From contig NZ_CP056123.1 in assembly GCF_018219155.1 (NCBI RefSeq), positions 2,179,505 to 2,243,504 of the forward strand: a stretch of 64,000 nt of DNA, written 5' to 3'. Position 1 is the first letter of the stretch. Each line of letters starts with the position of its first letter. The notes beneath the pieces were generated by a model, which was not told the DNA's origin, ran no database searches, and was given only the letters and a program-made list of their open reading frames with translations. A program made the translations under genes and the position numbers. The DNA comes from Moritella sp. 24 (GTDB lineage: Bacteria; Pseudomonadota; Gammaproteobacteria; Enterobacterales; Moritellaceae). Positions 1 to 64,000 of this stretch are shown one piece after another.

Positions 1-115
1 TGCCTCTGTAGCATTTTTATTACAATTATTAATGTTAGAATGCCCGCTTGAATTACCCTCATAAGTTACTTTTTTAGCTAGACTTAATAAAAACAAGATT
101 TAAAGGATTGCTAGT

Positions 116-3100
116 ATGTTGAATAAAACGCCTATTCCTGTGTTATTGGAAAACGTGATCAGCCTTGTAAAGACAAAAGTAGATGTAAAAAATAATACAT
201 TGGTTGAGCAGTTTGTCACTGCGTTATATGCTGGAATGAGGCAAGAAGATCTTTCTACGCGTAGCGATAGTGATCTGTATTGTGCTGCAATTAGTTTATG
301 GAATCGATTAAACAGCAGTAACAATAGCGGCCCTGATATTTGTGTTTATAACCCTGAAATTAGTTCAAATGGTTGGCAGTCAACACATACGATTGTAGAA
401 ATCATCGTACCTGACTCACCATTTTTGACTGAATCTGTAATGATGGCGTTATCTCGACTTGGCGTAATCTCGCATTTGATGTTACATCAGCCAATTGCAT
501 TAAAACGAGATGTAGAAGGCCGTGTAAATAAAATTTTAACGAATCCTAAAAATGCAAAAAATTTCACTTCTGAAACTGTATTTTTAATTGAAATCGATCG
601 TCAGTCAGAAAGCAGCAAATTAGATGCGATTAGTGCAGAGTTGAATTCTGTATTAAATGAAGTTGCTTTAGCTGTTGGTGATTGGTCTCCGATGCAAGAT
701 AAATTAACGTCTGTTATTGAACTGTTATCTTCGCGACCGAAACAAAAAGGTATCGATTATTCAGATACGCTTAAATTCTTAAAATGGTTATGCGACCATA
801 ATTTCACTTTACTGGGCTATCGTCACTACGATATTGAAGCAATCAAAGGCGATTACGTGATTACGCCTGATTGCGATTCAAGCCTGGGTATCATGAAGAA
901 CTCAGTCAACAATCAAGGCTACCGTTTAGCTAATTTGTCTACAGATGCAAGACGTGAAGTATTATCACAAAACACGCTGATCTTAACGAAGAGTGATGCA
1001 AAGTCTCGTGTACATAGACCCGCTAATATTGATTATATCGGCATTAAACTATTTGATGAAAATAATAATGTGATTGGTGAAGAGCGATTTATTGGTTTAT
1101 ATGCATCATCGATATACAACAGTAGTGCAATCGACATTCCACTGATTAGCGACAAAATTAAACGAGTACTTGTTGCATCGGGTTATAACCCTGCAAACCA
1201 CTCGTATAAAGCGTTACTTAATATTCTAGAAACGTACCCACGTGATGAAATTATTCAATCTAGCGAAGCTGATATTTTACACTGTGCGTTAGGTGTTCTG
1301 CATATGCAGGATCGTGATCAAGTTAAACTTTTTGTACGTAAAGACTTATTCGGTCGTTATTACTCTTGCATGGTATACGTGACGAAAGAGCGCTACAACA
1401 CGCGTTTACGTCAAAAAACACAGCAAGTATTAGCGGACTATTTAGGTAGCGACAAAGAAGTTGAGTTTAATACGTATTTCTCTGAAGGTAATATGGCTAG
1501 AACACATTATCTTGTGCATGTTGATCAAAATGATAAAGAAATGACAGTGAATATTTCAGACATTGAACAAAACCTAAGTGAAGCGGCGAAGTCTTGGGAT
1601 GATAAGTTTAAAACTGCGATTGTAAGCCATTACGGTGAAGAAAAAGGGCGTTACTTATCTGAGCAGTATGGTCATGCTTTCCCGCAATCATACAAAGAGC
1701 ATGTACTACCAAACTCTGCTGTTGCTGACATCATTAAATTAGAAACGTTATCAGCTGAACATAAGCTTGAAATGATCTTCTATCGTGCACAAGAAGAAGA
1801 GCATGATTCTAATCACGTACGTTTAAAATTATTCCATAAAGATCATCCAATTCACTTATCAGATGTACTACCTATGTTAGAAAACATGGGCCTGAAAGTA
1901 TTGGGTGAAACACCATTTAAAGTAAAAACAGCTGACGGTACTGTATATTGGGTACTTGATTTTACCATGCTTTATACGGGTGATAATGTACTTGATACTA
2001 CGGAACGTAGTGCTGATTTCATGTCTACCTTCCATCAGGTATGGGAAAATCGTTTAGAAAATGATGGTTTTAACAAACTTGTATTAAAGACTAACCTTTC
2101 TGGACGCCAGATTTCAGTATTACGTGCTTATGCTAAATACATGCGTCAGATTGGTAACAACTTTAGCCAAGTGTATATTGAAAATACACTGGCGTCGTTA
2201 CCTGAGTTAGCAAATAGTTTATATTGCTATTTCCATCAGAAATTCGCGATGGACCAAGGCGAAATCGATAGCTTAGACATCATTGCAAACTTTGAAAGCA
2301 AACTTGAACAAGTTAACAACTTAGATGATGACCGGATTATTCGTCGCTTTATTGACTTGATTACCGCGACATCGCGTACTAACTTCTATCAAATCGATCA
2401 GAAGTCTAAAAAAGCAAATCAGAATAAGGTTTACGTCTCATTCAAATTTGAATCAGCTTTAATACCTGATATGCCATTACCATTACCTAAATTTGAGGTG
2501 TTTGTTTATTCACCACAGGTTGAAGGTGTACATCTACGTGGCGGTAAAGTAGCGCGTGGTGGTCTTCGTTGGTCTGACCGTCGTGAAGATTTCCGTACTG
2601 AAGTTCTTGGTCTTGTTAAAGCACAGCAAGTTAAAAACACTGTGATTGTACCTGTTGGTGCAAAAGGTGGTTTTGTTTGTAAACAAGTGCAACCAAGCCA
2701 CAGCCGTGATGAAGTATTTAATATTGGTAAAGAGTGTTACCGTACATTTATTCGTGGTCTGCTTGATATTACAGATAACATTGTTGACGGTGAACTTGTT
2801 CACCCACAAAACGTTCGTTTCTACGATGAAGATGATTCATATTTAGTTGTTGCAGCCGATAAAGGTACAGCTACATTCTCTGATATCGCGAACGAAATCA
2901 GTGATGAATATAACTTCTGGTTAGGTGATGCATTTGCATCAGGTGGCTCAGTGGGTTATGACCATAAGAAAATGGGTATTACTGCTAAAGGCGCTTGGGA
3001 ATCTGTTAAGCGTCATTTCCGTGAAATGGGTATTAACTGCCAAGAAGAAGAGTTTACGTGTATCGCAGTTGGCGACATGGCGGGTGACGTATTTGGTAAC

Positions 3101-4966
3101 GGTATGTTGTTATCAAAAAGTACCAAGCTAATCGCTGCATTCAACCACATGCATATCTTTATTGATCCAAACCCAGATTGTGCAACAAGTTATGCAGAAC
3201 GTGATCGTTTATTCAACCTACCGCGTTCTAGCTGGACGGATTATGATCGTTCTATCATGTCTAAAGGCAGTGGTATTTTCTTACGCTCGGCAAAAGCGAT
3301 TACGCTAACACCTGAGATTAAGAAGATGCTTGGTACAACAGTATCATTGATGACACCAACGGATTTGATTAAAGCGATCCTAACGTCACAAGCTGATTTA
3401 CTTTGGAATGGCGGTATCGGTACTTACGTTAAAGCAGTATCAGAAACTAATAATGATGTAGGTGATCGTGCGAATGATCATGTACGTATTAACGGTAATG
3501 AGCTTAATGTTAAGATCGTAGGCGAGGGGGGTAACTTAGGTTGTACACAACTAGGCCGTATCGAATACGCTAAAAAAGGTGGTCGTATTAATAGTGACTT
3601 CATTGATAATGTGGGCGGCGTAGATTGCTCAGATAATGAAGTAAATATTAAGATCTTACTTAACAGCATCGTAAGTAATGGTGATTTAACGCGTAAACAA
3701 CGTAATGAATTACTTTATTCGATGACAGATGAAGTGTCGGAAATCGTATTGAATAATGCTTACCAGCAAACATTATCAGTATCTGTTACAAAAACGCGTG
3801 CAGCTGAGCAATTGAAAGAACATATTCGCTTTATTCAATCGTTAGAGCGCAGTGGTAAGTTGAACCGTCAACTTGAGTTTTTACCAAGTGAAGATGAATT
3901 AGCAGAGCGTCTAGCGAAGAACGAAGGTTTATCACGTCCTGAACTTGCTGTGCTGCTTGCTTATGCAAAAATGCAATTGAAAGAGCAGTTAAACTGTCCT
4001 GAAGTATATGAAGATGAATTTTTATCTAAATTACTTATCACTGCATTCCCGCAGTTGTTACAAGATAAATATAAAGATCAGATGCAGCAGCATCCGTTAA
4101 GAAATGAAATCATTGCAACACAACTTGCAAACGATATTATTAACGACATGGGATTAAACTTTGTTGGTCGCATGGAAGATGAAACAGGCGCGAGTGTCGT
4201 TGAAATAGCTAAGTGCTTTGTTATCAGTAAACATGTTATTGGGATGGAAAATTTACGTAATGTTGTAACTGGGTTAGATAACGAACTCGATTCTGAAACA
4301 CAGTTAGATATGTTATTTGAAAGCCGTCGTTATATTCGCCGTGCAACATGTTGGTTGGTTCGTTACCGTGACCGTAACATGAGCATCGCGGAAACTATTG
4401 CCTTCTACAAACCTATCTATGAAGGAATGAAAGAAGATACTGAGCAAGTACTTGGTGATGCTGAAAAAGAAAAACAAAACGGCCGTATCCAAGGTCTGGT
4501 TGATAAATCAGTACCAGCAGATATTGCAAATGAGATTGTGCATCAAAATACACTATTCTCTGCTTTCGATATTGCAGATGTATGTAAACAGCATCAGGTT
4601 CCACTGTCGCTAGTACAGCATATCTTCTTCTCGTTAGGTAACAAACTACAGTTACACGACTTCATGCATCAAATTAACTTGCAACCGGTTGCTAACCATT
4701 GGCAAGCATTAGCAAGAGCTGCTTTCCGTGAAGAGCTTGCTCTGCAACAACGTAGCTTAACATCAGTGGTGTTATCTACTTGTTCATCAACGGGTAAATG
4801 CGATATAATCATTGACGAATGGTTATCTGATCATGATGCGCTTGTTGTTCGTTGGCTGCAAATGTTGGCTGATTTTAATATGAGTTCTTCGCATGAATTT
4901 GCTAAATTCTCAGTTGCGTTACGTGAATTGAATTTACTTCATTTAAGCTGCCGTAATGCGAGCTAA
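116..4966 (+). CDS. gdhB: NAD-specific glutamate dehydrogenase, large 180-kDa class
   Basis: Cytoplasmic enzyme that oxidatively deaminates glutamate to 2-oxoglutarate and ammonia with NAD+, feeding amino acids into the TCA cycle. The 1616 aa length is that of the large bacterial NAD-GDH class. The N-terminal half is the long regulatory part. The catalytic core carries ARGGLRWSDRREDFR near residue 812, VGAKGGFV near 846, GDMAGDVFGNGML near 985 and LWNGGIGTYVK near 1095, all typical of this class. The ATG start has AAAGGA about 8 bases upstream. A strong terminator follows, so the gene is probably transcribed alone. The symbol follows Pseudomonas usage. Confidence 0.97.
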   Translation: MLNKTPIPVLLENVISLVKTKVDVKNNTLVEQFVTALYAGMRQEDLSTRSDSDLYCAAISLWNRLNSSNNSGPDICVYNPEISSNGWQSTHTIVEIIVPDSPFLTESVMMALSRLGVISHLMLHQPIALKRDVEGRVNKILTNPKNAKNFTSETVFLIEIDRQSESSKLDAISAELNSVLNEVALAVGDWSPMQDKLTSVIELLSSRPKQKGIDYSDTLKFLKWLCDHNFTLLGYRHYDIEAIKGDYVITPDCDSSLGIMKNSVNNQGYRLANLSTDARREVLSQNTLILTKSDAKSRVHRPANIDYIGIKLFDENNNVIGEERFIGLYASSIYNSSAIDIPLISDKIKRVLVASGYNPANHSYKALLNILETYPRDEIIQSSEADILHCALGVLHMQDRDQVKLFVRKDLFGRYYSCMVYVTKERYNTRLRQKTQQVLADYLGSDKEVEFNTYFSEGNMARTHYLVHVDQNDKEMTVNISDIEQNLSEAAKSWDDKFKTAIVSHYGEEKGRYLSEQYGHAFPQSYKEHVLPNSAVADIIKLETLSAEHKLEMIFYRAQEEEHDSNHVRLKLFHKDHPIHLSDVLPMLENMGLKVLGETPFKVKTADGTVYWVLDFTMLYTGDNVLDTTERSADFMSTFHQVWENRLENDGFNKLVLKTNLSGRQISVLRAYAKYMRQIGNNFSQVYIENTLASLPELANSLYCYFHQKFAMDQGEIDSLDIIANFESKLEQVNNLDDDRIIRRFIDLITATSRTNFYQIDQKSKKANQNKVYVSFKFESALIPDMPLPLPKFEVFVYSPQVEGVHLRGGKVARGGLRWSDRREDFRTEVLGLVKAQQVKNTVIVPVGAKGGFVCKQVQPSHSRDEVFNIGKECYRTFIRGLLDITDNIVDGELVHPQNVRFYDEDDSYLVVAADKGTATFSDIANEISDEYNFWLGDAFASGGSVGYDHKKMGITAKGAWESVKRHFREMGINCQEEEFTCIAVGDMAGDVFGNGMLLSKSTKLIAAFNHMHIFIDPNPDCATSYAERDRLFNLPRSSWTDYDRSIMSKGSGIFLRSAKAITLTPEIKKMLGTTVSLMTPTDLIKAILTSQADLLWNGGIGTYVKAVSETNNDVGDRANDHVRINGNELNVKIVGEGGNLGCTQLGRIEYAKKGGRINSDFIDNVGGVDCSDNEVNIKILLNSIVSNGDLTRKQRNELLYSMTDEVSEIVLNNAYQQTLSVSVTKTRAAEQLKEHIRFIQSLERSGKLNRQLEFLPSEDELAERLAKNEGLSRPELAVLLAYAKMQLKEQLNCPEVYEDEFLSKLLITAFPQLLQDKYKDQMQQHPLRNEIIATQLANDIINDMGLNFVGRMEDETGASVVEIAKCFVISKHVIGMENLRNVVTGLDNELDSETQLDMLFESRRYIRRATCWLVRYRDRNMSIAETIAFYKPIYEGMKEDTEQVLGDAEKEKQNGRIQGLVDKSVPADIANEIVHQNTLFSAFDIADVCKQHQVPLSLVQHIFFSLGNKLQLHDFMHQINLQPVANHWQALARAAFREELALQQRSLTSVVLSTCSSTGKCDIIIDEWLSDHDALVVRWLQMLADFNMSSSHEFAKFSVALRELNLLHLSCRNAS

Positions 4967-5016
4967 TGGATAAATTGGTGTTTGCGTATACACTCAATTA
5001 AAATGATTTAATTATG

Positions 5017-5042
5017 AAGCACTGTTGATACAGTGCTTTTTT
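5017..5042 (+). terminator. Rho-independent terminator of the glutamate dehydrogenase gene
   Basis: A perfect 8-bp stem AAGCACTG/CAGTGCTT closes a TTGATA loop and is followed by a run of T. It lies between gdhB and pyrD and ends 15 bases before the pyrD start. Confidence 0.85.
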
Positions 5043-5056
5043 ATGAGGAATAGAAA

Positions 5057-6067
5057 ATGTTATATCGTATTGCACGTGAATTTTTGTTTATGCAAGACCC
5101 AGAAGTAGTGCATGAAATGACAATCAAAGGGTTAAAATTAACTGGCTCTACTCCTTTAAGTTGCTTATATTCGCAGAAATTACCGAGCAAACCAGTTACT
5201 GTAATGGGACTGACGTTTGACAACCCAGTTGGCTTAGCGGCGGGTTTAGATAAAAATGGTGAAAGCATTGATGCTTTTGCTGCAATGGGCTTTGGCTTTA
5301 TTGAAGTGGGTACCGTGACTCCACGTCCACAGTCGGGTAATGAAAAGCCACGTATATTCCGAATTGTAAAATCGGAAGCAATCATTAATCGCATGGGTTT
5401 TAACAATGAAGGTGTTGATGCACTTGTTGAAAACGTAAAAAGAGCGAATTATAAAGGTATCTTAGGTATCAACATTGGCAAAAATAAAGACACGCCAATC
5501 GAAAAGGGTAACGAAGACTACCTAATCTGTATGGATAAAGTTTACCAACACGCGTCTTACATCGCGATCAATATTTCATCTCCAAATACACCTGGATTAC
5601 GTACACTGCAATACGGTGAAGCATTAGATGAATTATTAAGCTGTCTTAAAGAGCGCCAAGCAGAATTAACGAAAATACATGAACAATATGTGCCGTTAGC
5701 GGTTAAAATTGCACCAGATTTAACAGATGACGAATTAGCACAAGTTGCAGCTTCGTTAGTTAAATATAAAATGGACGGTGTTATCGCAACGAATACAACA
5801 CTAGATAGAACATTAGTACATGATATGCCGCATGCTTCTGAAGCGGGTGGCTTAAGTGGACGTCCAGTGCAGAACGCAAGTACTGAAATTGTACGTAAAC
5901 TAGCAGTATTACTTGATGGTCAGCTACCTATCATTGGTGTAGGCGGCATTGATTCGGTTGTTGCAGCAAAAGAGAAGTTTGTTGCGGGTGCAGAATTAGT
6001 ACAAGTGTACAGTGGATTTATCTACAAGGGCCCTAAATTAGTTAAAAACATTGTAAAAAGTTTGTAA
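5057..6067 (+). CDS. pyrD: Dihydroorotate dehydrogenase (quinone), class 2
   Basis: Membrane-associated flavoenzyme oxidising dihydroorotate to orotate with quinone as acceptor, the fourth step of pyrimidine synthesis. The 336 aa length and the N-terminal extension before the barrel mark it as class 2. Visible motifs are [10 protein letters not shown] near residue 61, the FMN-region segment [28 protein letters not shown] near 171 and a C-terminal GVGGI phosphate-binding loop. TGAGGAATAG precedes the ATG. A hairpin terminator lies directly upstream, so it has its own promoter or depends on readthrough. Confidence 0.97.
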
Positions 6068-6168
6068 CTTTTCTCTTGGTTTTAGTCTATATTTCTGATA
6101 TGGGTATTTACATATGGATAGGGTGTAGTTAAACTAGCTAAAGAGTTAATTACATTACTGGTATCAGG

Positions 6169-6729
6169 ATGTTACTAGAACCAAGCAATAAGTGGTATTG
6201 GCAATACGACTGCGCAAGTCAATTCATCGTTATTCAATTATCTGATGGGCTTGCGATGTCTTGCCAATTAGAAAGACGGAACATGAATAATTTGTGCAAA
6301 GGCCGGATTAACTTTTGCGCAGAAGATTCAAGCTATTATTACTATTTCTTAGAGGCCCTCAAAGATTTACCCTTTAGTGTGCCTGAAAAAGTACAAATAG
6401 CATTGAATGCGGTGACTAACTTACGCTTTCATAAAGTGAAAATGCCGCAGAGCTGGTTTTTCGATTATCATTATTCAAATGAATCACTGAGTACAGGTGA
6501 TGTTATTAGCTTATCATTTAAAGATAATTACGCAGCATTCATTATTTTAGAAGCGGACGAACGCGTTTCTACATGTATGTTATTAGAAACTGAAGCCCAG
6601 CTTTCTGATTCTAAAAAATTAGCTAAGTTTGATGTAATTCGTGTAATGAACGACCGCGTTAAATTACAAAAGAAAGTTATAAATGAGTTATCTAGTGATT
6701 CATTTTCCTACGTTCAGATCATGGCGTAG
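6169..6729 (+). CDS. zapC: Cell division protein ZapC
   Basis: ZapC binds FtsZ and stabilises Z-ring bundles in the cytoplasm. The 186 aa protein has the family's N-terminal pattern (NKWYWQYD, then a hydrophobic strand), the central LNAVTNLRFHKVKMPQSWFF segment resembling the E. coli [20 protein letters not shown], and a C-terminal VIRVMNDRVKLQKK. Its place between pyrD and rlmKL is the conserved gammaproteobacterial order. The ribosome binding site is poor: TCAGG abuts the ATG, so translation may be weak or the start uncertain. Confidence 0.85.
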   Translation: MLLEPSNKWYWQYDCASQFIVIQLSDGLAMSCQLERRNMNNLCKGRINFCAEDSSYYYYFLEALKDLPFSVPEKVQIALNAVTNLRFHKVKMPQSWFFDYHYSNESLSTGDVISLSFKDNYAAFIILEADERVSTCMLLETEAQLSDSKKLAKFDVIRVMNDRVKLQKKVINELSSDSFSYVQIMA

Positions 6730-6883
6730 CATAATCTATCAATAAACCCCCGTTTATCTAAGTATTTCCTCATCATTACTATGCGACTATAGAGCCCCGT
6801 GGTATAGTTCGCACCCATTAATAATCACATTGCTTACTTTCTTTTTTGCTAGAAAGTATCTCGAAATAATATAGGCTTTCAAA

Positions 6884-9016
6884 TTGACTAAACTCAACAC
6901 TTATTTTGCTTCTTCACCTAAGGGTTTGGAACTTCTGCTTAAAGAAGAGCTAATTGAACTTGGCGCACAAGATTGCCGTGAAACAATGGCTGGTGTTTCA
7001 TTTAAATCGACTCAATTAATTGCGTATAAGGTGTGTTTGTGGAGCCGCTTAGCATCTCGAGTGACCTTGCAATTAAAAACATTTAAAATCTTTGATGTTT
7101 TAGATCTTTACCTTGCGGTATCGGGTATGCATTGGGAAAAAATATTCGATATTGATAAGACGTTTGCTGTTTCTTGTTCTGGTACCAATGATAGTATCCG
7201 TGATACTCAGTTTGGCGCATTAAAAGTAAAAGATGGTATTGTTGACCGCTTTACTAAGAGCATGAGCGAACGCCCAAATGTAGCTAAGAACGACCCTGAT
7301 GTGCGTATTCATCTACACATTCGTCGTGAAGAAGCGACATTATCTCTGGATTTATGTGGTAATGGTTTACACCAACGTGGCTACCGTCAAGGTACTGGTG
7401 CTGCACCACTAAAAGAAAATCTAGCAGCCGCTATCATTAAGCGTAGTGGTTACACAGATGGTCTACTTGTCGATCCTATGTGTGGTTCTGCAACGTTACT
7501 TATCGAAGCTGCATTAATGGCATTGAAAGTACCGGCTGGTATTTTACGTACACGTTACTGCTTCCAACAGCTGAATGATTACGATCAATCAGGTTGGGAA
7601 GAGCTTGTTGCACAAGCTAAATACCAAACACGCAAAAATATCGCGAATACAGACCTTAAAGTATATGGTTTTGATAAAAGCTGGCGTGTACTTGACCAAG
7701 CTAAAGCTAACGTGCGTGCAGCGGGTCTAGAGCATGTTATCGAATTAGAAACGGGTGATGCTAAGAACCTTGTTAACGATTTCACTAGCGAAGGTACATT
7801 AATTTGTAACCCTCCTTATGGTGAACGTATGGGTGAGCAACCTGAACTTATCGTGTTACACCAAGTATTAGGTGAGCGCCTTAAGAGTGAATTTGCGGGT
7901 TGGAATGTTGCATTCTTCTCATCTAATCAAGATTTACTTTCTCGTTTAGGCATGCGTGCAAATAAACAATACAAATTATTCAATGGTTCATTAGAGTGTT
8001 TCCTTAAGCTTTACCAGATTTCTTCAGTTGCGCGTCAAGTAAAAGCACACGTTGAAACTCAAATGACGCCTGGTTTTGCTGAAGATTTCCGTAACCGTTT
8101 AAAGAAAAACATTAAGCAGTTAACTAAATGGGCTAAAAAAGAGCAAGTAAACTGTTATCGTCTATATGATGCTGATTTACCTGACTACAATGCCGCAATC
8201 GATTTATACGATGATTGGATTGTAGTGCAAGAATACAAAGCCCCGAAAGATGTGCCAGAGCAAAAAGCAAAGCAACGTATCATGGATATTGTTGCTGTTA
8301 CGCTTGATGTGACTCAAATTGATCCAAATAAACTTGTATTAAAAGTGCGCCAGAAGCAAAAAGGTGCTAGCCAGTACGAAAAATTACAACAAGTTAAGTC
8401 AGTATTCACAGTTAGTGAATATGGCGCTCAGTTTGAAGTAAACATGAAAGATTACCTTGATACAGGTTTGTTTATCGATCACCGTTTAACACGCCGCATG
8501 GTGGGTAACATGAGTGCGGGTAAACGTTTCTTAAACCTATTCTCATACACGGGTAGTGCAAGTGTTCATGCTATTTTAGGTGGCGCAGAATCATCTGTTA
8601 CTGTTGATATGTCTAACACTTACCTTGATTGGGCTAAACGTAACTTTGCGTTAAACAACATCAGCATGCGTAAGCACGAAGTTGTTCAAGCAGATTGTTT
8701 AGCATGGTTAGCACGTTGTGAAGACAAGTTTGACCTTATCTTTATTGATCCACCAACGTTCTCTAACTCGAAACGTATGGAAGACAGCTTTGATGTAGAA
8801 CGTGACCATATCCAACTATTCACGTGGTTGGAAAACATTCTTTCTGCAAGTGGTCAGGTTGTATTCTCAAACAACAAGCGTAACTTCAAGTTAGATTTTG
8901 AAGGGCTAGAAAAACTAGGCCTTAAAGCAACGAATATTACAGAAAATAATCGTTCTAAAGATTTCGCTCGTAACAAAAATATCAGTAACTGCTGGCTTGT
9001 TGAACGAGTAGCATAA
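6884..9016 (+). CDS. rlmKL: Bifunctional 23S rRNA methyltransferase RlmKL (m2G2445 / m7G2069)
   Basis: One polypeptide that methylates G2445 (RlmL half) and G2069 (RlmK half) of 23S rRNA during 50S assembly. The 710 aa protein has a THUMP domain in roughly the first 160 residues, an N2-G methyltransferase with LICNPPYGER near residue 307, and a C-terminal methyltransferase with LFSYTGSASVHA near 555 and IFIDPPTFSNSKR near 620. The start is TTG, with ATAGG about 8 bases upstream. An 8-bp inverted repeat (TACTTTCT/AGAAAGTA) at 6835-6858 sits in the leader. The stop overlaps the next gene by one base. Confidence 0.96.
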   Translation: MTKLNTYFASSPKGLELLLKEELIELGAQDCRETMAGVSFKSTQLIAYKVCLWSRLASRVTLQLKTFKIFDVLDLYLAVSGMHWEKIFDIDKTFAVSCSGTNDSIRDTQFGALKVKDGIVDRFTKSMSERPNVAKNDPDVRIHLHIRREEATLSLDLCGNGLHQRGYRQGTGAAPLKENLAAAIIKRSGYTDGLLVDPMCGSATLLIEAALMALKVPAGILRTRYCFQQLNDYDQSGWEELVAQAKYQTRKNIANTDLKVYGFDKSWRVLDQAKANVRAAGLEHVIELETGDAKNLVNDFTSEGTLICNPPYGERMGEQPELIVLHQVLGERLKSEFAGWNVAFFSSNQDLLSRLGMRANKQYKLFNGSLECFLKLYQISSVARQVKAHVETQMTPGFAEDFRNRLKKNIKQLTKWAKKEQVNCYRLYDADLPDYNAAIDLYDDWIVVQEYKAPKDVPEQKAKQRIMDIVAVTLDVTQIDPNKLVLKVRQKQKGASQYEKLQQVKSVFTVSEYGAQFEVNMKDYLDTGLFIDHRLTRRMVGNMSAGKRFLNLFSYTGSASVHAILGGAESSVTVDMSNTYLDWAKRNFALNNISMRKHEVVQADCLAWLARCEDKFDLIFIDPPTFSNSKRMEDSFDVERDHIQLFTWLENILSASGQVVFSNNKRNFKLDFEGLEKLGLKATNITENNRSKDFARNKNISNCWLVERVA

Positions 9017-9252
9017 TGACGAAATACGTATTCTATACGACGGAAGGCTGTCATTTATGCGAGCAAGCTTGGGAACTGATCACCGTTCAAGGCTTAGTCA
9101 GTGAAATGACACAAGTAGAGATCATTCATGATGAACTTGATATCGCTCGCTATGGCATCCGTATTCCCGTTATTAAGCACATTGTGACCGATAGAGAAAT
9201 TGGTTGGCCTTTTGATAGTGAAGAATTGGCTGATTTTATCGCACAAAACTGA
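9016..9252 (+). CDS. Glutaredoxin-like family protein (DUF836 type)
   Basis: A 78 aa thioredoxin-fold protein with the redox motif CHLC at residues 12-15, the cis-proline segment RIPVIK near 49, and a C-terminal WPFDSEELADFI typical of the small DUF836 glutaredoxin-like proteins. Its substrate is unknown. It is translationally coupled to rlmKL (TAATG overlap), an arrangement kept in many Vibrio and Shewanella genomes. The terminator after it closes the rlmKL unit. Confidence 0.85.
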   Translation: MTKYVFYTTEGCHLCEQAWELITVQGLVSEMTQVEIIHDELDIARYGIRIPVIKHIVTDREIGWPFDSEELADFIAQN

Positions 9253-9264
9253 TTTAACTGATTT

Positions 9265-9313
9265 AATCCGAGCCGTTTTCAATTACAGGGTAATTGTTAA
9301 GCTCGGATTTTTT
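9265..9313 (+). terminator. Terminator of the rlmKL-glutaredoxin operon
   Basis: AATCCGAGC pairs with GCTCGGATT over 9 bp, followed by six T. The 27-base loop holds a second nested hairpin, CAATTAC-AGG-GTAATTG, giving a two-tier structure. Confidence 0.85.
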
Positions 9314-9411
9314 CTATTTTACAACTTTATGTTAGAATCTAACTAACTGCTTGTTTCTTCGTATGTGAATCTCAACGAAGATACAATAAATTATTTTATT
9401 AAGGAATTACC

Positions 9412-11319
9412 GTGGCTGTTATCACGTTACAAAATGCTTGTCTTGCCTTTGGCGACCTGCCGTTATTAAATCATGCTGATGCTGTATTTGAACGCAAAGA
9501 ACGCGTATGTCTTGTTGGTCGTAATGGTGCTGGTAAATCGACAATGATGAAAGTTATTGGCGGTGAAATTCAATTAGACGATGGTGTCCTTAGAATTGAA
9601 CAAGATGCAGTTGTTTCTCGTTTAGAGCAAGATCCACCAAAAGTAAGTGGCGTAACAATCTTTGATTTTGTTGCGGGTGGTCTAGCTGACATCGGTCAAG
9701 TATTAAAAGATTATCACCATCAAGCAATTTTAGTTGGTGAAGATTACAGTGAAAAAGCATTAAATAAATTGATGCGTCTTCAAGAAGAACTTGATAACCG
9801 TAATGGTTGGGAGTTTGAGCAAAACATTGAGCAAGTACTTACTCGTCTAGACCTTGAAGCTGATATGTTACTTGATGATTTATCAGGTGGTTGGTTACGT
9901 CGTGCGGCATTGGCACGTGCACTAGCAAGTAAACCAGATATTTTATTACTTGATGAGCCAACGAACCACTTGGATATCGAATCTATTCTTTGGTTAGAAG
10001 AGTTCTTAAAAGATTTCGCCGGTACTATCATTTTCGTAAGCCATGATAGAAGTTTCATTCGTTCTATGGCTACACGTATCATTGATATTGACCGTGGTAA
10101 CTTAATGTCTTTCCCTGGTAACTATGATGAGTATTTAGTTGGTAAAGAAGAAGCATTACGTGTAGAAGACGAACAGAATGCATTATTCGATAAGCGCCTA
10201 GCGCAAGAAGAAGTATGGATCCGTCAAGGTGTTAAAGCACGTCGTACACGTAATGAAGGCCGTGTAAAAGCACTTAAAGAAATGCGTAACGAACGTAGCG
10301 AACGTCTAACTGTTCAAGGTAAGGCGAAGATCTCTGTTGATGAGACTTCACGTTCAGGTAAACGTATTTTTGAAGGCGAAGACGTATTCTATGGTTATGA
10401 AAACAAGCAAATTGTTAAAGACTTTACCTTTAACATTATGCGTGGTGATAAAATTGCATTCGTTGGTCCAAACGGTTGTGGTAAGAGTACATTAATCAAG
10501 TTATTACTTGAAGAATTACAACCACAAGCTGGTATTATCAAATGTGGTACTAAGTTAGAAGTGTCTTACTTCGATCAACATCGTACAGAGCTTGATCTTG
10601 AAAAAACAGTAATAGACAATTTAGCTGACGGTAAACAAGAAGTCGTGGTAAATGGTAAACCGCGCCATGCACTTGGTTATTTACAAGACTTCTTATTCCA
10701 CCCACAGCGTGCACGTACACCAGTAAAAGTACTGTCTGGTGGTGAGCGTAACCGTCTATTATTAGCTAAATTATTCCTAAAACCATCTAATCTTTTGATT
10801 ATGGATGAACCAACCAATGATTTAGATATCGAAACATTGGAACTTTTAGAAGAATTACTTGCCAATTATCAGGGTACGTTATTATTAGTAAGCCATGATC
10901 GTAACTTTATTGATAACACAGTAACAAGTTGCTGGATGTTTGATGGTAAAGGTCATATCACTAACTTTGTTGGTGGTTACCATGATGCTAAAAATCAACA
11001 AGCAAATACGCAATCTATGACTGCTAAGCCAAAAGCGAAGCCTGTAGTAGAAGCGCCAGTAAAACAAGCAAAACCAGTTAAGGCCGTTAAAACAAAAAAA
11101 CTGCCTTACAATATCCAAGTTGAACTTGATAAACTGCCTGCAAAAATGGAACAACTTGAAGAACTAGTTGAAACATTGCAAGCTGAAATTAATCAACCTG
11201 AATTCTTTAATAAGCCTGCTGACGAAACGCAAGCGATGCTTGAAAACCTTGCTAGCAAAGAGCAAGAGTTAGAAACTGCATTTGCACGTTGGGAAGAGCT
11301 TGAAGAAATGAAGGGCTAA
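9412..11319 (+). CDS. uup: ABC-F family ATPase Uup
   Basis: Soluble ABC-F protein with no membrane domain. Uup acts on ribosomes and DNA and affects precise excision of transposons. The 635 aa protein has two ATPase cassettes: Walker A GRNGAGKST near residue 37 and GPNGCGKST near 353, signatures LSGGWLRR and LSGGERNR, and Walker B LLLDEPTNHLD and LIMDEPTNDLD. A lysine- and alanine-rich linker near 535 leads to a C-terminal coiled coil, the Uup-specific DNA-binding tail. The start is GTG with AAGGAA upstream. The next gene starts 15 bases after the stop, so the two are probably co-transcribed. Confidence 0.95.
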   Translation: MAVITLQNACLAFGDLPLLNHADAVFERKERVCLVGRNGAGKSTMMKVIGGEIQLDDGVLRIEQDAVVSRLEQDPPKVSGVTIFDFVAGGLADIGQVLKDYHHQAILVGEDYSEKALNKLMRLQEELDNRNGWEFEQNIEQVLTRLDLEADMLLDDLSGGWLRRAALARALASKPDILLLDEPTNHLDIESILWLEEFLKDFAGTIIFVSHDRSFIRSMATRIIDIDRGNLMSFPGNYDEYLVGKEEALRVEDEQNALFDKRLAQEEVWIRQGVKARRTRNEGRVKALKEMRNERSERLTVQGKAKISVDETSRSGKRIFEGEDVFYGYENKQIVKDFTFNIMRGDKIAFVGPNGCGKSTLIKLLLEELQPQAGIIKCGTKLEVSYFDQHRTELDLEKTVIDNLADGKQEVVVNGKPRHALGYLQDFLFHPQRARTPVKVLSGGERNRLLLAKLFLKPSNLLIMDEPTNDLDIETLELLEELLANYQGTLLLVSHDRNFIDNTVTSCWMFDGKGHITNFVGGYHDAKNQQANTQSMTAKPKAKPVVEAPVKQAKPVKAVKTKKLPYNIQVELDKLPAKMEQLEELVETLQAEINQPEFFNKPADETQAMLENLASKEQELETAFARWEELEEMKG

Positions 11320-11334
11320 GGAAATTTAAAAATA

Positions 11335-13110
11335 ATGCAGTTAAAAAAGACTAAGTTAGCAGGGATTATTAGTCTCTTACTGTGTACAACTGCGGTGGCT
11401 TCAACCACCGCTATTGTTGTAGACAGCAGTGGTTCAAATGACTTCGGTCCATATGTTTCAGCCATGGATACGTCAAGTGCAGCGACTAGTACAGCTACGT
11501 ACACTCAAAAATATGCACAACAATTCACATATGATATCGGTGCTCCTTGGACATATAATGAATATTGTGTCAATGACACCGATGTTTGCGAAATGTTCTG
11601 GGATGGCTCGAAGTCTGATGGTAGTGACGGTCTATATATTTGGCGCCGTAACATTTTAAATACGTATGCTGGCTATAACGGCACTTACCAATCAGAGTTT
11701 ACAACTTCAGTTAATACGCTTGATGTATCTCCATCTAGTTTTACTGAATCACGTAAAATAACCGCAATCGATAGCGATTCAGCTCAAATCGGTTATGCAA
11801 CTGATTCAGCAAGTAAAGTAGTGAGAAGAGCTTTTTATAATAATGTTGAATTAAAGCCCTTAGATTTTGATAACAATGGTGGATTCAGTTCTGCTCATGA
11901 TGCTGTAAAAGTCATTGTTAAATCAACGACGACACCTACTTATACATTTGAAAAAAAATTAATTGTTGGTCAAGCTAGTGTCCGATGGGCAAATGCTGAT
12001 GATGAAAGCCGTTTTGCTTATTGCTTTAATTATCCGGCCGATGACGATCGTTATGATTACGATGATCTATATAATTGCCCTGGTTTTGATTTACAAGCAA
12101 GCTATTGGGATGAAACTGGTAGTACTGTGGCTTATCTATCTGATAACTCAGCTACTAAATGGATAAGTGGCGGTGATCAGGCTTTATTCATAGGTAATGC
12201 CTATGCAATTAATACATCAGGCTTTGCTGTAGGTTTTTCTACTCAACAGATTTACTCATCTACAAGTGGTGGTCGCGCACGCGCCACATTGTTTAAGCCG
12301 ACTGTAACGGCTACTGATACAATCAGTTATGCTATGGCTGAGATATCAAAACCAAAGACAGATGCTGGCAGTGATTACAACGACATCATTCGTGATACAG
12401 TTGCTGTTGATATTACGGATAAAGTTTATGTCGCTCCTGTCATCGCTGGCGATAAGGGGACATTTTCTCCTGCTAGTGAAACCGATGCATCACAATCTTT
12501 TATCGTAGTAGGTAATCGCACATATAATCAGCCTCAAAACAGAAGTTATGCGACAGAGTTTTATACATATGATGTAAAAACTGGGGATACACGTTATCCA
12601 TTCCAAGCTAATCCGATTAAAGGTGCTAGCTCTCAAGCTAGTAAAATTAATAATGATGGATTAGTTGTAGGTTGGCGTGATGCTCGTGGTGAAACAACAC
12701 CGACAGCAGATGGTTCACCTCGTTTTCAAAGTGCTTTCATTTATGATTATAAATCTAACAAATCAGCTTACTTAGACGATCTATATTGCCAAGAAGCAAC
12801 TGCAGCTGGTGACGAAATTAAATATCGACTAAGTAATGCGATTAGTATTAGTGATGCCGATTCGAGTGGTGACGTGATTGTTGTAGCGAATGCATTTGAT
12901 TATAAAAATGTTGAAAACTACAAAAATAGAGTTAACTCTAATCCTGTCGTGTTAAAAATGACGATTACAGCTAATGACTTGGCTCATTTACCAAGTACTT
13001 CTCAGTGCCCAATTAAGGCTGATGAAGACTATGAACGAAGTGGCGCTGGGATGGGGTGGTTTATCTTACTACCTTCCATGATGCTTTTTTTCCGTCGATT
13101 TAAGCGTTAA
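11335..13110 (+). CDS. DUF3466 family secreted protein with GlyGly-CTERM-like tail
   Basis: A 591 aa exported protein of unknown function. The N-terminus is a signal peptide (LAGIISLLLCTTAVAS). The body is rich in Asp, Ser, Thr and Tyr, with repeated NDDGLVVGWRD-like and GNAYAINTSGFAVGFS-like segments that suggest beta-propeller-type repeats. The C-terminus reads GAGMGWFILLPSMMLFFRRF: a Gly-rich turn, a hydrophobic stretch and an Arg/Lys end, as in GlyGly-CTERM signals processed by rhombosortase and linked to type II secretion. It follows uup by 15 bases, as in related genomes. Confidence 0.82.
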   Translation: MQLKKTKLAGIISLLLCTTAVASTTAIVVDSSGSNDFGPYVSAMDTSSAATSTATYTQKYAQQFTYDIGAPWTYNEYCVNDTDVCEMFWDGSKSDGSDGLYIWRRNILNTYAGYNGTYQSEFTTSVNTLDVSPSSFTESRKITAIDSDSAQIGYATDSASKVVRRAFYNNVELKPLDFDNNGGFSSAHDAVKVIVKSTTTPTYTFEKKLIVGQASVRWANADDESRFAYCFNYPADDDRYDYDDLYNCPGFDLQASYWDETGSTVAYLSDNSATKWISGGDQALFIGNAYAINTSGFAVGFSTQQIYSSTSGGRARATLFKPTVTATDTISYAMAEISKPKTDAGSDYNDIIRDTVAVDITDKVYVAPVIAGDKGTFSPASETDASQSFIVVGNRTYNQPQNRSYATEFYTYDVKTGDTRYPFQANPIKGASSQASKINNDGLVVGWRDARGETTPTADGSPRFQSAFIYDYKSNKSAYLDDLYCQEATAAGDEIKYRLSNAISISDADSSGDVIVVANAFDYKNVENYKNRVNSNPVVLKMTITANDLAHLPSTSQCPIKADEDYERSGAGMGWFILLPSMMLFFRRFKR

Positions 13111-13129
13111 TTATTCGTTTTATCTCTTT

Positions 13130-13163
13130 AAAGCCACAGTAATTTAATTACTGTGGCTTTTTT
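13130..13163 (+). terminator. Terminator after the uup-DUF3466 operon
   Basis: A perfect 14-bp stem AAAGCCACAGTAAT/ATTACTGTGGCTTT with a TTA loop, followed by further T residues. Confidence 0.92.
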
Positions 13164-13251
13164 ATTTGATTTGTTTTATTTCTTATCCTATTACTTAATA
13201 GAGGCATGGAAAGTCTCAGCTTTAAGTTATATATCTTTTGAGGAATCTAGA

Positions 13252-13428
13252 ATGAAGAGACAGAAAAGAGATCGTTTGGAAAGAGCATATTCGAAAGGTT
13301 ACCAAGCTGGCGCGGCTGGCCGCTCGAATGAAGTTTGTCCATTTCAAAGCGCAGATTCGCGCGGTCAATGGTTAGGTGGTTGGCGTGAGGCACAAGAGAT
13401 CCGAGGAACAGGGCTCTTCATAAAATAG
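13252..13428 (+). CDS. rmf: Ribosome modulation factor
   Basis: RMF dimerises 70S ribosomes into inactive 100S particles in stationary phase. The 58 aa product MKRQKRDRLERAYSKGYQAG... closely follows E. coli RMF, with AGRSNEVCPFQ and QWLGGWREA conserved. The ATG at 13252 is chosen because the family starts with this MKRQKRDR and GAGGAA lies 7 bases upstream. The reading frame is open further upstream to 13153, but that part overlaps the preceding terminator and matches nothing in the family. It sits convergent to fabA, as in E. coli. Confidence 0.96.
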   Translation: MKRQKRDRLERAYSKGYQAGAAGRSNEVCPFQSADSRGQWLGGWREAQEIRGTGLFIK

Positions 13429-13437
13429 CAATGATAT

Positions 13438-13477
13438 AGTAAGAACAACGCCCCTAAAAAGGGGCGTTGTTCTTACT
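13438..13477. terminator. Bidirectional hairpin between rmf and fabA
   Basis: A perfect 17-bp inverted repeat (arms 13438-13454 and 13461-13477, GC core CGCCCC/GGGGCG) around a TAAAAA loop. It lies between two convergent genes. There is no long T tract, so its role as an intrinsic terminator is inferred from position and stability. Confidence 0.75.
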
Positions 13478-13500
13478 ATCTATTTGTTCAGAAGGTTAGC

Positions 13501-14052
13501 TTAAAATACGGTTGTATCTTGGAATAAACCTACTTTAAGATCTTTTGCTGTATAAATCACTTTACCATCAACAAGCATTTGAGCATCTGCGATACCCATT
13601 ACTAAGCGGCGTAGTACAACACGTTTCATAACGATTTTATATGTTACTTTTTTCGATGTTGGTAATACTTGACCTGTAAACTTAACTTCGCCTACACCCA
13701 AAGCTCTACCTTTACCTTTAGCGCCGCTCCAGCCTAGGAAGAAACCAACGAGTTGCCACATAGCATCAAGACCTAAACAGCCTGGCATAACTGGATCACT
13801 GTCAAAGTGACAGTCGAAAAACCATAAATCAGGTGTGATATCAAGTTCTGCAATGATTTCGCCTTTACCGAACTCACCACTGGTGTCATCAATGTGTAGA
13901 ATACGATCCATCATCAACATGTTGTCTTTTGGAAGGCGGATATCCGACTCAAACAATTTGCCATTACCACATTTAACTAAATCTTCTTTATCGAAGCTAT
14001 TACGTTCTGTTGCTGACATTGCTACCACTTCAACCTCTAACTCATTCATCAT
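13501..14052 (-). CDS. fabA: 3-hydroxydecanoyl-[ACP] dehydratase/isomerase FabA
   Basis: Cytoplasmic enzyme that dehydrates 3-hydroxydecanoyl-ACP and isomerises the product to cis-3-decenoyl-ACP, the branch point to unsaturated fatty acids. Catalytic His lies in [20 protein letters not shown] (residues about 76-95), with the partner Asp in GLDAMWQL. The C-terminus [16 protein letters not shown] matches the family. The protein is 183 aa against 172 in E. coli. ATG codons at 14052 and 14049 follow AAGGAT, while the internal Met at 14019 would give the 172 aa length but has no good ribosome binding site. A FabR-type operator lies upstream. Confidence 0.96.
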
Positions 14053-14083
14053 AATAATATCCTTGTTATCTTGAAGCCATGTT

Positions 14084-14101
14084 AGCGTACATCTGTACGC
14101 C
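14084..14101 (-). promoter_or_regulatory. FabR-type operator upstream of fabA
   Basis: AGCGTACATCTGTACGC is a near-perfect palindrome that fits the E. coli FabR recognition pattern (AGCGTACA..TGT.CGCT) as I recall it. It lies about 35-50 bases upstream of the fabA start, where an unsaturated-fatty-acid repressor would act. A second partial copy, AGCGTACAATTGTT at 14146-14159, lies in the end of the neighbouring protease gene. Confidence 0.7.
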
Positions 14102-14122
14102 TAACAAGTCCAATCAGTTGTT

Positions 14123-16084
14123 TCATCCCTGTTTATATGTAATTCTAGCGTACAATTGTTTAAGTTTGTTTACAAAGACAGAATCATTACCTTCTAATTC
14201 ATCGTCCTCTTCTGCGAGCAGTCTGATAATATTGTATAGACTGTTTTCTTCATCAAGTGAACCGGCTTTAATATCCATCAATAGCTCAATTGCTTCATCA
14301 ATATGCGTGATAGGGTAGATAGCAAGTTGATCATTGTTTACAGCATCGATAAGTTTATCACTTAAATTAAGGTTAACCATATTTGCAGCTGGAATTAAAA
14401 CCCCAATGTTGGTTTGCCCGTTCAATTCACAAATCCGCTGGAAACCTTCAAGTTTCTCATTGATGCCGCCAACAGCAAGAACATTACCAAACTGATCTAT
14501 CGCGCCTGTAACAGCGAGGTTTTGTGCAATGGGTTTTTGTGCAAGAACTGACAGTAATGCACATGTTCCGGCTAACGCTGCACTGTCACCATCAATTTCG
14601 CCATAAGACTGTTCAAATACTAAGTTTGCGCTAATCGGTAGCGGTAGTGGTTTTGCAAAGGTGTGAGTGAAGAACCCTTGAATAATCATCATCGATTTTG
14701 CATGAATATTACCCGCTAACTCCGCTTTGCGCTCTACATCCGATATATCACCATCACCATTTAGATGACCGGTCGCTGTAATTCGAATTGGTTCACCAAA
14801 ACTCTCTGGATGACCATCCATTTCCAGTACTGATAATCCATTAATTTGACCAATTTTTTCGCCATCGGTTTCTAATATGATCTGCTTTTCTACAATACCT
14901 TCATTACTAAGGCGTATATAGCCATTCAAGGCTTCGTGCTGCAGAGATAAAACAGTGTTCAATGTCTCTTGGTCTATAGACTCTAAATTATTATTTGATG
15001 CTACTTGGTGGCAATAGCTTAATAGCGTTGTTAATTTAGTTTCATTTAGACTCAGGTAATTATTGTGTTCACACCAACGGCTACTCAGTTGCAGTAGACG
15101 CGTTAAGCCACAAGCCGATAGAGGCAGTAAACTCGATTCAGACAGTAATAACTTAATGTAACCGATATAGTTTGTGATAGCTTGTTCTGTGATATTGAAT
15201 TCTGAAGGGAAATCAATAAAAGAGTTCGTCATACTCGAAAACTCTCTATCACCATCTGCTAGTTGGCTAATCGCGAGGCGGTCGCCAAGTAAAACAACTT
15301 TTATATCAATAGGTGCTACGTCTGGTTTTAATTCTGTTTGAACTGTTTGGTTACTTGAACGCCATGCTAATGAACCTTGTTTGATAACCGCTTTTAATTG
15401 GTACCATAACTCGGGATTGTTAATTAACTCATCAATCTTGATAAGGATGTAACCGCCATGCGCTTGATGTATAAGGCCGGGGATGAGCTGCGCGACATTA
15501 CTGCTATAGCTGCCATTCTTATAAAGCGTATCTAAGTTACCAAAGAGCACTGTTTGACTTAAATTAGTCGCATCTATGATATTTGTTTCAGCAGTTTTAC
15601 TGTCACACAATATCTTGAATGATTGATCTACGTTAAATTCATTCAGGTTCAATAATAAAGGAACAAGGTTAGAATATGGCTGTATCGTGCATGAATTTAG
15701 CGCGTCTTTTGAAAATTCACCCGTTGTAATAATTTGTTCAATCAGCTGTTTAAATAACGGAGCTTTATCACGCCATATCTCAAACGCATGTGCAGACCCA
15801 ACTTTTGTGACATCTTCAACATAGCAAATAGATTTTGCTCGTTTACTTGGCAGTGTCGATAGCATATCGCTGAATGATTTTGTATGTTCAAAACCTTCAA
15901 AATCGGTAGCGACGAGTAACTTAGCACTTGAGGTCTGGTGGAATAATGCGAAAAGCTTATTATTTTGCGGGCATAACTGGTCTCGCTGTACTGTGTCAAA
16001 CTCGTGGAGTTTACAGCGTGAACCCATATCAAAGACAGGAACTAATTTATTAGCAACAATTTTCTCAATTAACAAGGCTATCAC
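14123..16084 (-). CDS. Lon-family (YcbZ-like) protease
   Basis: A 653 aa Lon-family protein, homologous to E. coli YcbZ, which also lies beside fabA. The C-terminal Lon proteolytic domain is intact: the catalytic Ser is in GEIDGDSAALAGTCALLS near residue 500 and the catalytic Lys in GGINEKLEGF near 543. The N-terminal two thirds correspond to the AAA-like region but show no recognisable Walker A GxxxxGKT, so ATP dependence is doubtful. GGYILIKIDELINN near 217 occupies the Walker B position in degenerate form. The cellular substrate is unknown. It probably has its own promoter and reads toward fabA. Confidence 0.85.
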   Translation of the reverse strand: MIALLIEKIVANKLVPVFDMGSRCKLHEFDTVQRDQLCPQNNKLFALFHQTSSAKLLVATDFEGFEHTKSFSDMLSTLPSKRAKSICYVEDVTKVGSAHAFEIWRDKAPLFKQLIEQIITTGEFSKDALNSCTIQPYSNLVPLLLNLNEFNVDQSFKILCDSKTAETNIIDATNLSQTVLFGNLDTLYKNGSYSSNVAQLIPGLIHQAHGGYILIKIDELINNPELWYQLKAVIKQGSLAWRSSNQTVQTELKPDVAPIDIKVVLLGDRLAISQLADGDREFSSMTNSFIDFPSEFNITEQAITNYIGYIKLLLSESSLLPLSACGLTRLLQLSSRWCEHNNYLSLNETKLTTLLSYCHQVASNNNLESIDQETLNTVLSLQHEALNGYIRLSNEGIVEKQIILETDGEKIGQINGLSVLEMDGHPESFGEPIRITATGHLNGDGDISDVERKAELAGNIHAKSMMIIQGFFTHTFAKPLPLPISANLVFEQSYGEIDGDSAALAGTCALLSVLAQKPIAQNLAVTGAIDQFGNVLAVGGINEKLEGFQRICELNGQTNIGVLIPAANMVNLNLSDKLIDAVNNDQLAIYPITHIDEAIELLMDIKAGSLDEENSLYNIIRLLAEEDDELEGNDSVFVNKLKQLYARITYKQG

Positions 16085-16257
16085 TCATTGTAAGGTGGAT
16101 AGTTAAATTATATGAGATTGTCTTATAAACAGATAGGTTTATTCACTGGTTGAAGAAAATAGACTAGATTTAAGCAGAATTAGTAACCAGATATGATGGT
16201 GTTAACAGAAAATATCGGAATCTGTTTATAATTATTTATACTTTATTGATGAACGAG

Positions 16258-16297
16258 CATTAACCCTTAATCGTGATCTGAGTGTTAAGGGTTAATG
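16258..16297. repeat. Inverted repeat between DUF2058 and the Lon-like gene
   Basis: CATTAACCCTTAA and TTAAGGGTTAATG form a 13-bp stem with a 14-base loop, just past the 3' end of the minus-strand DUF2058 gene. It may stop or stabilise that transcript, but no T run follows on either strand. Confidence 0.5.
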
Positions 16298-16322
16298 AGA
16301 TATAAGACCTATTTTCTGGTGC

Positions 16323-16862
16323 TTACCACATTAGGTCATCAGGAATTTGGAAATCAGCGTACGGGTCATCTTCTTCTATTTCTGTTGCTGTATTCTCGTT
16401 AAGCACAAGAACATAAGCTTCATCAACGGCTTTGATTTTTTCAATTGCGATACTCGGCATAATATAAGGTTTACCCTCAAGCACGCATAGACCGATTTGA
16501 CCCTTTGTTAGGGCATTGTAAGTGATTTTGTCAACAGACAATGTTTTAACTTTGTTATCAAGTACATAGTTAAATGCTGTTTCGCCCGCAACATCAGTAA
16601 TATGAAGTTGCTGTATCATCTGTTTAACTTTACCGTGTTCAGATTTAAGCTCGATCTGTTCTTGAATCACACGATTACGCTCTGCATCTAATTTAGCTTG
16701 TTCGTTTTTTTGAACTTTAATTTCATCTTGTAAGCTAGTATCTGCATTTTGCTGATTTTTACGCACAGCTTTATTGGTTTTATTTTTTTCTTTTCGAATT
16801 TTTTTCGCTTTTTTTTCATCGGCTAAACCGGCCTTTAAAAGCTGCTCTTGTAATGAAGCCAT
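16323..16862 (-). CDS. DUF2058 family protein (YaiL-like)
   Basis: A 179 aa protein of the YaiL/DUF2058 family, annotated elsewhere as a polynucleotide-associated protein; its function is not established. It begins MASLQEQLLKAGLADEKKAKK, then has a highly charged Lys/Glu/Gln-rich coiled-coil stretch (residues 15-80), and a compact C-terminal part with ITDVAGETAFNYV and an acidic tail ending PYADFQIPDDLMW, as in the family. The ATG is at 16862. It lies alone between two other minus-strand genes with sizable gaps. Confidence 0.85.
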   Translation of the reverse strand: MASLQEQLLKAGLADEKKAKKIRKEKNKTNKAVRKNQQNADTSLQDEIKVQKNEQAKLDAERNRVIQEQIELKSEHGKVKQMIQQLHITDVAGETAFNYVLDNKVKTLSVDKITYNALTKGQIGLCVLEGKPYIMPSIAIEKIKAVDEAYVLVLNENTATEIEEDDPYADFQIPDDLMW

Positions 16863-16967
16863 GTTTTTGAATTCCTATAGTTTTCGTTTATGGGCGGATC
16901 ATAGCAGTGTTAAGTTTAATTCGCTAGATCCAAACGAGGATGGTTATTAACTGTTATTTTAACGATC

Positions 16968-16992
16968 AAAAAAGGCGGTGATTAGCCGCCTT
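16968..16992 (-). terminator. Terminator of the Tim44-like gene
   Basis: Read on the minus strand, AAGGCGG pairs with CCGCCTT across a 7-base loop and is followed by a run of six T. It lies 30 bases after the stop of the Tim44-like gene. Confidence 0.88.
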
Positions 16993-17022
16993 GATAAGAT
17001 TAAACTTTAAGAGTCAGTGTGA

Positions 17023-17874
17023 TTACTGCTCGATACCTGTAATTAACCATGGTGCATTTGGTTGTGTTAAATCACGTTCTAAATGCCACACTTCGTTAAT
17101 GTCAGCTTCAACATCTTCATGGCTGTCACGGTAACGGCCATTAAACTTAACGCTAACTTGTGATAGTGATGCAGTTGACTCTGCACGTACTAGTTCTGCG
17201 TCAAGGAACATTACTTCTGTATGCTGTTCACCTTCAAGCTCTTTACGTTGTACGCGTAACTCGTTGTATAACTCAATAGATACATAATCTTGAACAGTAT
17301 CTAAATCGTTTTCATTCCAAGCTTTCTGTAACGTTTTATAGTGGCTACGGGCACCCGTTAAGAAATTTGTTAAATCAAAATCAGCAGGTAGGTTGAATGG
17401 TACGTCATTACCAGTACTTGCAAAGCCGCCTTGACTTGCAGGGCTGAACGTTGCGTCTTGCTGTGCTTCTTCTCTAAATGCTGGACCTGAAGCTGGCTGA
17501 GGAGAACCTTGCCCTTGCTGTGAAGCCGCTTTTGAACGCATCATTCCTTTGAATAAACGGAATAGTAAGAATGCAACACCAGCCATGATGATCATATCCA
17601 TGAACTGGAAGCCTTCAAAAGCACCACCGCCAAACATTGATGCAAGTAAGCCACCAACAAGTAAGCCACCTAACATTCCGCCTAACATGCCTTTTTTACT
17701 CATGCCTTGTTTTGCTGGTGTAGCTGGTGTTGAAGCTGCAGGTGTTTGTTTTTGTGGTGCGGTTTTATAACTCTTACCGAAAGATTTACTTCCACCGAAT
17801 TTTTTAGCGTGAACTTCTGGTGCCGCTAATGAGAAAGCGAATACCATCATTAGAACAGTTAAAATATTTTTCAT
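17023..17874 (-). CDS. Tim44-like domain membrane protein
   Basis: A 283 aa inner-membrane protein. It has a cleavable signal peptide (LMMVFAFSLAAPEVHAKK), a low-complexity linker rich in Pro, Ala and Thr (residues 30-55), a Gly/Met-rich membrane stretch (GMLGGMLGGLLVGGLLASMF) and a second hydrophobic segment (MDMIIMAGVAFLLFRLFKG), then a C-terminal Tim44-like domain (about 165-283) ending WHLERDLTQPNAPWLITGIEQ. Such bacterial Tim44-like proteins are thought to bind membranes, but their role is not known. A good terminator follows and a 306-base gap precedes it, so it is a single-gene unit. Confidence 0.88.
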   Translation of the reverse strand: MKNILTVLMMVFAFSLAAPEVHAKKFGGSKSFGKSYKTAPQKQTPAASTPATPAKQGMSKKGMLGGMLGGLLVGGLLASMFGGGAFEGFQFMDMIIMAGVAFLLFRLFKGMMRSKAASQQGQGSPQPASGPAFREEAQQDATFSPASQGGFASTGNDVPFNLPADFDLTNFLTGARSHYKTLQKAWNENDLDTVQDYVSIELYNELRVQRKELEGEQHTEVMFLDAELVRAESTASLSQVSVKFNGRYRDSHEDVEADINEVWHLERDLTQPNAPWLITGIEQ

Positions 17875-18180
17875 TATATCCCTTCAATTAATACAAATGT
17901 CGTACACGTGTTTACGTAATCAGCATCATAGCAATGGTGTCGTTGACGTCAATTGCCTTTGGTTACTATTTACACTAGTTGACATAAAATGTCCGTTTAA
18001 CTGTTTTATTTATTTAATAAAGTGATCTCTGCCTAACTTATTCATTAATGTTCAGCTGAAATCAACGATAGTTTATCGGATAAACTTATATTCTTATGTA
18101 TGTTAGGACTATACTTATCTGTAGTGAGTAAGGACAACTCATCGCCATTAGTATGACTACGAATTTAAGGGGAATAAATT
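17875..18180. other. Intergenic region between divergent genes (306 bases)
   Basis: Holds the promoters of the Tim44-like gene (minus) and of the protease (plus). TTGACA at 17979-17984 within TGACATAAAATGTC is a possible -35 element or small palindrome. No ORF with a ribosome binding site was seen. Confidence 0.5.
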
Positions 18181-19218
18181 TTGATACTAGCGAAAATGAT
18201 AGCAATTACCGGTATAGCAATCTCATTAAATTCTTTTGCCAATGATAAAGTGATCGCAGATACATCTCTAGCGCCTGAAGTTAAGCCTTATATTGTTGGC
18301 GGTGTAGACGGAAAAGCATTGGAACTGCCTTGGCAGGTATATATAGAAATAATAAAAGACGGTAATACCTATGCATGTGGTGGCACTCTCATTACTGACA
18401 CTTGGGTTGTTACCGCTGCGCATTGTTTGAATGGACAAAGTGATCAATCTGGTTTTTTCCCTGTAAGTAGACATCAAGTTACCGTGTATACAGGAGGTAT
18501 TGATCGTTCATTCCGTGGTGATATGGTGAAACATACAGTGACCACATTAAGTGCTTTCCCACTTTATGATGCGATGCGAAATACAGGTGATATAGCGCTC
18601 CTACAATTATCCTCACCGGCTGTATCACCAGCTCAGCCTATAAAATTAATGGATAGTCATTTACAGATTGATGCAGATATAGAATTTGACGCAGCAACAG
18701 AAAATAACCTGATCTTATCGGGATGGGGTCGTACATCGACAGACGGTACACAAAGTACAGACACGTTACAAAAAGTGGCGTTGAATGGTGTCTCAGATCA
18801 TTCGTGTGCTTTAGCGTGGGGTTGGCCTCAACCTATAGATAGTCTCATTTGTGCTAACGCTTTTAATCGAGGGTCTTGTAGTGGCGATTCGGGTGGACCC
18901 CTTATATGGCAAGACAAAAATGCTAAAAGTGATAATGACCTTGGCTATCGACTCGCAGGTGTAGTGAGTTTTGGTAACTCTAGGCAGTGTGCGTTAAATA
19001 TATTACCGGATGCCTATACGCAAGTTAGCTCCTTTATTGATTGGATACAGACAGAAATCAATAAAACGGGTTTTTATCAAGCACCCGAGCCTTCTTTTAC
19101 GCAGGATATTTTTACTATTGATAATAATCGACTACCAATGGCGAAAGAGGGCGGTGGTATTGGCTATTCCTTTTTGCTTATGCTAACAGGGTTACTCTTC
19201 TTCCGCCGTAAGCCTTAA
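18181..19218 (+). CDS. Secreted trypsin-like serine protease with GlyGly-CTERM tail
   Basis: An S1-family endopeptidase exported from the cell, 345 aa. A short signal peptide (ITGIAISLNSFA) is followed by a propeptide and the activation site YIVGG near residue 38. The catalytic triad is complete: His in TAAHC near 80, Asp in DIALLQL near 139 and Ser in GDSGGP near 237. The C-terminus KEGGGIGYSFLLMLTGLLFF ending RRKP is a GlyGly-CTERM signal, expected to be cut by rhombosortase after type II secretion. The start is TTG at 18181 with AAGGGG 8 bases upstream; ATG at 18196 is an alternative. Confidence 0.92.
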   Translation: MILAKMIAITGIAISLNSFANDKVIADTSLAPEVKPYIVGGVDGKALELPWQVYIEIIKDGNTYACGGTLITDTWVVTAAHCLNGQSDQSGFFPVSRHQVTVYTGGIDRSFRGDMVKHTVTTLSAFPLYDAMRNTGDIALLQLSSPAVSPAQPIKLMDSHLQIDADIEFDAATENNLILSGWGRTSTDGTQSTDTLQKVALNGVSDHSCALAWGWPQPIDSLICANAFNRGSCSGDSGGPLIWQDKNAKSDNDLGYRLAGVVSFGNSRQCALNILPDAYTQVSSFIDWIQTEINKTGFYQAPEPSFTQDIFTIDNNRLPMAKEGGGIGYSFLLMLTGLLFFRRKP

Positions 19219-19283
19219 ATTCATTATCACGATATATCTTTAAGCCTATACTTACGCTATACGACAATTATTAAGGCGTAAGT

Positions 19284-20183
19284 ATGCTTAGTTTTTTTAA
19301 ACGGTTGACTATTATTTTACTACTATTAACTGAAACCGTATATTCTAAATCATATCCCTTGCCTGAAACAAACTCTAGATTAATTGGTCATCGAACGCAG
19401 CATAAAGTTGTTGTTGGAGATTATTTCCATTCAATTTCTAAGTCTTATAATATAGGTATGATTGCACTCATGGCATCTAACCCAAGTGTTGATCCTTTTT
19501 TACCGCCGCCAGATACTATTCTTGAGCTGCCTACCTATATGTTACTGCCTGATGCTGAATATAAAGGCATTGTCATCAACTTACCTGAATTGAGATTATA
19601 CTACTTCCCTAATAATTCAGATGAAGTCCATGTATTTCCGGTGGGGATTGGTCGAGAAGGTCGAAAAACACCAAAAATGAATAGTTTTATTAAGACGAAG
19701 CTTAAAGACCCTGTTTGGACGCCAACAGCAAAAACACGGGCCGAATACCTAGAAAAACACAAAACGGTCTTACCTCAGATCGTTCAAGCTGGTGAGCACA
19801 ATCCTTTAGGAAATTTTGCTTTGCAGTTGGCTTACGGGAAAAGTAATTACCTTATTCATGGGACTAATCAAAATTTTGGTATTGGCATGCGAATTAGTGC
19901 AGGGTGTATTAGAATGAATCCTGAGGATATCGAATGGCTATATAATAATGTGACAGTGAATGAACCTGTAAAAATCATCAATAACTCGATTAAGTTGGCA
20001 TTAGAACCCAATGGACAGCTCCTATTAGAAGTTCATTCGCCTCTCTCTTCCGAAACGCCCGATAAAGAGGTTGATTCAGTGGATATCATGAATCAGTTCA
20101 GTGATAGAAGTCGTATCGATAAAAATGCAGTTAAAGAAGCGCTACTTTTTCATACGGGATTACCTATTGATGTGACCATCTAG
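19284..20183 (+). CDS. L,D-transpeptidase (YkuD/ErfK family) with LysM-like N-terminus
   Basis: A periplasmic enzyme of 299 aa that forms L,D cross-links in peptidoglycan or attaches Lpp to it. A signal peptide (LTIILLLLTETVYS) is followed by a LysM-like segment (HKVVVGDYFHSISKSYNI, residues 36-54) and a YkuD domain. The catalytic signature is HGTNQNFGIGMRISAGCIRM with Cys near residue 208, which fits the ErfK/YbiS/YcfS group. The Lpp homologue lies in the next locus, which suggests a functional link. The ATG start is preceded by AAGGCG. Confidence 0.9.
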   Translation: MLSFFKRLTIILLLLTETVYSKSYPLPETNSRLIGHRTQHKVVVGDYFHSISKSYNIGMIALMASNPSVDPFLPPPDTILELPTYMLLPDAEYKGIVINLPELRLYYFPNNSDEVHVFPVGIGREGRKTPKMNSFIKTKLKDPVWTPTAKTRAEYLEKHKTVLPQIVQAGEHNPLGNFALQLAYGKSNYLIHGTNQNFGIGMRISAGCIRMNPEDIEWLYNNVTVNEPVKIINNSIKLALEPNGQLLLEVHSPLSSETPDKEVDSVDIMNQFSDRSRIDKNAVKEALLFHTGLPIDVTI

Positions 20184-20259
20184 ATGGAGCTGTTCTATAT
20201 CGTCTAGGGGGAATAGGCTAACAATGATCCTGTTAACCCATTCTAGATAATGATATGTG

Positions 20260-20529
20260 CTATTTACTGTATGATGCCGCTATATTATCAATACGTGAGT
20301 TAGCTCTTTGTGCTTCTTCTGAAGCTTGTTGTGCTGCAGCGGTAGCAGATTCAACACCTGATTTCATACTTCCTTGTTCAGATTCTAACATTTGTACTCT
20401 GGAGGTTAATTTACTGACTTGAGATGTTAAGCTGCCCACATTTTTTTGGAGATCGGCATTATTATTTGCGCACCCTCCAAGTAGCGCTGTCGTTAAAATA
20501 GCGCCAGTAATGAGTAATTTATTATTCAT
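20260..20529 (-). CDS. lpp: Major outer-membrane lipoprotein (Lpp-like)
   Basis: An 89 aa lipoprotein: a signal peptide with lipobox LLGGC (Cys near residue 19), then heptad-rich NVGSLTSQVSKLTSRVQMLES and an Ala-rich helix typical of the Lpp trimeric coiled coil, ending in SYSK. The C-terminal Lys is what L,D-transpeptidases couple to peptidoglycan in E. coli Lpp. The ATG at 20529 is chosen because GAAGAGG lies 9 bases upstream and the signal peptide starts there. The frame is open upstream to 20583, but that part lacks a signal-like sequence. Confidence 0.88.
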   Translation of the reverse strand: MNNKLLITGAILTTALLGGCANNNADLQKNVGSLTSQVSKLTSRVQMLESEQGSMKSGVESATAAAQQASEEAQRANSRIDNIAASYSK

Positions 20530-20751
20530 GGAAATACCTCTTCCTGTTAGTTCTAGAACATTTACGCGAACTTTATCTATCACACAGTTAAGTATGTCAG
20601 AGGTTTGTTAATTTGCCACTTTAAACACTATTGTTTTTAAGGCAATTAATTATATCGAAGTATTTATTAATGATGCACTATCATTCTTATAGCCTTGTTG
20701 CTTACATATGTTTATGATGATATTTACATTGCCGAAGTCAAACGGAGATTT

Positions 20752-21789
20752 ATGACTATTAAGTACTTAACAGGGATTGTTATAGTTGCGCATATTGTGG
20801 CTGGACAATCAGCTTTTGCTGAAGACAGTCTCTTCACTTTTCCTCATGAGTTGGATTACTTTAGTCCAGAAAAACAAAAAGAAGATCAAATTAATGCGTG
20901 TATGTCTTCAAATGTAGCGTCAGCAAAAGATGGCATGACGATTGAAGATCTGAGAGAGTTTTGCAGTACCTTAAATCCAGATCCACTTGTACAACGTCGA
21001 GCATTAGAAAAAAGCGCTGAAAATAATCCATTTGCATTGATACCCTATAAGCCAAACTATATTCTACCTGTTACTTATTCCTCTGGGAGTACAGAACCTT
21101 ATAAAGCCCTAGATACTGACTGTGACTTTGATGATATAGAGGTAAAGTTTCAAGTATCCTTAAAATATATTGTAGCAGAGGACATAGGGACACCGGGGCT
21201 GGATGTTCAGCTTGCGTTTACTGCTGCGAGTTGGTGGCAAGCTTATAACTCTGATAGCTCTTCACCTTTCAGAGAAACGAATTATGAGCCCGAGATTATT
21301 ATACAGTATGCTGAACCTTGGGACTTATTTGGCTTACCAGTTGCGATAAGCGCGATATCTTTAAATCATCAATCTAATGGACAAGCAGGTAGTTTATCTC
21401 GTAGCTGGAACCGTATCATAGGGACTTTAGCGTTTACGCATCACGATTTTGTTTGGGCTGTAAGAAGCTGGTGGCGTTTACCTGAAGAGGAAAAGGAAAC
21501 ACCTGATTCGTCACGAGGAGATGATAACCCTGACATTGAAAAGTATCTTGGTTATGGCGATCTTAATATGGTTTGGAAACTACCTTACAATAATAACTTA
21601 GATTTTAAATTACGAAATAATTTAAGGTCTGATAATAAAGGTTCAATTCAAGTTGGTTGGTCATTCCCACTAAGCAAGCATTTATTCGGTTATGTTGAGT
21701 ATTTCAATGGTTATGGAGAAAGCCTTATTTATTATAATCAATCCATATCTAGAATTGGTGTGGGGTTTAGGCTAACGAACTGGCTATAA
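20752..21789 (+). CDS. pldA: Outer-membrane phospholipase A (OMPLA)
   Basis: A calcium-dependent phospholipase A1/A2 in the outer membrane, active as a dimer when lipid asymmetry is lost. The 345 aa protein has a signal peptide (GIVIVAHIVAGQSAFA), a family-typical PYKPNYILPVTYS segment, and the catalytic region ISLNHQSNGQ (His and Ser) followed by SRSWNRI, with the partner Asn in the barrel. It ends in an amphipathic strand RIGVGFRLTNWL. The ATG at 20752 is preferred over the upstream TTG at 20695 because CGGAGA precedes it and the signal peptide starts there. Its 3' end overlaps the convergent PilZ gene by 6 bases. Confidence 0.95.
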   Translation: MTIKYLTGIVIVAHIVAGQSAFAEDSLFTFPHELDYFSPEKQKEDQINACMSSNVASAKDGMTIEDLREFCSTLNPDPLVQRRALEKSAENNPFALIPYKPNYILPVTYSSGSTEPYKALDTDCDFDDIEVKFQVSLKYIVAEDIGTPGLDVQLAFTAASWWQAYNSDSSSPFRETNYEPEIIIQYAEPWDLFGLPVAISAISLNHQSNGQAGSLSRSWNRIIGTLAFTHHDFVWAVRSWWRLPEEEKETPDSSRGDDNPDIEKYLGYGDLNMVWKLPYNNNLDFKLRNNLRSDNKGSIQVGWSFPLSKHLFGYVEYFNGYGESLIYYNQSISRIGVGFRLTNWL

Positions 21790-22152
21790 TTTAGGGATCA
21801 CTTGAGCGAGATGCTTTATATCCCTATGTAAAAGTGCTTCATCGGCTAAATTTAGTTGCACTAAACGGCGTAATTCCGAGATGCTATTTATATCAATGCG
21901 TGTACAGCGCATTCCTAAGGTATGCTTTTCATTATGGATGAGCATTGCCTCCATGATAATCACTTGTTCCTGATTTAGCTTAATTGATAGGGTCATGAGT
22001 TGATTAATATTAAATACTACATTTCTTGGTTTGGTGCAGGAAAGTCCACGTAAAGATAAATCGATAACATTTGTCGTCCACTGGTGTCCATTACAGGTCA
22101 ATGAAGCGTCGTGATTAAATAGGACTCGTTGAAATTGACGATTGTCTATCAT
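21784..22152 (-). CDS. PilZ domain c-di-GMP receptor protein
   Basis: A 122 aa single-domain PilZ protein. It has the c-di-GMP binding motifs RxxxR (RQFQR, residues 5-9) and DxSxxG (DLSLRG, residues 31-36), followed by the beta-barrel strands. Such proteins pass the c-di-GMP signal to motility or envelope targets, but the target cannot be told from sequence. It is convergent and overlapping with pldA, and divergent from the EAL-domain gene across a 354-base gap, so two c-di-GMP genes share an intergenic region. Confidence 0.88.
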   Translation of the reverse strand: MIDNRQFQRVLFNHDASLTCNGHQWTTNVIDLSLRGLSCTKPRNVVFNINQLMTLSIKLNQEQVIIMEAMLIHNEKHTLGMRCTRIDINSISELRRLVQLNLADEALLHRDIKHLAQVIPKL

Positions 22153-22506
22153 AATTGCACCTATTTATTAGTTTATATAACTTAATATTTTAGGTTAAAA
22201 ACCATGAATTTGCTGGTGGTATGTCACGTAATCTGATTATTAAATGGGTATTTTTCATACTACCTGGTATAGGTTCACAACTGTACGATATTACATCAGT
22301 TTAATACAGCAGCTAATTATTTATAATAGCCTTAATAAAGCATTGTTCAATATAGATTATAATTCTATTACACACCTTATTATTTGAATTTATAAATATT
22401 GCTTATATAAAGTTAGCGCTGCTTTGTGACACAGTGTTGTTGCTAAAAAGATGATGGTGTAAAGTAGCACGACGAATAGATAGCTTATGCTTATGAGTAA
22501 TTAAAT
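22153..22506. other. Intergenic region between the PilZ and EAL genes (354 bases)
   Basis: AT-rich, no ORF with a ribosome binding site. It must hold the two divergent promoters; nothing more specific was recognised. Confidence 0.5.
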
Positions 22507-24150
22507 ATGCGAATTGAAGATACATTTTTACCTGTTTTAATTATCCAAAATGGACAAATTAAGTCTTGTAACCAAGTATTTTCAAAACTCGTTGGTCTGA
22601 CCTGTTCAGAGTTACAAAAAGCAACGTTGGATAATGTATTAGTATTCGATTATAAAGACGCCAGTCATGACATAAATGAATTAATCAAAACTGCTTGTAA
22701 TAGAAATAATAGCGATGAAGGATGTCTTATTACCGGTCAGCTTATTGACTGTAATTTCTACCACTTAAAAGTAGAGTTGCACTGCCAACAATTAGAGCAG
22801 GGTTATATTAAATTATATTTTAACGTTATTGAAAATAAAGCCGTTGATCCAATCAGTGGTTTACCAAATGGTTGGGCTATCAGCGCCCGTGCGACACACT
22901 TATTGAATTTGCCAAGTGAAGACGCCAAAGCAATGCGTTTGGTTATATTAAGTGTCGATAATTTCTCAACGATTAATTTTAGATATGGTTTTGATTCTGG
23001 CGATAATTACCTTGCTATCTTGGGGCAAAAGCTTAATAAACTGGTTAATCATGGTTTATTAGTTCGCTTTTCAAATGCTCGGTTTGGTATTCTGATGGAA
23101 AATGAGCTCGACTTATGTTCTTCCGACTTTAAAATTCAGGTCTCAAACTTCTGCCAACATCTATGTGACTCATCATTAGGCCAATTAACGCTTGATAATG
23201 GTATTACCGTAAACAAATCGATCAGTATTGGTATCAGTTCGGAACATATTGAATATAGCAGCTATTTTTCAATGGAAGTCGCTGCTGAAACTGCAATGCG
23301 TGAAGCTGAGCGTCATAGTGACTCATATTATTACTTTTCATCGCTCACGATGGCCCCAGATTTAGTGACAAGTAAACTTATTATTGATGAGTTCCCCAAT
23401 GCAATCGATAAATCACTTATTCGAATTCACTATCAACCTCAATATGATCTTGCCACAAATAAGCTGGTGGGGTTTGAAGCCTTATCTCGCTGGATACATA
23501 AAGACTTAGGGTACATTGCTCCGGATGTTTTCATCAAGATATCAGAAGATATAGGACTTCATTTTGAGTTCGATTTATGGGTCTTCACAAAAGTCTGTAA
23601 TCAAGTGGTGGATTGGCAATCTGCGGGAATATATACACCTAAAATCGCGATTAATATATCATTTAAAACCCTTGAAATGACAACCTTTGTCAGCCGATTA
23701 GAGGCTATTATTGAATCAACAGGTTGCTCAAAGGATTTACTGGAAATTGAAGTCACCGAAACTGCCTCTATCACTTATATGGACATTTTAATTAATAATG
23801 TTAGGGCTGTTCGTGATCTCGGGATTTCTGTCGCAATCGATGATTTTGGTACGGGCTATTCATCCCTTAGCCTTATTAGAACATTGAAGGATTCACTTGA
23901 TACGTTGAAGATTGATCGATCACTCGTTGCCGATATATGCGATTCTAAGTTAGATAAAGAATTCGCTAGAAAGATTATTGGCTTGGGAAAAATTTTAGAT
24001 GTGAAAGTACTCGCAGAAGGTGTCGAAACGTTAGCGCAACGTAATCTATTACAAGCTTTAGGCTGTGATTATGCGCAGGGATATTACTTTGACAAAGCGT
24101 TGACGAAGTCAGGGGCTGAGAAACTCATCCAAAATAAGGATACCCATTAA
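22507..24150 (+). CDS. EAL-domain c-di-GMP phosphodiesterase with PAS and degenerate GGDEF domains
   Basis: A 547 aa cytoplasmic signalling protein. A PAS-like domain (LPVLIIQNGQIKSCNQVFSKLVG, residues 8-30) precedes a GGDEF-fold domain starting at DPISGLPNGWAI. In place of GGDEF the site reads SNARF (near 190), so cyclase activity is not expected. The EAL domain looks active: GFEALSRW near 321, then INISFKTLE, LEIEVTETA, IDDFGTGYSSLS and KVLAEGVET, matching the Mg-binding and catalytic pattern. It probably degrades c-di-GMP under PAS control. No transmembrane segment is seen. Confidence 0.9.
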   Translation: MRIEDTFLPVLIIQNGQIKSCNQVFSKLVGLTCSELQKATLDNVLVFDYKDASHDINELIKTACNRNNSDEGCLITGQLIDCNFYHLKVELHCQQLEQGYIKLYFNVIENKAVDPISGLPNGWAISARATHLLNLPSEDAKAMRLVILSVDNFSTINFRYGFDSGDNYLAILGQKLNKLVNHGLLVRFSNARFGILMENELDLCSSDFKIQVSNFCQHLCDSSLGQLTLDNGITVNKSISIGISSEHIEYSSYFSMEVAAETAMREAERHSDSYYYFSSLTMAPDLVTSKLIIDEFPNAIDKSLIRIHYQPQYDLATNKLVGFEALSRWIHKDLGYIAPDVFIKISEDIGLHFEFDLWVFTKVCNQVVDWQSAGIYTPKIAINISFKTLEMTTFVSRLEAIIESTGCSKDLLEIEVTETASITYMDILINNVRAVRDLGISVAIDDFGTGYSSLSLIRTLKDSLDTLKIDRSLVADICDSKLDKEFARKIIGLGKILDVKVLAEGVETLAQRNLLQALGCDYAQGYYFDKALTKSGAEKLIQNKDTH

Positions 24151-24243
24151 ATTTAATTGTCATTATTTAATATTTTAAGGATAAATCACACTAAATGAGT
24201 GTCAGACCATAAAGTTAGATAATTATATTTAAAGGTGATAGGT

Positions 24244-24945
24244 ATGAATAAACATTTACTTGCTATATTTGTGGGTACTAGCACATTACTTTCTGCTGGT
24301 GTAATGGCTGCTGACGTAAGCTTTCCTCATTTAGAAACAACTGGGGTAGGTGAGGTAATCACGCAACCAGATATGGCAGTATTTTCTGTTCAAGTTTCTG
24401 AAATACGTAAAACAGCAAAAGAAGCCAAGGAAGCTGTTGATAGTGCAGTTGCTTCATTTAATGAGCGTCTAAGTCGTGATGGTGTTGTAAGGACTGATAT
24501 TAATAGCTCTAATATATCCCTACGTCCTGAGTATAATTATCAGAAAGATCAAGAGCCAAGCTTAATAGGGTATCGTGCAAACAGACATATAACTGTAACG
24601 GTTCGAGATTTAGATAAACTTAATACTTATTTAGATGGTGCGCTTGGTGACGGTATCAACAATATTAATAATATTGAATTGAAAGTGAGCAACGAATCAG
24701 AATTTATTGAGTTAGCCCGTCAGGCCGCTATTTCGAATGCGAAAGAAAAAGCACAGTCATTGGCTAAAGGTTTTGAGGAAGAAATCGAAGGCGTTTGGAA
24801 AATTACGTATCGAACAGCGCAGCCAAGACCGATATTAATGCGAGCAATGGCCATGGACGCATCGCCTAATATTGAGTCTACATATCAAGATGCTCAAATT
24901 GTCATTCGAGATCAAGTTGACGTTGTATTCCGTTTAGAAGATTAA
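24244..24945 (+). CDS. SIMPL domain (DUF541) periplasmic protein
   Basis: A 233 aa exported protein of the SIMPL/DUF541 family, which includes E. coli YggE; the role is poorly known, with links to oxidative stress. A signal peptide (LLAIFVGTSTLLSAGVMA) is followed by LETTGVGEVITQPDMAVFSVQVS, the usual beginning of the domain, and a C-terminal IVIRDQVDVVFRLED. The ATG at 24244 is chosen since AAAGGTG precedes it by 7 bases; a GTG at 24235 is in frame but overlaps that site. Confidence 0.88.
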   Translation: MNKHLLAIFVGTSTLLSAGVMAADVSFPHLETTGVGEVITQPDMAVFSVQVSEIRKTAKEAKEAVDSAVASFNERLSRDGVVRTDINSSNISLRPEYNYQKDQEPSLIGYRANRHITVTVRDLDKLNTYLDGALGDGINNINNIELKVSNESEFIELARQAAISNAKEKAQSLAKGFEEEIEGVWKITYRTAQPRPILMRAMAMDASPNIESTYQDAQIVIRDQVDVVFRLED

Positions 24946-24972
24946 TCGTTAGTACTAATATTCAGAAAGTAC

Positions 24973-25001
24973 AAAGCCACATAATCATCTTATGTGGCTT
25001 T
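24973..25001. terminator. Terminator between SIMPL and PL14-like genes
   Basis: A 12-bp stem AAAGCCACATAA/TTATGTGGCTTT with a TCATC loop between two convergent genes. It probably serves both. Confidence 0.8.
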
Positions 25002-25017
25002 AATTAAGTTGTATAAC

Positions 25018-25998
25018 TTATTTTGTATAACTTAAAGGTGCGGTACTGAGTACTACATTATCAAAATATGCTGTTGAATCTCTATCTACAGCCCAGTCAT
25101 CACTGTTACCACCATGCCATAATTGGAAGTATTGGTAATTAATCGCATATTTACGGTTTTCACCAAATGTCATGTTCTTACGCTCAAGTACTTTATAACC
25201 GTTAACGTAAATAGTCACAATACCGTTTGCTTGGTTTGCATCATTCATTTTCACATATTGTTCGATAAGGTATGTCTTTTCACGTTTGAACGAAAAATTC
25301 TTACCCTCGTGCTGATAATCAATTTCATCACCACAGGTTTTAGTCTTATCTTGATGGTAGAAGTAACCGATTGCACGACCGTCTTCACGGAACATTGAGC
25401 GTAAACTAAAGCCATCATCTTTACCAACAGCACTACAACCATCAGGCTTATTACTTGAATTAGGGTTTAGGCCCGCTAATCCAGGCATTTTTCCACCCAT
25501 AGAGAAGTCATAATCTTTACCGAATGTGATTTGATATGAAAAGTATAACTCTTCAAATTCATTTAAATCCTTACCTGCGGTAATACCTTTTTTGTAGTGA
25601 CCCTTAGGGTGGGTGACTGCTAATTGCTTAGAACCATTTCTATCGACAATATTTGCCTTACCAGTAACTTTACCCCATTCGTTGTTAAAGTCGGTATTGA
25701 ACATATCGGCAGTATATCCGCCATTTTGGCGATGATTAAAATCTATAGAATTAATAATATTTTTAGAGCTGTAATCAACACTTGGTACATCATCATGAAT
25801 GTTACCAGGTACTATAGGCGCCGGCTCTGTTCCAGGTTCCTCTGGTAGGATTGGATCAGTTACAGGCTCTTCAGGGATTACTGGAACTGTAGGCTCTTCA
25901 GGAGTTACTGGATCTGATTGCGTGTTATCACTTGAACTACCACCGCCACATGCGGTCAAAAATAAACTAGTAAAAATACAAAGTGTTAATTTTTTCAA
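25018..25998 (-). CDS. PL14-like polysaccharide lyase family lipoprotein, copy A
   Basis: A 326 aa secreted lipoprotein with a lipobox (LFLTACGGG), a 35-residue Pro/Glu/Val-rich linker (PEEPTVPVIPEEP..., residues 30-65), and a beta-jelly-roll domain resembling polysaccharide lyase 14-type proteins: SMGGKMPGLAGLNP, GFSLRSMFREDGRAIGYFYH and NGIVTIYVNGYKVLERKNM. It may cleave an alginate-like uronic acid polymer, but the substrate is inferred. The start is TTG (MKKLTL). It is about 80% identical by eye to the next minus-strand gene from the jelly-roll onward; only this copy has the long linker. Confidence 0.75.
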   Translation of the reverse strand: MKKLTLCIFTSLFLTACGGGSSSDNTQSDPVTPEEPTVPVIPEEPVTDPILPEEPGTEPAPIVPGNIHDDVPSVDYSSKNIINSIDFNHRQNGGYTADMFNTDFNNEWGKVTGKANIVDRNGSKQLAVTHPKGHYKKGITAGKDLNEFEELYFSYQITFGKDYDFSMGGKMPGLAGLNPNSSNKPDGCSAVGKDDGFSLRSMFREDGRAIGYFYHQDKTKTCGDEIDYQHEGKNFSFKREKTYLIEQYVKMNDANQANGIVTIYVNGYKVLERKNMTFGENRKYAINYQYFQLWHGGNSDDWAVDRDSTAYFDNVVLSTAPLSYTK

Positions 25999-26082
25999 AT
26001 CTGTCTCTCTAATTACTTAATAATGACTAAAAATCGCCACTATATTATTGATTAAATGAAGCTAATACTTAGAAGCATCCAT

Positions 26083-26115
26083 GCAAAATCATGGCCTTGC
26101 GATGGCAAGACCATG
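26083..26115 (-). terminator. Terminator after PL14-like copy B
   Basis: On the minus strand CATGGTCTTGC pairs with GCAAGGCCATG (11 bp with one U-G wobble) and is followed by ATTTT. The wobble favours the minus-strand transcript. Confidence 0.65.
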
Positions 26116-26153
26116 AGTTAACTTGTATTTGATTGTTTATTTAGAATAACTAT

Positions 26154-27053
26154 TTATTTAGAATAACTAAGAGGTGCAGAACTTAGTGCTACATTATCAA
26201 AGTAAGCGGTTGAATCGCGATCTACAGCCCAGTCACTACTATTGCCACCGTGCCATAGTTGGGTGTATTGATAGTTGATTGCATATATACCATTCTCTGA
26301 AAATGTCATATTTTTACGCTCAAGTACTTTAAAGCCGTTAACGTAAATAGTTACGATACCATTCGCTTGGTTGGCATCATTCATTTTCACATATTGTTCG
26401 ATAAGGTATGTCTTTTCACGTTTAAACGAAAAATCCTTACCCTCGTGTTGATAGTCAATTTCATCACCACAGGTTTTTGTTTTATCTTGGTGGTAGAAAT
26501 AACCAATTGCACGACCATCTTCACGGAACATTGAACGTAGGCTGAAACCTTCATCTTCACCGATTGTTTTACAACCGTCTGGTTTCGCACTTACGTTTGG
26601 ATTTAGTCCTGCTAACCCAGGCATTTTTCCGCCCATAGAAAAGTCATAATCTTTACCGAATGTAATTTCATATGAGAAATAAACTTCGTTAAATTCGTTT
26701 AAATCTTTGCCCCCCGAAATGCCCTTTTTATAATGGCCTTTAGGATGAGTTACCGCTAACTCTTTAGAACCATTTCGGTCAAGAATATTGGCGTCACCTG
26801 TAACACTTCCCCATTCATTATTAAAATCTGTATTAAACATATCAGAGGTGTATTTGCCATTTTGACGACCATCAAAATTGATGTGGTCAATCATAATTGA
26901 TGAATTGTTATAATTTACGTTTGGCACAACGTCATGAATTTTCGCAGGATCAAGCGGGTCTGTTTGCCCTGATTGATTATTCTCATCAGTACTTGAACCA
27001 CCGCATGCAACTAAAAATGAACCCGTGAAAACGCAAAGTAATAATTTTTTCAA
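26154..27053 (-). CDS. PL14-like polysaccharide lyase family lipoprotein, copy B
   Basis: A 299 aa paralogue of the downstream copy A. It has a lipobox (SFLVACGGS), a short Asn/Asp/Gln linker instead of the Pro/Glu linker, then the same domain with SMGGKMPGLAGLNP, CKTIGEDEGFSLRSMFRED and TKTCGDEIDYQHEGKDFSF. The start is TTG (MKKLLL) with AGGGG about 8 bases upstream. A hairpin with U-rich tail follows it, so the two copies are probably separate transcripts. They most likely arose by tandem duplication and then diverged in the linker. Function as a lyase is inferred from the fold. Confidence 0.75.
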   Translation of the reverse strand: MKKLLLCVFTGSFLVACGGSSTDENNQSGQTDPLDPAKIHDVVPNVNYNNSSIMIDHINFDGRQNGKYTSDMFNTDFNNEWGSVTGDANILDRNGSKELAVTHPKGHYKKGISGGKDLNEFNEVYFSYEITFGKDYDFSMGGKMPGLAGLNPNVSAKPDGCKTIGEDEGFSLRSMFREDGRAIGYFYHQDKTKTCGDEIDYQHEGKDFSFKREKTYLIEQYVKMNDANQANGIVTIYVNGFKVLERKNMTFSENGIYAINYQYTQLWHGGNSSDWAVDRDSTAYFDNVALSSAPLSYSK

Positions 27054-27641
27054 ATGAGCCCCTATATCGACGTTGTTTGATTTGTGAGCATACTAGCGTC
27101 ATTTTTTGACCAGCACAACACCTCGACAATGCGCGATATTATATTTTATAACTGTAAGTTATTGGTTTCAGTTTCTAAGTATTTGATAGGAAAAGAAGTA
27201 AAAAAATTTAAAAAAAAGAGCAAATAATAGTGTGAAATTCCAAAATTGTGCTATCTGAAGTGTTTTATCTAATGTAAAGGACTTTGTTACCGGTAAACGT
27301 CTATTGATTGGCACTGTGTAAAATAACAATATTTGATGATTATTTTGCTATTTAGAAGGGGTCGTAAAAGTTGCTAGCGATAATTATTGAGTGAAAAACA
27401 AGCAGGGATGTTTCGGTTTAATATTCAATATATAACTTTAAGTGCTATGTTTGATGATGGTACTTACTTTAATCACGTTCTTAATTATTCATTAGATGTC
27501 TCTTATTTCTTCTATACGGAGGAATTTTCATTGAGCGTAATTATTACTAGATAGTAAAAATAACTTACATAATAGGTATATTATCATTTGTTGTAAAAGA
27601 AATATAATTGGAACCATTTTACATATTATAAGAGGTTCAAC
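27054..27641. other. Intergenic region upstream of the bestrophin locus (588 bases)
   Basis: Very AT-rich and without a convincing gene. It carries a short palindrome TTACCGGTAA near 27288 and several A- and T-rich runs. The last bases hold the ribosome binding site of a small leader ORF. Confidence 0.5.
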
Positions 27642-27710
27642 ATGCTTAGTGCATACTGTGTGACAGATATTATCAGTTCAAAAATATATATCGTAGTGAG
27701 TTCATTATGA
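27642..27710 (+). CDS. Possible 22-aa leader peptide translationally coupled to bestrophin
   Basis: ATG at 27642 follows AAGAGG by 5 bases and opens a 22-codon frame (MLSAYCVTDIISSKIYIVVSS, last residue Leu). Its TGA overlaps the bestrophin ATG as ATGA. The bestrophin gene itself has only a weak ribosome binding site, so termination of this ORF could supply ribosomes to it. The peptide matches nothing I recognise. The frame is short enough to occur by chance; the good ribosome binding site and the ATGA overlap are the evidence. Confidence 0.4.
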   Translation: MLSAYCVTDIISSKIYIVVSSL

Positions 27711-28633
27711 TTGTTCGTGATAAGCCAAGTGTATTTAAACTTTTCTTTATTCTTAAAGGCTCTGTCATTCCGCTGATTTTTCCACAGATACTGTTTATAA
27801 CATTACTCAGTACTGCGGTTGCTTTCGTTCATTATAAGTATCCTATTATCTTGCCTACATATACAGTGGCACCATTTACCTTATTAGGGATCGCTTTATC
27901 TTTATTTTTAGGTTTCAGGAATAATGCTTGTTATGAGCGCTGGTGGGAAGCGAGAAAGCAATGGGGTCAGTTAATTGTAAATTCACGAAGTATTGGTAGG
28001 CAGGTATATTCATTTATAGATGGACATAAAGAAGGCGGGGAGTTAATGCAGAAAAGATTAATTAATCTTACGATTGCTTTTAATCATGCTCTCAGGCATC
28101 ACCTTCGTCAGACTGAACCGTGGAATGATATTGAAAAATTTCTTGAGATAGAAGATGTAGTATTCTTGAAAAAATCACGAAATGTACCTGATGCTATATT
28201 ACGTCTGATGGGATTAAAATTAGGAACGTGCAGAAATAAAAAACTACTGTCTGATTTTTTAGTTCAAAGTATTGATGAACACATTACGTCTATGGCATCG
28301 GTGCAAGCTGCATGCGAACGTATTTCTAATACGCCATTACCATTTGCATATCGATTACTCGTACAGCGTACCGCGTATCTTTATTGTATTATTTTACCGT
28401 TTGGTTTGGTTGCTTCACAAGGATTTGCAACCCCTTTATTTTGTGCAATTGTAGCGTATACATTTTTTGGATTGGATGCATTAAGTGAAGAGCTAGAAAT
28501 GCCTTTTGGCTATTCTTTCAATGACTTGCCATTACATGCTATGTCTCGTAATGTTGAAATTGGATTATTAGAAATGATGGGAGAAACGGATTTACCTGAA
28601 CCGATTAAAGCTAAATCTCACTTGTTAGAATAG
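27707..28633 (+). CDS. Bestrophin family (UPF0187) ion channel protein
   Basis: A 308 aa inner-membrane protein of the bacterial bestrophin family, pentameric ion channels related to eukaryotic chloride channels. It starts MIVRDKPSVFKLFFILKGSV, then has a membrane helix (PQILFITLLSTAVAFVHY), the conserved FTLLGIALSLFLGFRNNACYERWWEARK (written here in two parts by helix and loop), and two more helices near 220-262 (YLYCIILPFGLVAS). The C-terminal EMPFGYSFNDLPLHAMSRNVE is characteristic. It is preceded by a coupled small ORF. Confidence 0.9.
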   Translation: MIVRDKPSVFKLFFILKGSVIPLIFPQILFITLLSTAVAFVHYKYPIILPTYTVAPFTLLGIALSLFLGFRNNACYERWWEARKQWGQLIVNSRSIGRQVYSFIDGHKEGGELMQKRLINLTIAFNHALRHHLRQTEPWNDIEKFLEIEDVVFLKKSRNVPDAILRLMGLKLGTCRNKKLLSDFLVQSIDEHITSMASVQAACERISNTPLPFAYRLLVQRTAYLYCIILPFGLVASQGFATPLFCAIVAYTFFGLDALSEELEMPFGYSFNDLPLHAMSRNVEIGLLEMMGETDLPEPIKAKSHLLE

Positions 28634-28635
28634 TT

Positions 28636-28676
28636 TTAAAATTGCAATGATAGCGACATAAAGTCACTATCATTGC
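28636..28676 (-). terminator. Terminator of the outer-membrane barrel gene
   Basis: On the minus strand GCAATGATAGTGAC pairs with GTCGCTATCATTGC (14 bp with a U-G wobble, TTTAT loop), followed by AATTTTAAAA. It lies between two convergent genes and may act in both directions. Confidence 0.7.
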
Positions 28677-28686
28677 GATGCAATTC

Positions 28687-29265
28687 TTAGAACTTATAAG
28701 ATGCAGCAACGTATAATGAACCAACTACAACATTAACATCATCGATAGATGAAGACTGAGTGTCAATTGTAAAGGCATCACCTTCATAACCAGCACGGAA
28801 GCTAACACCAGCTAGTGCTGCTGGTGTATATTCTAAGCCAGCGCCAAAACGAAATGCTGTACCTGTATTATCCAAGTTACTTGTCATATTTTGATTTAAA
28901 TCTACTGAAGATAAACCAACAGTTGCAAATGGACGTAAGCCATTGTCAAATGTGTAACCTAAGTTTGCAGCAAGAGAAACTGTTGTCGGTTCCCATTTAT
29001 ACGTTGCTGCAACTGGTATCTTGATATCACCATATGAAGTATATTGTGCTTCAATTGCAACGATACGATTAAATTGATAACCACCAATTAATTTTAGTGA
29101 TGCACCATCTGTTGATGGGGTGTAAGAGTGTGAATCAGAGCTAAAATTTGCATGAGTAGAACCAACACCACCACCGATGTAGAAGCCTGAAACATCTTGA
29201 TTTGCTTGAACACTTGAAGTTAATGCGATTGCAGTTAAAGCGCCTAATACAGTAATAGATTTCAT
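28687..29265 (-). CDS. Outer-membrane beta-barrel protein (OmpX/OmpA-N-like)
   Basis: A 192 aa outer-membrane protein. It has a signal peptide (SITVLGALTAIALTSSVQA, cleaved before NQDV), then alternating strands FYIGGGVGSTHANF, LKLIGGYQFNRIVAIEAQYTS, VSLAANLGYTFDNGLRPFAT and FRFGAGLEYTPAAL, and ends ...YVAASYKF with the terminal Phe recognised by the BAM complex. Size and pattern suggest an eight-strand barrel. Its function is unknown. A 160-base AT-rich leader precedes it. Confidence 0.85.
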   Translation of the reverse strand: MKSITVLGALTAIALTSSVQANQDVSGFYIGGGVGSTHANFSSDSHSYTPSTDGASLKLIGGYQFNRIVAIEAQYTSYGDIKIPVAATYKWEPTTVSLAANLGYTFDNGLRPFATVGLSSVDLNQNMTSNLDNTGTAFRFGAGLEYTPAALAGVSFRAGYEGDAFTIDTQSSSIDDVNVVVGSLYVAASYKF

Positions 29266-29429
29266 GGTTTACCTTTGTTTTTAATGATTATATAAATTAT
29301 TTTATAGCGCTGATTATAAAGAAAGTTCAATTATTAACAATGCCATTAGACTGCATTGTTGTAAGTGTTTGTAAGATCATGCTGAAAGGTAACAAATGAA
29401 TAGATTAATGTTTTATTTTGTTACATGAA

Positions 29430-30308
29430 CTAACTGGATTTTATTCGAGAAAGTAGTAATGGTCCAGCTCGGTAAATAAACAAAGAGAACAAAATCAGGC
29501 TACAGCCGATTAGTTTTGTTAAGTCCATTCTTTCTCCGTACCAGATCATACTTAATACGACAGTCCACATCGGTTCTAAAATCATAATGATAGCTGCATT
29601 TGAAGTCGTGGTATTTTTTTGTCCTGCTGTTTGAAGTACATAACGTAAACTTGTCGCAATTAAAATACTCATTGTAAGCCACCCCCATATTTGAGGTTCT
29701 ATTTGTTGAGGCCAAGTTTCTGTGAGAGTTGAAACAAGGATCCCTAAAATACCAGTGACAAATAATTGAATACAGGTCAGTACTAGCGTAGGTATTTTCT
29801 GTGAAAAATGGCTATTCAAATTAAATTGTATTGCGAGCATTACCGCGGCTAAAACAAACCAGATCTGACTACCAGAAAATGTCCAACTGTTACCTTGTGA
29901 CAAAAAAGATAATCCTAATATTGCGAAGGGTAGTGAAAACCAAAATATTCTAGGAGGCTTACTTTTAAAAAACAGCCAGGCAAAAATAGGAACGAATAAC
30001 ATAGATAGGCTCATTATAAACGCACCTTCACCTAAAGACTCACTAACCGCAATCGCATGAATCCAAATTAATATTGCAGAACCGAGAAAGCAGCCAACCG
30101 TTGCTGAGCCGAATAAAGTTACGCGATCAACTTTTAAAAGCGAACGATAGCATAAGGGCAGTAATAATAGTGATGCTAATATAAAACGTAAACCGATAAA
30201 GCCAAAACTGGGTAAACCTTGTATTGCCTCCTTTGAAAAAATCCAACCAGCAGAAGCAAGCATAGTTGTTATCACAAGGATGAAATCAGCGCGATGGTTG
30301 TTCGTCAT
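29430..30308 (-). CDS. DMT superfamily (EamA) transporter
   Basis: A 292 aa inner-membrane exporter of the drug/metabolite superfamily with ten predicted helices in two EamA repeats: FILVITTMLASAGWIF ... GEGAFIMSLSMLFVPIFAWLFF in the first half, and SQIWFVLAAVMLAIQFNLN ... SNAAIIMILEPMWTVVLSMI in the second. The EPMWTVVLS motif near the end of the second repeat is typical. The substrate cannot be told. The ATG at 30308 is preferred over 30323 because AGGAATAAG lies directly before it. Confidence 0.88.
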   Translation of the reverse strand: MTNNHRADFILVITTMLASAGWIFSKEAIQGLPSFGFIGLRFILASLLLLPLCYRSLLKVDRVTLFGSATVGCFLGSAILIWIHAIAVSESLGEGAFIMSLSMLFVPIFAWLFFKSKPPRIFWFSLPFAILGLSFLSQGNSWTFSGSQIWFVLAAVMLAIQFNLNSHFSQKIPTLVLTCIQLFVTGILGILVSTLTETWPQQIEPQIWGWLTMSILIATSLRYVLQTAGQKNTTTSNAAIIMILEPMWTVVLSMIWYGERMDLTKLIGCSLILFSLFIYRAGPLLLSRIKSS

Positions 30309-30673
30309 CTTATTCCTAATCATTTTTTAATCGGTAAATCGTATGAAGATATTCTACCGTTAAACTAAGTCTCGTCACACAAAGATATTAGTATATTTGT
30401 ATTATGTGGTTGAATTAATCAACGGTATTAAAAATTTAGATGTTTGCTTTATCAAACTTATCCAAAAAACGAATTGGAATAGGGCTGATCGTACGTGTTA
30501 TTGGCTATATTGATAATATGCTTACATTTGCAGTAGGGGTTTCAGTGAATTGACTAAATATTAAATATTAAAGATTGAAATAATTCCTACTTAAGGTACT
30601 GATATTAAAGGTTTTTGTTTTTATTGTTACTTTTTCAACTTTAGTATTATGGTTTGAATATGTTATTTAGTCT

Positions 30674-30741
30674 CACTTTCATGGGACAACAATTAATACT
30701 GTATATATACACAGTGTTAATTGTTGTCCCATAAAGTGGCT
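30674..30741. repeat. Long palindrome with CTG-N10-CAG centre (copy A)
   Basis: Arms of about 28 bases pair with a single one-base bulge and one wobble; the outer part CACTTTCATGGGACAACAA meets TTGTTGTCCCATAAAGTG. The centre CTGTATATATACACAG (30699-30714) has the spacing of a LexA box. Similar centres occur at 41091-41106 and 61898-61913, each after an AGTCTC motif. No gene begins next to it. Confidence 0.75.
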
Positions 30742-30878
30742 GCTTTATCTCGATTTTAGTCCTTTACGTACTGTTCGTGGCTATTTTAGCTAAATAAGGT
30801 GCCGTTCATTATTCTAAATAGCTCTGTATATCGTTGATTTCACTGATTAAAAGCCAGGTTTATTGCTGTTTACATGTT

Positions 30879-30895
30879 CGCTGTGTAAAATCTGA
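30879..30895 (+). repeat. Dispersed 16-mer, single copy S1
   Basis: CGCTGTGTAAAATCTG here is repeated exactly at 62529-62544 and resembles CGCTACGTAAAATATG at 33069-33084, on the other side of the recombinase in the same orientation. Could be a degenerate recombination site. Confidence 0.6.
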
Positions 30896-30947
30896 TTAAC
30901 TTTGGCTGTTGTCATCCGTAAATTTTAAAAAACGGCCCTGTAAATAA

Positions 30948-31190
30948 GTTATACGAAGTAAAGAGGTTGTATCTACTTGGTGCACTTTAAGTGATTATTT
31001 ATTTTAATTTAAAATATTAATTAAGGTTAACCTATAGATTCACCATTTAGTTTAATTAAATTCATAATTGATCTTCAGGTTGTGTTTTATGTTTAATTGA
31101 AAGTGGTTCCTTTTGTGAATTTAAATGTGCTGTAAATAAGTTCACTAGAAGTATCTTTATTTCGTATAATGACCGTTAAACGAAATAAAG
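30948..31190. repeat. Three copies of RTTAWACGAARTAAAG
   Basis: GTTATACGAAGTAAAG lies at 30948-30963, ATTATACGAAATAAAG on the minus strand at 31155-31170, and GTTAAACGAAATAAAG at 31175-31190. The last two form an inverted pair (CTTTATTTCGT/ACGAAATAAAG, 14-base spacer). They lie 240-480 bases ahead of the ribbon-helix-helix gene and could be binding sites for that protein or for the recombinase. Confidence 0.6.
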
Positions 31191-31428
31191 TCATTGATAT
31201 AACAGAGTTTTTATGATGAATAATAATGTGATTATATTTAATTTATAAGTGAAATTTAATAAATTAATAATACCTATCTTATTATATTATTTAATTGTTC
31301 GTATAGGGCATACTAATTAGTGGTCAATATGATTCTTTTAATGCATTTAATTGGTGTTATAATATGTTCATCTATTTTCTTATTTTAAAAGAAAACCTCT
31401 TTCTTAACTTAGTTCCGTGGAATATAAA

Positions 31429-31824
31429 ATGAAGATTAAACCAGACGCGACTCGAAAAAATAGTACGATTAGAATGTACGAAGACTTACTCGAAAAATTA
31501 GAAACCATCAGTGAGCAATGTAATGTTTCTAAGAGTCAGTTTGTTGAAGGTATGCTGGCAGATGTTTTTGAAAATGGAATGAATGATTTGTTATTAGGGA
31601 CGGGGATAATTACCGTGCATCTCAGTAACAAGATAACAAAGAAGCATGCGGAAAATGTATTACTTAAACACTATCCTAAAATAAAAAGTACACTTTATGT
31701 GGAGACTGATAATGATGACACAGAAATTACAGTTAACTTAAATGGTAATGAGTTTAGTCACGATGATACCACTTGTATGTTTCATGATACGTTAAGTGAA
31801 ATGGTAAACTTTATTGACGGATAA
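31429..31824 (+). CDS. Ribbon-helix-helix (CopG/Arc-like) DNA-binding protein, tentative
   Basis: A 131 aa protein. Residues about 12-50 (NSTIRMYEDLLEKLETISEQ, then CNVSKSQFVEGMLADVF) look like a ribbon-helix-helix fold: a strand STIRM, a helix, a Ser-Lys-SQF turn and a second helix. The C-terminal 80 residues, acidic and with ITVNLNGNEF, match nothing I know. The ATG at 31429 follows GTGGA; a GTG at 31417 is in frame. It is convergent with the tyrosine recombinase and separated by a hairpin, so it may regulate that element. It is not recognised beyond this. Confidence 0.6.
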   Translation: MKIKPDATRKNSTIRMYEDLLEKLETISEQCNVSKSQFVEGMLADVFENGMNDLLLGTGIITVHLSNKITKKHAENVLLKHYPKIKSTLYVETDNDDTEITVNLNGNEFSHDDTTCMFHDTLSEMVNFIDG

Positions 31825-31831
31825 TAGCCGT

Positions 31832-31867
31832 GGTTAAATGGAAAGGTTAACTCTTTTCCATTTAACC
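31832..31867. terminator. Hairpin between convergent RHH and recombinase genes
   Basis: GGTTAAATGGAAA pairs with TTTCCATTTAACC over 13 bp with a 10-base loop. It sits between two convergent stop codons. There is no T tract, so termination is inferred from location. Confidence 0.6.
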
Positions 31868-31884
31868 AAACAGTCATTAAAATA

Positions 31885-32970
31885 TTACTCTCCAGCCATT
31901 GTTTCTAATCGTTCTCTTAATTCTCTCACTGTTGCAAACTTATTATTTACACCACGAGTGTAGAGTTCAACCATGCGTAATGTTTTCCATCGCCCAGCTC
32001 GCATGACCAAAGAGTCATCAAACCCTGCACTGACAAGATCACATGAAGCACCAACTCGAGCGGAATGTCCGCTAAAAGGTCTAACTGGTAAATCGATAGT
32101 CAAATCAAATTCAACCGATTGATTGTATTCATTGATCATATGCCAGGTATTGGCAAATACAAGCTCAACAGTTTTTGTTGAAATCGGTTTATCGTGAGGG
32201 TTGGGTGAAAGTGAACTTGGTTTTAGCTTTTCTAACTTACCACCACGTGGTGTTGTTCTTTTAAACAAATACTGACCTTGATGTTCAGCTGTTTTTTGTA
32301 GGTAAATCGGCAATAGTTTTGATGTGAATTTACTGAGGTGAACAATCGAGCCATCCAATGATTTATCGGTTTTTGTATTGGTGATATTTACAGTATAAAG
32401 ACCGTTAGAGCGATGTAATTGATCCATGAATAGATTACAGGCTTCACTTTCACGAAGTAATCCATCGTAACAAACATTTAATAACAGGGTGTTACGAATA
32501 GAGATTAATGATGTCGTATCAAGCTGATCGTTCACAAATTTCAAATGCTCATAAGTAAAAGCAACAGCTTGCTTGCGCTTAATACCTAGTTTAACTTCTT
32601 GTTTTGAAATGATTTTTAATCTAGCTGTAATCACAGTCTTGAAATAGGGGATCTCTAGTCCGGCCAAAGCGTGAACTTTGGATACGGCCCATGCGTAAAT
32701 ACGAAGTGTTTGAGCTTTACAGCCTCGCTCATTTTCCTTTATTAGAAACGCTTCAAGTACCATTGCATCTTGTAAAGGTAAGGGAATGATATTAAGACTT
32801 AGACAATATTCATTGAATTTATTCACATGAAAATGGAGTGATTTAAGCGTGTTCTCTTCTAGCTGTTCTTTACGATCACTAAACCTAATTAGGTTTTCGA
32901 TGTGCTCTTCACTAAGATTCGAAGATGGAATTATTGAGTTATTACCTATATTTATCAATGCTTTAGGCAT
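31885..32970 (-). CDS. Orphan tyrosine recombinase (site-specific integrase)
   Basis: A 361 aa tyrosine recombinase. The N-terminal SAM-like core-binding domain (residues about 25-130) is followed by the catalytic domain with the Arg in GLLRESEACNL near 195, HSARVGA (His-x-x-Arg box) near 310, the GRWKT box near 331 and the nucleophile Tyr in MVELYTRG near 343. All catalytic residues appear intact. It is not a phage-type integrase cassette: no excisionase, phage or conjugation genes adjoin it. Paired inverted sites lie about 95-160 bases upstream of its start, and related sites occur near 62 kb. Confidence 0.88.
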   Translation of the reverse strand: MPKALINIGNNSIIPSSNLSEEHIENLIRFSDRKEQLEENTLKSLHFHVNKFNEYCLSLNIIPLPLQDAMVLEAFLIKENERGCKAQTLRIYAWAVSKVHALAGLEIPYFKTVITARLKIISKQEVKLGIKRKQAVAFTYEHLKFVNDQLDTTSLISIRNTLLLNVCYDGLLRESEACNLFMDQLHRSNGLYTVNITNTKTDKSLDGSIVHLSKFTSKLLPIYLQKTAEHQGQYLFKRTTPRGGKLEKLKPSSLSPNPHDKPISTKTVELVFANTWHMINEYNQSVEFDLTIDLPVRPFSGHSARVGASCDLVSAGFDDSLVMRAGRWKTLRMVELYTRGVNNKFATVRELRERLETMAGE

Positions 32971-33063
32971 TTTAATCCCATTTGGTTGCTTAATCTAAAA
33001 TATTAACGGAGCAATTATAACATCTACAACTGTATAAGCAACCAGTGAAAAAGGTCTTTATTT

Positions 33064-33131
33064 TCGTGCGCTACGTAAAATATGAAGTCATGGTGGCTAA
33101 CCTAACTCGTAGATTTCACGTAGGAACGCAT
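33064..33131. repeat. Inverted-repeat site upstream of the recombinase (S4/S5)
   Basis: Left arm TCGTGCGCTACGTAAAAT (33064-33081) and right arm AGATTTCACGTAGGAACGCA (33111-33130) are imperfect inverted copies around a spacer of about 29 bases. The left arm recurs with 18 of 18 bases at 62573-62590 on the opposite strand, where it is again part of an inverted pair. This whole 345-base gap (32971-33315) has no other ORF; it also carries the promoter and operator of the tetR gene. Confidence 0.7.
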
Positions 33132-33228
33132 AAATCAATGAGTTAGATTTATATTCATGAACAAAAGCGATCAATATTAACCTTTTAACAAATAGTTAAA
33201 CTATTATTAAGTTATCACTTGCAAACAG

Positions 33229-33244
33229 ACCGCTCGGTCGGTAT
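33229..33244 (+). promoter_or_regulatory. TetR operator at the tetR promoter
   Basis: ACCGCTCGGTCGGTAT shares 14 of 16 bases with ACCAATCGGTCGGTAT at 34053-34068, in front of the transporter operon. It lies 70 bases before the tetR start, so the regulator is probably autoregulated. Confidence 0.75.
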
Positions 33245-33315
33245 CTTATATGTACAACATTTTTATAACGATATTGATTCGAACGCAGTATTTGTAACAT
33301 GAGTAGAGAGTAACA

Positions 33316-33915
33316 ATGGTTGAAATTCGAGATGCAGAATTAACAAGACAAACGATTTTAGAGATCACCGCAGATGAAATGTGGAAGAATGGTTATAAAG
33401 CGACGAGTTTGTCAGATATTATTTCGAAAGCAAATGTGTCGAAAGGTGCGCTTTATCATCATTTTAAAAATAAGCAGGCCCTTGGCTATGCCGTTTTTGA
33501 AGAGGTTTTTGTTGCGCAGTTTTACGAAATGTTCAGACCGGTTTTAGCACAAGATGATGTAATTACTTCATTATCAGAGCTCTTTACTATGATGCCAACA
33601 ATGGGTTGCGAAGAAGATATGGTTGGTGGTTGTCCAGTAAATACCATATCGCAAGAAATGTCATCGCAAGATGAAGGTTTTAGAGAACTGGCAAACAATA
33701 TGTACCAAACAAAAGTGCGTATGTTTTGTGAGGCATTTGAAAGAATGCAAAGTGCAGGAAAAATTAAAGCAGATGTAGAATGTCGAGCTGCTGCATTACT
33801 CGTTGTTTCTTGTTTTCAAGGTATGATGAGCTTGATTAAAGTGTCTCGTGATCGACAGCAAATGATTGATTTACTTGATGGTATGAAGAACTATTTAGAA
33901 AGCCTACGAGCTTAA
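33316..33915 (+). CDS. TetR/AcrR family regulator of the adjacent MMPL operon
   Basis: A 199 aa repressor. The N-terminal helix-turn-helix is clear: TRQTILEITADEMWKNGYKA then TSLSDIISKANVSKGALYHH and FKNKQALGYAV. The C-terminal ligand domain contains a GGCPVNTISQEMSSQDEGFR segment like that of AcuR/YdeS-type regulators, with a conserved Cys. Matching operators lie at its own promoter and before the MMPL transporter, so it probably represses both. The ligand is unknown, possibly the substrate of the transporter. Confidence 0.92.
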   Translation: MVEIRDAELTRQTILEITADEMWKNGYKATSLSDIISKANVSKGALYHHFKNKQALGYAVFEEVFVAQFYEMFRPVLAQDDVITSLSELFTMMPTMGCEEDMVGGCPVNTISQEMSSQDEGFRELANNMYQTKVRMFCEAFERMQSAGKIKADVECRAAALLVVSCFQGMMSLIKVSRDRQQMIDLLDGMKNYLESLRA

Positions 33916-34040
33916 TATTTGAGCGAATGATTATTTTTAGTGTCATTGTCATTCGCTAAATAGAGTATTTATGACTAATATTTACTGTATTAATAGAGTT
34001 TAAACATTGTTTGAAAGAACAATTTTTAAACTTTTTTTTG

Positions 34041-34078
34041 AAACAACTACATACCAATCGGTCGGTATGTAGTTGTTT
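34041..34078 (+). promoter_or_regulatory. TetR operator before the MMPL operon, inside a 15-bp inverted repeat
   Basis: AAACAACTACATACC and GGTATGTAGTTGTTT form a perfect 15-bp inverted repeat around AATCGGTC. The centre ACCAATCGGTCGGTAT matches the operator at the tetR promoter. It lies 43 bases before the transporter start. The repeat could also end tetR transcription. Confidence 0.8.
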
Positions 34079-34120
34079 ATTGACTAGTTTAAGTTGAATT
34101 TTTTGTAAAAAGGAAACGAA

Positions 34121-36484
34121 ATGAAACAGAAAACGGATATTTCTAATGATCTATTTGGTCATTATGCTGAATGGGTTGTTAAGTGGCGCTGGTTATTAAT
34201 AATAACGTCAGTTGTTTTGGTCATGTTATTGAGTAGCGGTGGACGGTTACTTGCATTTAATAATGATTACCGCGTATTTTTTAGTCCGGACAATCCACAG
34301 CTCATAGAATACGAACAGCTACAACGCACTTATACTCAGATAGACAATATATTATTTGCGATTGTTCCTGAGGATGGCGAGGCATTTTCGACAAATGCAT
34401 TATCGGCGTTAGAAGAATTAACGACTAAATCTTGGTTATTACCTTATACCTTACGTGTTGATTCCCCTACAAATTTTCAACATACAACCGCTGAAGATGA
34501 TGATCTTTGGGTGCGTGATTTAATCACAGATAGTGCATTGATGACAGATCAACAAAGAGCCGAAGCGAGATATGTCGCTTTATCTGAACCATTTTTGAAT
34601 GGTCAATTAATTAATCCATCAGCATCTATAGCTGGTGTTAATGTTACATTTCAACTGCCACAAAAATCACTCGACGAAATACCTTTGCTTGTAGAGCAAG
34701 CGCGAGAACTCGTGTCGGAAATTGAAAATAAGTTTCAAGTTAAAATTCATTTAGCTGGCATGATCATGTTAAGTAATTCATTTTTCGAAGCTGCAACACT
34801 TGATATGACAACTCTTGTTCCAGCCATGTACCTGATTATTTTGTTTGTTGCTTTATTATTATTACGCTCGTTTACGGCCACGTTGGGAACACTAGTCGTG
34901 ATTATGTTTTCGATTATGTCTGGTATGGGCGTCGCTGGGTATATGGGGATCCAACTTACACCACCAGCTTTAGCTTCGATGACCATTATTATGACTCTAT
35001 CGGTTGCTGACTCAATTCATATATTAAGTACGATCATATCAAGTATGCGATCTGGAATGACGAAGTTGGCTGCAGTTAAAAATAGTGTTCGTATCAATGC
35101 ATCCCCTGTAATTTTAACGTCTGTGACGACGGCAATTGGTTTTTTATCAATGAATTTTAGTGAGTCTCCACCATTCCATGATCTTGGTAATATCACCGCC
35201 GTTGGTGTTATGGCTGCGATGTTACTTTCGTTAACGTTACTACCAGCGATGATGTTAGTACTTCCGTTACGAATAAAACAAGTGCAAACAAAATCAAAGA
35301 ATAGAATGGAAGGATTGGGGCGTTGGGTCATTCGTAAACAAAAACCTATTTTAATCGTATCAACTTTAATTTCTGTATTACTGCTGTCATTTATTCCTAA
35401 AAATACACTCAATGATAATTTTGTCGATTACTTTGACGAGTCGATGGCATTTAGACAAGCGAGTGAAATTATTGATGCGAAATTTACAGGTGTGTACCAA
35501 ATACAATACTCGCTCGATTCTGGTGAAGCAAATGGAGTAAGTGATCCTACATTTTTGAAAAAGGTAAGTGACTTTACAGATTGGTTACGTGACCAATCTG
35601 AAGTTAGACACGTCAATACCATTACAGATACGTTCAAACGTTTGAATATGAATTTACATAATGATGATGAAACATTCTATCGGTTACCTGAAGATGCTCA
35701 ATCAGCAGCACAATACTTACTGCTTTATGAACTCTCTTTACCTTATGGTTTAGACCTAAACAATCAACTTAACGTAAGTAAATCTTCAACACAAGTCATT
35801 GTTACTGTTAGTAATATGCCGTCTGGTGATCTAGTTGAAATTGCTGAACGTGGTAGTCATTGGCTAAAAGTAAATGCAGATATTGATGCAATTGGTGTCG
35901 GTCCAGCCGTGATGTTTTCGCATATTTCAGAGCGTAATATGCAAAGTATGATCGTCGGTACGTTGCTTGCTGTTGTGATTATTTCGGTGCTAATTGGCCT
36001 TGCATTACGTAGCGTTAAATTAGGTGTTGTCAGTTTGATTCCTAATTTGTTACCTGCAGGTTTAGCATTTGGGTTATGGGGCCTGTTTGTCGGAGAAGTG
36101 AACTTAGCTGTTGCGATGGTGACTGGTATGGTACTTGGTATTGTTGTTGACGATACCATTCATTTTTTAAGTAAATATCAACGCGCTCGTAGCGAGAAAA
36201 ACTTGTCACCAGAAGCGGCAATTCGTTATGCATTCTCGACAGTTGGTACTGCAATAGTGGTGACTTCATTTGTACTCATTGCTGGGTTTAGTGTTTTAGC
36301 GCAATCAAGTTTTGGCATGAATTCTAACATGGCTATTTTGACAGCCGTTGCAATCGCTATCGCTATGGTTGCCGATTTCTTATTACTGCCAGTGCTGTTA
36401 TTAAAAATGGAAGCATGGAGTAGTCACAGAAAGAAGCACCGTAGTGAGTTAAAAAGTTCGACGACTAATTTAGCATCTGCATAA
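34121..36484 (+). CDS. RND superfamily MMPL-type transporter
   Basis: A 787 aa inner-membrane exporter with two repeats, each a large periplasmic loop plus six helices, the short form of RND proteins that includes hopanoid- and lipid-exporting MMPL/HpnN-like transporters. The proton-relay Asp motifs are seen in each half: MTLSVADSIHIL near residue 292 and GIVVDDTIHFLSK near 673. The first helix is WRWLLIITSVVLVMLLSS. It is the first gene of an operon with an outer-membrane lipoprotein-sorting-type protein and a barrel-like protein, which suggests a lipid export path across the envelope. Repressed by the adjacent TetR, by inference. Confidence 0.9.
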   Translation: MKQKTDISNDLFGHYAEWVVKWRWLLIITSVVLVMLLSSGGRLLAFNNDYRVFFSPDNPQLIEYEQLQRTYTQIDNILFAIVPEDGEAFSTNALSALEELTTKSWLLPYTLRVDSPTNFQHTTAEDDDLWVRDLITDSALMTDQQRAEARYVALSEPFLNGQLINPSASIAGVNVTFQLPQKSLDEIPLLVEQARELVSEIENKFQVKIHLAGMIMLSNSFFEAATLDMTTLVPAMYLIILFVALLLLRSFTATLGTLVVIMFSIMSGMGVAGYMGIQLTPPALASMTIIMTLSVADSIHILSTIISSMRSGMTKLAAVKNSVRINASPVILTSVTTAIGFLSMNFSESPPFHDLGNITAVGVMAAMLLSLTLLPAMMLVLPLRIKQVQTKSKNRMEGLGRWVIRKQKPILIVSTLISVLLLSFIPKNTLNDNFVDYFDESMAFRQASEIIDAKFTGVYQIQYSLDSGEANGVSDPTFLKKVSDFTDWLRDQSEVRHVNTITDTFKRLNMNLHNDDETFYRLPEDAQSAAQYLLLYELSLPYGLDLNNQLNVSKSSTQVIVTVSNMPSGDLVEIAERGSHWLKVNADIDAIGVGPAVMFSHISERNMQSMIVGTLLAVVIISVLIGLALRSVKLGVVSLIPNLLPAGLAFGLWGLFVGEVNLAVAMVTGMVLGIVVDDTIHFLSKYQRARSEKNLSPEAAIRYAFSTVGTAIVVTSFVLIAGFSVLAQSSFGMNSNMAILTAVAIAIAMVADFLLLPVLLLKMEAWSSHRKKHRSELKSSTTNLASA

Positions 36485-36499
36485 TATAAGGATATAAAA

Positions 36500-37315
36500 A
36501 TGAACACATTTAACATTAAAAACAAAGTATTACGATTTTCATTATTGGCAATGTCATTATTTACTGCTGTTAATACAACAACTGCATTTGCTGAAACCTC
36601 ACAACAAAAAGGGCTCGCGATTGTAATTGAAGCTGATAAACGAGATCAAGGATTCGGTGATTCTTCAGCGTCGATGGAGATGATATTAACGAATCGACAT
36701 GGTGAAGAATCGATACGAATCATGCGTAACAAAACGATGGAGCAGGAAAATGACGGTGATAAATCACAGATAGTGTTTGATAATCCACGTGATGTAAAAG
36801 GCACTGCTTTCTTGTCTTATACACACCGAGAAGGCGCGGATGATCAATGGTTATATTTGCCCGCGCTAAAACGTGTTAAGCGAATCGCATCAAGTAATAA
36901 ATCTGGTCCATTTATGGGAAGCGAGTTTGCATTCGAAGATATCGCCTCGCAAGAAGTCAGTAAGTATAGTTATAACTATCTGAAAAATGAGAGCTTTGAT
37001 GGTCGTGAACATTATGTCATTGAGTTTGATCCAAAGGATTTAAAATCAGGTTATTCACGTCAGGAGGTATTTTTTGATACGGAGGAGTACCGTGTTTGGA
37101 AAGTAAATTACTTTAATCGTGGCGGTGAGTTACTTAAAACTTTATCGATTAGTGATTTTAATCAGTATCTCGGACAATATTGGCGTGCAGATACTTGGAG
37201 CATGATAAACCATAAAACCAGTAAAAAAACGGTACTTAATTTCAAAAATTGGAAGTTTGATAATGATTTTTCTGATCGCGATTTTAGCCGTAACAGCTTA
37301 TCGCGGGCGAGGTAA
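36500..37315 (+). CDS. Outer membrane lipoprotein-sorting protein (LolA-like fold)
   Basis: A 271 aa periplasmic protein with a signal peptide (FSLLAMSLFTAVNTTTAFAE) and the domain annotated as outer-membrane lipoprotein-sorting: GDSSASMEMILTNRHGEESI, WLYLPALKRVKRI, FMGSEFAFEDIAS, and FFDTEEYRVWKVNYF. This fold is related to LolA and carries hydrophobic ligands. It begins 15 bases after the MMPL transporter, and such pairs are common, so it probably receives or delivers the lipid that the transporter moves. AAGGATATAAAA precedes the ATG. Confidence 0.88.
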   Translation: MNTFNIKNKVLRFSLLAMSLFTAVNTTTAFAETSQQKGLAIVIEADKRDQGFGDSSASMEMILTNRHGEESIRIMRNKTMEQENDGDKSQIVFDNPRDVKGTAFLSYTHREGADDQWLYLPALKRVKRIASSNKSGPFMGSEFAFEDIASQEVSKYSYNYLKNESFDGREHYVIEFDPKDLKSGYSRQEVFFDTEEYRVWKVNYFNRGGELLKTLSISDFNQYLGQYWRADTWSMINHKTSKKTVLNFKNWKFDNDFSDRDFSRNSLSRAR

Positions 37316-37321
37316 GAAAGG

Positions 37322-38515
37322 ATGCATAAGATTTTACCTTTGGTCGCAGCATTTACATTAGCTGGCTTTATTCCAACCGGTGTTAGTGGTGAATTTTCAG
37401 GAAATATAGGCCTTGAAGCGACGTCATTTTTTGAACCTGCAATCTATGAAAATCAAGAAAATAGCTATGCGTCAATAAGTGCAAACGTTGATTATTATCA
37501 CGATTGGGATAATGGTGATCAACGTTTTGAAACGAGTTTGTTTGGGCGATTTGATAGTGATGATGAGCGAACACATGCTGATATTAGAGAGCTATATTAT
37601 TGGCGTGCGTTTAATAGTGTTGAATTGTATGCAGGGGTACGACAAGTATTTTGGGGCGTAACAGAATCGGCACATCTTGTTGATATTATTAATCAAACTG
37701 ACTTGGTTGAAAGTATAGATGGGGAAGAAAAACTTGGCCAACCTATGATTAATACCTTATATGAAACTGACTATGGTGCTTATGAATTGTTCATTTTGCC
37801 GGGTTTTAGAGAGCGTACATTTGCAGGTGAAGAAGGGAGATTACGAGCCAGTATTATTGTCGATCAGGATAACGCCACTTATGAATCTGATAAAGAGCAG
37901 TCTCACATTGATTATGCTTTTCGTTGGAGTCATGTTATTGATCTCGTTGATATAGGCTTGAGTTATTTTAACGGAACAGACCGAAACCCGGTACTTACCC
38001 CCAATGTTGATAGTAACGGTATTGTGGCGTTAACGCCTCATTATCGACAGATTCAGCAGTACGGTCTTGATGTTCAAGCGACGATTGAAGATTGGGCTTG
38101 GAAAATGGAGACCATTGCCGTACTACCTGATAGTGATGATAATTATTTTGCGTCGGTATCGGGTTTTGAATATACCCTTGTAGGGCTTTCTGGAAGCAGT
38201 ACCGATTTAGGACTTATTGTTGAATATCAATATGATCAGCGTGATGCTGATTTGGCGAGTTTACAACAAAATGATATCGTTGTTGGCACACGTTGGGTAT
38301 TGAATAATGCAGATAGTACTGAAATCCTATTAATAGGCAGTGCAGATCTCGATGATGATTCAGTTATTATGTCGATAGAAGCGCAGCATCGATTAACTGA
38401 TTACTGGAGTATGAGCGTAGAAGCACGATATTTTGGTAACTCGTCATTAGGCGATCCCACTTATGATTTACGTAAGGACAGTTACGCAAGAATTGAGTTT
38501 AATGGATACTTTTAA
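37322..38515 (+). CDS. Putative outer-membrane barrel protein of the MMPL operon (DUF1302-like)
   Basis: A 397 aa exported protein: signal peptide (ILPLVAAFTLAGFIPTGVSG), then amphipathic strands with many aromatic and acidic residues (IRELYYWRAFNSVELYAGVR, QVFWGVTESAHLVDIINQTD) and a C-terminal strand ending SYARIEFNGYF with a terminal Phe, as in barrel proteins. The WG(V/R)TE..H..D.IN segment recalls DUF1302-type proteins found with MMPL operons. It starts 6 bases after the upstream stop, with AAGAAAGG touching the ATG. It probably gives the system an outer-membrane part, by inference. Confidence 0.75.
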   Translation: MHKILPLVAAFTLAGFIPTGVSGEFSGNIGLEATSFFEPAIYENQENSYASISANVDYYHDWDNGDQRFETSLFGRFDSDDERTHADIRELYYWRAFNSVELYAGVRQVFWGVTESAHLVDIINQTDLVESIDGEEKLGQPMINTLYETDYGAYELFILPGFRERTFAGEEGRLRASIIVDQDNATYESDKEQSHIDYAFRWSHVIDLVDIGLSYFNGTDRNPVLTPNVDSNGIVALTPHYRQIQQYGLDVQATIEDWAWKMETIAVLPDSDDNYFASVSGFEYTLVGLSGSSTDLGLIVEYQYDQRDADLASLQQNDIVVGTRWVLNNADSTEILLIGSADLDDDSVIMSIEAQHRLTDYWSMSVEARYFGNSSLGDPTYDLRKDSYARIEFNGYF

Positions 38516-38527
38516 ATAGCTGATAAG

Positions 38528-38553
38528 CGACATTATTTTACTTAATAATGTCG
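38528..38553 (+). terminator. Hairpin after the MMPL operon
   Basis: CGACATTATT pairs with AATAATGTCG over 10 bp with a TTACTT loop, 12 bases after the stop of the barrel gene. No T tract follows. Confidence 0.55.
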
Positions 38554-38574
38554 TGACAGATAAGGATATCAATA

Positions 38575-38593
38575 TATAATGATAATCATTATC
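38575..38593. promoter_or_regulatory. Fur box
   Basis: TATAATGATAATCATTATC matches the 19-base Fur consensus GATAATGATAATCATTATC at 18 positions. It ends 21 bases before the start of the short-chain dehydrogenase gene, so iron-loaded Fur would block that promoter. Confidence 0.88.
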
Positions 38594-38614
38594 AATAACT
38601 AGGTGTCTAATAAT

Positions 38615-39247
38615 ATGAATGAAGTTGTTATATTTGGTGCGGCAAGTGGTTTAGGGCTTGCGATGGTCAATTACTTTACCAGTAAGGGAATATCAGTCAT
38701 TGGTATTGCACGTGATGTTGAAAAAAATGCACTTTCGACATTATGCGATAAAACGTATCAATGTGATGCAACGGATCAGGCGCAAGTTTCAGCTGTTGTC
38801 GAATTACTTAATAAAGACGCGATTGTGATTTCAACTATGGGTAGTTTCCGTGCAGATGTACCGGTTGATTATATTGGTCATCGACATCTTATTGATGCAT
38901 TAGAAAGTGCAGAGGTAAATCGATTTTTATTAGTAACTTCATTAGGTTGTGGTGATTCTTGGCAGTTTATGTCAGCGCGCTCTAAAGCAGGTTTTGGTAA
39001 CGCAGTAAGAGAAAAATCACTTGCAGAGTCTTACTTACAAACGAGCACATTAGATTTTACTATCTTACGACCGGGTGGACTCAAAGATGGTGACGTGACG
39101 AATACTGGAGAATTAACACAGCGTAAAGAGGTTCACGGTTTAATTCATCGTCATGAAGTTGCGCGATTAGCTCATCAGCTATTACTTGACGAAAATACAA
39201 AACAGAAAGTCTTTGAATGCGTTGATCCGACAATTGTTTACGGATGA
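38615..39247 (+). CDS. NAD(P)-binding Rossmann-fold oxidoreductase under Fur control
   Basis: A 210 aa atypical short-chain dehydrogenase/NmrA-like protein. It begins with the dinucleotide-binding loop VVIFGAASGLGLAMV (residues 3-17) and continues with VISTMGSFRADVP, FLLVTSLGCGDSW and LDFTILRPGGLKDGD, a layout like flavin/biliverdin reductase B or SDR_a5 proteins. The true substrate is unknown. A near-perfect Fur box at its promoter puts it in the iron-starvation response, which suggests a part in haem or siderophore use. The ATG at 38615 follows AGGTG; the in-frame GTG at 38603 overlaps that site. Confidence 0.82.
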   Translation: MNEVVIFGAASGLGLAMVNYFTSKGISVIGIARDVEKNALSTLCDKTYQCDATDQAQVSAVVELLNKDAIVISTMGSFRADVPVDYIGHRHLIDALESAEVNRFLLVTSLGCGDSWQFMSARSKAGFGNAVREKSLAESYLQTSTLDFTILRPGGLKDGDVTNTGELTQRKEVHGLIHRHEVARLAHQLLLDENTKQKVFECVDPTIVYG

Positions 39248-39319
39248 TTATTACTCCTCGTTATTCACTCATTATAACTTACGAGTACTGATATCAAGTA
39301 TACAAAGAGTTATGTAATA

Positions 39320-39362
39320 ATAAGGTCCTTGGCTCGATACGCATAGATAACAAGGACCTTAT
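39320..39362 (+). promoter_or_regulatory. Long hairpin that covers the MEKHLA ribosome binding site
   Basis: ATAAGGTCCTTG pairs with CAAGGACCTTAT over 12 bp, with a 19-base loop. The right arm contains AAGGA, the Shine-Dalgarno sequence of the ATG at 39365, so folding of the mRNA would block translation. Could be an RNA thermometer, a protein-bound operator, or a terminator-like element. Confidence 0.65.
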
Positions 39363-39364
39363 CA

Positions 39365-39817
39365 ATGAAACAACAACCCTGTTCAGAAAACGGATACCTT
39401 CATGAGCATGCCGATTTATTAATATCAAGTTACCAACGTCTCACGGGTAAAAAACTCATTGATAATCATGGTAGTAATGTCGCTAAAGCATTGTTTGAAG
39501 CTGATTTTGTCGTTGTATCACACGGCATCGAAAGCGATCCAATATTTAATTATGGCAACAAGTCGGCATTAACAGCATTTGAACTTAACTGGTTAGACTT
39601 TATCGCTCTACCATCAAGAAAGTCCGCAAAGCCAATGGATAGACATGAAAGGCAGGATTTACTTTCGAGAGTGACACAGTTTGGTTTTATTGATGATTAT
39701 CGTGGTTTGCGTATTTCCTCCACTGGTCGCACTTTTTGGATAGAAAACGCCACTGTGTGGAATCTTATTGATAACAATGGGGCTTTTCGTGGTCAAGCTG
39801 CTATGTTTAAACCATAG
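39365..39817 (+). CDS. MEKHLA domain protein
   Basis: A 150 aa single-domain protein of the MEKHLA family, a PAS-related fold also found at the C-terminus of plant HD-ZIP III factors. Signatures are LLISSYQRLTGKKL near residue 18, DFVVVSHGIESDPIFNYGN, LTAFELNWLDFIALPSR and FWIENATVWNLIDNNGAFRG followed by QAAMF. It is thought to sense small molecules or redox state, but the function in bacteria is open. The ribosome binding site AAGGA lies in a stable hairpin, so translation is probably regulated. Confidence 0.85.
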   Translation: MKQQPCSENGYLHEHADLLISSYQRLTGKKLIDNHGSNVAKALFEADFVVVSHGIESDPIFNYGNKSALTAFELNWLDFIALPSRKSAKPMDRHERQDLLSRVTQFGFIDDYRGLRISSTGRTFWIENATVWNLIDNNGAFRGQAAMFKP

Positions 39818-39888
39818 ACTTGCTAAATTACATTCTGTACAATCAGTTTCAAACTAATTCGGCATTTCAATTCTGCAATTAGTTCTCC

Positions 39889-39955
39889 CTTCGTATAACC
39901 CTAATGATATGGATTAGGGGTCTCTACCAGGAACCAATAATTCCTGATTACGAAG
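39889..39955 (+). promoter_or_regulatory. Purine riboswitch aptamer, adenine type
   Basis: P1 is formed by CTTCGTA (39889-39895) and TACGAAG (39949-39955). The core has the class hallmarks: TATAACCCTAATGATATGG, GTCTCTACCAGGAACC and TTCCTGATTACG, giving P2 and P3 with the usual kissing-loop partners. The base that pairs with the ligand (position 74 in the xpt numbering) is T39948 within GATTACG, which selects adenine; guanine types have C. The downstream gene is an adenine deaminase, in agreement. Confidence 0.93.
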
Positions 39956-39968
39956 AGTTTAGTACTTT

Positions 39969-40012
39969 AGTACTTTTCTCTTTGTAGTGTCTGTTATTAA
40001 AGAGAAGTACTT
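39969..40012 (+). promoter_or_regulatory. Expression-platform hairpin of the adenine riboswitch
   Basis: AGTACTTTTCTCTTT (39969-39983) and AAAGAGAAGTACTT (39999-40012) form a long stem with one bulge. The following bases are not a T tract, so control of translation is more likely than termination. TTCCT of the aptamer's P3 strand is complementary to the AGGAA ribosome binding site at 40026-40030, one possible switching mechanism. Confidence 0.6.
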
Positions 40013-40038
40013 AATAAATTTTATTAGGAACTTAAATT

Positions 40039-41043
40039 ATGAAACAATTTATTCAGAGCTTACCTAAAGTTGAACTTCATTTACACATCGAAGGCACTCT
40101 TGAGCCTGAGCTCATGTTTGAACTTGCTGCACGTAATAATATTACGCTGCCATTTAAATCATTCGAAGATGTTAGAGATGCTTACAATTTCCATAACCTC
40201 CAATCATTTTTAGACATTTATTATCAAGGTGCGAATGTATTAATCACAGAGCAAGATTTTTTCGATCTGACCTGGGCTTATTTACTCCGCTGTAAAAATG
40301 ATAATGTTGTACATACCGAAATATTTTTCGATCCGCAAACACACACTGAACGTGGGATTAGTTTTGATACTGTTGTTAACGGTATTCATAACGCCTTATC
40401 TAAAGCAGTTGAAGAACTGGGTATTACCAGTCAATTGATCATGTGTTTCTTACGTCACCTTGATGAAGAGTCTGCATTTACAACATTAAATCAATCACTT
40501 GAACATAAAGATAAGATTGTTGCGGTTGGTCTAGACTCATCTGAAAATGGTAATCCAGCGAGTAAATTTGAACGTGTTTTTAAAGCTGCCACGAAAGAAG
40601 GCTTTTTAGCTGTCGCGCATGCAGGCGAAGAAGGTGAGGCGAGTAATATCCGTGAAGCGTTAGACTTATTACAAATTACACGTATTGATCATGGTGTTCG
40701 CTGTTCTGATGATGAGAGTTTAGTGAAAGAGCTCGCAATGCAACGCACACCATTGACCGTTTGCCCTTTATCAAATATCAAACTTAAGGTATTTGATAAC
40801 ATGGAAGAACATAACATTGTTGCGCTATTACGAAAAAATGTATGCGTCACCATCAATTCTGATGATCCAGCATACTTTGGTGGTTACATGACTGATAATT
40901 TTATGGCTGTTAGTAATGCACATGAAATGTCTAAAGCTGAAATCGCACAATTCACATTTAATGCAATTGAGGCCAGTTTTATCCCGCAACGAGAAAAAAA
41001 CCGGTTGATGATGATAAATAAAGCTTATTTAGAGAATAATTAG
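40039..41043 (+). CDS. Adenine deaminase, adenosine-deaminase superfamily
   Basis: A zinc amidohydrolase of 334 aa that turns adenine into hypoxanthine and ammonia (purine salvage). Metal ligands are in VELHLHIEG (residues 11-19), a later His in AVAHAGEEG near 197, and Asp in [11 protein letters not shown] near 277. [15 protein letters not shown] and [10 protein letters not shown] are features of the adenine deaminase branch (Pseudomonas PA0148, fungal Aah1) rather than true adenosine deaminases; this assignment is supported by the adenine-type riboswitch in the leader. The ATG follows AGGAA by 8 bases. Confidence 0.92.
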
Positions 41044-41052
41044 TCATAGAAT

Positions 41053-41117
41053 CCCGTAAAAGTCTCATTTTTACGGGGAATAAAATAACGCTGTATTTAT
41101 ATACAGTGTTATTTTTA
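41053..41117. terminator. Double-hairpin terminator with CTG-N10-CAG centre (copy B)
   Basis: The first hairpin is CCCGTAAAA/TTTTACGGG. The second is AAAATAACGCTGTAT/ATACAGTGTTATTTT with a TTAT loop, followed by T-rich sequence on both strands. It lies between the convergent deaminase and the 79 aa gene and probably ends both. AAAAGTCTC and TTTTACGGGG are shared with the repeat at 61865. Confidence 0.8.
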
Positions 41118-41118
41118 G

Positions 41119-41358
41119 TTAGCTTAAATCGATACTTATCTGTTTAAAACCAACCTTTTGGGCATTCGCAGCTGCAGCATCAATACTCTTAAATGCACGT
41201 GGTGTATTTGACTCTTCACGTTGTGACGTCATCACGTGTACATTATTATTTGCTGTTTTTACAATTAATATGTAACCGTTCATTAATGGTGCGCGTTTAA
41301 TTATGACCGATTTCAGGCCTCCGTTATCAAACAAAACCTTCAACTCTTTAAGTTCCAA
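41119..41358 (-). CDS. Conserved hypothetical small protein
   Basis: A 79 aa protein, MELKELKVLFDNGGLKSVII..., ending AANAQKVGFKQISIDLS. I recall similar short proteins in Pseudomonas and marine genomes sometimes labelled plasmid replication RepB-like or ParC-like partition proteins, but I cannot confirm that label from sequence. No signal peptide or membrane segment. The start is TTG with AGG 11 bases upstream, a weak site. A double hairpin lies right after the stop. Confidence 0.6.
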   Translation of the reverse strand: MELKELKVLFDNGGLKSVIIKRAPLMNGYILIVKTANNNVHVMTSQREESNTPRAFKSIDAAAANAQKVGFKQISIDLS

Positions 41359-41833
41359 GCGAATATAACCTATGGATTGTAGAAAATATGAGGCATGTAT
41401 TTTACAATCAAAATGCGCTTATAAACAATCAAATTTTAAATTTGATTGTTTATGTTCAGGTTTAGTAAATGAATATGAGTAAATGAATAGGTATGATATA
41501 TATGAATGATTTCAATACTTAGCGTACCAAATACAGCAAGGGTACTTGTCACTGGGTCAATAACGGATGTTAAGCCATTCGTTTCTGATAACTCAGCGTC
41601 AAATATTAAGCTATCGTTTTCATGGCCTGTGAATAGCCTGTAGTGAATAGCCCTGAAGCTGAAAGACTCCTTAAAAATTCAAAATTCAAAATTCAAAATA
41701 AACGCCTTGTTGTAAGTTCCAGATAAGTAATGCTGCTTAATATAGTTTATCACTCTCTTTTATGGGCGCAGAAGTACCTTTCCCATACAAGTAGTCGGTA
41801 TTGGCATGGGAAGCTTTTTGGTTAATGATCTGG
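41359..41833. other. Intergenic region with a short tandem repeat and a possible gene remnant (475 bases)
   Basis: AAAATTC is repeated three times at 41674-41694. On the minus strand from 41678 to about 41430 a frame is open without a Met start (FTGHENDSLIFDAELSETNG...), preceded by AAGGAG; another frame reads SLSASGLFTTGYSQAMKTIA then stops. Together they look like a decayed gene fragment. Not identified. Confidence 0.4.
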
Positions 41834-43003
41834 CTACGTAAGTTTGTACTTAGCGATTAGCTGCTCTCGTTTCTTCGGTAATATATTGATTTTAGTTATG
41901 TCAGCTTCAGTCACCTCAACAAGGCGTTTATTCATGATCTTAAACCATAACCAAGGGATATAGGCGATGGGATACATACCAAAATAACCGTTTGGCAGTG
42001 TGGGTAATCCGTTAAAGTGACGTAACGATTGATAGCTACGCGTTGCATTCGCATGATGGTCAGAATGGCGTTGTAAGTGAAATAAAGCCCAATTTGAAAA
42101 CACATGATTACTGTTCCAACTATGATGAGGCTGAGGTCGTTCGTACCTGCCATTAGGTAGCTTCTTTCTTAACAAACCATAATGCTCGATATAGTTTGCA
42201 GAGGTCAATTGCCACATTGACCAAAATGCAGAAATGAATAAATAAGGGATAACACCTGAACCTAGCCAAACGGCTAGACTTGCATAGGCTGAAAAACTTA
42301 ATACTATTGATTGTAGAAATTCATTTTCAAAAGAATAGACTGATTTACCTCTATTTTTTAAACGTCTTTTTTCTAATTGATGTGCTCGTAAGATGGCACC
42401 TGGTAATTCTCTTAGGGCAAAGCTATAGATGTTTTCGCCCATTTTTGATGAGGCCGGATCTTCAGGAGTCGCAACATGTTTATGGTGTCCTTGGTTATGC
42501 TCGATAAAGAAGTGGCCGTAAGCAGCAATCGCTAACACCAATTTTGCTAATTTACGGTCTAATTTATTCTTCTTATGACCTAATTCGTGACCTATATTTA
42601 AGCCGTGACCACCTACATTACCTGCCAACAAGGCTGTTGCTAGATAACCGCTCCAACTTAGATCATGACTACCAACAAACCACCCGCAAAAGATAAATAC
42701 AGTGATAACGACGGGAACGTGTAGGAGCGTAATACGACGATAAAAAGGATCTGACTCGAGCTGAGGAATAATTATTTCAGGGGGATTACTGGTATCTTCA
42801 CCCATGACTTGATCTATGATGGGAAAAGTTACATAGCTAAAAAGGAAAAAGAACCAGAGCAACCATTCATGATTAAAAGCCATAAACAAAAGTGGTCCAG
42901 CGGCGGCTATGCTGGGTAATAAAAGAGAAAATAACCAAAAATATCTCTTTTTATCCACGTATGTCGTGCCATCATCCGCTATAAAGGTCCCTGAAGAATT
43001 CAT
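41834..43003 (-). CDS. alkB: Alkane 1-monooxygenase (AlkB-type di-iron membrane hydroxylase)
   Basis: A 389 aa inner-membrane di-iron enzyme that hydroxylates the terminal carbon of medium- or long-chain alkanes using rubredoxin as electron donor. It has about six helices and all histidine boxes: HELGHKKNK near residue 138, EHNQGHHKHVATPEDPAS near 168, NYIEHYGL near 271 and LQRHSDHHANATRSYQS near 311. Length is near the family's 400. No rubredoxin, rubredoxin reductase or regulator adjoins it, so the electron donors must be encoded elsewhere. The related xylene monooxygenases share the boxes, but the HSWNSNH segment favours AlkB. Confidence 0.93.
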   Translation of the reverse strand: MNSSGTFIADDGTTYVDKKRYFWLFSLLLPSIAAAGPLLFMAFNHEWLLWFFFLFSYVTFPIIDQVMGEDTSNPPEIIIPQLESDPFYRRITLLHVPVVITVFIFCGWFVGSHDLSWSGYLATALLAGNVGGHGLNIGHELGHKKNKLDRKLAKLVLAIAAYGHFFIEHNQGHHKHVATPEDPASSKMGENIYSFALRELPGAILRAHQLEKRRLKNRGKSVYSFENEFLQSIVLSFSAYASLAVWLGSGVIPYLFISAFWSMWQLTSANYIEHYGLLRKKLPNGRYERPQPHHSWNSNHVFSNWALFHLQRHSDHHANATRSYQSLRHFNGLPTLPNGYFGMYPIAYIPWLWFKIMNKRLVEVTEADITKINILPKKREQLIAKYKLT

Positions 43004-43218
43004 ACTTTGCTCTCTATGAGGTGATTTATACTTGTTTATAATAGTCGGCCTTAGGCTAAGCGCTAGTGTATACGCCTTTGATTATTCACATACTCTACAC
43101 CTATGGAACTAAAACTTTGATCTAGTTAACTATTTGGGGCGTAGCTAGCGGGGATGATGTCTGACTTTATATTCCGTTTTATCATGATATAAATTATTGA
43201 TATAACTCAGGTCGGAAT

Positions 43219-45282
43219 ATGAAGTTTAATAAAATTAGTCTTATGCTCTTGCTTGCCAGTCCAAGCTTGTTTGCTTTTCCTAATCTCACTATTTCAACAA
43301 GTACGAATAGTCGCGATTTTCCCCTTAGTCATGAGTCACCGCTGGTGGTGCCACTTACAAAAGCAAGCTACACCTTAAAAGTGACTGGTATTAAAGGAGA
43401 CTGTATTGCTCAAAAAGAACAAAAGGTAAGGTTCAATCAGCCTTTAGGGTTGAATTGTGCTACCTCGACCGAGTTGCCTATAAAAATAAGGTTTAATGGC
43501 GATTATGCATTTATATTCGATGCCGAAAAAAAGACTATTTTGGTAAAACGACAACCTAAGAAATCCACAAAACAAGTATTTAAGCGTCCTCTGCCACAGG
43601 TTCAGTGTGACGCCTATCATGGCGGAGAGGTGACAATTAATCTTGCTGATACTTATAAAGACGGAACGCAATTAAAAGATAAGTTAAGCGGTCAGGTTGT
43701 TACTGTTATTAAGCAGCGAGTAACTCTAACGCCAGCGGCTAATAGCGGTGGTCTAATATTACTGGAACCAGTAAAAACACCCGTGAAAGAAACGGAATTT
43801 AACTGGCGTAATGCAAATATCTATTTTGTTATGATTGATCGGTTTAATAATGCAGATACAAGTAATGATAATAGCTATGGACGTCATAAAGATGGCAAAG
43901 ATGAAGTCGGCACTTTTCATGGTGGTGATTTAAAAGGTGTTATTGAGAAGCTTGATTATATAGAAAGTCTAGGAACAAGTGCTATTTGGCTTTCACCTAT
44001 TGTAGAGCAGGTTCACGGCTTTGTGGGTGGTGGTAATGCGGGTACATTTCCATTTTATAGCTATCACGGCTATTGGGCTCGAGACTTCACCAAAATAGAT
44101 AATAACTTTGGTGATGAAGATGATCTTAAGCGGCTGGTGGAAGAAGCGCATAAGCGGGATATTAAAGTATTACTTGATGTCGTTATCAATCACCCTGGAT
44201 ATGCCACATTAGCGGATCTACAACGTGATCAAATTCCTGTCGTTAACTTATCCAAAACGTTACCTATTAAATGGTCTGATTGGCAACCTAATCAAGGACA
44301 AAACTGGCATAGTTTTAATGACAGTGTCGATTATAACAGCGATGAATGGGCTCGTTGGTGGGGAGGTGATTGGGTTCGTTCTGGCCTACCTAATTATCCC
44401 AAACCCGGTAGTAGCGATCAAACTTTATCACTTGCTGGTTTACCTGACTTTATTACAGAGTCCACTAAATCTGTCATACCACCACAATGGTTATTAACGA
44501 ATCCAGGAACGCGAGTCATTAGCCGTGACAACTACACGGTAGCAGACTATCTTATTGACTGGCAAACTGATTGGGTAAGACGCTTCGGTATTGATGGTTA
44601 CCGTATAGACACTGTAAAGCATGTGTCTGGTGATGTATGGACGCGCTTAAAGCAAGCCGCGACTAACAGTTTAAATGATTGGCGAGAAGAGAATAATAAA
44701 AGCGAGCAAGCATTTTGGATGATGGGTGAAGTATGGGGGCACAGCGCATATCGTAGTCCTTATTATGATGACGGCTTTGATGCCTTGATAAATTTTGATA
44801 TGCAGAAGAAGATGGACCAAGGTGCTGCCTGTTTTAGTATGATGGCAGATACATACCAAAGTTACGCTGATACACTCCAAGAAGAACCAGACTTTAACCC
44901 CGTTAGTTATATGTCCTCTCATGATACGGAGCTTTTCTTTGGACGGTTTAAATCATTTGAAATGCAACGTAATGCAGCAAGTGCACTACTGCTCAGTCCT
45001 GGGGCCGTACAAGTTTACTATGGTGACGAAATTGCGAGAAATATAGGCCCTTATGCCGATGATTTCCACCAAGGTACACGTTCTGATATGAGTTGGTCGT
45101 TAGATATTAATCGTCAGCAGTTGTTAAAACACTGGCAAACACTTGGGCAATTTAGACAAGAACACCCCGCAATTGGCGCGGGGAACCACAAGGTGCTTAA
45201 GCAACAAAACGGCTATGCGTTTTCTCGTACATTAGGGGCCGATAAGGTCGTTGTTGCTTTTGTTGGTAACAGGGTCTTATGA
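43219..45282 (+). CDS. malS: Periplasmic alpha-amylase (GH13, MalS-like)
   Basis: An exported alpha-amylase of 687 aa, near the 676 aa of E. coli MalS, which hydrolyses long maltodextrins in the periplasm. A signal peptide (LMLLLASPSLFA) is followed by a beta-rich N-terminal domain (to about 195), then the GH13 barrel starting NIYFVMIDRFNNAD. Catalytic parts: GIDGYRIDTVKHV (nucleophile Asp near 463), MMGEVWGH (acid Glu near 502) and MSSHDTE (Asp near 567). LDVVINHPG is conserved region I. The stop abuts the convergent tetR stop with no gap. Confidence 0.93.
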   Translation: MKFNKISLMLLLASPSLFAFPNLTISTSTNSRDFPLSHESPLVVPLTKASYTLKVTGIKGDCIAQKEQKVRFNQPLGLNCATSTELPIKIRFNGDYAFIFDAEKKTILVKRQPKKSTKQVFKRPLPQVQCDAYHGGEVTINLADTYKDGTQLKDKLSGQVVTVIKQRVTLTPAANSGGLILLEPVKTPVKETEFNWRNANIYFVMIDRFNNADTSNDNSYGRHKDGKDEVGTFHGGDLKGVIEKLDYIESLGTSAIWLSPIVEQVHGFVGGGNAGTFPFYSYHGYWARDFTKIDNNFGDEDDLKRLVEEAHKRDIKVLLDVVINHPGYATLADLQRDQIPVVNLSKTLPIKWSDWQPNQGQNWHSFNDSVDYNSDEWARWWGGDWVRSGLPNYPKPGSSDQTLSLAGLPDFITESTKSVIPPQWLLTNPGTRVISRDNYTVADYLIDWQTDWVRRFGIDGYRIDTVKHVSGDVWTRLKQAATNSLNDWREENNKSEQAFWMMGEVWGHSAYRSPYYDDGFDALINFDMQKKMDQGAACFSMMADTYQSYADTLQEEPDFNPVSYMSSHDTELFFGRFKSFEMQRNAASALLLSPGAVQVYYGDEIARNIGPYADDFHQGTRSDMSWSLDINRQQLLKHWQTLGQFRQEHPAIGAGNHKVLKQQNGYAFSRTLGADKVVVAFVGNRVL

Positions 45283-45720
45283 TTACTCTTCAGGATAAAA
45301 AATAGTCGCATAACCAATGGCATAGCATAAAGCATGCTTCACTTCTTCTTTGTCGCCTTGGATCAGGTCTATGAGATTCTTGGCGCCACCGACACTCTTC
45401 ATAATGTCTTTGCAATTGGTCAATAATTGGCGATAACTCGCGTCTTCATCAATGATTTTTATCCATGACTTCAAAAACTTATCAGGTGACGATAAATCTA
45501 GCGGTTCAAGTATAAGCGCCGATAGCATAGGCCGTATTTCATCGATCAAAAACTCTTTACGTTTAAAGTGAGTAAGGATCCCTGAACGGCTAATATTCGC
45601 CGCTTTGGCGATGGTAAGAAAAGACAGGGCATCTTCACCTTGATTAAGCACAATCTCAAATGAGCAACTAATGATCTTACGTCTTGTTTCTTTCGCTACT
45701 GCTTGGCTTACTTTTGGCAT
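45283..45720 (-). CDS. Short TetR/AcrR family regulator next to an RND efflux operon
   Basis: A 145 aa TetR-like repressor. The DNA-binding part is complete: TRRKIISCSFEIVLNQGEDA, FLTIAKAANISRSGILTHFK. The ligand-binding part is shorter than the usual 130-150 residues, but the frame shows no sign of truncation. The start at 45720 is chosen because GAGGAAG precedes it; the frame is open to 45741. It is divergent from the RND efflux genes over a 333-base gap that carries a perfect operator-like palindrome, so it probably represses them and itself. Confidence 0.85.
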   Translation of the reverse strand: MPKVSQAVAKETRRKIISCSFEIVLNQGEDALSFLTIAKAANISRSGILTHFKRKEFLIDEIRPMLSALILEPLDLSSPDKFLKSWIKIIDEDASYRQLLTNCKDIMKSVGGAKNLIDLIQGDKEEVKHALCYAIGYATIFYPEE

Positions 45721-45861
45721 CTTACTTCCTCTAATTGACAACGTATATTACCTGCCAAATACAGTTATGCCTAGCAAAGGGTAATTATCGCTTAATAGTA
45801 AACCAGTGGGCTGGTGGATTATAACATCGCGCAAGTTAACTTTGATCCCATGAAATCAAAA

Positions 45862-45880
45862 TAAAGTACGGTGTACTTTA
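45862..45880. promoter_or_regulatory. Operator-like palindrome between tetR and the RND operon
   Basis: TAAAGTACGGTGTACTTTA is a perfect 8-bp palindrome with a 3-base centre. It is flanked by direct repeats of (A/G)TTAACTTTG at 45835 and 45889. It lies in the 333-base gap (45721-46053), which otherwise has no ORF and must hold both divergent promoters. Confidence 0.65.
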
Positions 45881-46053
45881 AAAGTTCAATTAACTTTGTT
45901 AGGATTCATCATCACTGGTAAAAATACACACTTATTTGATGGGGTAACTCTCATTGGTGTTACCTGTTTACGCGGTATTATTAGGTATGAATATAATGTA
46001 ATTACTTAATATATATTGACTTTATTTTTAAGGACTTTACATAAGGGCTTTAC

Positions 46054-47130
46054 ATGTTGCCATTCAATCAGTACTGCAAAAGTGCGCTTTTGTTATCTGC
46101 CTCAGTATTATTTGTTGGCTGTGAATCAGAGATTCAGGTCACCAAAAACAATGCAGAAGTGATCCGACCGGTTAAATTACTCAATATAGGTAATAGCGAA
46201 CACAGTCGTTTACTTTCTTTTCCGGCTGTTATTCAAGCTGGTCGTTCCTCTAACTTGGCTTTTCAAGTCAGTGGTATCGTTACGTCTATTCAAGTTAATG
46301 AATCAATGGAAGTGAAAAAAGGAGATGTTCTTGCCACGCTAGACCCAAGAGACTATCAAGTTAAGGTTGATGTAGCGAAAGCACAATTTGATAAAAGCGA
46401 ATCTGAGTTTAGTCGTTCGAAGGGACTTTTCAAAAAGAATATTATCTCACTTATCAAGTATGAGTCGTTAAGAGCAGAGCGAGATGTTAACAAAGCGAAT
46501 CTAGAAACGGCACAAAAGTCTTTGGATGATACTGTATTACGTGCACCTTACGCGGGTAACATTTCTAAAATAGACCTTAAAAGTAATCAGACTGTACAAC
46601 AAGGTAATGAAGTGATTTCTATGCTTGCTCTGAATAAGCTCGAAGCAAAAATCAACTTACCGTCATCTATCATCGCTAAATCTCAAGAATCAAACACTGA
46701 GAGTCCTGTGTACATCGTATTAAATGCGGCTCCAGAGCAAAAAATACCCGCGTTTATGAAAGAAATCTCATTAGAAGCAGATACTGACTCACAGACCTAC
46801 CAAGCGACTTTCTATTTTTCACCTCAAGCCGGACTTAATATATTACCGGGAATGAACGCAAGGGTATTTTTTCAAGATCCAACGAAAGTTAATTCAAAAG
46901 AGATTGTGCGTATCCCTATGTCTGCGTTAACAAAACAAGAAGAACACTTATTTGTATGGGTACTTAATGAAGACACGATGACCGTGTTTAAGCGAGTTGT
47001 GACGATAGAGAATGGCGTAGGTGAGAGTCTTATCGTTAAAAGTGGCTTAAACAAGGGCGAAACGGTGATTACTGCGGGTGTTTCATTTCTATCTGAGGGT
47101 ATGAAAGTACGTCCTTGGATTAAAAACTAA
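46054..47130 (+). CDS. RND efflux periplasmic adaptor (MFP), lipoprotein
   Basis: A 358 aa membrane fusion protein anchored by a lipobox (VLFVGCES, Cys at about residue 24). Typical domains follow: a lipoyl half-motif (VSGIVTSIQVNESMEVKKGD), an alpha hairpin with KSESEFSRSKGLFKKNIIS, the second half-motif (TVLRAPYAGNISKIDLKSNQ), a beta barrel and the membrane-proximal domain ending GETVITAGVSFLSEGMKVRP. It links the inner-membrane pump to an outer-membrane channel. The pump gene begins 20 bases downstream. AAGGGCTTTAC before the ATG gives the ribosome binding site. Confidence 0.93.
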   Translation: MLPFNQYCKSALLLSASVLFVGCESEIQVTKNNAEVIRPVKLLNIGNSEHSRLLSFPAVIQAGRSSNLAFQVSGIVTSIQVNESMEVKKGDVLATLDPRDYQVKVDVAKAQFDKSESEFSRSKGLFKKNIISLIKYESLRAERDVNKANLETAQKSLDDTVLRAPYAGNISKIDLKSNQTVQQGNEVISMLALNKLEAKINLPSSIIAKSQESNTESPVYIVLNAAPEQKIPAFMKEISLEADTDSQTYQATFYFSPQAGLNILPGMNARVFFQDPTKVNSKEIVRIPMSALTKQEEHLFVWVLNEDTMTVFKRVVTIENGVGESLIVKSGLNKGETVITAGVSFLSEGMKVRPWIKN

Positions 47131-47150
47131 GTGAGATTGGATAATCAATT

Positions 47151-50100
47151 ATGAATATTGCAGAGTTTTCTATAAAAAACCAAGTACTCAGTGTCATCGT
47201 CATTCTCCTTTCATTATTGGGCGGGTGGTCAGCCTATCAAGACATGGCTAGATTCGAAGACCCTGAATTTACAATCAGAACGGCATTAATCTTTACGCAA
47301 TACCCCGGAGCCAGCCCTGAAGAAGTGGCTAGAGAAGTCACGGAACCCTTAGAAACTGCGTTGCAACAAATACAGGAAGTGAAGAAGGTTAGTTCGAAGT
47401 CAACGGCGGGACTGTCTGAGATCACGGTAGATATAAAATACCAATTTTCTAAAGACAAAGACGACCTACAAGTTATTTGGACAAAATTAAGAAATAAGAT
47501 AAAGGATGCTGAACGGGCTTTGCCACCTAATGTTACAACGCCTATCGTTAATGATGATTTTGGTGACTTGTATGGCCTGTATTACTTCATTACCGGGGAT
47601 GACTTTGAGGCGGCTGAATTAAGAACCTATGCAAAGTCACTACAAAAAGACATTCTTCAAGTTGATGGTGTCGGTAAGGTTCAACTTTCAGGGGAACAAC
47701 AGGAAGCGATATTTGTTGAAATTGCTGCCGAGACATCGATGCAACTTGGTGTGTCACTGTCTAATGTTTATGACATTTTAAAACAACAAAATGCAGTTAT
47801 TTCATCGGGTAATGTAAATATTGGTAATAAACGTATTGTTATCGATCCATCTGGTGCCATTGATTCAATTAGTGCGATTCAAAATCTATTAGTGTCTACA
47901 GGTAATAACAATAAAGTTATCTATTTAAAAGACATTGCTCATGTCTATCGTTCGTATACGACACCGAGTGACAAGATTGTTCGTTACAACGGTAAGCCTG
48001 CAATTGCGTTAGGTGTGTCTAATGTGTCGGGGGGAAACGTTGTTGTTGTCGGTAAAGCTGTCACAGATAAGATTAAAGAATCTGAAAGTAGACGTCCTTT
48101 AGGTATTGAGGTGTCTGAGTATTATCATCAAGGTGATATTGTTGAAGCATCTGTCGATAACTTTATTGTGAATGTGATTGCAGCGCTGATCATCGTTATT
48201 GTTATCTTGTTTCTGTTTATGGGCATGCGCTCAGCACTGGTTATTGGTTTCATTCTTATTCTAACGATTGCTGCGACATTAGCGACGATGCACCTTATTG
48301 ATATTCCAATGCATCGTATCTCGTTAGGCGCGTTGATTATTGCCTTAGGGATGATGGTTGATAATGCCATCGTAGTGACTGAAGGCATACTTGTTGGTGT
48401 TAAAGAAGGTCAACGAAAACTTGAGATAGCGAAAAGCGTTGTACAGCAAACTAAATGGCCACTGTTAGGCGGCACGCTGGTGGGTATTATTGCATTTGCT
48501 CCAATTGGCTTTGCGCCCGGAGAAACGGCTGAATATACCGGTCATCTATTTTGGGTTGTGATGATTTCACTGCTATTTAGCTGGCTCTTTGCGGTGACGA
48601 TTACGCCTTTAACTTGTTTCTGGCTATTTCCAGAAGCTAATTCAGCACAAACCCAGCAGAAAGAGAGTCGATTCTTTACTTTTTATAAACGCTTTATGAT
48701 TGCTGCGTTAAAGCATCGTTGGTCGGTTGTGATTGGTGTTGTCGCGCTATTTTTGACTTCTATTTGGGGCGCGCAATTTATGACTCAAGGTTTCTTTCCG
48801 CAATCGACGACCCCTCAGCTGGTGGTTGATTACTGGCTACCGGAAGGAACGCGAATTGAACAGACTCAACAAGACATGAAAGAGTTAGAAGCTTTTGTGC
48901 TTGAGATGGATAATGTTGATGCAGTTCAAACACTAATCGGCGGTGGCGGTATTCGCTATATGCTGACCTATTCAGGCGAGTCGAATAATAGCGCTTATGG
49001 TCAACTGCTGATAAGAGTTAAAGACTATCGTAAAATCGACGACATGATACCAACCGTTCAGGACTTTATTCGTGATAACTATCCTGATGCACAGGCAAAG
49101 GCATGGCGATTTGTACTTGGACCTGGTGGCGGTTCAAAAATTGAGGCTGAATTTAGAGGTTCCGATCCTGCTGTATTACGTCAATTGGCGAATAAAGCAA
49201 AAGCGATCATGATTGAAGACGGTCGAACACTGTCGATTAAAGACGACTGGCGTGAACCTGTTAGTGTTGTTGAGCCTTTATATTCGGAAAGCAAAGGGCG
49301 ACGAGCAGGTATTTCGAGGGAAGATTTAGCTAATGCTATTTCAGAGTTTTATTCAGGAAAGCAGATTGGGATATACAGAGAAGGGCAAGACCTCATCCCC
49401 ATTATTTCTAGAATACCGAACGCACAGAATAAAGGCATTAATGATATCAATGATATTCAGGTATTAAGTGTGATATCAGGTAAGTTTGTGCCTATTACTC
49501 AGGTGACAGACGGGTTCAGAACAATCTGGAGAGACGGGCAAATACGTCGTGAAAACCGTATTTTTACAATCAAAGCACAATGTGATCCTTATGCTGAAGA
49601 ACTACCGTCAACGCTATTATCTCGATTAAGACAACAGATTGAAGCAATAGACTTACCTGATGGATACAGCTTAAAGTGGGGTGGTGAGTTTGGTGATTCA
49701 GAAGAGTCAAATGGCGACTTAATGTCGACAATTCCACTTGGATTTTTGGCGATGGTGCTGGTGGTTGTTATCTTGTTTGGAAAAATTAGACAACCTCTTG
49801 TTATTTGGCTGGTGGTTCCTTTAGCGACGATTGGCGTCGTGTTTGGTTTGGTCGTGACAGGTATTCCGCTGGAGTTCATGGGTATTCTTGGTATTTTATC
49901 ATTATCAGGTTTGCTGATTAAAAACGGGATTGTACTTGTTGATCAAATGGACTTTGAAATCAAAAATGGAAAAGCGAAGTTTGATGCCGTCGTTGATTCA
50001 GCCACAAGTCGTGTACGCCCAGTGATGATGGGAACACTAACGACAGTGTTTGGTGTTATTCCACTGTTCTTTGATGCGTTTTTCCAGTCAATGGCCGTTG

Positions 50101-50195
50101 TAATTGTATTCGGTTTAACATTCGCCACACTATTAACACTGTTAATAGTGCCTGTTTTATATACCATTTTTATGGATATTAAGTCACCTGATTAG
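47151..50195 (+). CDS. RND family multidrug efflux permease (AcrB-like)
   Basis: A 1014 aa inner-membrane proton antiporter that expels drugs or other amphiphiles together with the adaptor encoded just upstream. It has the expected 12 helices in two halves with large periplasmic loops; YPGASPEEVAREVTEPLE near residue 50 is conserved in the family. In the fourth helix the proton-relay pair reads MMVDNAIVV near 403, with Asn in place of the second Asp of AcrB, as in TriC/MexK-like pumps. No outer-membrane channel gene adjoins it, so a TolC homologue elsewhere is expected. The substrate is unknown. Confidence 0.94.
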   Translation: MNIAEFSIKNQVLSVIVILLSLLGGWSAYQDMARFEDPEFTIRTALIFTQYPGASPEEVAREVTEPLETALQQIQEVKKVSSKSTAGLSEITVDIKYQFSKDKDDLQVIWTKLRNKIKDAERALPPNVTTPIVNDDFGDLYGLYYFITGDDFEAAELRTYAKSLQKDILQVDGVGKVQLSGEQQEAIFVEIAAETSMQLGVSLSNVYDILKQQNAVISSGNVNIGNKRIVIDPSGAIDSISAIQNLLVSTGNNNKVIYLKDIAHVYRSYTTPSDKIVRYNGKPAIALGVSNVSGGNVVVVGKAVTDKIKESESRRPLGIEVSEYYHQGDIVEASVDNFIVNVIAALIIVIVILFLFMGMRSALVIGFILILTIAATLATMHLIDIPMHRISLGALIIALGMMVDNAIVVTEGILVGVKEGQRKLEIAKSVVQQTKWPLLGGTLVGIIAFAPIGFAPGETAEYTGHLFWVVMISLLFSWLFAVTITPLTCFWLFPEANSAQTQQKESRFFTFYKRFMIAALKHRWSVVIGVVALFLTSIWGAQFMTQGFFPQSTTPQLVVDYWLPEGTRIEQTQQDMKELEAFVLEMDNVDAVQTLIGGGGIRYMLTYSGESNNSAYGQLLIRVKDYRKIDDMIPTVQDFIRDNYPDAQAKAWRFVLGPGGGSKIEAEFRGSDPAVLRQLANKAKAIMIEDGRTLSIKDDWREPVSVVEPLYSESKGRRAGISREDLANAISEFYSGKQIGIYREGQDLIPIISRIPNAQNKGINDINDIQVLSVISGKFVPITQVTDGFRTIWRDGQIRRENRIFTIKAQCDPYAEELPSTLLSRLRQQIEAIDLPDGYSLKWGGEFGDSEESNGDLMSTIPLGFLAMVLVVVILFGKIRQPLVIWLVVPLATIGVVFGLVVTGIPLEFMGILGILSLSGLLIKNGIVLVDQMDFEIKNGKAKFDAVVDSATSRVRPVMMGTLTTVFGVIPLFFDAFFQSMAVVIVFGLTFATLLTLLIVPVLYTIFMDIKSPD

Positions 50196-50239
50196 CAGGC
50201 ACACCAAGATTAACGCTAACAGCTGCTAAAGGATATAGC

Positions 50240-50277
50240 AATGCGGTGCCTTTTTTATTTAAAGAAGGTGCCGCATT
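50240..50277. terminator. Hairpin after the RND operon
   Basis: AATGCGGTGCCTT pairs with AAGGTGCCGCATT (13 bp with two G-U wobbles). It lies 45 bases after the RND permease stop. A T run is inside the loop rather than after the stem, so its efficiency is uncertain. Confidence 0.55.
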
Positions 50278-50369
50278 AGGACAGTCCGTCATCATTTCGT
50301 TTTACCTTAGACAACAGCCTCTTATAGACTGATTCCGAATTCATTTAATTAACGAATTAAGGATATCGG

Positions 50370-52520
50370 ATGATTAAATCTAAAAAAGTAATGACTGTAT
50401 TAGCCATCGCATGCTGTTTTTCTACAAGTGCGCTTGCGCGATACGATGTACAGCCTGTCGTAAAAAAGAACATCAGTACCGAACAGATGCTTTACAGTGC
50501 GTTGGATACTCCATCATTTAGCATTCTGAGCAGTGAACAGATCGTTCGTACTGGAAAAGAAGGGATTATGGTCAATGAGGACATCTCAATATCAGGCGTA
50601 AGGCTAGAGGGTAATGACCTTGTGTTTACAATCACCAATAATACCATGCGAAAGTTTGCTGATATTAACCTGAGCTTAGGCAGCACAGGTATTACGATTG
50701 ATACACTCCTAAACCCTTTCACTGAAATGACTATTCGAGCAGATAACACCACTTTATATTCGGTAGAGCAAGTTGCGTTTCTGGATCCAAATCCTTTATT
50801 TACACCAAACACAAATGGGTACAATGATTCAGTCAGTCTGAAGCAAGTTCAAGCCTATTACAGTCTTCAAGATAACTTGAAAACAACGTATGGTCAGGCA
50901 TCAAACTATGATCGATACATGGAATACTTTACAAATGGCCGCGATGAACTTCGTCGAAACGCATGGTCAAAATGGTTTCATACTGTGTCTGATAATGACA
51001 CCACGCAATACAGAGCACACAACAAAACAGGTACATCTGGTGGCTCGTGGTTAGCGATTGGTAACCCACATCTTGATAAAATTATAGATATTCCTGATTA
51101 CAGTGGTGCATACGCATTCTTTAGTCATGAAAATGCGCACTCAATGGGCTTTAAGCATGACTCAGGGATGGCTTACGGTTGGGATAATCATGCGATCTAT
51201 ATGATCAATGAAGCAAGGGAAAAAGGGTTAATTGCAAACAGTGAAATTAAATCACAAACAAATGATTTCTTTTTAGAATATGACGAAGACAGTAATAAAA
51301 TTCGCCTGTTTAAAAAGAATAACGCCTCTTTCGACGGTTTCGAACGTCTTAATATGATTTATGATTCAACACGAGTAAGAGTGGGTAGCGTAAACGCACA
51401 AGATGATTACATTTCACTACCAGCTAAAACGAATACCTTAGCGTCAAAAATTGTTATTAATGGCAAATTAAAGGGTCATGATACCGCTGTGAACTTGATT
51501 GTGAGAGCTGGTGAGTTAGGCATTTCATCGGAAGAAGAGTTTAACCTTCAAGATGATCCCACTATAGATGGTTACGTAGCTGAAGAAGAAGCACATCAAG
51601 AAGAACGTCTAGAAGTGAATAAAACATTCCCTGATTCAAATGTATGGAGTGATTCAGGGAATGTTCGCTTTCCTGCCACTATCACTTATAAAGATGAAGA
51701 GCGTGTTATCTGTAAGTTCCAATACACAACACAGGGCTTACAAGTTCGAACTTTACTTGGTGTTGTAAAAGAAGATGTTTGTAGTATTGGCGAGACGAAC
51801 ACAGTCGCAGAAGTTAAAGGCTTTACGTCAGAACCTAACGCTTATCAGGTTGTCGATCTTGAAGCGCCGGGACTAACGTCAGAAAACTTGTCTGTTCAAG
51901 TGACTCAGCAAGATAATCGTTTCGCTCAGGTTTGTGTTTATAACGGTTATGCAGACTCAGACTACCAGCTTTCAGGTGTTGGTTTTAAAGGCACAAATAA
52001 TAAGTGTACTTCAAGCATGACTGCATTTAATGGCAAGTCATGGGGAATGAGTAGAAATTACAATTATGTACCGCTTAACCCTGTTGTTGACTACCTACCA
52101 GAAAATGCTGGTTGGGGCCCGTTAGCTGAAACTGAAACCCCATTAACTGTATGGACGAAAAATGGTGATAAAACCATTTGCCGCTTTGCCATTGAAAAGA
52201 CGCAAGAGTTTGGTTTTGTAACGGAAGATCAAAGTAGCTGTACTATTGGTGATCGTAACTCAATCAATGATATTGTTGGTTATAGCAAAGATAACTTCCA
52301 AGTTATTAACGCGGATTATGGCGTAGTAGGTGAACCAGTTCGCTTAACTTATGACAATCGTGACGCTACAATTTGTTATAAGAGTGGCAGAAAATTTGCG
52401 GGCGTATCCGTTTCGTTTAACGGTGTATCGTGTGGTAAGGAAACTCGTTTGTTGAAGAAGGCTTATAACGGTAATTACTATATGTTTAGCAAGCGTTACA
52501 ATAGCTTTGCGACTTTCTAA
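50370..52520 (+). CDS. Secreted metzincin-like zinc metalloprotease with two C-terminal repeats
   Basis: A 716 aa exported protein with a signal peptide (VLAIACCFSTSALA). Around residue 253 lies FSHENAHSMGFKHDSGMAYG, which contains HExxHxxGxxH (three zinc ligands and the catalytic Glu) and a Met shortly after, as in metzincins. I do not recognise the exact family; it recalls M66-like secreted proteases. The C-terminal 300 residues are two repeats (about 420-565 and 576-716), each with VICKF/TICRF, CSIG/CTIG, a Tyr/Phe-QV strand and a final RNYN/KRYN, probably a binding module. AAGGATATCGG precedes the ATG. Confidence 0.75.
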   Translation: MIKSKKVMTVLAIACCFSTSALARYDVQPVVKKNISTEQMLYSALDTPSFSILSSEQIVRTGKEGIMVNEDISISGVRLEGNDLVFTITNNTMRKFADINLSLGSTGITIDTLLNPFTEMTIRADNTTLYSVEQVAFLDPNPLFTPNTNGYNDSVSLKQVQAYYSLQDNLKTTYGQASNYDRYMEYFTNGRDELRRNAWSKWFHTVSDNDTTQYRAHNKTGTSGGSWLAIGNPHLDKIIDIPDYSGAYAFFSHENAHSMGFKHDSGMAYGWDNHAIYMINEAREKGLIANSEIKSQTNDFFLEYDEDSNKIRLFKKNNASFDGFERLNMIYDSTRVRVGSVNAQDDYISLPAKTNTLASKIVINGKLKGHDTAVNLIVRAGELGISSEEEFNLQDDPTIDGYVAEEEAHQEERLEVNKTFPDSNVWSDSGNVRFPATITYKDEERVICKFQYTTQGLQVRTLLGVVKEDVCSIGETNTVAEVKGFTSEPNAYQVVDLEAPGLTSENLSVQVTQQDNRFAQVCVYNGYADSDYQLSGVGFKGTNNKCTSSMTAFNGKSWGMSRNYNYVPLNPVVDYLPENAGWGPLAETETPLTVWTKNGDKTICRFAIEKTQEFGFVTEDQSSCTIGDRNSINDIVGYSKDNFQVINADYGVVGEPVRLTYDNRDATICYKSGRKFAGVSVSFNGVSCGKETRLLKKAYNGNYYMFSKRYNSFATF

Positions 52521-52549
52521 AAGTATAATTTAGTTTATTGAATGTTATA

Positions 52550-52614
52550 AAAAGCCCTAGCTTCAGGCACTCTTTCTAGTTAGAAGTGTATAAGAGTGAA
52601 GTGAGGGCTTTTTT
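52550..52614 (+). terminator. Terminator of the metalloprotease gene
   Basis: AAAAGCCCT pairs with AGGGCTTTT and is followed by more T. The stem continues with TTCA/TGAA, and an inner CACTCTT/AAGAGTG pair makes a long branched hairpin. Confidence 0.85.
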
Positions 52615-52925
52615 GTTACACACCTCGGTATTATCTCAGAATCAAAAATCAGTTCTAAGCGCATACCTTTTAGCAGAAGCCCCGTATCCCGCTCCCCTTA
52701 CGTTTATTACATCCCTTACATCTCTTACACTAATTGTGTTGATGTGCAACATTTAACTGTGTAATTTATTAACAATCAAGTGATATGCAGCATATTAAGC
52801 TGAATTTTATTCACGAATAATAATTTTAACACCATTTAAAAATATGAAACTTCTTCAATGGTGGAGCCAAAATATAAATATATTTTTATAACAGATACAA
52901 ATGATCAAAAAATAAGGGAGCGTCG
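52615..52925. other. Intergenic region before the PI-PLC-like gene (311 bases)
   Basis: AT-rich with no ORF. Near 52698-52730 the minus strand reads as loosely repeated TGTAAGRG units. AAGGGAG directly before the next ATG is a strong ribosome binding site. Confidence 0.5.
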
Positions 52926-54122
52926 ATGAACTATCAAAACCTTAGCAATTTAGAAACTGCTCAATTAACTTATGGGGATAATCTCGACCAGATTCAGACG
53001 GTCTGTAACATGAATACCGGATTTCGCGGACCAAGAATTCTAAATCGAACGAATGGGGTCGATGTAGGTAAATTAGATAACTGGATAAAATGCCTATCTG
53101 ATAGAGGTGGCGAACTCGCTGACAGACCTTTGGCAACTTATACACTACCAGGGGCGCACGATGCCTTGACCTATGCGTTTAAAGGGTGGCACAGAAGAGG
53201 GGCGAAAGGAGGTACGGTTACTCAAGTCTTGGATCTTACTTCTCAATTTAATTTAGGAATTAGATACTTTGATATCCGAGTCAAGGAGAAGAATGGTGAG
53301 CTCATTGGTTTCCATGGTATGTTCAACTTAACAGGTGTCGATATAGAAGCTGCGATCGCGAATCTTTTTAGAATCGCAGTGCAGAAGAAAGAACCTATCG
53401 TTATCAAATTTGATTATAAAGGCAATGCGTTTCCCATCGTTAGCAGATTGGCTAACATGTTTTCTGGGAATATTATGCCAACTTCAGAGTACTGGAAATC
53501 AAGTGTCGGTGAATGTATTCGTCAAGGCAAGGTATTGTGTTTATTCCACAAAATAAAATCTAAGCATAAAGCGAAGTTAGGAGATGTTGTTGATATGTTT
53601 GGCGACTACTCTAAGCATAAGGCTGGCGGGTTTTCAAATAAGCATAATATGAAATCGCACGCAGGGTATCTTGAAAAATTAACAACTCAAGGTTATAGCC
53701 TAGACGAAGAAAGACTCAAAGTGATGTCGTTGAATATACCTTGTATTCCTACAAGCGGTTCTCAGATCGCTGGCGGCGCGATGAATACTGTACTCGCTGG
53801 TGTCCCAAGTTTGCTATACAGAGGCGGGCAAAGAATTATAAGAGTGAAGACACATAATCGCTGGCTTGGCTTTTATAAAGCGGTTAGTTCAATAGAACAA
53901 CTTGAAGTAGTTAAAGATATAAACTTAGGGTTTGTAAATAAACTTACTGACTTGGTTAATTCTTGGTATTCCCTTGAGGACGATGAAAACAATCCGATCG
54001 CGAGGGAAAGTCACGGAGAGAAGATGACTCAGTATGTTGCGGGTGCAGTAGGAATGGATTTCGTTCAAGGTAAGCGAGATTTAATTTTACAACTTATTGA
54101 ATTGAACAATCGAGATTTTTAA
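52926..54122 (+). CDS. PI-PLC X-domain-like phosphodiesterase without signal peptide
   Basis: A 398 aa protein with the X-domain features of phosphatidylinositol-specific phospholipase C: TYTLPGAHDALTY near residue 72 (first catalytic His), FNLGIRYFDIRVKEKNGELI near 108 and GFHGMF near 127 (second catalytic His), then PIVIKFDYKG. The C-terminal half, with many Lys and His, is not recognised. No signal peptide or membrane segment is seen, so it is either cytoplasmic or leaves by a signal-independent route. It lies downstream of a secreted metalloprotease. GGGAG is 6 bases before the ATG. Confidence 0.78.
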   Translation: MNYQNLSNLETAQLTYGDNLDQIQTVCNMNTGFRGPRILNRTNGVDVGKLDNWIKCLSDRGGELADRPLATYTLPGAHDALTYAFKGWHRRGAKGGTVTQVLDLTSQFNLGIRYFDIRVKEKNGELIGFHGMFNLTGVDIEAAIANLFRIAVQKKEPIVIKFDYKGNAFPIVSRLANMFSGNIMPTSEYWKSSVGECIRQGKVLCLFHKIKSKHKAKLGDVVDMFGDYSKHKAGGFSNKHNMKSHAGYLEKLTTQGYSLDEERLKVMSLNIPCIPTSGSQIAGGAMNTVLAGVPSLLYRGGQRIIRVKTHNRWLGFYKAVSSIEQLEVVKDINLGFVNKLTDLVNSWYSLEDDENNPIARESHGEKMTQYVAGAVGMDFVQGKRDLILQLIELNNRDF

Positions 54123-54226
54123 ATAACCCTAGCTCGCGATTAAAAGATAGTCCGAACTAAAGCTCGCTCTGCGATAAGCCTTTACGATCAAGCTAATACG
54201 ATCACAAGGAGCTAGTTCATATTGAC

Positions 54227-54273
54227 TGAATACATAGGCTTGCGTTTGTCTGCTTATGTATTCAGACAAACGC
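54227..54273. repeat. Two mutually exclusive hairpins after the glnD-like gene
   Basis: TGAATACATA (54227-54236) can pair with TATGTATTCA (54255-54264), and GCGTTTGTCTG (54242-54252) can pair with CAGACAAACGC (54263-54273). The two stems overlap, so only one can form at a time. It lies between convergent genes, 10 bases past the glnD-like stop. Confidence 0.65.
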
Positions 54274-54282
54274 GAGCGAGTG

Positions 54283-56859
54283 TTACGCAATTCTACATAC
54301 TAATAATTCATTTAAATGTGTTTGTTCTGCATTGGTGATTTGTTCCCCGCTATTCTTGGAAATTAAAAAAACGTTCTCTGTCGACTCACCAAGAGAACTG
54401 ATCTTAGCTGAATGAATGGTTAAATCGCTTTGTGAAAATACAGAACAGATTTCCTCCATATAGCTAGGATCATCTAACGTATTGATTTTTAGTAGCGATT
54501 TATTCTTTTTACTTGATTTCAAAAACTCTACAACGGTTGTATTTTCAAAGTTTTTCACAAATCTTGGAGCCGATAAGTTGTTGTATGAAATTTCACTGTT
54601 AATTGATTTTTTAACACGAGTGACAATCTTATCAAGTCTAAACTGTTCCGTTATCGGTTCATTTTTGCTATCGAGTAATTTGATCACTTCTAATACCATG
54701 CCGTCTTTTGTTTGCATAATTTGCGCATCTTTGATCTTTAGTTTTGCAGTTGCTAGGGTATTGAATATATCTACAAAAAGCTTAGGTCTGTCTTTTGTAT
54801 AAACGATTAGGCAAGTTGAACTAGGTGATAAACTATCGGAAATGAAAATCATGTCTTGTTTCACCGAGCCCTTTAAAATCTGCTCCGTAATACAATTAAT
54901 TTCATCGACACTGTTACTACTAAAAAAATGATTTGGTAAAGTGGACCATAACGATGCGATGTCTTGTGTGCTCCAACCCATAGCGGTTAGCTTACTTGTC
55001 GCGTCATTTTTGTTTTCTCTGATAAGCGTACGTACTTCGAATATATTCTCTATGCCTTCCCTTAGCGCATCTCGGACTGATAAATATAGCTGTTTTAGTT
55101 GGCATTCATGCCACTCATTCCAATATTGCTCGTTAGTGGCGATCATATCTGCAACAGTAAACACGTAAAGCGCGTTCAATTTTTCCAAAGAACCAACACG
55201 CTTAGCAAGTTGCTTGATAACATCTGGGTCGGTAATGTCTTGAGCTTGGATGGTTCCGATGAGAAGGTCTTGATTTGCAACTAACCAATGAACTAGTTTA
55301 ACACTTGAGTTCTTTAACTGATGTAAGTCAGCAAACTCTTTGGCAATAATGGCACTCAGTTGACTGTTTTCAACAGCTTGCTTACCTGATATATGATGAC
55401 AAAGTGTTGCTAATATAAGTGGCATTCGATCTTTAACCTGTTGGTTTACATTATAAATAAAGCTTTGTTTATTAAAGTCACTACTAAAACTATCAATTGC
55501 TTGCACGGCTTTACAAGCATGTTCATCAATTGTGTAGGCGTTATGCATATCGTATTGCATCTGGCCCTCTATCTGTCGCCAATGCGAAAAATAAGACGCT
55601 AAAATACCATATCGGTGCATTAAACTGAGTGATGTTTTTAACCCGTTTGATTGCTGTAATAGAGCAACAAACTCTTCTCTACATCCTTGATAGCAGCTAA
55701 GTTCACCCAATAATATTCGCCTAGTTTGCCTCAGTAGTCGGAGCGTTTCTGGTGCGATACCATTAATATCTTTATGTTTAGCAATCAATAAAAACACCCT
55801 TAATACTTGGCGTTTATCGATGAAAACTTCTTTATACCTTGCTTCAATTAAATTATTTCGAACCATAAAGTATTCATCAATAATACGTTCAGGTTTCTTG
55901 GGCTGATGTTTTAGAATATCGAATTGGAAAGAATCACTAAGCATCTGATTCAATTCACGTATACGTGTCATTGCTGTAAATAAATAACCCATCATACTTT
56001 CAATCGCATGCTGGGTATTGTCATCGCCACCGAAACGCATAAACTCAGCTACCGCGAATTGATAATCAAATAAGAGTATTTCTTGTGGTTTTTTAACAAC
56101 TGAGTGTAGCGCCCAGCGTACTCGACAAACAAAGTCGTAAGATTCTAGTAGTTCAGAGGTTTCATCCGAGGTTAAAAAGCCAGTCGATTCGATAGTATTC
56201 GGATTATCAATTAAGAAGTGTTTTTGTGCGATCCAATGTATGGTTTGCACATCTCTCATGCCACCAGGGTTATTTTTTAAATTAGGTTCTAAGTACAACG
56301 CAGTATTTTTGGCATGTTCATGGCGAGTTTCTTGTTCGACTAACTTAGCATGGAAAAACGCTTTACTTGTCCAAATGTTATCTTGGAAAAGTGCATCTTT
56401 AATCATTGTAGCGTGAGAGGATTTTCCCAGTAAGGGGCGAATATCAAGTAAGTTTGTCGCGATGGTAATATCTTCTGCGGCCAATTGGATTGATTCTTGG
56501 AATGTTCTAACTGACAGGCCTATATCTGTCCCTAAATCCCAAAGTTTAGTGACAAAACAAGATAGTTTCTCTTCGACATCTTTGGATAAATCATCATCGC
56601 TAATAATTGCCAAGTCTATATCTGACTGAGGGTGAAGTCTTTTTCTGCCGTAACCTCCAACTGCATTAATGGATAAAACTGACTGATTTAATTCAAACGA
56701 ACACCAAAGTGCAGTTAGTAGTTGATCAAAGAACTCGGATCTTTTTTCCATTAATGATTGGATAGAGTCAGTATAAAACTTTTGATTTAACTCGTGATCA
56801 AACTCTGCAATGCGTTGACGTAATTCTGCACCTGAAGTTTCCATTGAAACGAGAGACAT
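54283..56859 (-). CDS. glnD: GlnD-like protein-PII uridylyltransferase with altered HD motif
   Basis: An 858 aa homologue of the PII uridylyltransferase/uridylyl-removing enzyme. The nucleotidyltransferase motif GGYGRKRLHPQSDIDLAI (near residue 68) is intact, and NNPGGMRDVQTI and AYTIDEHACKAV are conserved. At the HD site, where GlnD has FHDIAKGRGGDHS, this protein reads CHHISGKQAVENS (near 488), losing the Asp and the downstream HS. Two C-terminal ACT-like regions remain. It may add UMP but not remove it, or be a paralogue with another role. The start at 56859 is 9 bases after AGGA; ATG at 56868 touches that site. Confidence 0.85.
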   Translation of the reverse strand: MSLVSMETSGAELRQRIAEFDHELNQKFYTDSIQSLMEKRSEFFDQLLTALWCSFELNQSVLSINAVGGYGRKRLHPQSDIDLAIISDDDLSKDVEEKLSCFVTKLWDLGTDIGLSVRTFQESIQLAAEDITIATNLLDIRPLLGKSSHATMIKDALFQDNIWTSKAFFHAKLVEQETRHEHAKNTALYLEPNLKNNPGGMRDVQTIHWIAQKHFLIDNPNTIESTGFLTSDETSELLESYDFVCRVRWALHSVVKKPQEILLFDYQFAVAEFMRFGGDDNTQHAIESMMGYLFTAMTRIRELNQMLSDSFQFDILKHQPKKPERIIDEYFMVRNNLIEARYKEVFIDKRQVLRVFLLIAKHKDINGIAPETLRLLRQTRRILLGELSCYQGCREEFVALLQQSNGLKTSLSLMHRYGILASYFSHWRQIEGQMQYDMHNAYTIDEHACKAVQAIDSFSSDFNKQSFIYNVNQQVKDRMPLILATLCHHISGKQAVENSQLSAIIAKEFADLHQLKNSSVKLVHWLVANQDLLIGTIQAQDITDPDVIKQLAKRVGSLEKLNALYVFTVADMIATNEQYWNEWHECQLKQLYLSVRDALREGIENIFEVRTLIRENKNDATSKLTAMGWSTQDIASLWSTLPNHFFSSNSVDEINCITEQILKGSVKQDMIFISDSLSPSSTCLIVYTKDRPKLFVDIFNTLATAKLKIKDAQIMQTKDGMVLEVIKLLDSKNEPITEQFRLDKIVTRVKKSINSEISYNNLSAPRFVKNFENTTVVEFLKSSKKNKSLLKINTLDDPSYMEEICSVFSQSDLTIHSAKISSLGESTENVFLISKNSGEQITNAEQTHLNELLVCRIA

Positions 56860-56868
56860 GTTAATCAT

Positions 56869-57268
56869 CCTTTATAATCGCTTGAACTCGTATTTAAACT
56901 GCAAGCATTCCTTTAAAAACAGACTCATTGTAATCGACTGCTAAAAACTATTGGTAAGCAGTATAGTGCGACAAATAATCGCACTCACAACAGCTTGCTT
57001 ACAATAGTTAGAGTTGAAATGATAACAGCTCTAACTAAATCATTCAATTACACTGTATTTACTGCTTTTATGGGAGGCTACGGTGGGATTATTATCCCCT
57101 TAAATGTTAGAACACTAATTAATTAGGGTAGGGTACTTGTATCAAACCTGCTATATATGGGGCATATTTATAGCGATTTTGTGACTATGGAGGCTGTTTA
57201 CGGTAATCTCAGGAATGTAATTGCTAGCCTTAGCTATGCTTGGTAATACTATATTGAATTACTAAGCA
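56869..57268. other. Intergenic region between the glnD-like and tetR genes (400 bases)
   Basis: No ORF with a ribosome binding site. It holds the glnD-like promoter, a small inverted repeat TGCGA/TCGCA around 56967-56983, and the 3' end of the nemR-like transcript. No terminator is obvious. Confidence 0.5.
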
Positions 57269-57892
57269 TTACCGACATACATCTTGATAAAGCTGTTCAG
57301 CTAATTGCTTTATTACATTGCCTTTAGGGTGTGTGTGGGCGAATGTTCTTAAACCATATATTCCCATCATCAGATAATGAGCACGTGAATCAGCGTTTCG
57401 GTCATCCATCATCTCTTTTTGATCAATTGCCTTTTGTAAAACTTGGGTAATCGCTTGCTGCCAGTTAGCTAAATGAAGTGTAATAATGTCACGTACTTCT
57501 TCATCTTGTTCTGCGACTTCATTCAATGCTTTCGTCAATAAGCAGGCTCGTGACACATCACAGCTTTGACATTCTAAAACAATATGATCCAGATAGGCTT
57601 TAAGCTCAATCAATACTGGCTTTTCACCCGTAAAAATCTCGGTGAACTCCGTATTTCTATCTAGACGGTATTGCTCTAATGCGGCAAGAAGAAGACCACG
57701 CTTATTTTCAAATGCGCAATAGATAGAGCCGGGGTGTAAACCAGTGGCCTTTTTCAAATCTTGCATACTTGTCTTGCTATAACCTTTATCCATAAAGGAT
57801 GTCATCGCAGATCTAAGTACTTTCTCTCTATCAAATTCAGCTACTCGCATGGCTAATCTACAGCTCTTTTGGACTCTTTGTATCTGAGTCAT
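57269..57892 (-). CDS. TetR family regulator, NemR-like
   Basis: A 207 aa repressor. The helix-turn-helix reads REKVLRSAMTSFMDKGYSKT, SMQDLKKATGLHPGSIYCAF and ENKRGLLLAAL. The C-terminal part has CQSCDVSRACLLTKALNEVA, with several Cys residues (near 109, 112 and 117) in a place where NemR-type regulators sense electrophiles through cysteine. It is divergent from an Old Yellow Enzyme gene, and three palindromes lie between them, as in nemR-nemA control. The start is uncertain: the Met at 57850 would also give a full DNA-binding domain. Confidence 0.85.
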   Translation of the reverse strand: MTQIQRVQKSCRLAMRVAEFDREKVLRSAMTSFMDKGYSKTSMQDLKKATGLHPGSIYCAFENKRGLLLAALEQYRLDRNTEFTEIFTGEKPVLIELKAYLDHIVLECQSCDVSRACLLTKALNEVAEQDEEVRDIITLHLANWQQAITQVLQKAIDQKEMMDDRNADSRAHYLMMGIYGLRTFAHTHPKGNVIKQLAEQLYQDVCR

Positions 57893-57922
57893 ATTATGAA
57901 ATGGACCTTATTATAATCAAAT

Positions 57923-57990
57923 TTGAACGTTTATTCAAAAATAGTTCTTGAATGATCATTCAATAAAGCATATCTTGAACGCTCATTCAA
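57923..57990. promoter_or_regulatory. Three operator palindromes TTGAAYGNTYATTCAA
   Basis: TTGAACGTTTATTCAA (57923-57938), TTGAATGATCATTCAA (57948-57963, a perfect palindrome) and TTGAACGCTCATTCAA (57975-57990), spaced 25 and 27 bases apart. They fill the gap between the divergent tetR and Old Yellow Enzyme genes and are the likely binding sites of that regulator. Confidence 0.88.
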
Positions 57991-58031
57991 TAAAGATCAT
58001 TAACGTTTAATATTAATAAACAGAGGCTGCT

Positions 58032-59084
58032 ATGACTGATAACCTATTTGAAACGTACGTACTTAATAAGACCTTATCTTTAAAAAACCGCATTTTAATG
58101 GCACCTCTGACGCGTTGTATGGCTGATGATGAATTAGTGCCAACTCAAGATATGGCCGATTATTATGGTCGTCGTAGTGAAGCAGGTTTAATTATTTCAG
58201 AAGCTGTGATCATTCGTCCTGATGGTCAAGGCTATCCAAACACTCCAGGCATTTTTACTCCTGCACAAATTGATGGCTGGAGAACTGTCACAGATGCAGT
58301 TCATAAAAATGATGGTAAAATTTTTGCGCAACTTTGGCATACGGGCCGTGTAGCGCATCCTCACTTTTATCAAGCTACTGGTAGTACCTATGTAATGGCT
58401 CCCTCTGCTGTAGGAGTTGAAGGTACGGTGCCAAGAATGCGAGAGCTTACTTATAAAATACCAAAGGCTCTATCGATTGAAGAAATCACTCAGTTGGTGA
58501 GTGATTATTCTCAGGCAGCTGCAAACGCTATCGATGCCGGATTTGATGGTGTTGAAATACACGGTGCTAACGGCTATTTAATTGACCAATTCTTACATCA
58601 TGATAGCAACCGTCGTAGCGATGAATATGGTGAGACACCTGAAAACATGTCGCGTTTCGCACTCGACGTTGTTGATGCTATCGTTGCTCGAATCGGCAAT
58701 GACAGAACAGCACTGCGTGTATCACCCGGTGCATACTTTAATATGGCTGGTGACAGTCGTGACCGCGATGTATTCGATTATCTTGTTCCCGAGATTGAGA
58801 AACGCGATTTAGCCTTCTTACATATAGGTGTTTTCGATGATGCGATGGAGTTTGATTATTTAGGTGGTCGTGCTTCAAGTTATGTCCGCAGCATTTATAA
58901 CAAGACATTAGTTGGAGTAGGTAGCTTTACTGCTGAAGCCGGCAGCAAAGCGATTGCGGAAGGTAAATTTGATCTTCTGGCGATAGGTAGACCATTTATT
59001 GCTAACCCTGACTATGTCGAGCGTGTTCGAGATGGTAAGGAATTAGTTGAGTATTCAGATGCGATGTTGACGATCCTTGCTTAA
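58032..59084 (+). CDS. nemA: Old Yellow Enzyme family flavin reductase (NemA-like)
   Basis: A cytoplasmic FMN enzyme of 350 aa that reduces activated alkenes such as N-ethylmaleimide, and also nitro compounds, with NADPH. Motifs: NRILMAPLTRCMADDELVPT near residue 21, QLWHTGRVAHP near 102, the catalytic pair region HGANGYLIDQFLHHDSNRRS near 183 followed by DEYGE, and AIGRPFIANPD near 320. The size and motifs match NemA and xenobiotic reductases. AGAGG lies before the ATG. It is probably repressed by the divergent TetR through three palindromes. Confidence 0.93.
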   Translation: MTDNLFETYVLNKTLSLKNRILMAPLTRCMADDELVPTQDMADYYGRRSEAGLIISEAVIIRPDGQGYPNTPGIFTPAQIDGWRTVTDAVHKNDGKIFAQLWHTGRVAHPHFYQATGSTYVMAPSAVGVEGTVPRMRELTYKIPKALSIEEITQLVSDYSQAAANAIDAGFDGVEIHGANGYLIDQFLHHDSNRRSDEYGETPENMSRFALDVVDAIVARIGNDRTALRVSPGAYFNMAGDSRDRDVFDYLVPEIEKRDLAFLHIGVFDDAMEFDYLGGRASSYVRSIYNKTLVGVGSFTAEAGSKAIAEGKFDLLAIGRPFIANPDYVERVRDGKELVEYSDAMLTILA

Positions 59085-59389
59085 CCGTTAATGTTGGCTA
59101 TTTGTTAAATCATTTTTAAAGGGCTAGCATTGTGTTAGCCCTTTTTACATGAAACCATTTGTTAATACTACTAGTTATCGACATTTCTGTTGATGTATCT
59201 ATTTTGTTATTTATTTGTGAGTATAAAGCTGCGTAAATCACATTCAACAAAGCATTTTTGGTTGAAATCACTTCTATTATTTCTATACGTGATGTAGGGT
59301 TTATAAAAATATATAAACTGAGATGGTTGTCAAATATTGATCTATAAATCATCTTTTCTACATTATTAATTAGACAGCAGGGATTTAGC
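59085..59389. other. Intergenic region between nemA and the chemoreceptor gene (305 bases)
   Basis: Contains the nemA terminator at its left end and then AT-rich sequence with the presumed chemoreceptor promoter. A minus-strand open frame across it extends into the chemoreceptor gene and shows no ribosome binding site. Confidence 0.5.
59118..59146 (+). terminator. Terminator of nemA
   Basis: AAAGGGCTA pairs with TAGCCCTTT over 9 bp with a 9-base loop, followed by T residues. It lies 33 bases after the nemA stop. Confidence 0.88.
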
Positions 59390-61069
59390 TTGAACTCACT
59401 TAAAAACTTAACGCTCTCATTTAAAATTTCAAGCCTTGTCATAGTGTTACTGTGTTCATTGCTATTCATTTCTGTAAACCTCATCGTAAATAGCCGAACC
59501 GTTGTTGAGAATATTGTCTTGGATTCTGAAATCAGACAGTTTTATGCGAATACCAATAATAAGTGGAAAGATATTCTTAAAGCTTATAAGTTTTCTGAAG
59601 AAATAGGGATGAAGTTTTCAGCGAGGGCTGTAGAACAAGAAGAGCTAGAGGCCGCGACTGCTCATGTTGAAACACTGCTCAAGGATTACGTTACTACTTT
59701 ATTGACGGCAAGTAACGCACTGGAAAATGAGTGGAATTCTGTACTGAACCTCAGCCAAGAAAATGGCGTATTTGATACCAGAGATCAGTTGATAACACGA
59801 GCTGAACACCTTAATTCATCGTTATCAACATTAACCAATGTTTGGTTAACTAAAGCAACTTTTGTCGTTAGAAAAAAAGCAGAGAAGGCCGCTAACCTTG
59901 CGTTTTCACCTGTTACTGAGTCTATTGATACCATCAACAAGATGCATGATGAGTTGGTTAGCATACGATCGGATAGAATTATCGCAGCTCAAAACAAAAT
60001 CGCCATTCAATCGATGATTGTAGCTATTAGTATTTTCTTCATCGTTATTATAATTTCTTTGTTCATGCTTCGAAAACTAAAGACAGATTTACAGTCGATA
60101 GTATCTGTGACGCACTGCCTCGCTAAAGGTGATTTGAGTCGAACCATTGCTGTTGGAGAAAACCGTGATGAAATAAGCGAAATCAAAAGGTCAGTATTCA
60201 GCATGAATAATAACTTAAACAGTATTTTTAGATCTGTTACTTCACTGGCTAATAATCTAAACGAATCAACTGATGGATTGCTTAGTGATAATAAACAAAG
60301 AATTGATGATGCCGAGTTTCAACATTCACAAATGACCAAGCTGTCTAACTCTGTAGAAGCACTTTATTCGGTTTCAACGCAAGTGTCTGAACATGCTGAT
60401 GGCGCACTGAATAAATCAGATAATGCGATTGAATCGGCAGTGAAAGGGAAAGTTATCGTTAATGAAACAATTGAGTCGATTGAAAGTTTAGCCAGCGAAA
60501 TTGAAAACTCAGTATCTGCTATTCAAAAATTGGATACTGAAGCTGACAATATAACAAGTATTCTTGAGGTTATTAAGAGTATAGCCGAGCAAACTAATCT
60601 ACTTGCATTGAATGCCGCCATTGAAGCTGCACGTGCTGGCGAACAAGGTCGAGGGTTTGCAGTTGTTGCAGATGAGGTTAGAAATTTAGCGAAGCGAACT
60701 CAAGACTCGACGGCAGAAATTCAATTAACGATTGAAACACTTAAGAAAAGTACGTTAGTCGCAGTATCTACAATCAATAGCAGTCATACCAAATCACTGG
60801 AAAGTGTGAAGCATGTATCGAATGCAGGTAATGCCATTGATGAAATTAATATATCCGTTAATCAAATCAAGGATATTGCTAAGGACACATCGGCAGCGTC
60901 TTTTCTTCAGACGAATACACTTGATGAGATACAGGCTAATGTTAACGATGTTAATCAAGTATCTGGAGAAAATACAAACCGCGCTCAAGTATCCATGTCT
61001 TCAGCGTCTTCTTTATCAGATCTTAGCAAGGAGTTATTAAGTTCGATTAGTTATTTTAAGTTGAAGTAG
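59390..61069 (+). CDS. Methyl-accepting chemotaxis protein
   Basis: A 559 aa inner-membrane chemoreceptor. Helix 1 ([18 protein letters not shown], about residues 16-33), a periplasmic helical sensor of about 170 residues, and helix 2 ([19 protein letters not shown], about 206-224), then HAMP ([20 protein letters not shown]) and the signalling hairpin with [20 protein letters not shown] near 398 followed by [20 protein letters not shown]. The ligand is unknown. The start is TTG with AGGGA 7 bases upstream. There is no C-terminal NWETF-type CheR tether. Confidence 0.93.
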
Positions 61070-61122
61070 CTGAGATCAAGAATACTAGACGGGATATCTA
61101 ATGATGACTGCCCTTTAATTAC

Positions 61123-61142
61123 ATGTACAACATATTGTACAT
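61123..61142. promoter_or_regulatory. YefM-type operator palindrome
   Basis: ATGTACAACATATTGTACAT contains two inverted TGTACA elements, the sequence bound by E. coli YefM-YoeB at its own promoter. A half-site AGTACAAC lies near 61178. The antitoxin gene starts 58 bases downstream. Confidence 0.8.
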
Positions 61143-61200
61143 TTAGTCTGTATGAGTTAAACTTGTTCAATATTAAGTACAACTCAACAAAGAGGTAATT

Positions 61201-61452
61201 ATGCGTATAGTTTCTTTTACTGAAGCCCGAAATGGCCTTAAATCTGTTCTTGATGGCGTGGTTAATGATGCTGACTGCACTGTTATCACTCGTCGAGATT
61301 CTGAAGATGCTGTAGTAATGTCTATGGACTATTACAATAGTTTAATGGAAACGATCTATTTATCTCGTTCTCCAGCTAATGCTGCGCATCTAAATAAATC
61401 AATCGCTCAATACAATGCTGGTCAAACGACAGAAAGAGGCTTGCTTGAATGA
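61201..61452 (+). CDS. yefM: Antitoxin YefM (Phd/YefM family)
   Basis: An 83 aa antitoxin that binds and neutralises YoeB and represses its own operon. The N-terminal Phd/YefM DNA-binding fold is plain: MRIVSFTEARNGLKSVLDGV, DADCTVITRRDSEDAVVMS, then the linker MDYYNSLMETIYL and a C-terminal toxin-binding tail. AGAGG precedes the ATG. The stop overlaps the toxin start by four bases (ATGA). A TGTACA palindrome lies upstream. Confidence 0.95.
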   Translation: MRIVSFTEARNGLKSVLDGVVNDADCTVITRRDSEDAVVMSMDYYNSLMETIYLSRSPANAAHLNKSIAQYNAGQTTERGLLE

Positions 61453-61709
61453 GCCGAATGTTAGCTTGGACTGACGAAGCATGGAGTGATTACTTGTATT
61501 GGCAGGGTCAAGACAAGAAAACACTTAAACGAATTAATAGGTTAATCACAGATACTAAGCGTTCGGCATTCGAAGGGATTGGCAAACCTGAGCCTTTGAA
61601 AGAAAATCTAGCTGGTTTTTGGTCACGTAGAATCGACGATACCAATAGGTTAGTTTATGCTGTTAATGACACACATTTAACGATTATTTCTTGTCGTTAT
61701 CACTATTAA
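61449..61709 (+). CDS. yoeB: Toxin YoeB, ribosome-dependent mRNA interferase
   Basis: An 86 aa RNase of the RelE/YoeB superfamily that cuts mRNA in the ribosomal A site. It matches YoeB closely: AWTDEAWSDYLYWQGQDKKT, INRLITDTKRSAFEGIGKPE, PLKENLAGFWSRRIDDTNRL and a C-terminal ISCRYHY with the catalytic Tyr/His end (RxHY). Glu near 47, Arg near 66 and His near 85 occupy the catalytic positions. Translationally coupled to yefM. The module probably forms a stable, self-maintaining locus in a repeat-rich zone. Confidence 0.95.
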   Translation: MSRMLAWTDEAWSDYLYWQGQDKKTLKRINRLITDTKRSAFEGIGKPEPLKENLAGFWSRRIDDTNRLVYAVNDTHLTIISCRYHY

Positions 61710-61866
61710 TTTGAAATTGAGTTAATGAATACATCATCAAAATTCATTCTTTTATCACTCATACGCTCTGTATGTTTTGACCTTCCATTCTAGCTATATC
61801 GTCTTAGCTGTAAAAAGCCTAAATAGAATAGGGGATTCAGCCCTAGTTTTTATGAATCCTCATTAA

Positions 61867-61954
61867 AAGTCTCTATTTTACGGGGTAATAAAAATAACTG
61901 TATATATATACAGTTAAAATTAGAGGGTCGTAAAATCAGCACTTTTAGAGACTT
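61867..61954. repeat. MITE-like palindrome with consensus LexA-box centre (copy C)
   Basis: Outer ends AAGTCTCTA (61867-61875) and TAGAGACTT (61946-61954) are exact inverted repeats. ATTTTACGG and CGTAAAAT continue the arms, and the centre is TAACTGTATATATATACAGT (61896-61915), containing CTG-N10-CAG. The left part shares AAAAGTCTC and TTTTACGGGG with 41060-41078. Confidence 0.7.
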
Positions 61955-61996
61955 ATTGATAGTTAACTCAATTAAAACTTCATTTTTATGTGATGA

Positions 61997-62049
61997 TACG
62001 TGAAATCTGAGTTCGTAATCAGAATAACTAGCTCGTTTATTTTGCGTAG
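61997..62049. repeat. Inverted-repeat site S6/S7
   Basis: TACGTGAAATCTG (61997-62009) and ATTTTGCGTAG (62039-62049) are imperfect inverted copies of the same element seen upstream of the recombinase, with a spacer of about 29 bases. Confidence 0.55.
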
Positions 62050-62526
62050 GATCGATTCAGGTTAACTAAAGATATATTTAATGTGGTGTTTGGTTTAGTC
62101 ACTGCAATAAATTATCTGCGAATTTAATTCATCAATAAGTAACAAATCTATTTTAGTTTTGATTGATTGGCCAATATGAAATTGAATATGAGTCCGATGT
62201 TAATTGAAGCCAATCAAGCATATCAAGTAGGATCATATCGAATAGCCAGTTCAGTTTAGGTTAAGTTGAGTGCTGTAAATGAAAATTAATAGAGTGAGTT
62301 TTCTTAATTTAAAATGATAAGTTCGTGATTTAAATCTTTGTGTAAACAATGGTGCATCCACATGACACGGAAAGCTAACTCAGATTCAATGTAATGACCG
62401 TTGAAAAAATATAATTGTAATCCTGATAGATATTTATTTGGGCCATGTAAAAATACAGGCATGATTAAAATAGCTGAATAATAAAAATAAGATAAAGCTT
62501 TAGTTATTAAAGGACTAAAGATGACA

Positions 62527-62591
62527 CGCGCTGTGTAAAATCTGCGGTAACAATACTGGTAAAACTTTTCAGATTTTACGTAGCGCACGAG
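62527..62591. repeat. Inverted-repeat site S2/S3
   Basis: CGCGCTGTGTAAAATCTG (62527-62544) and CAGATTTTACGTAGCGCACG (62570-62589) are inverted copies with a 25-base spacer. The left arm core equals the 16-mer at 30879; the right arm is an exact inverted copy (18 bases) of the left arm at 33064. Confidence 0.75.
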
Positions 62592-62843
62592 TTTTTGATA
62601 GTAAGTTGAAGCATCAGTGACTAGATTTTGATATTAATGCTGATAATTTCAACCCAGACGCTTCTATCTGGGTTTATACAACACTGCGCATAATGTATAT
62701 TATGTTAAATAGAGTTTGTAGTAAGTATATATTGGAGTCCCTATTCTAATGAACGATCATATAATGATGGAGATTGTTGGCTTGGATGTTGTCAATTTAA
62801 CACATGGGTTATTTACCATAAAGTATATGATATGCATCTAAAT

Positions 62844-62879
62844 GATTACATCATATTTTATCCAAAATATGATGTAATC
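62844..62879. repeat. Perfect 16-bp palindrome
   Basis: GATTACATCATATTTT and AAAATATGATGTAATC with a 4-base loop (ATCC). No gene ends or begins next to it apart from a 30-codon frame ending at 62841. Confidence 0.7.
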
Positions 62880-63013
62880 AAATATATCCAAACATATAAA
62901 GATAATGACGACCCAATCATATTGTTGTTTCTGGTTCTGGTTCGTTAGCTGCATTGATTAACCTAAAGTCTGAACTATTGAACCACAATCCACGGGTCTT
63001 ATTTTAGGAATAT

Positions 63014-63045
63014 AAAAAATGCCCCGTTAATTGACGAGGCATTTT
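63014..63045 (-). terminator. Terminator of the chitinase gene
   Basis: On the minus strand AAAATGCCTCGT pairs with ACGGGGCATTTT (one U-G wobble) and is followed by TTATATT. It lies 23 bases after the chitinase stop. Confidence 0.75.
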
Positions 63046-63067
63046 GCTTTAGATAAAAGATGCTAAC

Positions 63068-64000
63068 TTATCGACAGGATATTTCGTCCCATAAACTGTT
63101 AGAAATTTTTGGCGTATCCCAAACACCTGGGCCATTTTTAGCAATGAAACACTTACCTGTATTTGTTACCTTGTCACCGTTCGCGACTTGAGATACACCC
63201 GGTTCCCAAATGATGAAATTAGTTGGTGATGTGTCAGCAGACATAACACTCGCTGGCGTCGTTGCTACTGCCTTAATGAATAACCATGGACCACCTGCGT
63301 CTGGTAAATCACCTTGTGTCCACCACTTACTTTCATAGATAGACCCTTTATAACTTACTTGCTCACCAGCCGAAGCATAAACTTTAGTAGCATCCCAAGC
63401 TGTGACACCGCCTGCTCCGGGATCTGTCGGTTCAGTTGGTATTGTAGGTATTTCACTGTCAGGTACGATGCGTACTTCAGGCCAGCCAGCGTGAGAACCA
63501 TAGAAGTTTGTTACACATTTTCCATAATCACCTGGTACTAGAGCCGAATAAGCGGTTTGAAAACCAACTAACTCACATTCAAACGAAGCGCCACCTGGAC
63601 GATCTGCGTAATACTTCCAGTTACCATCCCAGTTTGTATACAGCACATCGGTTGCGCCATTCAGGTTAATACTGCTGTAGGGTGTTTGTTGGTAACAGGT
63701 ATTTTTCTCATCAGACTCCAGAGGTATTTGGTAATGTGCTGATAACCCTTCCCAGTAACGAATTCGGTTTACTGGCTGACCTTTAGTTTTGTTTTGCTCT
63801 CCACACTCAATGCCGCCATTAATCACGTTAATCGTTGTGCCGAAACCATAGGTAATCCCCGCATCCGCTTCGCGCTGTGATGGAGACCATGTACGGTCAA
63901 TAACATGCAACATTGCTGGTTTTGGTGCTTGTGGGGTTAAAAAGAACCAAATAGCAGATGCAAGGTTTAACCAAGAATCAGCAACTAAACCAGGGTTATC
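63068..64000 (-). CDS. GH19 family chitinase with chitin-binding modules (partial, 5' end outside)
   Basis: The C-terminal 310 residues of a secreted endochitinase; the frame stays open to the window edge, so the real start is outside. Residues from the edge include SWLNLASAIWFFLTPQAPKP followed by GFGTTINVINGGIECG, characteristic of the GH19 catalytic domain's C-terminal lobe. After a Pro/Thr linker (IPTIPTEPTDPG) a CBM5/12 chitin-binding module follows: AWDATKVYASAGEQVSYKGS and YESKWWTQGDLPD. A second, weaker segment ends WDTPKISNSLWDEISCR. The catalytic Glu residues are probably upstream. Confidence 0.88.
   Translation of the reverse strand, partial: DNPGLVADSWLNLASAIWFFLTPQAPKPAMLHVIDRTWSPSQREADAGITYGFGTTINVINGGIECGEQNKTKGQPVNRIRYWEGLSAHYQIPLESDEKNTCYQQTPYSSINLNGATDVLYTNWDGNWKYYADRPGGASFECELVGFQTAYSALVPGDYGKCVTNFYGSHAGWPEVRIVPDSEIPTIPTEPTDPGAGGVTAWDATKVYASAGEQVSYKGSIYESKWWTQGDLPDAGGPWLFIKAVATTPASVMSADTSPTNFIIWEPGVSQVANGDKVTNTGKCFIAKNGPGVWDTPKISNSLWDEISCR

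Follow-up and report, generated by a model that had tools for sequence, protein, structure and literature searches.

The described systems closest to the locus reported here are Cre/loxP of phage P1, the recombinase and site of plasmid p0908, which we take to be those named VCre and VloxP, and XerCD/dif. In P1, loxP lies opposite the origin, and Cre/loxP can replace dif in an FtsK-dependent manner (PMC11724359, available sections). As described in the available part of PMC2731167, Cre/loxP can suppress the dif-minus phenotype, but for this loxP has to be placed at the terminus; the same part of this 2009 survey stated that evidence of Cre/lox-like resolvases in dif/Xer-deficient proteobacteria was lacking. 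A 2017 review asks, in the portion accessible, whether an alternative system performs the job of dif/Xer (PMC5357621). In XerS/difSL and XerH/difH, a single tyrosine recombinase has a terminus site of its own, to which it is genetically linked (PMC2731167, PMC5357621, both in extract). For P1, the accessible text of PMC2409434 left regulatory DNA beyond loxP possible, and reported that PepA and ArgR were without effect on a loxP fragment whose limits, as stated there, take in the two-arm element described below. Our literature search, from whose scope subscription journals mostly fell outside, found no report of a chromosomal Cre/lox system at dif.

We analyzed a 64-kb window, meaning the whole stretch of DNA under study (G000:C1:2179505-2243504), from a Moritella genome of 4.73 Mb in three contigs (G000). 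The window contains a Cre-family tyrosine recombinase, P0001 (361 aa; 31885..32970, − strand), with a match to Pfam Phage_integrase (5.5e-17). A phmmer comparison of P0001 with PDB gave 17 sequences at E ≤ 0.1, all of which were Cre or its engineered derivative Tre; the best match (E 5e-21) covered residues 12-348, spanning both domains. Residues R173, K200, H302, R305, W328 and Y337 were invariant in all 11 genomes of the genus, and we presume their catalytic roles from Cre by way of the P0001-Cre alignment. Identity was 26% to P1 Cre and 32% to the plasmid-borne VCre, the closest named recombinase compared. P0001 falls well short of the Xer family models: the XerC and XerD equivalog models scored at most 27.2 bits against cut-offs of 220-371. 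An AlphaFold model of the recombinase (mean pLDDT 39) was too poor for use.

The recombinase gene was present as one copy in each of the 11 Moritella genomes, with the ten relatives 83-91% identical to the window copy, and recombinases 84-91% identical were found in Moritella sp. JT01, Moritella sp. PE36, M. dasanensis and a Moritella MAG. The search of other families gave distant matches only (E ≤ 0.001), in 14 of 88 genomes. Median dN/dS was 0.049 for the recombinase (53 of 55 pairs, those unsaturated) and 0.073 for the adjoining adenosine deaminase, and the synonymous distances of the recombinase correlated with those of this neighboring core gene (r 0.82). The recombinase is under strong purifying selection, and its low dN/dS together with this correlation is consistent with vertical descent.

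We scanned for 13-bp inverted arms with a 6-9 bp spacer, and then compared the intergenic DNA across genomes. One sequence-conserved intergenic candidate was common to all 11 genomes: a 34-bp lox-like site (13-8-13) at 31156..31189 (+), TTTATTTCGTATA-ATGACCGT-TAAACGAAATAAA, identified by its cross-genome conservation. In G000 its arms match at 12 of 13 inverted positions. All 34 bases were identical to the window copy in seven of the 11 genomes, with one or two differences in the other four, and the flanking DNA has diverged, leaving the site as a conserved island. The arms were 10/13 and 9/13 identical to the P1 loxP arm (record X03453); a random 13-mer reaches 10/13 with probability 0.0007. 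As a positive control, the same kind of 13-8-13 scan recovered a lox-like palindrome on p0908, upstream of the VCre gene. The same stretch of G000 held other 12/13 palindromes, a convergent-gene hairpin and a CTGT-N8-ACAG palindrome. Geometry alone is therefore no proof, and the argument is borne by the conservation and the loxP-like arm.

The lox-like site was single copy in all 11 genomes (at up to three mismatches in 22 fixed positions); the matches on the reverse strand were the same palindrome. Outside the genus, 9 of 186 genomes of the order had a match at two or three mismatches, which looks like chance. A candidate second lox near dif (ATGACCGT at about 62394) had a position specific to G000 and was likewise taken as chance. 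Because each genome has one lox, the sister copy is its sole possible partner, the condition of dimer resolution, and there is no partner site at lox for inversion or cassette capture.

The locus shares with P1 a homologous recombinase, a site of the same geometry near the recombinase gene, and a two-arm element near both, which in P1 lies between lox and cre. It differs in that P1 is a plasmid-prophage with the order loxP-cra-cre, whereas the Moritella pair is chromosomal, single copy and part of the genus core, with a ribbon-helix-helix (RHH) gene between lox and the convergent recombinase gene. This Arc-like protein (131 aa; 31429..31824, +) was recognized by RHH_3 (1.1e-4, just over the cut-off) and an Arc-like PHROG (6e-5); its gene was present in all 11 genomes at 86-90% identity to the window copy, with a median dN/dS of 0.040. 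VCre/VloxP is alike in having its lox upstream of the gene, and differs in being plasmid-borne, with no two-arm element found within 3 kb. The ORF beside plasmid VCre was considered as an RHH relative and rejected, as it does not look like RHH. The 11-genome alignment also showed a putative LexA-like half-palindrome, CTGT-N8-CCAG, at 33030..33045 (+), between the two-arm element P and the recombinase start; it reads CTGT-N8-ACAG in seven of the 11 genomes.

The lox-like site is in the terminus region. A dif site, the target of XerCD, was found at 62683..62710 (+; ACTGCGCATAATGTATATTATGTTAAAT), with two mismatches to the sequence that we take to be E. coli dif, and ten of the 11 genomes had one copy each. 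The GC skew of G000 and G010 was measured in ten 20-kb samples each. To the left of the locus the skew was positive. In G000 it had dropped to near zero at 2.26 Mb and was negative at 2.40 Mb and beyond, a turn just right of dif (2.242 Mb); in G010 it turned between 2.47 and 2.60 Mb, with lox at 2.519 Mb. The sole motifs in the window that resemble KOPS, as we assume that motif to read, were at 57126 (+) and 63746 (−) and converge on dif, not on lox. The distance from lox to dif was 23.2-55.7 kb in the eight genomes with both on one contig (G005 and G006, where the sites are on different contigs, do not enter this range). The module thus resembles XerCD/dif in its terminus position, 23-56 kb from dif, and in its presumed function, but has a single enzyme of another recombinase branch and a different site. 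XerS/difSL and XerH/difH are described as alternatives to XerCD/dif, whereas Moritella keeps dif in ten of 11 genomes.

The remaining genome, G010 (three contigs), had no dif at up to three mismatches. At the position of dif it contained an insertion sequence and lacked about 160 bp, and it retained two pseudo-dif sites with an 11-bp centre. Two Xer-like frames, of 299 and about 324-337 aa, occur in every one of the 11 genomes, on which ground we take them for XerD and XerC; both are open in G010, at 299 and 330 aa. G010 also keeps the Cre gene and lox. The loss of dif with lox kept fits replacement of dif; because E. coli tolerates the loss of dif, it is no proof of replacement.

A two-arm element links the recombinase locus to dif. 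The first-pass annotation had reported an 18-mer upstream of the recombinase that recurs in inverted orientation about 29 kb away, and we confirmed exact copies of TCGTGCGCTACGTAAAAT at 33064-33081 (+) and 62573-62590 (−). These two copies were the sole matches in the 64-kb window when up to three mismatches were allowed, above the chance expectation (mean 0.08; at least two matches in 1 of 100 shuffles). The 16-mer CGCTGTGTAAAATCTG was also exact at 30879 and 62529 as reported, but the copy at 30879 is not single: it has a degenerate partner, with which it makes up a fourth pair as the strong arm. Both 18-mer copies do belong to inverted pairs, with the unit corrected to two 17-bp inverted arms 43 bp apart from start to start (about four helical turns); the spacer varies by site type (P, C, D, E). 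The looser third pair proved real, at about 61991-62055, and the site described as remote is remote because it lies about 100 bp from dif. The annotation had passed over the 34-bp lox-like site, the dif site and the likeness of the recombinase to Cre.

We built a covariance model, R1, from an alignment of 27 sites from all 11 genomes; the E-values of these 27 sites, to which P, C and D belong, are by construction those of the model's own members. Element P (33066..33129, −) lies directly upstream of the recombinase promoter region (58.8 bits, E 5e-13), and element C (61991..62055, −; E 9.5e-11) is homologous to it. Element D (62525..62588, +) is about 96 bp from dif (69.3 bits, E 4e-16). The degenerate element Q (30876..30935, −), left of the lox-like site, reached only E 0.3; an arm-like stretch aligned at the same place in the other genomes, within two mismatches in G003, G005 and G008. 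Across the genus, all R1 matches at E < 1e-4, the 27 model sites included, fell between the recombinase locus and dif. The best match outside this segment was at G010:C1:1008778 (E 1.8e-4); weaker ones were seen some 1 kb past dif, in G009 (0.004) and G007 (0.85), and on a 19-kb contig of G000 (0.013), with a few more at E 0.04-0.95. Genome searches with R1 scored the best first-look candidates only (150 per genome in the genus and 53 per genome in the order), so that absences are soft.

Element D ended 95-108 bp from dif in nine genomes of the genus. It was not found in G003, where dif is present, and was present in G010 although dif is missing. The spacers of P and E in G010 were about one helical turn shorter, which suggests that proteins sit on one face of the helix. 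Folding of single-stranded DNA or RNA into a hairpin was rejected as an explanation of the arms: from 10 to 206 of 500 shuffles, depending on the measure, reached the observed pair counts. Because these counts were barely above those of shuffles, protein-binding arms are preferred.

The element also occurs outside Moritella. In an even sample of 99 genomes of the order, R1 matched at E ≤ 0.01 in all six Moritella and in 11 of the 93 others. In nine of these 11 the match was 127-689 bp from dif, centre to centre; the exceptions were G015, with no dif found, and G086, with the element 1.0 Mb from dif. In a further set of 60 dif regions, drawn from 16 other families, the element was found at E < 0.02 in 12 and at E < 0.001 in 11 of these. 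By family, it was present in 5/7 regions of f6, 3/9 of f18, 2/4 of f11 and 2/2 of f8, and in 0/38 of the remaining families. The 60 regions were hand-picked, prior to scanning, among the matches listed (191 of 247 genomes matched), and the set omits nine genomes already fetched for R1 hits, an omission that makes the count too low. In two control sets, of 300 kb and 256 kb, the best R1 E-values were 0.18 and 0.022 respectively, and the second of these matches fell on a plasmid; the 256-kb control excludes L058 (the G039 locus, with a known Cre), L071 and L072. No two-arm element was found in the dif region of E. coli K-12.

In phage P1, a two-arm element begins 95 bp after loxP and lies before cra and cre (L271:3618-3681, E 1e-8). 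It offers a specific candidate for the cis-regulatory DNA that may exist around loxP. When viral contigs were scanned for the exact pattern, eight had the element. Three of them had cre near the site, two of these with a lox-like site, and no cre was seen in the stretch around the element in the other five. In genome G102 a two-arm element accompanies a loxP-like site and a P1-like cre gene with 42% identity. No two-arm element was found at three Cre loci on Vibrio and Shewanella plasmids. A diverged copy (60-80% identity) occurred in 1012 plasmid records, nearly all of them Klebsiella (992 records). On three element-bearing Klebsiella plasmids, a search of about 3 kb on either side (about 1 kb for the third) found neither a Cre-like gene nor a dif site, nor any lox-like palindrome of at least 12/13, and the element is therefore no strict mark of dimer resolution. 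On one Klebsiella plasmid the element was roughly opposite the RepB genes; a role of the element at the plasmid replication terminus was considered and dropped, this single case being too few to claim it.

A second Cre/lox pair was found at dif in genus g29. All six genomes sampled carried a Cre-like gene some 1 kb away from dif, with a lox-like palindrome (12/13 or 13/13) just upstream of the gene and 0.6-1.2 kb from dif. Genome G039 was chosen through its two-arm match, and the other five came from the 60 dif regions; their Cre-like genes were 60-71% identical to the G039 copy, and synonymous sites among the six genes were saturated. The G039 enzyme was 24.5% identical to that of Moritella, and the lox arms look unrelated; the g29 and Moritella modules are therefore best seen as independent recruitments. 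Two other genera of f6 (G095, G182) had no Cre-like/lox module within 2.5 kb of dif. In G151 a Cre-like gene was near dif, with no recognized lox. A general enrichment of lox-like palindromes near dif was rejected (2 of 18 within 400 bp against about three expected), and three f16 genomes provide only a lead for such palindromes. The swap of dif for loxP in E. coli was artificial; Moritella and g29 look like natural versions of it, one genome being without dif.

We consider that the Moritella locus is probably a resident chromosomal Cre/lox dimer-resolution module at the terminus, secondary to XerCD/dif. As we picture it from sequence comparison, the Cre-like enzyme would recombine the single 34-bp lox-like site between the sister copies in a chromosome dimer, converting the dimer to monomers at or before division. 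The module would act alongside XerCD/dif, like an artificial terminus loxP in E. coli, and because dif is kept in ten of 11 genomes it would be redundant. The zone of dif function in E. coli is limited, and lox, up to 56 kb from dif, is perhaps outside such a zone. The two-arm elements flanking the module and dif may bind an accessory protein at terminus and dimer-resolution loci; such a protein could regulate the recombinase gene, play an architectural part, or do both. If this reading is true, redundancy and replacement of chromosome dimer resolution becomes testable in living lineages. Instead, the pair could descend from a P1-like plasmid-prophage or plasmid and be kept for some use other than the resolution of chromosome dimers, for example to resolve, capture or exclude incoming lox-bearing elements. 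The closest named Cre relatives found here are indeed on plasmids or phages, and the terminus by dif is a landing zone, with filamentous-phage satellites at dif in G004 and G010. We regard such an origin and use as unlikely, given the single copy, constant neighbors and purifying selection in all 11 genomes; moreover, no recognized phage or plasmid gene adjoins the recombinase, and no genome of the 11 has a second lox at up to three mismatches.

The first-pass annotation had favored an integron-like or inversion system, in which recombination between the inverted copies would flip about 29 kb. P and D are mutually inverted with an exact 18-mer in common, and gene content between them varies among the genomes of the genus. 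Beside P, however, adenosine deaminase (F2) was found in all 11 genomes and gene F4 in all ten that possess it, always on the same side and in the same orientation; because these neighbors are constant, the segment from P to D shows no sign of having flipped, and the proposed inversion is contradicted by flanking gene order in every genome. The arms of P and D are about 25 bp apart, against the crossover region of 6-8 bp of Cre-type enzymes, a separate lox site exists, and two-arm sites lie beside dif in stretches of other families without this enzyme. That the recombinase acts on P and D, inverting or exchanging the DNA between them as an integron or in phase variation, is thus very improbable. 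Integrons are alike in having a recombinase beside a structured site, but P0001 is not IntI by family model, and the locus has no IntI-type integrase, no attC and no cassette array. A true IntI (TIGR02249, over the cut-off) was found elsewhere in five of the 11 genomes, none at the locus and none in G000, and the genes after P are shared in order across the genus and are not cassettes. Other observations of the annotation held: its sites are unlike attC and attI, the recombinase has no phage or conjugation neighbors among the ORFs compared or searched, and the motif is linked to the recombinase. It had named two circumstances that would speak against its proposal. The motif is not a genome-wide repeat in Moritella, where the recombinase-dif segment holds every match at E < 1e-4; it does occur beside dif in other families, in stretches that lack this recombinase.

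As for what binds the arms, the two-arm sites could be operators of the RHH protein that serve transcription only, their position at dif being inherited from dif-integrating filamentous phages. P abuts the recombinase promoter region, and the highly conserved RHH gene adjoins the sites. Moreover, in G004 and G010 D lies at the end of the satellite integrated at dif, and most of the other genomes likewise have, as the left flank of D, sequence resembling the end of the last satellite ORF. The operator reading is nonetheless doubtful, as tblastn detected no RHH relative in the element-bearing stretches fetched from other families, the stretches to which that search was confined, and as several families have the element beside dif and P1-type phages have it beside cre. 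The RHH protein is one candidate arm binder, weakened by its absence from those other-family stretches. We also put forward, tentatively, a broader idea: Cre/lox may extend beyond phages and plasmids, at least two genera may have independently recruited distant Cre/lox pairs to the dif region for segregation, and the two-arm element may be an undescribed accessory site common to XerCD/dif, Cre/lox and Xer-type cassettes, whose factor would confine recombination to sister replicons at the terminus. If both pairs are true Cre/lox systems, genome engineering would gain two further Cre/lox specificities.

Two further features were seen around dif. In G004, a 4.2-kb filamentous-phage satellite was integrated at dif (Pfam, PHROGs), and the satellite at dif in G010 was recognized by ORF clusters shared with G004; insertion at dif together with phage genes is the pattern of a mobile element exploiting Xer (IMEX). 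The recombinase locus itself, 23-56 kb from dif, is unlike these dif-integrated satellites in position. To the right of dif, at 62845..62878 (no strand assigned), lies a perfect 34-bp palindrome of lox geometry, ATTACATCATATT-TTATCCAA-AATATGATGTAAT. Its 24-base core was present within three mismatches in all 11 genomes, and in some genomes matching changes had occurred in both arms.

A repeat unit of ~115 bp was found at several loci. Copies were located at L073:1442 and 18979; L107:8395, 10000 and 11539; and L113:4044 and 5174, with further copies at L114:9750, L116:7243, L117:6458, L125:4915 and L126:4458. An alignment of 12 copies showed that a 28-bp Xer/dif-like core closes the unit in 11, and in those 11 the core adjoins one arm of the two-arm motif (two 17-bp inverted arms). 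One example of the core reads ACTGCGCATAA-CGCATG-TTATGTAAGAT, with changes among copies. The units look like Xer cassettes of the pdif type. The units lay in direct orientation, often 0.6–1.9 kb apart, on both plasmid-sized contigs and chromosomes.

The chromosomal dif site itself hosted integrated filamentous-phage satellites of 4.2 kb (L108:4899–13406; L111:6954–11220), each with its own D element at its end. Genome G004 carried two in tandem; family searches on the G004 copy identified a G2P-type replication protein, a G5P-type ssDNA-binding protein and a cI-like repressor. In G010, an assembly of three contigs, dif was deleted in an insertion-sequence event (G010:C1:2571163–2573002).

About 135 bp right of dif lies a 34-bp palindrome with lox geometry (window 62845–62878). 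Its core was found in 11/11 Moritella genomes, the arms co-varying in some; G010 also has an additional, diverged copy, which flanks an insert of ~0.5 kb. Outside Moritella, three genomes of family f16 had a perfect lox-like palindrome (L229:6622; L234:5680; L327; ..ATGTCCAATA-CTTAAGAG-TATTGGACAT..) ~104–114 bp from dif; their fetched stretches contained no Cre gene.

Left of site C is a Phd/YefM antitoxin and YoeB toxin pair (window 61201–61709; Pfam 9e-21 and 1e-41), and G003 has HipA and HTH (HipB-like) genes near this site. Long palindromes occur left of Q (30689–30722) and left of C (about 61900), centred on CTGTATATATACAG-like boxes of the LexA type. The arms of the 30689–30722 palindrome co-vary between genomes.

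On a 238-kb Klebsiella plasmid (NZ_CP082026.1), the two-arm element at about 131.2 kb sits roughly opposite the plasmid's pair of RepB genes, located at 1 and 22 kb, a placement that hints at a replication-terminus role for the element.
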